Source: a virus. Taken from it: DNA of 26,998 nucleotides. Shown piece by piece: positions 1 through 26,998 of the stretch; the stretch's first letter is position 1; each line of letters opens with the position of its first letter. Both the position numbers and the translations under genes were made by a program. Under the pieces are notes generated by a model. The model was not told the origin of the DNA, did not search any database, and saw nothing but the letters and a program-made list of their open reading frames with translations. The DNA lies in the IMG/VR virus record IMGVR_UViG_3300017746_000114, positions 1 through 26,998 of that record. One strand, 5' to 3'.

Positions 1-221
1 AACTAAAAGAAGTTCAAAGCGTTATAAACGCATCAAATCAAATCAAGCTAGAAGTAGGTAACATAGCCGCTAGAAAGCACATGCTACTTCACGAGCTTGA
101 CAATGTCAACAAAAAGCTGTCTGAGCTTAACGCTGCTTTAGAAAAAGAGTACGGTAAAGTTGATATTGACATTAATACTGGAGACATTAAATACTCAGAA
201 GATGAGCAAGCTGATTCGTAA
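1..221 (+). CDS. Partial coiled-coil protein, C-terminal end only
   Basis: This open frame is already open at base 3 and ends at TAA 219-221, so only the last 72 residues of the protein are visible and its start lies outside the window. The visible part is rich in Leu, Glu, Lys and Asn with heptad-like spacing (HMLLHELDNVNKKLSEL), which predicts a helical coiled coil. It is followed by a short acidic tail. Similar small helical proteins with an EKEYG-type motif near the end occur upstream of terminase genes in uncultured marine phages; that link is from memory, not a search. The function is unknown. The next gene starts inside its last 20 bases, so the two are probably translated together. 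Confidence 0.75.
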   Translation, partial: LKEVQSVINASNQIKLEVGNIAARKHMLLHELDNVNKKLSELNAALEKEYGKVDIDINTGDIKYSEDEQADS

Positions 222-423
222 AATAACAATCGGTAAAGACTACAAAATTGACGCCATGCACTATTCTGTTGGACAGGATGTGTATGGTGGTCATACTATT
301 TGTGACATTATAGAAGAAGACGACAAGTACTCTATATACATCAAGAAAAATAAAGATGTATTACCGTGGAAAGATTTTAATAAGAATATGGCTATATCTA
401 TTGAGTATAATTTAGAGTATTAG
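202..423 (+). CDS. Conserved small phage protein of unknown function (73 aa)
   Basis: I chose ATG 202 over the upstream TTG 160. The peptide between them has no protein-like character, and starting at 202 leaves a typical 20-base overlap with the preceding gene. The product begins MSKLIRKITIGKDYK and contains AMHYSVGQ and a Trp-Lys motif near residue 60. It predicts as a small beta-strand protein with no signal peptide or membrane segment. I recognise the pattern from uncultured marine phage genomes, where it sits upstream of the packaging genes, but no function is known to me. The stop is TAG 421-423, immediately followed in frame by TGA, and the next gene's GTG start uses the last base of the TAG. 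Confidence 0.75.
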   Translation: MSKLIRKITIGKDYKIDAMHYSVGQDVYGGHTICDIIEEDDKYSIYIKKNKDVLPWKDFNKNMAISIEYNLEY

Positions 424-1004
424 TGAAAACACCGTTTAATTTTATTATTGAGCCTAAAGGTACTAGGTACAACAACACTGCTAAGGTAGAAGATAAAGAT
501 TTAATTTTAAACTCTGAAATACAAAACCACGAGTTTGTTAATAGAGAAGCTATAATAAAAGCTGTTCCTACAGCGTTTGACACTAAGATTAAAGTTGGTG
601 ATACTGTAATAGTACATCATAACGTGTTTAGAAGATGGTACAATGCTAAAGGTGAAGAAAAAAACAGCAAAGCTTTTATTGACGAAACTACTTACGTGGT
701 TAGTTTAGATCAAGTGTTCTTGTACAAGTCAAAAGACAAGTGGAGAGCTGTTGATGGTTTTTGCTTCGTAAAGCCTATTAAGCAAAAAGACAAGCTAAAT
801 CAAGAAATAGAACAAAGTTGTGTTGGTATTGTAAAATATACAGACGGAGTTAATGGTATTGGAGAGCTCGTAGGTTTCACGCCTTTCTCTACTTACGAGT
901 TTATAATAGAAGGCCAAAAGCTTTATAGAGTCTATAATAAGTTTATTACAATTAAGTATGAATATCAAGGAGACGAAGAAGAGTATAATCCAAGCTGGGC
1001 ATAG
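423..1004 (+). CDS. Possible tandem GroES-like (co-chaperonin-fold) protein
   Basis: This 193-residue protein starts at GTG 423-425, overlapping the preceding TAG by one base; no good ATG lies nearby. Residues 5-102 follow the order of a GroES barrel: a first strand FNFIIEP, a strand near DLILNSEI, REAIIKAVP, then IKVGDTVIVHHNVF (56-69), and a final strand around VSLDQVFLY. Residues 112-181 appear to repeat this in shorter form: GFCFVKP, VGIVKYTDGV, and closing strands ending IKYEY. GroES-family folds are known in phages (T4 gp31, RB49 CocO), where they help the host chaperonin fold capsid protein, so a head-assembly role is plausible. The fold assignment is inference from strand order and the VGD motif. 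The gene ends in TAG and its last 47 bases overlap the next gene. Confidence 0.65.
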   Translation: MKTPFNFIIEPKGTRYNNTAKVEDKDLILNSEIQNHEFVNREAIIKAVPTAFDTKIKVGDTVIVHHNVFRRWYNAKGEEKNSKAFIDETTYVVSLDQVFLYKSKDKWRAVDGFCFVKPIKQKDKLNQEIEQSCVGIVKYTDGVNGIGELVGFTPFSTYEFIIEGQKLYRVYNKFITIKYEYQGDEEEYNPSWA

Positions 1005-1233
1005 AGCAGTTGAAGAGCTTATTAAAGTAGCTAAAGAAGCTATCGTTGATAGTGGCGATGATATTACGGCTGATAGGCTTAAAAACGCTGCCGCTACTAA
1101 AAAGCTAGCTATATTTGATGCTTTTGAAATACTAAACCGTATTCAAGAAGAAGAAAACTTATTAGAAGGTAAAGAGCCAGAAAAGAAAGAAGAAAGAGTG
1201 TTTAAAGGCTTTGCTGAAGGAAGATCTAAATGA
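958..1233 (+). CDS. Small helical protein, candidate small terminase subunit (TerS)
   Basis: This 91-residue, mostly helical, charged protein starts at ATG 958, 47 bases inside the preceding gene, and ends at TGA 1231-1233, which overlaps the terminase start as ATGA. Its central section (ADRLKNAAATKKLAIFDAFEIL) is strongly helical and the C-terminus is basic and polar. The position directly before TerL, with translational coupling, is where the DNA-recognising small terminase subunit normally lies. I see no clear helix-turn-helix, and small terminases diverge widely, so the role rests on position, size and helical character. It could instead be an unrelated packaging accessory protein. The coding frame itself is convincing because the helical pattern continues smoothly after the overlap. 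Confidence 0.7.
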   Translation: MNIKETKKSIIQAGHRAVEELIKVAKEAIVDSGDDITADRLKNAAATKKLAIFDAFEILNRIQEEENLLEGKEPEKKEERVFKGFAEGRSK

Positions 1234-3446
1234 GTTACGAGCAAACGCTATATAAAATAGTTGAACCTATTAAAAAGACTACTTTAAGTAGACTTAATAA
1301 AGGTAAGAAATGGGATTACGGCTACAATAAAGAACATGATATTGTAGTTATATCTAAAACTGGCCAAATAGGTGATGTCTATGAAATACAAGGCTTACAA
1401 ATAGCTTTACCTAAACAACCTAAAAAAGTACATAGCAACGAGCAAGATAAGTGGAAGCAGTTAGACAAACCAAAGCTATTAGATAAGATTAAAACTATAT
1501 TTGACTGGAAAGCATATCCAGACGAACAAAAAGAACAATGGTACGATTATATAGATGAAGAATTCAAAAGGCGTGACGAAGGTTTCTGGTTTCAGAATGC
1601 TAGTGTTCCAACTTATATTACAGGAACTCACTATATGTACCTCCAATGGAGCAAGATAGATGTAGGTGCTCCAGACTTTCGCGAAGCTAATAGATTGTTT
1701 TTTATATTTTGGGAAGCTTGTAAGGCTGACAAAAGATGTTACGGCATGTGTTATCTTAAAAATAGACGTTCTGGGTTTTCTTTTATGAGCTCTGCTGAAA
1801 CCGTTAACTTAGCTACAATATCGAGTGATAGTAGATATGGAATACTATCCAAGAGTGGTGGTGATGCTAAGAAGATGTTTACTGACAAGGTCGTGCCTAT
1901 ATCAATAAATTATCCTTTTTTCTTTAAACCTATTCAAGATGGTATGGACAGACCAAAGTCTGAGCTAGCATATCGCGTACCAGCGAGTAAGTTTACTCGT
2001 AAAAAAATAGAGGTTAATGAGAAGCTAGAAGAGATAAAAGGTTTAGATACGACGATTGATTGGAAAAACACTGGTGACAACAGTTATGATGGTGAAAAAT
2101 TATCACTGCTAGTTCACGATGAGAGTGGTAAGTGGGAAAGGCCGGATAATATACTAAACAACTGGCGAGTTACAAAAACTTGTCTTAGATTAGGTAGTAG
2201 AATTATTGGTAAGTGTATGATGGGATCAACATCTAATGCTTTAGACAAAGGTGGTGATAACTTCAAAAGATTGTATAACGATAGTGATGTAACTCGAAGA
2301 AATAAAAATGGTCAAACAAAATCTGGTTTATATGCTTTGTTTATTCCAATGGAGTGGAACTTTGAAGGATTTATTGACGAATATGGACGACCTGTCTTCA
2401 CTACTCCAAGACGAGATGTTCATGGACCAGACAGTGAATTAATAGACGTAGGCGTTATAGATAATTGGAACAACGAAGTAGAAGGCTTAAAAGAGGATCA
2501 AGACGCGCTAAACGAGTTTTACAGGCAGTTTCCTAGAACAGAAGAGCACGCTTTTAGAGACGAAACGAAAAACAGTATATTTAATTTAGTTAAAATATAC
2601 GAGCAAATAGATTATAATGAAGGAATAGGAAATAGCTCTGTTTACAATACTGGTAATTTTCAGTGGGTAAATGGAGTTAAGGACACAGCTGTAGTTTTTA
2701 ATCCTGACCCAAAAGGAAGGTTTAACATAAGCTGGACACCTCAGCCTAGACTTCAAAACAATGTAATAATAAAAAATGGTATTAAGTACCCTGGTAACGA
2801 GCATATGGGCGCCTTTGGCTGCGATAGTTATGATATTAGTGGTACTGTTGATGGTAGAGGATCCAACGGATCTCTTCATGGACTAACGAAGTTTAGTATG
2901 GAAGACGCTCCGCCAAACCACTTTTTTTTAGAATATATTGCTAGACCACAAACCGCTGAAATATTTTTTGAAGATATACTAATGGCTTGCATATTTTACG
3001 GTATGCCATTGTTAGCAGAAAATAACAAACCAAGATTACTTTACTACTTTAAGCGAAGAGGTTATAGAGGTTTTAGTATGAATAGACCAGATAAAGTTTG
3101 GAATAAGCTAAGTACCGCTGAAAAAGAAATAGGTGGTATACCTAACTCTAGTGAAGATATAAAGCAAGCTCACGCTGCAGCTATAGAAATGTATATCAAT
3201 GATCACGTAGGTCACTTAGACGAAGGAGTGTATGGTAACATATATTTCAATAGAACTTTAAATGATTGGGCTAAGTTTGATATAAACAAAAGAACTAAGT
3301 TTGATGCCGCTATAAGCTCTGGTTTAGCTATAATGGCTTGCAATCGTCACCTTTACAGACCACATGCGGATATTAAAAGACCGCAAGTAAACGTAAGTAT
3401 ATCTAAATATTCTAACCAAGGTGGAATATCAAAAATAATAAAATAA
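1230..3446 (+). CDS. terL: Terminase large subunit (packaging ATPase and nuclease)
   Basis: This 738-residue protein is the motor that drives DNA into the prohead through the portal and cuts the concatemer. The N-terminal ATPase half has a Walker A-type loop KNRRSGFS at residues 177-184, a variant lacking the usual GKT. Walker B is LLVHDE at 293-298, with D297 and E298 as the likely metal and catalytic residues, and a coupling-type motif MMGSTSN follows at 330-336. The C-terminal RNase H-like nuclease shows candidate acidic residues D532/D535 (GCDSYD), E597 (LLAENN) and D692 (KFDAAISSG). The length is at the long end for large terminases. The ATG overlaps the upstream stop as ATGA. An AAGGAAG stretch lies about ten bases before the start, but it is also coding sequence of the upstream gene. 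Confidence 0.95.
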   Translation: MSYEQTLYKIVEPIKKTTLSRLNKGKKWDYGYNKEHDIVVISKTGQIGDVYEIQGLQIALPKQPKKVHSNEQDKWKQLDKPKLLDKIKTIFDWKAYPDEQKEQWYDYIDEEFKRRDEGFWFQNASVPTYITGTHYMYLQWSKIDVGAPDFREANRLFFIFWEACKADKRCYGMCYLKNRRSGFSFMSSAETVNLATISSDSRYGILSKSGGDAKKMFTDKVVPISINYPFFFKPIQDGMDRPKSELAYRVPASKFTRKKIEVNEKLEEIKGLDTTIDWKNTGDNSYDGEKLSLLVHDESGKWERPDNILNNWRVTKTCLRLGSRIIGKCMMGSTSNALDKGGDNFKRLYNDSDVTRRNKNGQTKSGLYALFIPMEWNFEGFIDEYGRPVFTTPRRDVHGPDSELIDVGVIDNWNNEVEGLKEDQDALNEFYRQFPRTEEHAFRDETKNSIFNLVKIYEQIDYNEGIGNSSVYNTGNFQWVNGVKDTAVVFNPDPKGRFNISWTPQPRLQNNVIIKNGIKYPGNEHMGAFGCDSYDISGTVDGRGSNGSLHGLTKFSMEDAPPNHFFLEYIARPQTAEIFFEDILMACIFYGMPLLAENNKPRLLYYFKRRGYRGFSMNRPDKVWNKLSTAEKEIGGIPNSSEDIKQAHAAAIEMYINDHVGHLDEGVYGNIYFNRTLNDWAKFDINKRTKFDAAISSGLAIMACNRHLYRPHADIKRPQVNVSISKYSNQGGISKIIK

Positions 3447-3450
3447 AAGT

Positions 3451-5871
3451 ATGGCAGAGTCTGTTATAAAGAGTTATTTTCCAAGCCAAGTAGTTAGCGA
3501 TGCTGAAAAGCTAAGTTACGACTACGGCTTAAAAGTTGCTAAAGCAATCGAAACAGAGTGGTTTAACAACGATAGAAACCACAATAGGTATCAAAACAAT
3601 TTTAACAACTATCATAACTTAAGGTTATACGCTAGAGGAGAGCAGTCTATACAAAAGTATAAAGACGAACTTTCTATAAATGGTGACTTAAGCTACTTAA
3701 ACCTTGATTGGACACCCGTGCCTATTATCCCTAAGTTTGTAGATATAGTTGTAAATGGACTTTCTAATAGATCTTTTGACATAAAGGCTTACTCACAAGA
3801 TCCTTACGGCGTAGCTAAGCGAACAGAGTATATGGAAAGTGTACTTGGAGATATGGCTACTAAAGAGATGAATGACTTTGCGGCTGAAGAGTTTGGTATA
3901 AACCTTTATCAAAACGATCCAGCTACATTACCTGAAACTCAAGAAGAACTAGAGTTGCACATGCAGTTAACTTATAAGCAAGCTGTAGAATTAGCGGAAG
4001 AGCAAGCTATAAATGTTTTACTTGATGGCAATAATTACGATTTAATTAAAAAACAGCTTTACTACGATTTAACTGTACTTGGTATCGCTGCTGTAAAAAC
4101 AGATTTTAACACTTCAGAAGGAGTTACAATAAAATATGTAGATCCTGCGGACATAGTTTACTCTTACACTGATTCACCTTACTTTGATGATTTGTATTAC
4201 GTTGGAGAAGTAAAGACTATACCTATAAACGAGCTAGCTAAAGAGTTTCCTCATTTAACCCACGAAGATTTAGAAGAAATACAGAATAGTGCTGACGTGC
4301 AAAAGTCTAACAGCCAGTATAGCGGCGTAGGCTACGAAGATACAGATAAGAATAAAGTTCAGGTTTTATATTTCAATTATAAAACATACATGAACGAAGT
4401 TTACAAAGTAAAAGAAACAGGTTCTGGCGCTAGTAAGCTTATTGAAAAAGACGACACGTTTGATCCGCCACAAGAAGCTACTGACTATAGTAAACTACAA
4501 AGATCTATAGAGTGCCTATATGAAGGCGCTATGGTTCTTGGCACAAAGAAGTTGTTAAAATGGCAGATGGCTAAAAATATGATGAGGCCAAAAAGTGATT
4601 TTACTAAAGTTAAAATGAACTACAATATAGTAGCTCCTCGTATGTATAAAGGTAGAATAGAATCTTTAGTAAAACGTATTACAGGATTTGCTGATATGAT
4701 ACAACTGACACACTTGAAGCTGCAGCAAGTAATGTCGCGTATGGTTCCAGACGGAGTTTATTTAGACGCTGATGGTTTAGCTGAAATAGACTTAGGTAAT
4801 GGAACAAACTACAGTCCACAAGAAGCTTTAAACATGTTCTTCCAAACAGGTAGTGTTATTGGTAGATCATTTACTTCTGAGGGCGATATGAATCCTGGTA
4901 AAGTACCTATTCAAGAGATTACTTCTGGATCTGGTGGTAACAAGATACAAGCATTAATAGGTAATTATAACTATTACTTACAAATGATACGCGACGTAAC
5001 CGGGCTTAACGAAGCTCGTGACGGTAGTACGCCTGACGAAAGAGCTTTGCTTGGCGTACAAAAACTGGCGGCAGCAAACTCTAATACAGCGACTAGACAT
5101 ATACTTGATTCAGGTTTATTCTTAACAGCTGAAGTCGCAGAGCAACTGTCATTAAGAATATCTGACATCATAGAATATTCTCCTACAAAAGATGCTTTTA
5201 TTCAAAGCATTGGTGTACATAATGTTGCTACGCTTGAAGAGATGTCAAACTTACATCTGTATGATTTTGGCATATTCTTAGAGCTTATGCCTGATGAAGA
5301 AGAGCAAGCTATATTAGAAAACAATATACAACAAGCGTTAGCTCAGCAAAGTATAGATTTAGAAGATGCTATAGACTTGCGAGACATTAAAAACGTTAAG
5401 CTGGCTAATCAACTTCTTAAAATTAGAAGAAAAAAGAAGCTACAAAGAGATCAGCAGATGCAACAGCAAAACATACAAGCTCAAGCACAAGCTAACACTC
5501 AACAGCAACAAGCAGCTGCTCAGTTGGAAATACAAAAACAACAAGCGTTAGAGCAGGCTAAAATGCAAACTAAGCAAGTAGAAGCTCAAATGGACGCTCA
5601 AAAGCTACAAGCTGAAGCACAAATTAAATCTCAGCTTATGGCTCAAGAGTTTCAATATAACATGCAGCTTAGACAAATGGATATGCAAAACGTGTTAAGT
5701 AGAGAATCTACTAAAGAAGATCGTAAAGATAAAAGAACTAAAATACAAGCTTCACAACAATCAGAGCTTATAGATCAAAGAAAGACGGGTAAACCACCTA
5801 AAAACTTTGAATCATCAAGTAATGATACTATTGGAAGTGGATTTGATTTAGGCTCGTTTGAGCCTAGGTAA
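3451..5871 (+). CDS. Portal protein
   Basis: This 806-residue protein follows TerL by four bases and forms the dodecameric ring at the packaging vertex through which DNA enters and leaves. Features typical of large podovirus/crAss-type portals are an N-terminal region leading to a helical stem, a conserved section around residues 500-550 (VTGLNEARDGSTPDERALLG), and a long C-terminal helix. Residues 655-775 are extremely rich in Gln, Ala, Lys and Met with no Pro or Gly breaks until the end. This suggests a continuous helix comparable to the C-terminal barrel of the P22 portal. The last residues (GFDLGSFEPR) form a short tail. No membrane segment is seen. The assignment rests on position, length and motif pattern. 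Confidence 0.92.
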   Translation: MAESVIKSYFPSQVVSDAEKLSYDYGLKVAKAIETEWFNNDRNHNRYQNNFNNYHNLRLYARGEQSIQKYKDELSINGDLSYLNLDWTPVPIIPKFVDIVVNGLSNRSFDIKAYSQDPYGVAKRTEYMESVLGDMATKEMNDFAAEEFGINLYQNDPATLPETQEELELHMQLTYKQAVELAEEQAINVLLDGNNYDLIKKQLYYDLTVLGIAAVKTDFNTSEGVTIKYVDPADIVYSYTDSPYFDDLYYVGEVKTIPINELAKEFPHLTHEDLEEIQNSADVQKSNSQYSGVGYEDTDKNKVQVLYFNYKTYMNEVYKVKETGSGASKLIEKDDTFDPPQEATDYSKLQRSIECLYEGAMVLGTKKLLKWQMAKNMMRPKSDFTKVKMNYNIVAPRMYKGRIESLVKRITGFADMIQLTHLKLQQVMSRMVPDGVYLDADGLAEIDLGNGTNYSPQEALNMFFQTGSVIGRSFTSEGDMNPGKVPIQEITSGSGGNKIQALIGNYNYYLQMIRDVTGLNEARDGSTPDERALLGVQKLAAANSNTATRHILDSGLFLTAEVAEQLSLRISDIIEYSPTKDAFIQSIGVHNVATLEEMSNLHLYDFGIFLELMPDEEEQAILENNIQQALAQQSIDLEDAIDLRDIKNVKLANQLLKIRRKKKLQRDQQMQQQNIQAQAQANTQQQQAAAQLEIQKQQALEQAKMQTKQVEAQMDAQKLQAEAQIKSQLMAQEFQYNMQLRQMDMQNVLSRESTKEDRKDKRTKIQASQQSELIDQRKTGKPPKNFESSSNDTIGSGFDLGSFEPR

Positions 5872-5897
5872 TTTTACTAATTATATAATATTTTATT

Positions 5898-7088
5898 ATG
5901 GAAGAAGAAAAAAATGAACAAGTAGTCGATGAGACTACACAAGAAACTGTAGAAACAGTTGATGAAAGTGTATTTGAAAGTGCTGGCGATGACAGCGTTA
6001 TTAAAGTAAACTTAGACAAACCAATTGAAGATGAAAACCCAGAAGAAACAACAGAAGCTGCAGATGGCTCAGTTGACAACACAGGAGTGGTTGGAAGCGA
6101 TGAAAGTGCCGACGCCACACCGGAACAAGAAGAAGTACAGCCGGAGGCCGAAACACAAGAGCCAGTACTAGAAGAAGTCGTTGACGAAGAGCCAAACGAG
6201 GCTTTAAAAGAATTAGTTGACGAAGTAGAAGAAGCTGTACAAGAAGCAGAAGCTACAGGAGAGCCTTTACCAGAAAACATTCAAAAGTTAGTTGACTTTA
6301 TGAATGAAACTGGCGGTAACATAGAAGACTACGTTAAGCTAAACAGAGATTACTCTGACTTAGATAATTTAACGCTGTTAAAAGAATACTATAAGCAAAC
6401 TAAACCTCATCTAAACGCAGAAGAAATAGACTTCATGATGGAAGATCAATTTTCTTTTGACGAAGAGTTAGATGATGATAGAGATATAAGAAGAAAAAAA
6501 TTAGCTTTGAAGGAGCAAGTTGCTCAAGCAAAGAACCACTTGGAAAGTGTAAAATCCACATATTACGATGAGATTAAAATGCGTCAAGCGCCTAACGATG
6601 AATATCAAAAGGCAATGGACTTTTTTAATCGATATAACAAAGAGTCGGAAGACAACAGAAAAGTAGCTGAGAAACAACACAGCGCGTTTATGAACAAAAC
6701 TAATAACTTGTTTAACGAAAAATTCAAAGGATTTGAATATAACGTTGGTGACAAGAAGTTTAGATATAACGTTAAGAACGTAGACGGTGTTAAAGAAACT
6801 CAAAGCGATATTAACAACTTTGTCAAAAAGTTTTTGAATGAAGATAATGTAATATCAGACGCTAAGGGTTATCACAAAAGTATTTTTACAGCTATGAACG
6901 CTGATGCAATTGCACAGCACTTTTACGAGCAAGGCAAAGCAGATGCTTTAAAGCAAAGCGTTGCTAAAGCTAAAAACGTTAGTATGAGTCCTCGCCAGCA
7001 ATTTGGTGGTGACGTTAATACTAGTAAAATGAAAGTAAGAGTGTTAGGTGATAATTCTTCTGATTTTAAATTTAAAATTAAAAAATAA
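5898..7088 (+). CDS. Acidic protein, probable capsid scaffolding protein
   Basis: This 396-residue protein lies between portal and major capsid protein, the usual place for a scaffold. The first 130 residues are extremely acidic (Glu, Asp, Thr and Val rich) and probably disordered. Residues 190-260 are a charged helical segment, and the C-terminus is basic, ending KFKIKK. An acidic helical body with a basic tail is the known layout of phage scaffolds, whose C-terminal tail contacts the capsid protein; the match is general, not sequence-specific. The start ATG at 5898 has no Shine-Dalgarno; the leader reads ATATTTTATT. No protease domain was seen in it or in its neighbours, so scaffold removal by cleavage cannot be judged. 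Confidence 0.7.
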   Translation: MEEEKNEQVVDETTQETVETVDESVFESAGDDSVIKVNLDKPIEDENPEETTEAADGSVDNTGVVGSDESADATPEQEEVQPEAETQEPVLEEVVDEEPNEALKELVDEVEEAVQEAEATGEPLPENIQKLVDFMNETGGNIEDYVKLNRDYSDLDNLTLLKEYYKQTKPHLNAEEIDFMMEDQFSFDEELDDDRDIRRKKLALKEQVAQAKNHLESVKSTYYDEIKMRQAPNDEYQKAMDFFNRYNKESEDNRKVAEKQHSAFMNKTNNLFNEKFKGFEYNVGDKKFRYNVKNVDGVKETQSDINNFVKKFLNEDNVISDAKGYHKSIFTAMNADAIAQHFYEQGKADALKQSVAKAKNVSMSPRQQFGGDVNTSKMKVRVLGDNSSDFKFKIKK

Positions 7089-7110
7089 TTAACACTTAAA
7101 AATATTTATT
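7089..7110 (+). promoter_or_regulatory. Shine-Dalgarno-free A/T-rich leader of the capsid gene
   Basis: The 22 bases before the capsid start contain no G at all and end in TTTATT directly before ATGG. A very similar TTATT-ATGG context precedes the scaffold gene (5893-5901), and TATT-ATGG precedes the internal protein at 21745. This is where a ribosome-binding site should be, and none pairs with the usual anti-Shine-Dalgarno sequence. A/T-rich leaders of this kind are the norm in Bacteroidota, where initiation relies on unstructured A-rich sequence. Confidence 0.5.
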
Positions 7111-8595
7111 ATGGCAATTAATGCAGGTGGTAGTTTAAATAGCGTTCCTTCTTCAAGAAAGCAAACGCTATCTAATAACTACCTAGATTTTACGTCTGGT
7201 GCAAATGACTGGGCGCAACAATATTTACCAGACCTTATGGAAAAAGAAGCTGAAGTTTTCGGACCGAGAACTATTTCAGGATTTCTTTCAAAAATAGGTG
7301 CTGAAGAGGCTATGACAGCTGATCAAGTTGTATGGTCTGAGCAAGGACGTTTACACTTATCTTATACAGGTGAAATTACAGACGCTACTACTGGTGGTGG
7401 TGTAGTAACAATCGGTAATGATATTGATGGCATAGCTGCTGGTGTAAACCACGGTATTCGCAAAAACGATACTGTTGTTATAGCTAGCTCTCAAGGTACT
7501 GTTAAAGCTTTAGTTACTGCTGTATCTAACGCTGCTGTTACATGCGCACCTTACGGTGAAGCTAACTTGGACGTTACTTTTGATGCATCACAAGGTGCAA
7601 ATTCAGTTACTATATTAGTTTATGGTTCTGAGTTTAAGAAAGGTGACAATTACGACGGCGGTTCTTCAAGAGGAGCTAATGAGCCAACTTTCAAGTCTTT
7701 TTCTAATAAGCCTATTATCATGAAAGACTACTACGAAGTATCAGGTTCTGATGCATCTCGTATTGGTTGGGTAGAGGTTTCTACTGAAAATGGACAAGGC
7801 GGTTACTTATGGTATCTAAAAGCTGAGTCTGATACAAGAGCTCGTTTTAACGACTACTTAGAAATGTCTATGTTAGAGTCTGTAAAAGGTGGAGCTGCTG
7901 GTGGTTATACTGGTGGTGCAGTTGACGTAACTGACGATCATCTTTACGGTTCAAACTCAGGAGATGTTACTGGTACTCAAGGATTATTCAACGCTATCGA
8001 AGAAAGAGGTAATGTTACTACTGGTATTACTGGTGTTAACGCTGCTACTGACTTAGCTGAATTTGACGCTATCTTAGCTGAATTTGACAAGCAAGGTGCT
8101 ATTGAAGAAAACATGATGTTTGTAAATAGAGCTACGTCTCTAGCTATCGACGATATGTTAGCTTCTATGAACTCTTACGGTGCTGGTGGTACATCTTACG
8201 GTGTATTTGATAACTCTGAAGATATGGCTTTAAACTTAGGTTTCTCTGGATTTAGAAGAGGTTCTTATGACTTCTATAAGTCTGACATGCGTTACCTAAA
8301 CGATAAAGCTACTCGTGGATCAATCAACGATGCTTATGCTGCTGGAGCTATTAGAGGAATGTTTATTCCTGCTGGTTCTTCATCTGTATACGATCAAACT
8401 GTTGGAGCTTCAATCAAGCGTCCGTTCTTACACGTACGTTTCCGCGCTTCACAAACTGACAACCGAAGAATGAAGTCTTGGGTTACAGGATCTGTAGGAG
8501 CTGCTACATCTGCTTTAGATGCAATGCAACTACACTTCTTATCAGAAAGATGTTTAGTTACTCAAGGTGCTAACAACTTTATGTTAATGAAGTAA
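7111..8595 (+). CDS. Major capsid protein (HK97-type fold expected)
   Basis: This 494-residue protein is the probable main shell subunit. It follows the scaffold by 22 bases and is closed by a strong terminator. A conserved-looking N-terminal block (ANDWAQQYLPDLMEKEAEVFGPRTISGFL, residues 31-59, and DQVVWSEQGRLHLSY, 71-85) matches what I recall of capsid proteins from crAss-like and uncultured marine podoviruses. Residues 86-175 are Gly/Thr/Val-rich and look like an inserted surface domain. The C-terminal part has the small-residue, beta-rich composition of HK97-type shells. Codon use seems tighter than in the neighbours, with many GGT, GCT, TCT and CGT codons, as expected for a very highly expressed protein. 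No signal peptide is present. Confidence 0.92.
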   Translation: MAINAGGSLNSVPSSRKQTLSNNYLDFTSGANDWAQQYLPDLMEKEAEVFGPRTISGFLSKIGAEEAMTADQVVWSEQGRLHLSYTGEITDATTGGGVVTIGNDIDGIAAGVNHGIRKNDTVVIASSQGTVKALVTAVSNAAVTCAPYGEANLDVTFDASQGANSVTILVYGSEFKKGDNYDGGSSRGANEPTFKSFSNKPIIMKDYYEVSGSDASRIGWVEVSTENGQGGYLWYLKAESDTRARFNDYLEMSMLESVKGGAAGGYTGGAVDVTDDHLYGSNSGDVTGTQGLFNAIEERGNVTTGITGVNAATDLAEFDAILAEFDKQGAIEENMMFVNRATSLAIDDMLASMNSYGAGGTSYGVFDNSEDMALNLGFSGFRRGSYDFYKSDMRYLNDKATRGSINDAYAAGAIRGMFIPAGSSSVYDQTVGASIKRPFLHVRFRASQTDNRRMKSWVTGSVGAATSALDAMQLHFLSERCLVTQGANNFMLMK

Positions 8596-8606
8596 ATCAC
8601 TTTAAG

Positions 8607-8637
8607 CTACCCTGCCTTCGGGTGGGGTAGTTTTTTT
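8607..8637 (+). terminator. Intrinsic terminator after the capsid gene, UUCG tetraloop
   Basis: Bases 8607-8630 fold into a 10-bp stem (CTACCCTGCC against GGTGGGGTAG, with two G-U pairs) capped by a C(UUCG)G tetraloop. Seven T residues (8631-8637) follow directly. It begins 11 bases after the capsid stop codon. This is a textbook Rho-independent terminator and the strongest hairpin I see in the window. It probably ends or reduces capsid-gene transcripts and stabilises their 3' ends. Confidence 0.88.
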
Positions 8638-8661
8638 ATTAATTTTTTATTATATTATATC

Positions 8662-9501
8662 ATGGCAAAAAAAGAAACAAAAAAGGTTAATGTAGCGCCT
8701 GAAATAAAAGCTGCTAATGAAATGGTAGAAGTTGTTATTGAAAAACAAGAACCACTTAAAAAAGAAACAGCTAAAAAAGGCTGGGAAGTAAAAGATAGGT
8801 TGTACTATCTTAAAGGTAGACAAAAGCCTATTTCTTATTTGATGAAGTCTGCTAATGTATATTGGTTTGATCCAGAGAAGCAAGTTCAAAGAGAGTTGAA
8901 GTACTGTAAAAATCAGCAAACATGTTTTGTTGACGAAATGAAAGGTGACCAAAGACTTTCTCATATTGTTTTTAGAGATGGCAGTCTATTTGTTCCTAAA
9001 GAAGAGGTAATACTACAAAAACTACTATCATTATACCACCCTCATAAAGATAAGCTTTTTTATGAGTACAAACCAGCAGTTGAAGCTCAAAGTCAAATAG
9101 ATGTATTAGAGCTAGAAGCTGACGCTATAGTTACAGCTAGATCTTTAGACATAGACATGGTTGAAGCTATAATGCGAGTAGAAAAAGGATCTGAAGTGTC
9201 TAAGATGAGTTCTAAGGAACTTAAAAGAGATTTACTAGTGTTTGCAAGAACAAATCCAAATCTATTCTTAGAGCTAGCGTCTGATGACAACGTGCAGCTT
9301 AGAAACTTTGGTATCAAAGCTGTAGAAGAAGGTGTTATTAAATTATCATCTGATCAACGTAATTTTATGTGGGGATCTAATGATAGAAAAATAATGACAG
9401 TACCGTTTGATGAGCATCCATATACCGCTCTTGCGCATTGGTTTAAAACTGATGAAGGTATGGAGATATATTCAAACATTGAAAAGCGATTTAACGCGTA
9501 A
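8662..9501 (+). CDS. Conserved head-region protein of unknown function (279 aa)
   Basis: The gene follows the capsid terminator and is itself followed by a second UUCG hairpin, so it may be an independently controlled unit. The first 35 residues are Lys/Glu-rich and probably disordered. Residues 40-125 are strand-rich (GWEVKDRLYYLKG, LSHIVFRDGSLFVPKEE), and residues 140-279 are mostly helical (MSSKELKRDLLVFARTNPNLFLELASD). I recognise this overall pattern, including the KTDEGMEIY C-terminus, from uncultured marine phages, where it regularly follows the capsid gene. Position suggests a head-completion, decoration or connector role. No catalytic or metal-binding motif is evident. Its leader is AT-rich without a Shine-Dalgarno. 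Confidence 0.85.
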   Translation: MAKKETKKVNVAPEIKAANEMVEVVIEKQEPLKKETAKKGWEVKDRLYYLKGRQKPISYLMKSANVYWFDPEKQVQRELKYCKNQQTCFVDEMKGDQRLSHIVFRDGSLFVPKEEVILQKLLSLYHPHKDKLFYEYKPAVEAQSQIDVLELEADAIVTARSLDIDMVEAIMRVEKGSEVSKMSSKELKRDLLVFARTNPNLFLELASDDNVQLRNFGIKAVEEGVIKLSSDQRNFMWGSNDRKIMTVPFDEHPYTALAHWFKTDEGMEIYSNIEKRFNA

Positions 9502-9514
9502 TCATCCTATAGTA

Positions 9515-9542
9515 GAGCAGCCACTCTTCGGGGTGGTTGCTT
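9515..9542 (+). terminator. Second UUCG hairpin; weak terminator or RNA-processing element
   Basis: Bases 9517-9540 form a 10-bp stem (GCAGCCACTC against GGGTGGTTGC, with G-U pairs) around a TTCG loop closed by C-G. An A-T and a G-T pair extend it to 9515-9542. Unlike the capsid terminator it has no T-run; the next bases are AACTATAAAA. It may be a leaky terminator, a 3'-end stabiliser or an mRNA-processing site between the head and neck genes. Confidence 0.55.
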
Positions 9543-9562
9543 AACTATAAAAACAAAACATA

Positions 9563-10297
9563 ATGGCAATAAGTGTAGACACAGTATATCAAACAGTATT
9601 GGCGCTAGCCAACAAAGAGCAAAGAGGTTATATCACGCCTCAAGAATTCAACTTATTCGCTAACCAAGCTCAAATAGAAATATTTGAACAGTATTTTTTT
9701 GATCTATATCAATTCAAAAGAATGCCACAAAATCATAACGAATCAACAAATCCTGTTGATTTTATAGATGAAAAGTTAGACTTGTTTAGAGTTAGAGCTT
9801 TTTTATCCTCAGACGTTGGTCTTGACACAGGAGATAATAATGATAGTACCTTTGACCTACCTGAAAATCATTATAGAACTATATCTGTAAACAGAAGAAA
9901 TAACTCAGGATCTGGTGCTACTGTTTGCCAAAGAGTTGAATGGAACAATTACCATTACTTATCTCAAGCTCCTTTGCTGGTACCTCATGATAGTAGACCT
10001 GTATACGTAGTCTACCAAGGTAGTGGCAACAGAATACTCACAAATCCTTCTTCACCAAACGGTGTTGAAGTATTCTATATTAGAAAGCTAAACAACGTTA
10101 ACTGGGGTTATATGCTTCAAGATAACAACGCTTTGTGGAATCCTAATACAAGCGCAGATTTTGAACTACATCCTTCAGAGCAAAACAAGCTTGTGTTAAA
10201 AATATTAAAGCTGGCAGGTATATCTATAAAAGATGCTGAAATTTCTCAATTAGCTACTCAGCAAGAAGTAACTAACTTACAACAACAAAAATCTTAA
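9563..10297 (+). CDS. Neck/ring (head-to-tail connector) protein
   Basis: This 244-residue protein opens with the helical block TVYQTVLALANKEQRGYITPQEF and then NLFANQAQIEIFEQYF, a pattern I know from uncultured marine phages in the same position. A beta-rich centre includes ENHYRTISV. A C-terminal segment from residue 206 (ELHPSEQNKLVLKILKLAGI) leads into a Gln-rich tail. It is located between head and tail genes and directly before the tail-tubular-type protein, five bases away. It is therefore most likely one of the rings that close the portal channel. The function is inferred from position and family recognition; no enzymatic motif is present. ATG 9563 has only an A-rich leader (AAAAACAAAACAT). 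Confidence 0.75.
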   Translation: MAISVDTVYQTVLALANKEQRGYITPQEFNLFANQAQIEIFEQYFFDLYQFKRMPQNHNESTNPVDFIDEKLDLFRVRAFLSSDVGLDTGDNNDSTFDLPENHYRTISVNRRNNSGSGATVCQRVEWNNYHYLSQAPLLVPHDSRPVYVVYQGSGNRILTNPSSPNGVEVFYIRKLNNVNWGYMLQDNNALWNPNTSADFELHPSEQNKLVLKILKLAGISIKDAEISQLATQQEVTNLQQQKS

Positions 10298-10301
10298 CTA
10301 A

Positions 10302-11915
10302 ATGGCAAACGAGTATTATAACTTAAAAAAAGGTCACGATAAAGAGTACTACAATAGTACCATGAAAGAAAATAATATTGACCAAAGCCCTTTTGGTGAA
10401 TATCAGTTTGTCTCTTTAAATGATGTTGTAGATCAGTTTATGGTTGTTTATGTTGGTGAAGGAAAGTTAATAAATAAAGTTAGTAGAGTTGATGTAGGTT
10501 TTTGGGCTCAAAGAGCTTTAGCTGAACTTTCTTTTGACACTTTAAAATCTATAAAATCACAACAAATAAACTTACCACCATCTTTAACAATGGTTTTACC
10601 CGCAGACTATGTTAACTATACTCATATTAGCTGGGTAGATGATAAAGGAATAAAACATCCTATATATAAAACTACGCAAACTTCAAATCCTTTTCAAATA
10701 GCTCAAGAAGAAGAAGGTGTATACTTCTTTGGAGATAACTCACAGCTAGTTCAAAACGGTGATCTTGACTTTAACTTTACAGATGACTTTAGCACTACTT
10801 CAGCTAGTTTAGTCAAGCTAGATGATACAGGCGGTAAATTACAAACACTTCTTCAAGGTCGTACCGGCTGGTTTGGTAGTAGAGTTTTTAACAGCGCGGC
10901 TAACAATAACGTAGAGTTTAGAAACGCACCTCACAAAACAGGTGCTACCTACCACGGATCTGCTCAGGCTTTTTGGCAAGAAATAGATGTTACCGGAATG
11001 ACAACTTTAGAGATTTCTGCAAATGCAACATCAATAGAGTCAGGCACGGGAACAAGCTACAGGCAAGATAAAGCAACAGGTAATACTATAACAGAAACAT
11101 TTACTCACTCAGCAAGTACAGTAAGGTTTGGTTTAAGCACAATAGCTCCAGACGCAGCTAACATAAGAGATGTTACTGTAGGAAGTGCTTTAGCTGCTAA
11201 CCACTCATCAGCAGAGTACTTTGACTTAGGTTACGTAGAGTGGACAGCTGGAGAATCTGGAGAAAAAAGCATAACTGGCGTTGATGTTAGCAATGTTTCA
11301 GGAACAGTTTACGTTTTAGCTAGCGGTCAAGCTAACTGGCCGTTAAGCAACGCGACTAACAAGCCTGACGCTTATATGGAAGTTACTTCTACTATAGATG
11401 AGTTGTCTGTTAGATCAGATGCAAATGTAAATAATTTAAAAAGAGAAAACAGATTTGAATCTTCTACTTGGACAAAGTTTAAAAGCGCAGGTAACGCCGA
11501 AGCGGTTGAAGATAACACTGCAGACGTAGATGACTTCCGAGTAAACGCTAAAGGTCAAAGATATGGATTAGAGCCTTCAACTGCTCAGAGCAATGGATCT
11601 TTTTATATAGATGAAGAACTAGGTAGAATACATTTTAGCTCTAACATTTCTGGAAAAGATGTAATATTAGATTACATAAGCGATAGTCTTGGCACTTGGT
11701 CTGAAATGAAAGTTCACAAGTTTGCTGAAGAGGCAATGTACAGATCAATAACGCATGGAGTATTGTCTACTAAATCAAATATTCCAGAGTATATAGTTCA
11801 AAGAGCTAAAAAAGAAAAGTTTGCGGCTACACGTCAAGCTAAGTTAAGACTATCAAATATAAAAATTAGCGATTTAACGCGTATTTTAAGAGGTAAGTCT
11901 AAACAAATAAAATAA
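10302..11915 (+). CDS. Tail tubular / ring protein with a beta-rich insert
   Basis: This 537-residue protein has an N-terminal helical region (FWAQRALAELSFDTLKSI, residues 67-84, then QQINLPPSLTMVLPADYVNY) and a C-terminal region (DSLGTWSEMKVHKFAEEAMY, then RQAKLRLSNI). Together they have the layout of T7 gp11 / P22 gp4-type tail adaptors that ring the portal exit. The two parts are separated by about 220 residues (152-372) with a different, Thr/Ser/Ala-rich beta composition, described separately. The core without the insert would be about 315 residues, closer to the relatives I recall. The product is expected to form a dodecameric ring on which the giant downstream protein assembles. That gene starts seven bases later. 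Confidence 0.8.
   Translation: MANEYYNLKKGHDKEYYNSTMKENNIDQSPFGEYQFVSLNDVVDQFMVVYVGEGKLINKVSRVDVGFWAQRALAELSFDTLKSIKSQQINLPPSLTMVLPADYVNYTHISWVDDKGIKHPIYKTTQTSNPFQIAQEEEGVYFFGDNSQLVQNGDLDFNFTDDFSTTSASLVKLDDTGGKLQTLLQGRTGWFGSRVFNSAANNNVEFRNAPHKTGATYHGSAQAFWQEIDVTGMTTLEISANATSIESGTGTSYRQDKATGNTITETFTHSASTVRFGLSTIAPDAANIRDVTVGSALAANHSSAEYFDLGYVEWTAGESGEKSITGVDVSNVSGTVYVLASGQANWPLSNATNKPDAYMEVTSTIDELSVRSDANVNNLKRENRFESSTWTKFKSAGNAEAVEDNTADVDDFRVNAKGQRYGLEPSTAQSNGSFYIDEELGRIHFSSNISGKDVILDYISDSLGTWSEMKVHKFAEEAMYRSITHGVLSTKSNIPEYIVQRAKKEKFAATRQAKLRLSNIKISDLTRILRGKSKQIK
10755..11417 (+). other. Jelly-roll / carbohydrate-binding-like insert in the ring protein
   Basis: Residues 152-372 of the ring protein begin with NGDLDFNF and end with STIDELSVRS, the usual opening and closing patterns of CBM4/9-type beta-sandwich modules. 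Between them lie alternating strands and aromatic residues (FWQEIDVTGMTTLEISA, FDLGYVEWTAG). Both flanks read as the conserved adaptor core. Such modules often sit on the outside of phage tails and bind glycans. The boundaries are approximate and the fold is inferred from pattern only. Confidence 0.5.
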
Positions 11916-11921
11916 TAGTTT

Positions 11922-14900
11922 ATGCCAGAGATTAAAAATACTTTTGTTCGAGGTAAAATGAATAAAGACCTTGACGAAAGGTTAATACCTAATGGAGAAT
12001 ACAGGGAAGCGTTAAACGTAGAAATATCTACTTCTGAAGACTCTGACGTGGGTACTGCTCAAAACATTGTTGGTAATAAAAGAATTGATAAACTTTTTAA
12101 TGGAAACTTTGCAATTAGCTCTAATGACTTTACGTGTATAGGCTCTATTGCTGATGAAAAAGAAAATAAACTTTATTGGTTTATAACTTCTGCCAATAAA
12201 GACATAATACTAGAGTGGGACGAAGAAAATCAATATTCATCTTTAGTTTTTGTAGATACTAAGAAAAAAGTTAAAGGTGCTACTTTAAAATTTCCTTCTA
12301 AAACTATAACAGGTATAAATATAGTTGATGAGTTTTTAATGTGGACAGACGGCGTTAATGAGCCAAAAAAAATAAATATAAAAAACTGCAAGTTAGGAAC
12401 AACTTCAGTAAATCAACACACTTTACTTTTCGTTAATGGCGCTTCTGTTGGAGACATTGAAGAAGAGCATGTAACTGTAATTAAGAAAAGACCATCCACT
12501 GCTCCTTTTATAAAAATCAATCACACTGATTCAGTAGAAGAAAAAAGTTTGTTTGAAAACGTATTTCCAAGATTTACCTACAGGTATAAGTATGCTGACG
12601 GTGAATACTCGGCTTTTGGTCCTTTTACTGCGCCTATTATTTCTGCAAAATATTCTAAAGCTTATAACTCCTCTAATTTTTACGACATAAAAGAAGGTTA
12701 TAACACAGCGATGTACAACACTATAAAGTCGCTTGAAATAATGGACTTTGTTCCTCATGACATACCTAAAGATGTTGTTCAAGTTGATATATTATACAAG
12801 CAAGACGATTCTAATGTTGTTTATTCTGTAGCTAAAATAAAAAACACTGATCCAGAGTTTAGCGCTAAAGGATCAGGGCTAGGTGTTCAGCTACTTCAAC
12901 CTATTGATGATGTAAATAGGTACAGAAACTTGGGTAAGTATGTTTTAAACACAGAAAACATTTACGCTGCAGTTCCAGAAAATCAGTTGTTAAGAGTATA
13001 CGACAATGTTCCAAGAAAAGCTATAGCTCAAGAAGTAGTTGGCAACAGGTTAGTTTATGCTAATTACACTCAAGGATACAATATTGATCAAGACGTTAAA
13101 GTTTATGCTAACTATGAAAAAAGAAACGTTAAACAATCTTTTGAGACAGGAGGAATACAATCTGTTAAGTCTCAGAGAGACTATCAAGTTGGCGTAGTTT
13201 TTGGAGATGAGTATGGAAGAGAAACACCTGTAATCACATCATCAGAAGGTTCTATTAAAATTCCTTTTACTGATGACGATATAGTGAACGGCGTGGTTTC
13301 AACTAAAGCTATAAATATAAAAGCTAAGATGTCAAGCTACGCTCCAGACTGGGCTAGCTACTTTAAGTTTTACGTTAAAGAAACTTCAGGTGAGTATTAT
13401 AACGCTTTAATGACTGCCGCGTTTATACCTGGCTCTGACACTGAGTTTGACAACAAAGAAGAACACCTGTGGCTAGCATTTAACTCGTCTGACATAAACA
13501 AAATACAAGAAGACTCTTACTTAGTATTAAAAAGAACAATTGGCGCAAATGGTGGTACTATAAACTACGAGAACAAATACAAAGTAATAGATGTTAAAGC
13601 AGAAGCTCCAGAGTCTATAGCTTACAACTACTTTGACTTGTGTAGCCAGTTAAACAATGACCTTCAGCTTAATGATGGCGGTACAGATGGCTCTATAATG
13701 CAAGAACATCAATTTAGGATTGATCAAACTGTAGACAAAATAAAGATAGATGTAGATTCTTACTTAGCGCTAGGGCACTCTCCTATACCATCTTCTGATG
13801 GTGAAAACGCTTCTACAGAAACATCTAACAACATATACATATCTTGGAAACTTGAAGATACTAACGATGCGACTTTTACTCACTCTAAAAAGTATAAGGT
13901 AAGTAGCGTTAGCACTGTATCTGGAGCTTATGTTTTAGGCTTAGCCAACAAGATAACACCTGGCGACGCCAAGCTTGCTTCAGCAGCCGCTAACAAAGCT
14001 ATAAACACAGCTACAGGCTCTTTAGATGCAAATCTAACGTTTCTTGTAGAGCGTAAAGATAAAAGAGAAGGAGAAGATTTTTCTGGTAAGTTTTTTGTTA
14101 AAATAAAAATAGACGAACTAATACTTCAAGCTTTAGTTAACAAGCAAGTTGAAGTTCATAACAATAAGTTTATTTCTTCTTCAGCAGATGTATTGTGGCT
14201 TGCTTCAATTCAAGATTCTTCTAACGAGCTTGATGGAGTTTTAAATACTAATCCTTACGCTAACAATCCAGACACCACTGTTCAAGAACTTATAAGTGCA
14301 GCTGATGATGAGTTAGCAGACGCTTCAAGTCATTGGTCAGATATTTTGTCTGAAACAGGGCCTACGTTTTTTATAGACAGCATGTATTTGACAGACTCTA
14401 ACCCTTCTGACTCTTATTATGCTAAAGAATCAGGTCAAGGTTGGAGAGGTAATCCTGTATCATATCCAAAAGTAGTTTGGAACAATACTACAGATATACC
14501 TTGGTCTCCAAACGTTATTAGCACAGAGCAACAGTATGACGTAGATAATTTTTCTGCGAGCAACGTGATGAATGGTCTGCCTGGAATAGTCACCACTAAC
14601 ACAGATTATATAGAAGGAGGATCTAAACAGTGGAAGCAAGATAGCGTGTTTGACGTTAGCTTTGAAGATTCTTATGGAGAGGAGACAGGCAAAGTATTTA
14701 TGCATATTTCTTTTTTAGCTCCTGGAAAAAACTTACACTCTTCAAACTGGACAGACAACAGTGGGCTAGCAACTTCTACGGCTACTGGACTTCAAAGCCT
14801 TGCTAAAGACACGCAAGGAATATGGGGAGGAGGATTTTTTATAAAAGACGGGTTTTATGTAGAGTTTGAAGGCAATTACGATCAAACAAACTCTGCTATT

Positions 14901-17900
14901 GGTATGCCAGCGCCTGGCCCAGGAATAGGTAAAGGATATGACTTAAACTACAGAGAGCTGCACGAAAGACAGTGGGACCCAACCTTCAACGTTAACGGTG
15001 ATCCAGATGGCGTTATAAAAGAGTTTATTGAAAACATAAAAATTGGTTCTAAGTTCAAGTTTTCTAACGATACTACTAACGATCTTTACACTATACTTAA
15101 CGTTAATGTAAAGCGCATATACAATCACACTTCTTGGAGAACTAGACATCAACATGTAGCTGGAGTACCTTACTTAGACGGCAAAAGTGTTGAGGAAAAA
15201 GCTTTAGTTTGGGCAGCTGATACAACTAACGTAGAAAATGGAGACGCTTTAAAAGCTGCTATTGAGGCTTTTGGTAAAGCGAACAATAGAAGAGTATGTT
15301 ACATTATAGAGTTAGATAAAGATCCAACAGGCGCTTCGTCAAGCTTTAACCCGGTACAAGGCGGTAGCGGCTTTCCAGATGCTGACACGCCTACTACTAT
15401 AGAATTTGTTGACGAAAAAACACAAGCATTATCTGCTTTAAAAATAAACACACCAGCTGTTTTTGAAACAAAACCTAAGCAGTCTGCTGACTTAAACATA
15501 TTTTATGAGGCTAGCGAAGCTATTCCTTTGTTGTTAGACGTTGACTCTGCTGAAATGTTTTGTCCAAGAGGTAGTAGAATAGAGTTTCCAAATTTACCAG
15601 CAGCTAGATATGGCAAAAAGCAAATAACACAAAACGTGTATGTTAGGCAGTGGAACTTAGATGGAGATCAACTTCACTTTTTAGTAAGGCATGAAAACAA
15701 TGCTCAAACATTTGGGTTTAACTACTTAAACGCTAATCAAGACATAATAGATTACTCTAATCAAGAAGTAAGATTTTACAGACCTGACGGCGGTTACACT
15801 ACAGCTATAATAGGTCAAAGTTACACAGATCAACAAAATGAATTTGACGCTGGGTATAGGGTTATATTTAACGTGTCTAAGTTTGTTGACACTGGCGTAG
15901 ACTTTGGTTTGTCTTGGAACAACTGTATATCTTTTGGTAATGGTATTGAATCAAACAGAATAAGAGACGATTTTAACGCACCGTTTATTTTAAATGGAGC
16001 TAGAGCTTCTTCTACAATAGAAGAACCTTATTCTGAAGAAAATAGAAAATACGGCTTAATATACTCTGGTATATATAACTCAACTAACGGTGTAAACAAC
16101 TTAAATCAGTTTATACAAGCAGAGAAAATAACTAAAGATGTTAATCCTACTTATGGCAGTATACAAAAGCTTTATACAAGAGACTCTGACTTAGTAGCGT
16201 TTTGCGAAGATAAAGTGTTAAGAATATTAGCAAATAAAGACGCTATATTTAATGCTGATGGTAATCCTCAGCTTGTAGCTACTGAAAATGTTTTAGGTCA
16301 AGTTAATCCTTTTGTAGGTGATTTTGGTATATCTAAAAACCCTGAGTCTTTCGCTAAAGAATCTTATAGAGCATACTTTGCTGACAAACAAAGAAGAGCT
16401 ATAATGCGACTTTCAATGGATGGGTTAACGCCTATTTCAGACGCTGGCATGAAAGACTTTTTTAGAGACAACATGCTTAACGCTGGTAAAATACTAGGCA
16501 CTTATGATGAGTACAAGAAGCAATATAATGTAACTATATTAAACCCTTCGTTTAACAACATTCTAGCTAACTCTTACATATCTGAAGGAGTAGACGTAAC
16601 ACCTGTTACTTCGACTAATGAAATAGTTGAAAACGCTGGGTTAAACGGCGGTGTTGATTACAATTTTGGAGGCACTATTAGCGATTATTACTCTCAGTAC
16701 CAGTACTTAAATAATACTGGCTTTAGAGCTGAGGCAACAATAACACGTTTTCCAGCCATAAGCACTGAGTTTTATCAGCAGTTTGTTGAAGGTCAAGAAG
16801 CTATAACTGGTGTAACCGGTCAAGAAGGAATACAAGATCAAGACGCTGCTTTTCCAGAGTTTTTCTCTGGTGGCTCTTTTGATGGTGAAAGAATGTATAG
16901 TTATCGTAACACCACTAACGACGGTAACGCTTTTTATCCTGAAGGAACTGGCTATAACAGCGGCTTTGAAGCAATGCTTGCTAGATTTACTAGTGACAGC
17001 CCTACGGCGCTTATACCACTTGATGATGCTATTAACCCAGCAATCGCATCAACCGATGGCTTTGGTATAACAGGAAACTTTAAGACCAACCGTATATTTT
17101 GGAGCGACACAGAAGGCACAATAAGTTATAGTTGGGCAGGTTTTAATTTTAGTCATGATTACTATGATGGTATAAACTTTACAAACTCTTCATACAACGA
17201 CGACGGTATTTTAGCTGGTATTTTACTTCCTGGCTACGTATCAGCAGGAAGCACTATACCTAACGACTATGTAGCACCACCTGTTTTAGCGGCTAATCCT
17301 ACAGCTAATAACATGACTATATTTAATGGTGAAGAAATAAAAATAGTTGTTAAATATACTACAGACTTAGGCACAATATCCGATTATGACCCAACAATAG
17401 AAATAAGATTGAGAGATGGCTCTGGACAATTTGTTAACAACTCTACTTTAAGAGATTCTAGCAATATACCAAGTGGTGCACCTGCTGGGCTTGAAGCGGC
17501 GACAAACACAAATCCTTATACAACATTTTTTGCGGATGAACAGCTCTTCGACACATCTAACGTAAACGCCTATGGCTATCAAGCTAATAACGCTTTAGTT
17601 ATAACTGAAATAGATACAGCTGAAAACGAAGAAACAGAACTTGCGGTTTCTGTTCAATACAAGTTCGTAGAAGAAATGGCCCCTACTGTTTGCGTAGATA
17701 GTCTAAACGTAGATGTTAGAGTTGGTATTGGAGATTATAGAGAGACTGTAACTATAACCGCGGTAGAAATATATAAAATGACTGCTATTCAAGACCTTGG
17801 GCAAAGCTTTGTACAAGGCCAAGAGCAAATAGATCCTGTAACAGGTCAACCATTTATACAAGCTGCAGAAGCAGTGCCTGGTGTTTATGGAAATCCTAAC

Positions 17901-20141
17901 TCAGGTAACGGCAATCAATTAGCTTTTACTGCTGTAGACTATGCTGTCGATGGTGGAGGATGGACTTTTAATATAGGTGCTGAAGGAACTATAAATCAGT
18001 TTTATGGGGCTGAAGACTACTACGGACCAATAAACTTGCCGACACTATCAGAAGCTATATCATTAAACAACGGGACAACAGCTCAATGGTACATTGGAAA
18101 TGACAACGGTGTTTCTTCAGGCACAATGGGTGTGGCAAACACAGCTATAACAGAATTTAATGGAGTTGATCTAAATCAAGGCAACGTATTACAAGGTACA
18201 GACGAAATAACTACAGCTCAAAATAAAGTTCATGTTATGCATCCTGGCGGCACTACTAGTAGCGGTATAATCACTCAAGACATAACAAGCGACACCGCTT
18301 TAGTTCATGGCAACTGGTATTTGATAGATGTAGAGTACACGCCTTCTTTAAACCCAGGATTTGAATTAAATAATTATGGTTACGGCATATACATACAGCA
18401 TGTTTTTCAACCGTTTACTGCCGGTACTTCTAGTGGTACAAACGGAGTTCAACACTTATATTCTTCTATACCTGGAACATCAACGCCACTGCCAAATGGC
18501 TACATAGGTAGAGCAAATCACCACATGGATGGTCTTAGACTAGTCCCTATGGAGACAGGCGAATACGGCGGTGGCGAGTATGCTTTTAGAGGTGTTTTTC
18601 AGTTTGATGAATTGTCTGAAATGGCGGTTCATAATTCTGTTAGAATACAGTTTTGGAACATCGAAGTTGTATTAAATAGAATAAACTTCATAGATATAAC
18701 TTTACCTGAAAACAATAGTAGTATACCTGAAGGTTGGTCAGCTAACGTACTGCCTAATACTCAACCTGTACATGCTCTTCAAGAAAATAGAGTTTACTAC
18801 GGTAACGGTGGTTATAACTGGAATATTCCTGCTAACTTTGAAGACGCTGAAGACAACACTTTTAAACATATTTTTAACGCAGGTGAAGTAGACTTTTTTG
18901 AAGAGTCTTATACTTTTTCTTTTACGTTTGACAACATAGGCCCTTTTTCTGCCGATCAATTTAACGGAAGCTTTATAGCTGGATTTGTAAGCAACATTAA
19001 CGAGTCAGGGGAAGCTGTAAGACTTGTTGTAGATAATATCAACGAACCAGGACTCTACACTTTTTCTGTAGACTTTTCTAATAATAGTTTTATTACTGTA
19101 AACACTCCTGAAGGATTTACTGGAGACGCTAGTTTAACTGTTGACGCTAGCGCGACAGTAAGCGGCTCAAATAGATTGTTCTTTTATCCTATAGAAGCAA
19201 CAGGAGGTGTGGGTAAGTTAGAAAACGCTTCTGTACAGTCAAACACAAATTTATTTACTGGAGGCTCAATAGACTCTTGGTCTTTTGGAGGGTTTGATCC
19301 TTCTACAGCCACTGAAATATCTTTTGAAGACGGTAACATAGAGCTTAATACTATAGCTGAAACTAACGCTTATGTATCTCAAACTTTATCTGAAGAAATA
19401 CCTAGCGGACAGCAATACGCTTTAGATATAGACTATACTATAGAAAGCGGAGGATTCATAGACGTGTATTATTATAATACAGAAAATCAAGGATTTTTAG
19501 TAAGAATAGGTGATGATGAAATTGAAGTTGGAGACGTCAACTTTACTGACACGCTTACTGTTGGTGATGAAGTTAGAAACGAAGATTCTAGTGATCTTGT
19601 AAATAGTTTAGTTTTAAAGCCTAGCGGAGGAACAATAGCGTCGATTAACAGTATAAAACTTACTCGAGTAAATGCTAACATAGCAGCTGTTCAAACTCTT
19701 TCGTACAGTGAAAGTGTTAAAGGATGGGTTAGTTTTAAGTCTTTTATTCCTGAATCAGGGCTAAGCCTATCTAAAAACTACTACACCTTTAACGAAGGTA
19801 AACTCTATAAACACTATCACGCTGAAGCAAGTATGAACGTTTTTTATAATAATCCTACTGCACCTTCTAGTATTGTAGCTGTTTTTAATGACTCGCCTTC
19901 TATAGTTAAAAACTTTAAAACAATTAACTATGAAGGAACTAGCGGTTGGAGTTTAGAGAACATATACACTAATATGGAGTCTGGCTCGATAAACAACTTT
20001 GTTGAAAAAGAAAACAAATATTTTAATTATATAAAAGGCAACTTTCAAACTAATGATGTTATTGACACTTCAGGATTTAACGTTCAAGGATTAGGATTTG
20101 CAACATTAGTTACAGAGACAAACGAAGAAGCTCCAGAGTAA
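11922..20141 (+). CDS. Giant tail stabilisation / muzzle-like protein (2739 aa)
   Basis: This is the largest gene in the window. The N-terminus (FVRGKMNKDLDERLIPNGEY, residues 8-27) and recurring blocks such as FPRFTYRYKYADGEYSAFGP, YQVGVVFGDEYGRETPV and YFKFYVKETSGEYYNALM match stabilisation proteins (P22 gp10-type) of uncultured marine podoviruses. Another conserved block at about residues 1423-1505 contains FCEDKVLRILANKDAIF and RAYFADKQRRAIMRLSMDGL. A family-typical C-terminal region lies near residue 2600 (KGWVSFKSFIPESGLSL). It probably forms the outer tail assembly below the ring proteins, like the crAss muzzle. From about residue 1620 to 2584 there are extra beta-sandwich-like stretches, which explain much of the unusual length. 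No in-frame stop or frameshift is seen over 8.2 kb. It contains no recognised enzyme domain. Confidence 0.85.
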   Translation: MPEIKNTFVRGKMNKDLDERLIPNGEYREALNVEISTSEDSDVGTAQNIVGNKRIDKLFNGNFAISSNDFTCIGSIADEKENKLYWFITSANKDIILEWDEENQYSSLVFVDTKKKVKGATLKFPSKTITGINIVDEFLMWTDGVNEPKKINIKNCKLGTTSVNQHTLLFVNGASVGDIEEEHVTVIKKRPSTAPFIKINHTDSVEEKSLFENVFPRFTYRYKYADGEYSAFGPFTAPIISAKYSKAYNSSNFYDIKEGYNTAMYNTIKSLEIMDFVPHDIPKDVVQVDILYKQDDSNVVYSVAKIKNTDPEFSAKGSGLGVQLLQPIDDVNRYRNLGKYVLNTENIYAAVPENQLLRVYDNVPRKAIAQEVVGNRLVYANYTQGYNIDQDVKVYANYEKRNVKQSFETGGIQSVKSQRDYQVGVVFGDEYGRETPVITSSEGSIKIPFTDDDIVNGVVSTKAINIKAKMSSYAPDWASYFKFYVKETSGEYYNALMTAAFIPGSDTEFDNKEEHLWLAFNSSDINKIQEDSYLVLKRTIGANGGTINYENKYKVIDVKAEAPESIAYNYFDLCSQLNNDLQLNDGGTDGSIMQEHQFRIDQTVDKIKIDVDSYLALGHSPIPSSDGENASTETSNNIYISWKLEDTNDATFTHSKKYKVSSVSTVSGAYVLGLANKITPGDAKLASAAANKAINTATGSLDANLTFLVERKDKREGEDFSGKFFVKIKIDELILQALVNKQVEVHNNKFISSSADVLWLASIQDSSNELDGVLNTNPYANNPDTTVQELISAADDELADASSHWSDILSETGPTFFIDSMYLTDSNPSDSYYAKESGQGWRGNPVSYPKVVWNNTTDIPWSPNVISTEQQYDVDNFSASNVMNGLPGIVTTNTDYIEGGSKQWKQDSVFDVSFEDSYGEETGKVFMHISFLAPGKNLHSSNWTDNSGLATSTATGLQSLAKDTQGIWGGGFFIKDGFYVEFEGNYDQTNSAIGMPAPGPGIGKGYDLNYRELHERQWDPTFNVNGDPDGVIKEFIENIKIGSKFKFSNDTTNDLYTILNVNVKRIYNHTSWRTRHQHVAGVPYLDGKSVEEKALVWAADTTNVENGDALKAAIEAFGKANNRRVCYIIELDKDPTGASSSFNPVQGGSGFPDADTPTTIEFVDEKTQALSALKINTPAVFETKPKQSADLNIFYEASEAIPLLLDVDSAEMFCPRGSRIEFPNLPAARYGKKQITQNVYVRQWNLDGDQLHFLVRHENNAQTFGFNYLNANQDIIDYSNQEVRFYRPDGGYTTAIIGQSYTDQQNEFDAGYRVIFNVSKFVDTGVDFGLSWNNCISFGNGIESNRIRDDFNAPFILNGARASSTIEEPYSEENRKYGLIYSGIYNSTNGVNNLNQFIQAEKITKDVNPTYGSIQKLYTRDSDLVAFCEDKVLRILANKDAIFNADGNPQLVATENVLGQVNPFVGDFGISKNPESFAKESYRAYFADKQRRAIMRLSMDGLTPISDAGMKDFFRDNMLNAGKILGTYDEYKKQYNVTILNPSFNNILANSYISEGVDVTPVTSTNEIVENAGLNGGVDYNFGGTISDYYSQYQYLNNTGFRAEATITRFPAISTEFYQQFVEGQEAITGVTGQEGIQDQDAAFPEFFSGGSFDGERMYSYRNTTNDGNAFYPEGTGYNSGFEAMLARFTSDSPTALIPLDDAINPAIASTDGFGITGNFKTNRIFWSDTEGTISYSWAGFNFSHDYYDGINFTNSSYNDDGILAGILLPGYVSAGSTIPNDYVAPPVLAANPTANNMTIFNGEEIKIVVKYTTDLGTISDYDPTIEIRLRDGSGQFVNNSTLRDSSNIPSGAPAGLEAATNTNPYTTFFADEQLFDTSNVNAYGYQANNALVITEIDTAENEETELAVSVQYKFVEEMAPTVCVDSLNVDVRVGIGDYRETVTITAVEIYKMTAIQDLGQSFVQGQEQIDPVTGQPFIQAAEAVPGVYGNPNSGNGNQLAFTAVDYAVDGGGWTFNIGAEGTINQFYGAEDYYGPINLPTLSEAISLNNGTTAQWYIGNDNGVSSGTMGVANTAITEFNGVDLNQGNVLQGTDEITTAQNKVHVMHPGGTTSSGIITQDITSDTALVHGNWYLIDVEYTPSLNPGFELNNYGYGIYIQHVFQPFTAGTSSGTNGVQHLYSSIPGTSTPLPNGYIGRANHHMDGLRLVPMETGEYGGGEYAFRGVFQFDELSEMAVHNSVRIQFWNIEVVLNRINFIDITLPENNSSIPEGWSANVLPNTQPVHALQENRVYYGNGGYNWNIPANFEDAEDNTFKHIFNAGEVDFFEESYTFSFTFDNIGPFSADQFNGSFIAGFVSNINESGEAVRLVVDNINEPGLYTFSVDFSNNSFITVNTPEGFTGDASLTVDASATVSGSNRLFFYPIEATGGVGKLENASVQSNTNLFTGGSIDSWSFGGFDPSTATEISFEDGNIELNTIAETNAYVSQTLSEEIPSGQQYALDIDYTIESGGFIDVYYYNTENQGFLVRIGDDEIEVGDVNFTDTLTVGDEVRNEDSSDLVNSLVLKPSGGTIASINSIKLTRVNANIAAVQTLSYSESVKGWVSFKSFIPESGLSLSKNYYTFNEGKLYKHYHAEASMNVFYNNPTAPSSIVAVFNDSPSIVKNFKTINYEGTSGWSLENIYTNMESGSINNFVEKENKYFNYIKGNFQTNDVIDTSGFNVQGLGFATLVTETNEEAPE
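18681..19673 (+). other. C-terminal pair of jelly-roll-like modules in the giant tail protein
   Basis: Residues 2254-2584 read as two consecutive beta-sandwich modules. The first ends near residue 2439 (KLENASVQS). The second starts NLFTGGSIDSWSFGGF and ends INSIKLTRVN, with YVSQTLSEEIPSGQQYALDI between, which is the classic CBM4/9-like layout. A third, looser candidate lies upstream at about residues 2010-2250 (nt 17950-18670). Such modules are typical glycan-binding or decoration domains on phage tails. The assignment is by pattern only. Confidence 0.5.
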
Positions 20142-20151
20142 AAGATAAATT

Positions 20152-21366
20152 ATGGATAAGAAGATAATTACAATACTAAACATTGACATTTCTGACATAT
20201 TAGAGACTGGCGCTGTTCGTCAGTTTGAGGTTAGAGGAGACGTTGGCTCTAAATTTCAAATAATAGTTTCTAATAACTCTAGACAGTTTTATAACTTTTC
20301 TACAAATACGTTTACCGAAAGCTTTACTATAAGCTCTGTTTCTAATATAACAATGAGTTCTACTATATACAGTGGCTTTATAAAGTTTCCTGCTGTTGCC
20401 GGCGCAAGCTACAACGTCTTGCTAATACCAGATACTGATACTACTACAACTAGTAGCGGCAGCGTAATAAACAAAAGAATAAATCAACTAGGTAATACTA
20501 CAGTAACATTTGCTTTAATAGACACTACAAATCCTGGTAAGTATAAAACTTTTCCTAGTAGCGTAACGTCTACAGGTTCTCCTGCTAGTACAACTTCTAC
20601 ACCTGTTTCAATAGATTGGACAGTAGAAAACGTAGACACTGACGCTGATGGTTTTGGGTTTTTTACTGTTATTGATTCTAGAGCTTACAGCGACAAATCG
20701 TTTAAAACTATAAAAACACATACTGTAAACGGATCAACTAGCAGTTCTTTTACCGTTATTTTAGACGACATTTCTGATATTACTTTGGGATCTGTTCTTG
20801 TTGGCGTAAGTAGCGGCTCTTTAAATGGAACGCCTGTTATAAAACTTATAGATACAGCTACTAAGCAGATTACTTTAAGCGGCACGTCAGGCCAATCATT
20901 TGCAGATGGTATAACTCTAACGTTTCACACGGCTTCAGCTCCGTCAATACAAGTCGCGACAGGATTAGGTTTTACGTTAAGTACACTTGGCCTTAAAGCT
21001 ATTACTTCACCTACAACTACCGTAAGAGGTTCTCATGTTAACGCAACCACTATAAATTTAAACGGCACTTATCACATTTCAGGAGGTAACGAAGTAAGGT
21101 ACGTAGGCACAAACGTAGATAATTCTTCTACAAACACAGTAACAAGCGTTAGCGCTAGCGCAACACAAGGCTCGATGATAGTAACTCATCCGCAAACATT
21201 TTCAGGAGGAGAAACTCTTACGTTTAGACCTGTTGACGAAAGAACAGTTACTTTTTCAGACACGTCTAGATTTACAGGAACTGTAACTATAGATCAATAT
21301 CCTTCAGAAGATGTAACAGTATACTTAGATCTAGCTACTTTAATAGCTCAAGGATCAGCATCGTAA
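20152..21366 (+). CDS. Beta-rich tail/virion structural protein (404 aa)
   Basis: The gene starts ten bases after the giant protein. The first 95 residues form a compact strand-rich block (FEVRGDVGSKFQIIVSNNS, then FIKFPAVAGASYNVLLIP) that I recognise from virion proteins of uncultured marine phages. The rest is very rich in Thr, Ser and Val. Two similar beta segments appear, around residues 206-258 (ending FADGITLTFHTA) and 325-358 (ending FSGGETLTF), suggesting repeated small domains. There is no Cys and little charge. Position and composition suggest a tail, fibre or surface-decoration subunit, probably trimeric. No receptor-binding or enzymatic motif can be named. Confidence 0.75.
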   Translation: MDKKIITILNIDISDILETGAVRQFEVRGDVGSKFQIIVSNNSRQFYNFSTNTFTESFTISSVSNITMSSTIYSGFIKFPAVAGASYNVLLIPDTDTTTTSSGSVINKRINQLGNTTVTFALIDTTNPGKYKTFPSSVTSTGSPASTTSTPVSIDWTVENVDTDADGFGFFTVIDSRAYSDKSFKTIKTHTVNGSTSSSFTVILDDISDITLGSVLVGVSSGSLNGTPVIKLIDTATKQITLSGTSGQSFADGITLTFHTASAPSIQVATGLGFTLSTLGLKAITSPTTTVRGSHVNATTINLNGTYHISGGNEVRYVGTNVDNSSTNTVTSVSASATQGSMIVTHPQTFSGGETLTFRPVDERTVTFSDTSRFTGTVTIDQYPSEDVTVYLDLATLIAQGSAS

Positions 21367-21376
21367 TATATACACT

Positions 21377-21703
21377 ATGGTAAGAATAAGAATAAGTACA
21401 GCAAATCAAAACGTATCAGTTCAAGTAGGTGATCATGCTTACTATTCTACTGAAGATGCAGGAGGCAACTTAAGTGCACCTATACACATAGGTGAAATAA
21501 TAAGTGTTGCGCCTAGCTATATAGATGTAGAAGGCTTTGGCAACGGCGTGTCTAATCAAGACTATATAATGTTTAAGAAAAACAACCAAGTAAACAAGTC
21601 TGGAATAAAAGGATATTATTCTGAATTTAAGTTTACAACAAGCTCTACTGCTCCTCAAGAGTTATTTTCGGTAGGGTCTGAAGTGGTTGAAAGCAGTAAA
21701 TAA
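21377..21703 (+). CDS. Small beta-rich virion-associated protein (108 aa)
   Basis: This protein starts ten bases after the preceding gene and consists almost wholly of predicted beta strands (MVRIRISTANQNVSVQVGDHAYY, IGEIISVAPSYIDVEGF). A conserved-looking C-terminal block follows, including IKGYYSEFKF and ending GSEVVESSK. I recall small proteins of this design, with the same C-terminal SSK ending, between tail and internal-protein genes of uncultured marine phages; no function is known to me. It may be a small tail or adaptor subunit. It lacks membrane segments and catalytic motifs. The start has an AT-rich leader (TAATATATACACT) without Shine-Dalgarno. Confidence 0.75.
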   Translation: MVRIRISTANQNVSVQVGDHAYYSTEDAGGNLSAPIHIGEIISVAPSYIDVEGFGNGVSNQDYIMFKKNNQVNKSGIKGYYSEFKFTTSSTAPQELFSVGSEVVESSK

Positions 21704-21744
21704 CTGCTGTAAAATGTAACTATAAATAGATAAAATATAATATT
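21704..21744 (+). promoter_or_regulatory. AT-rich intergenic leader before the ejection-protein genes
   Basis: Forty-one bases, nearly all A and T, separate the beta-rich genes from the ejection-protein genes. They contain TATAAATA (21721-21728) and TATAATATT just before the start. Either could be a phage or host promoter core, and this is among the longest hairpin-free gaps in the window. In DNA this AT-rich such matches arise often by chance, and TATAAATA also occurs inside genes, so only a leader role is reasonably supported. Confidence 0.25.
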
Positions 21745-22863
21745 ATGGCAATAAAAGGTTTAAAATCACCTTTCAAGAAAAAAGCTAGTCCGTTAAAGAT
21801 GGAGCCTTTTACGGCTATTCAGCTTGGAACGGCGGTATTAGGTTATTTTGGAAAGCGTAAAGCTAGAAAAAGAATGGCTAAACAAAACCGTGATGCTCAA
21901 GCTCGTTTAGAAGAAATGAGAGAGCAATATATGGATTTAGAATTTACAAACCCTTACGCTGGTCTACAAAGTCCTTACGAAAACATGCAGAACCAATACG
22001 CTGGTTTAGAAAACCAATACGCCGGCTTGCAAAACGTTTATGAAGGAGCGGAAAATATATACGAAGATCTTAGAGTAGATACAAGAGCAGCGGACTTTGC
22101 CAGACAACAATCACAGCAATCTCAAGCAAACATATTAAGCAATTTAGGTGGTGTGGCTGGCGCTAGCGGTATTGGAGGTTTAGCTCAAAGTTTAGCTATG
22201 GCTGGCACTCAACAAGCACAACAATCTGCGGCTAGCATATCACAACAAGAAAGAGCAAATCAAATGGCAGAAAGAGGTCAAGCAGCTAACTTACAAGCGG
22301 CTAGATTAGGTGAAACCTCTAGACTTGAAGGTGTGCAAGCTGGTGAAAGAGCTAGGCTGCAAGGTCTTACTGCAACAGAAGCCTCTAGAATTGACGAGAT
22401 GCAACGATCTGGAAGATTCCAAACAGATATGCTTAGAAGAAAAGGCCAACAATACGTAGAGCAACAAGAACAAAACCGTATAGCTCAAATGTACGGCTTG
22501 TCAGCAGACACAGCAACATCTACAATGCAAGGTTTAAATCAAGCTAGAGCAGATCAATCTGCAGCGTTCGGACAAATGTTTAGTGCTTTTGGTAGCGCTT
22601 ACGCTGGTGGTGAGTTTGACTTTTTAAAAGGCCCATCAACTTCCAATTTAACAATGGCGCAAGGATCAACTTTACCTGGAAATACGCTTGACTCATCATA
22701 CATGTCTCCTACTTATGGCTCAAATCCTATTTTTACAAATGACTTTGGACCTCAAGATCTGGAAATTCCAATATACGGAGTAGAAAGCGGCACAGAAGTT
22801 AACGTAAGTGGGTATCCATCGTATTTAAACCAAAGTAGCCCATTTTCTAAAAAGAAAAAATAA
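21745..22863 (+). CDS. Internal virion / ejection protein with Tyr heptapeptide repeats
   Basis: This 372-residue protein opens with a basic segment (residues 6-18) and a short hydrophobic stretch (FTAIQLGTAVLGYFG, 22-36). A charged helix, a six-copy heptapeptide repeat (69-110) and a Gly/Ala/Gln-rich region (NLGGVAGASGIGGLAQSLAMAG, 131-152) follow. Then comes a long Arg/Glu/Gln helical section to about 260 and a low-complexity C-terminus ending SPFSKKKK. This is the design of T7 gp14-like and uncultured marine phage internal proteins, which are ejected to help form a channel through the outer envelope. The role is inferred from composition and position. Its stop overlaps the next start as TAATG, so the two are probably translated together. 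Confidence 0.8.
   Translation: MAIKGLKSPFKKKASPLKMEPFTAIQLGTAVLGYFGKRKARKRMAKQNRDAQARLEEMREQYMDLEFTNPYAGLQSPYENMQNQYAGLENQYAGLQNVYEGAENIYEDLRVDTRAADFARQQSQQSQANILSNLGGVAGASGIGGLAQSLAMAGTQQAQQSAASISQQERANQMAERGQAANLQAARLGETSRLEGVQAGERARLQGLTATEASRIDEMQRSGRFQTDMLRRKGQQYVEQQEQNRIAQMYGLSADTATSTMQGLNQARADQSAAFGQMFSAFGSAYAGGEFDFLKGPSTSNLTMAQGSTLPGNTLDSSYMSPTYGSNPIFTNDFGPQDLEIPIYGVESGTEVNVSGYPSYLNQSSPFSKKKK
21949..22074 (+). repeat. Six tandem 21-bp units encoding a Tyr-centred heptapeptide
   Basis: Residues 69-110 of the internal protein read NPYAGLQ, SPYENMQ, NQYAGLE, NQYAGLQ, NVYEGAE, NIYEDLR. All six units share Tyr at position 3 and Gln, Glu or Arg at position 7, and four have Leu or Met at position 6. 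Units three and four are nearly identical in DNA, with mostly synonymous changes, pointing to recent duplication. The array precedes the conserved ADFARQQSQQ segment. Confidence 0.85.
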
Positions 22864-24503
22864 TGGCAAAGAAACAAGATAAAAACAAAGGCTTAATGTC
22901 ACAAGATTTTTTAGGTGACATAAATGATATGGTTAATCAACCTTCTGGTAAAGGCTTATATGAAAAGTTAGCTAGATTTGAAAGACAAAAAGCGTTGCAA
23001 CCTCTAGCTGATCAAGCAGTATTTTCTGCAGGCTTAAAACCTGTTGTGCAAAGAATTAAAGAAGCTGAAGATCAAATAAAAGCTAGTATGACTGCTTATA
23101 TTGCTGCTAATCCTGATATAGACGACTCTTTGTTGTTTGACGGCACGTCTGACATAGTAACAGGCACTATGAAACAAAATAGTGACGAGTATAGAAAGCT
23201 AAGCAGACAAATAGCTTTTTTAGATCCTTCTAGCGCTAAATACGATACTATAGTTAACAAGATGAACAAAATCAACTCTACGACTGCTCAGTTTAGAGAT
23301 GACAATAAGAAGTTGCTAGCTATAAGAAACCTAATGAAAGAAGAAGACAGAGTAAATAAAATTTCAGGAGGTAATAAGCCTTTTGAGCAAGCTATGTACG
23401 ATGACATATTGACAGGAAAAAACAAAGATAGATTTCAAGATATTGACGGGCAACTACACTACGTGCTTAATGGAGAAAAAAAGGCTATAAAAGATATAGA
23501 CGCCGGTGGACCAACAATGGAAAACGATGTAGCGTTTGTAGGGGCTAACACTCTTTTAAACACCGTAAGAGACATGGAAAGTTTAAATCAACAAGACTTG
23601 ATGTTTAAGATAAACAACATGTATAACGCAGAAGGTTTTGGCAACGCTGGAATAAAGTCTTTAATGTTTGATGGTATAAATGTAGATCTTAAGTCTCCAC
23701 ACAGCCCTAACGGAGCAATGTTTAACACGTTTAGCTGGTGGGAATCCTTATACAAAGACTTAGGTATTGAAGGCGATCAAGCTGCTCAAGCGTTAATTCA
23801 AAAGCAAATCAAAGAAAAAGGTGTCACAAGTATACTTAAAGGCGTACCGTTTAAGCCACCTATTTCTGGAGAATCTAACATAAATGTTCGAGATCATTTT
23901 ACTAAGTGGTACGCTGGGAAATTAACAGAGGTTCACGAGGAAATGCAGAAACAAAAACTTGTTGAGGCTGGTCTTCTACCTGAAGAACCAGCAGAAGAAG
24001 CTAACGACTTAATAAAAGCTCTTATGCCTCAGCCAAACCAAAGCACTAGCACGCAAGCATCGCCAGGTGGTGGCGCCGTTTCAGTAGACGAAGCTGTAGA
24101 AGATGAGCAAGTTTCAAGCGAGGGAGTAGAAGTGGTTGACAGCAAGCCTTTCGGTAGAGACGAGGTCATAACTTTAGAAGGTATAACTGAAAAAGAATAC
24201 AAGGATTATCGTAGTATACCTACTTTCTTCAAGTCTGAGGAGCAAAAAAAGCTAAAGCAAAAAGTAGAAGAAGCTTTTAAAAAAGCTAAAGAAAAAGGCG
24301 GTAGAAAACTTAATTCTAAAAAAAAAGATAACAAACCAGTAGTAAACACTAACGAAGATCTTAGTCTTAGTTCAGAAGCTGAGGCTGAAATGAATACCTA
24401 TAGAACTGCTGGAGAACTACAAGAAGCTTACGAAAATGGTGAAATAAAAAGCCCTGATCTAATTAAATGGGTTGAGCTTAATATAAATAACAAAGCTGTT
24501 TAA
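22863..24503 (+). CDS. Internal virion protein, probable ejection protein (546 aa)
   Basis: The start overlaps the upstream stop by one base (TAATG). Residues 1-170 are mostly helical and charged (YEKLARFERQKALQPLADQA, KMNKINSTTAQFRDDNKKLL). Residues 190-360 are mixed and more globular (WWESLYKDLGI near 295). From residue 370 a Glu/Ser/Gln-rich linker leads to a Lys-rich stretch (KKAKEKGGRKLNSKKKDNK, about 467-485) and a short helical end. The layout and place between two other ejection-type proteins suggest a T7 gp15-like internal core component, though sequence identity to T7 cannot be claimed. No signal peptide, membrane helix or catalytic motif is visible. Function by context only. Confidence 0.75.
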   Translation: MAKKQDKNKGLMSQDFLGDINDMVNQPSGKGLYEKLARFERQKALQPLADQAVFSAGLKPVVQRIKEAEDQIKASMTAYIAANPDIDDSLLFDGTSDIVTGTMKQNSDEYRKLSRQIAFLDPSSAKYDTIVNKMNKINSTTAQFRDDNKKLLAIRNLMKEEDRVNKISGGNKPFEQAMYDDILTGKNKDRFQDIDGQLHYVLNGEKKAIKDIDAGGPTMENDVAFVGANTLLNTVRDMESLNQQDLMFKINNMYNAEGFGNAGIKSLMFDGINVDLKSPHSPNGAMFNTFSWWESLYKDLGIEGDQAAQALIQKQIKEKGVTSILKGVPFKPPISGESNINVRDHFTKWYAGKLTEVHEEMQKQKLVEAGLLPEEPAEEANDLIKALMPQPNQSTSTQASPGGGAVSVDEAVEDEQVSSEGVEVVDSKPFGRDEVITLEGITEKEYKDYRSIPTFFKSEEQKKLKQKVEEAFKKAKEKGGRKLNSKKKDNKPVVNTNEDLSLSSEAEAEMNTYRTAGELQEAYENGEIKSPDLIKWVELNINNKAV

Positions 24504-24508
24504 AATAT

Positions 24509-26998
24509 ATGTTTGAATTTAAAGGACAAGACTGGACTGTAGAAGACATACAAGCTGCTGCGGATAAAACTGGATCATCTTATGATGATGCTTTGGCTGA
24601 GCTTAAAAAAGTCGGCATGGTAGAAAAGCAAGACCAAAACACTTCTTGGTTTGAAGCTGCCCAAGAGTGGCTTTTACCTAGTATGAGCGAGTTAAACGAA
24701 GCGCTTTCTAGCGGGCTTTCTCGTGCTGACGCTTATTCTCCGTCTCAAGACATTTACTCCATATCAAGCAAGTCAGAAGCTGCAAACATGTCTGACAAAG
24801 AGCTTGAAGCGTACATAAAAGCTGTTAACGAAGCTGCTAAAAAAGGTAATCTTGTTGAGCTTAAGAAATGGTCTGATTCTTATCAAAAAAATAGAGACGA
24901 AGGCGAAAACATGTTTATGTCTACACTGGTAGCTATTGGAGAAGAGGGTTTAGACGGCTTTGCGCAAGTCATGGTTCAAAGTATGGCTGGCCTTGCAAAC
25001 AAAGAAATACTAGCTATTGGTGGCGGTAGCGCTGCTGTTGTTGGTGGTGGTACAGGTATTGCCACGGGTGGGGTTGGAGCTATACCGGCTGGCGCTGCAG
25101 CTTTTTTTGGCGCAGCTAATACCGCTGCAGAAACAATGATGACTTTTAATGAGCTTCTACAAGAAGAGTTAAAAGAAAGAAACTTAAAATTTACACCAGA
25201 CAACATAAGAGCTGTAATGTCTGACGATGATGCTAGAGGAGCGATTAAAAGAAAAGCTACTCTTAGAGGTGTTACTATAGGAGCTGTAGAAGGTGTGTCA
25301 AGCTTAGTAGGTATAAAAGGAGCTGGAGCTGTAGCAAAAGCAACTTCAAAAGCAGGCAACATTGTTTCAAAGACAGCTGGAGCTACAACCGCTGCAGTTG
25401 TAGAAGCTGTTGGTGGCTCTGCTGGTGAAGCTGCTGGTATGGCCGCGGCTGGCCAAGAGTTTAATGAGCAAGAAATAATACTAGAAGGTATTGCCGGAAT
25501 GGGTAAAGCTCCTTTAGACTTAGCTTTAGGCACAGTGTCTACTGTTAAAAACTCTCCTAAATATTATGTTGATGGCGTAAAAGTAAGCAAGAAATCTTTA
25601 GATGATTATGTTAATAATGCTACTGCAGAGGAATTAGCGGCTGTTAATATTGATGTTGAAAACGACGCCGTTACTAAGGAAAAAATAAACGACATAAGAT
25701 TAGACTCTGCAATTGACTCTCAACTTGATACTAGAGTAACAAACGTAGAGGATAGAGCTGAACTGTTAAAGCTAGAAAAAGATCTTTTAAAATTAGGAGA
25801 TAAAAAAACTAGGTCTGGCCAAGCTGAAAAGAAAAGAATACAGTCAGATATAGACAGCGTACTAAATAAGTATGAAGGTGTAGAGGCTGACGCTTCTTTA
25901 GAACAAGCTAAACAAAATGTCGGTGAAGCTAGACTTGAAAAAAGCATAAGCTTTGCTGAAAAGCAAGGCGCTAGAATTGGCAAACAAATAAACGTACTAG
26001 ATAACGACGATACTGCTCAACAAACTTACGACAAGCTGTTAAGTGAAGGAAAAGTAAAAAAATCTATGAACGTAAAAGGTACGGATGGATTTATTGTTGG
26101 TGATCAAATATACATCAACAAAGAAACAGCCAGCAAAACTGGCGCTATATCTGTAGGATCACACGAAATTCTTCACGGTATAATAGGTAATTCTTTTGGA
26201 AAGTTAGACGCGGACGCTAGAACAAAGCTTGGAAAAAGCTTTATGAACACGCTAACTAGGCAGCAACGAAGGGCTGTAGAAAAAAGGCTTAAAAACAGTT
26301 ATAAGCTAGAAGGCGAAGCAGCGCTTCAGTCTGAAGAAATGTTTACAGCATTCTCTGACGCTATAGAAAAAAATGAAATAACTTTTAACGAAGGCGTGTT
26401 TAGTAAAATAGGTAACGCTATAGAAGAAGTTTTAAGAAATCTTAGTGAAAAAGGTTTGATTAGCGAAGACAGCTTTTTGTTCAGAAAAGAATTTAGTAAT
26501 GGAAGACAAGCATATAACTTTTTAAAAGATTATAACCAAAGCGTAAAAGTAGGCGAGCTTAGCCAAAGACAAATGGCTTTTGCTGAAGTTGATGCAGAGG
26601 TAACTCCAGAGCAAGTAGCTAAAGAATCTCGTACTTACACTAAAACAGATCGAGACGTTCGTATAGACAAGCTTGGCGAACAATACACTAAAGAAGAGTA
26701 CGGTAGCGCTAAAAATAAAAAGCCTGGTAAAGGTACAGACGTATACTTTGAGATGTACGCTAGTGGTGATCTTGAAGCTATGGTTAGAAGTAGAATTACT
26801 GGAGAGCTTAGACGAACACCTGGATTTTTAGAAGAAGACTTTGTAAACGAAGTTCTTGGAGAGTTAAAAAACCATGTAGAAAACTTTGATATAACTCGTA
26901 AAGAAACAAACGAAGGTTTTGGTTTAGCAGGTTGGATTAGAGCTCAAGTTGGTAACAAGATAGGTAACGTGCTTAAAAGAGGGGCTGTTACAGAAGAA
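24509..26998 (+). CDS. Large ejected virion protein with HEILH zincin domain (incomplete)
   Basis: The frame is open from ATG 24509 to the window edge, giving at least 830 residues with no stop seen. The N-terminus has a helical opening. Two Gly/Ala-rich hydrophobic sections (about 165-210 and 252-350) resemble membrane-inserting parts of ejection proteins. Residues 410-475 look coiled-coil. A zinc metalloprotease-like domain follows: GFIVGDQIYINKE, then HEILH at 552-556 and a possible third ligand at E609/E610 (SEEMFTAFSDA). The last 80 residues resemble sigma-factor region 2 (EEDFVNEVLGEL, FD, GWIRAQVGNKIGNVLKR). Large multi-domain virion proteins of this kind (T7 gp16-like, polyvalent proteins) are carried in the head and ejected. 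The protease is inferred from the motif; the sigma-like part is more tentative. Confidence 0.85.
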   Translation, partial: MFEFKGQDWTVEDIQAAADKTGSSYDDALAELKKVGMVEKQDQNTSWFEAAQEWLLPSMSELNEALSSGLSRADAYSPSQDIYSISSKSEAANMSDKELEAYIKAVNEAAKKGNLVELKKWSDSYQKNRDEGENMFMSTLVAIGEEGLDGFAQVMVQSMAGLANKEILAIGGGSAAVVGGGTGIATGGVGAIPAGAAAFFGAANTAAETMMTFNELLQEELKERNLKFTPDNIRAVMSDDDARGAIKRKATLRGVTIGAVEGVSSLVGIKGAGAVAKATSKAGNIVSKTAGATTAAVVEAVGGSAGEAAGMAAAGQEFNEQEIILEGIAGMGKAPLDLALGTVSTVKNSPKYYVDGVKVSKKSLDDYVNNATAEELAAVNIDVENDAVTKEKINDIRLDSAIDSQLDTRVTNVEDRAELLKLEKDLLKLGDKKTRSGQAEKKRIQSDIDSVLNKYEGVEADASLEQAKQNVGEARLEKSISFAEKQGARIGKQINVLDNDDTAQQTYDKLLSEGKVKKSMNVKGTDGFIVGDQIYINKETASKTGAISVGSHEILHGIIGNSFGKLDADARTKLGKSFMNTLTRQQRRAVEKRLKNSYKLEGEAALQSEEMFTAFSDAIEKNEITFNEGVFSKIGNAIEEVLRNLSEKGLISEDSFLFRKEFSNGRQAYNFLKDYNQSVKVGELSQRQMAFAEVDAEVTPEQVAKESRTYTKTDRDVRIDKLGEQYTKEEYGSAKNKKPGKGTDVYFEMYASGDLEAMVRSRITGELRRTPGFLEEDFVNEVLGELKNHVENFDITRKETNEGFGLAGWIRAQVGNKIGNVLKRGAVTEE

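Follow-up and report, generated by a model that had tools for sequence, protein, structure and literature searches.

A sigma-70 region 2-like module behind the protease domain of a giant, putatively ejected phage protein

The locus and its giant gene

The window, the whole stretch of DNA analysed here, is the complete IMG/VR record IMGVR_UViG_3300017746_000114 (26,998 bases), and there is no record sequence past position 26998. Its + strand carries a phage structural operon, with terminase, portal and head proteins identified by PHROG and then long tail-like proteins. Within the window the operon ends in a three-gene cassette encoding proteins of 372, 546 and 830 or more amino acids. The features are listed below; the hydrophobic stretch and the short motifs were read from the sequence, and the extent of the protease domain from alignment.

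21745..22863, + strand: 372-aa Gln/Ala-rich protein, cassette gene 1; ejection-protein candidate by position, inferred by analogy with T7 gp14
22863..24503, + strand: 546-aa protein, cassette gene 2; ejection-protein candidate by position, inferred by analogy with T7 gp15
24509..26998, + strand: opening third of a gene encoding a giant polyvalent protein of ejection type; 830 codons, cut off by the contig end
24986..25138, + strand: Gly/Ala-rich hydrophobic stretch (about aa 160-210), possibly membrane-inserting (function inferred)
25946..26608, + strand: zincin-like metallopeptidase domain, approximate extent; an HMM of the region matches 60 ORFs
26162..26176, + strand: HExxH active-site motif HEILH (about aa 552-556), intact in the window
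26576..26998, + strand: sigma-70 region 1.2/2-like module (about aa 690-830); complete counterpart at L003:10682-11173
26837..26851, + strand: DFVNE (aa 777-781), at the position of region 2.2 DLIQE
26885..26890, + strand: FD (aa 793-794), compare sigma 'FDPxxG'; FDP or FNP in most relatives
26930..26980, + strand: GWIRAQVGNKIGNVLKR, region 2.3/2.4-like helix; its W falls opposite RpoD Y430, the conserved aromatic of region 2.3

Neither of the first two cassette proteins had a PHROG match. A preliminary description of this DNA had placed EEDFVNEVLGEL, then FD, then GWIRAQVGNKIGNVLKR in the last ORF, and the translation bears out both their order and their position. The gene beyond position 26998 was obtained complete from two related contigs, L002 and L003, where it encodes 2408 and 2407 aa. 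In both, an N-terminal region with hydrophobic stretches is followed by the HExxH zincin, the sigma-like module and a helical region, and then by a DxDxT HAD-like stretch, read by eye from the residues, and a conserved C-terminus. The HAD-type stretch and the highly conserved C-terminal region lie within the giant genes at L002 9818-17041 and L003 8705-15925; the Cys-rich C-terminal tail of the L003 protein (8705-15928) matches DUF5763 above the Pfam cut-off (E 7.7e-7). The family meets the description of polyvalent proteins, with several disparate domains in a giant zincin-bearing chain and domain shuffling between relatives; in L003 the set comprises the HExxH zincin, the sigma-2-like module, the DxDxT HAD-like stretch and the Cys-rich DUF5763 tail.

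The window's copy of the gene is a mosaic. From 24629 to 26599 it matches L002 at 87% DNA identity, and aa 39-700 match L003 poorly. Near-identity to L003 is seen in the first 37 or so codons and again in the module (from about aa 700), and much of the structural operon upstream resembles L003 too. The switch between L002-like and L003-like sequence falls at the start of the sigma-like module. Because the ends are L003-like and the middle L002-like, we infer from these alignments that the module is exchanged as a unit between relatives. The three contigs are separate records, but a chimera made in assembly is not entirely ruled out.

Relatives of the terminase belong to phages of Flavobacterium, Cellulophaga, Tenacibaculum and Maribacter, and the carrier is probably a podovirus of Bacteroidota with the giant protein in its head. 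The giant gene is the last of the structural operon, and the syntenic gene is annotated as structural or virion structural in elemo, phi38:1, phi13:2 and phi46:3. The giant structural proteins of Flavobacterium phage elemo and Cellulophaga phages phi38:1 and phi13:2 share the gene order and the terminal place in the operon; that of elemo has an HExxH motif like the family described here, and phi38:1 gp101 matches the family weakly at its N-terminus. Unlike that family, they have no match to the module HMM, and the module-bearing protein has not been seen in virions. Ejection is therefore only inferred. By its position and synteny, and by analogy with T7 gp14-gp15-gp16 and the N4 virion RNA polymerase, the giant protein probably reaches the inside of the host before the phage DNA does.

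Occurrence, predicted fold and sequence of the module

The sigma-like segment is 96% identical between the window and the independent contig L003, and an HMM built from nine such segments recognises the domain at the equivalent position in 47 distinct proteins. A fair census requires relatives gathered without selection for the module, which we collected by full-length alignment. That set has 56 distinct giant proteins with a zincin, and in 49 of them the module comes directly after it; in the other seven, a sigma-like stretch at this position was recognised by eye only (for example NYDPKKGKFSTHVY in L033). HExxH is intact in 54 of the 56. The identity to L003, the same-slot matches and the census together put the order of motifs beyond chance. 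Two subtype scans, which unlike the census select for the module, found HExxH ahead of it in giant ORFs for 71 of 75 and 41 of 43 matches. The module was always fused in the scans run, and a stand-alone copy was never observed. Widening the scan brought the number of stretches in viral contigs encoding relatives of the giant protein to at least 561. The giant proteins of the window, L002 and L003 had no tblastn match in 50,697 phage records, and a scan of genome contigs found no relative. Module-only searches gave a weak match in an Erwinia phage, dropped for want of support from the module HMM, and one unannotated fragment, also dropped.

Two divergent subtypes were modelled with AF2. The L003 model has a pLDDT of about 90 in its core, with the region 2.3/2.4-like part forming a helix at 118-161. 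Searched with Foldseek against 350,542 PDB chains, it had sigma factors as its first 16 matches (top probability 0.91, lowest E 0.4); for the model of the second subtype, L064, sigma factors filled the first 45 places (probability reaching 1.00, lowest E 0.12). On re-alignment with VIA-align, every match shown was a sigma factor for both models, the top one for L003 being T4 gp55 (Z 7.5), with Z up to 8.6 for L064. No single Foldseek E-value is significant, the best being that 0.12, and Z values of this middling size are common for helical models. The structural argument is thus modest and rests on the same family recurring each time in comparisons of predicted models, not on single E or Z values. 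Both models have the helical fold of region 2. The preliminary description had likened the segment to sigma-70 region 2, a proposal that the lack of such a match, or a better match to another helical bundle, would have overturned; with sigma factors heading both Foldseek lists and named by blind sequence searches as well, the likeness stands.

Those sequence searches gave a signal that was weak but in place. A profile of 47 members, run blind against 177,635 PDB sequences, had a sigma factor as its best match, in register (E 0.13). For the L033 type, represented by four members, a sigma factor was the only PDB match (E 0.0015). Blind scans of 38,880 PHROG families gave 'RNA polymerase sigma factor' as the family matched by most members (4 of 47 in one set, 21 of 58 in another). 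In hhalign comparisons the real score exceeded all of about 200 column shuffles in five of six cases, and in the sixth 2 of 200 shuffles reached it. Pfam Sigma70_r2 matched weakly and in the expected place inside the giant ORFs of L087, L081 and L005 (E 0.002-0.04); outside those three, its only matches were real sigma genes of 251-264 aa. No module passes the Pfam cut-off of 24 bits, the best scores being 13.5, 12.7 and 9.4 bits, and the window has no match at all. The module is therefore filed as a distant relative of sigma region 2 and not as a Pfam member.

Several searches were silent. Scanned singly against Pfam and PHROG, the window protein had no meaningful match in the module, and the L071 module alone had no sigma match in the PDB. 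The larger single-subtype profile A9 also found no sigma factor there, though the same set is the one in which 21 of 58 members matched the PHROG sigma family. For certain pairs of subtype and template there was no signal against larger sigma alignments or a phage sigma set. At the level of the fold, the sigma reading holds.

Residue by residue, the agreement with RpoD is partial. Counted back from FD, DFVNEVLGELKNHVENFD of the window lies opposite DLIQEGNIGLMKAVDKFE of RpoD with equal spacing, and from DFVNE to FD the distance from D to F is identical to that in RpoD DLIQEGNIGLMKAVDKF. RpoD residues D403-E407, in region 2.2, contact the beta' clamp. The D403 position holds D, N, E or S in 42 of 47 members and the Q406 position D or E in 27 of 47, with only 19 of 47 having D or E at E407. 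Y430, W433 and W434 are the aromatics of -10 melting, the two tryptophans acting in promoter melting. The Y430 position is aromatic in 39 of the 41 members alignable there and is followed by a basic helix; the two tryptophans are not conserved among the members.

The checks proposed in the preliminary description covered both region 2 and region 4 of sigma factors. Region 2 was recovered by predicted structure and by profiles; region 4 was not, a PDB profile search downstream of the module giving no sigma match (the fold there is unmodelled) and the profile of the conserved downstream region having no meaningful PDB match. A likeness to the region 3.2 finger (SLDAPIDD in L002, SMDAPVGE in L079) was noticed by eye only and is not claimed.

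Compared with sigma-70 region 2 as found in domain 2 of RpoS and RpoD and in T4 gp55, the module is alike in predicted fold, in the aromatic at 430 and in a D(L/F)(I/V)x(E/D) helix at the same spacing to FD. It differs in being embedded behind a protease in a phage protein of 2,200-3,400 aa, with no detected region 4, without W433/W434 and with scores below the Pfam cut-off.

Sigma genes and promoter-like arrays in long relatives

Six of the nine long relatives examined carry a full sigma factor of 250-264 aa as a separate gene. The stand-alone phage sigma factors of 251-264 aa are listed below; their coordinates are those of stop-to-stop frames, and regions 2 to 4 are readable in the sequence of each.

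L094 1487-2266, - strand: stand-alone phage sigma
L095 97-879, - strand: stand-alone phage sigma
L096 1077-1844, + strand: stand-alone phage sigma
L097 2575-3348, - strand: stand-alone phage sigma
L098 2434-3225, + strand: stand-alone phage sigma
L099 2898-3650, - strand: stand-alone phage sigma

A promoter-like bipartite motif, in most copies ACAAACTAAATACGA-N9-GATAAT, occurs at least once in all nine. A loose first pattern was too permissive (61 copies observed against 25 in shuffles) and was replaced by a strict one, which has 57 copies in the nine contigs against about 0.8 in shuffles. The motif is strongly conserved and, in the long relatives, forms arrays within their non-structural region; no copy of the strict pattern occurs in the window, L002 or L003, all of which cover structural regions.

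L237 15868-10981, - strand: ACAAACTAAATACGA-N9-GATAAT array, strict motif
L238 7457-4538, - strand: array, strict motif
L241 9156-3717, - strand: array, strict motif
L242 8127-12967, + strand: array, strict motif
L252-L259: arrays, strict motif

The promoter consensus of Flavobacteriaceae is TAnnTTTG (PMC9723704), unlike the phage motif, and neither host-type TAnnTTTG nor sigma-70-type promoters were enriched in the four long relatives searched for them. In four long relatives, 1.5-2.9 kb separate the sigma gene from the nearest clear copy of the motif upstream of it, and the interval holds ORFs on the same strand. Something must therefore read the phage-type promoters first. The arrays may be read by the stand-alone phage sigma or by host factors, and nothing ties them to the virion domain.

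Possible roles at entry

We have little doubt that the module descends from sigma region 2, and are less certain of its function. Our preferred reading is that a divergent sigma-70 region 2, with a region 1.2-like helix ahead of it, is part of an ejected giant protein and engages host RNA polymerase at entry; we put its probability at roughly 0.55, and both the binding and the ejection are inferred. The computed support consists of the domain's fixed position behind an intact HExxH zincin, its fold and modular exchange, and the separate full sigma factors and arrays of a non-host promoter motif in long relatives. This suggests, and does not yet show, that the infecting virus supplies the cell with a transcription-start factor of its own.

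On the preferred reading, the giant protein would be carried in the phage head and ejected ahead of the DNA, after which its chain may be processed by the adjacent zincin. The sigma-2 domain would then dock on the beta' clamp of the host core RNA polymerase. Both steps are inferred. Once docked, it could act as a minimal sigma, comparable to T4 gp55, that steers the polymerase to phage early promoters, with -35 contacts supplied by something else; alternatively, docking might displace the host sigma. In the four long relatives, the promoters ahead of the stand-alone sigma gene would need a prior reader, for which the virion domain is the candidate. A fuller scheme, in which marine Bacteroidota phages of a widespread group eject a minimal sigma that is released by the protease, loads onto host core polymerase, reads phage promoters and starts an operon including the full sigma factor, is possible, and we hold it only tentatively.

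The module might instead be a true descendant of sigma region 2 that does not select promoters, and either blocks the sigma site, shutting off the host, or tethers polymerase to the entering DNA. We think this unlikely, although the missing region 4, the unconserved melting tryptophans and the acidic residues common at 2.2-like positions would all suit it, and host takeover by injected proteins is well established as a theme among polyvalent proteins (PMC5512222). Against it, the near-constant aromatic at Y430 and the basic helix that follows are as expected if non-template DNA is still bound, and the phages have a promoter class of their own. Somewhat less probable again is reuse of the fold away from RNA polymerase, for instance in holding single-stranded or incoming DNA in the ejection channel. 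An ejection-type protein would be a natural place for such a role, which the conserved aromatic, the basic helix and the invariable fusion would also fit, but the region 2.2 acidic helix of sigma factors faces beta' and not DNA, and its counterpart here tends to persist, notably at D403 and Q406. A convergent helical bundle unrelated to sigma factors is already very improbable, for although similarity is weak in most subtypes and the Z values are ordinary for helical models, independent structure and sequence searches with several divergent subtypes name sigma factors and little else, in one common register (FDP, then F/L-x-x-aromatic).

A phage that uses host RNA polymerase has to redirect the enzyme at a time when none of its own proteins has yet been synthesised. 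From the virion this is known to be done by packaging a polymerase, as in N4, or by injecting a modifying enzyme, as in T4, where Alt is an injected ADP-ribosyltransferase acting on host RNA polymerase. Like the protein proposed here, Alt is a virion protein that retunes host polymerase at entry; unlike it, Alt works enzymatically and has no sigma-like domain. The N4-type virion RNA polymerase is the largest ejection protein of Schitoviridae (PMC12633501), the giant in a set of three ejected proteins by which early transcription is started, a role that for the present phages is inferred only. Here the giant protein has a sigma-like domain and not a polymerase; in a search for virion RNA polymerase genes, which the preliminary description had proposed to look for downstream, PF00940 matched nothing in 35 related records, and the controls were silent too.

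The polyvalent proteins of Iyer et al. 2017 (PMC5512222) are giant, multidomain, zincin-containing and domain-shuffled, like this family, and zincin processing and help to early transcription are both proposed for them there. Their transcription-related domains are N4-like RNA polymerase and protein-modifying enzymes; the word 'sigma' does not appear in the main text, and the sigma-like domain of this family sets it apart to that extent. A full-text literature search, confined to openly licensed papers, found no description of a virion-delivered sigma domain, which does not exclude an earlier one. If the preferred reading is true, a virion-borne sigma domain would be a third route besides the N4 polymerase and T4 Alt, in a host phylum with unusual promoters of its own. 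It would also offer a way into the hundreds of contigs from uncultured marine phages in which no function had been named for the giant protein.

The type IX secretion sorting domain TIGR04183 also scores above cut-off in proteins encoded by two of the related contigs, at L002 19924-21750 and L007 17571-19715. Such proteins may reflect phage use of the host T9SS and, as far as a domain match can tell, they too point to a Bacteroidota host.
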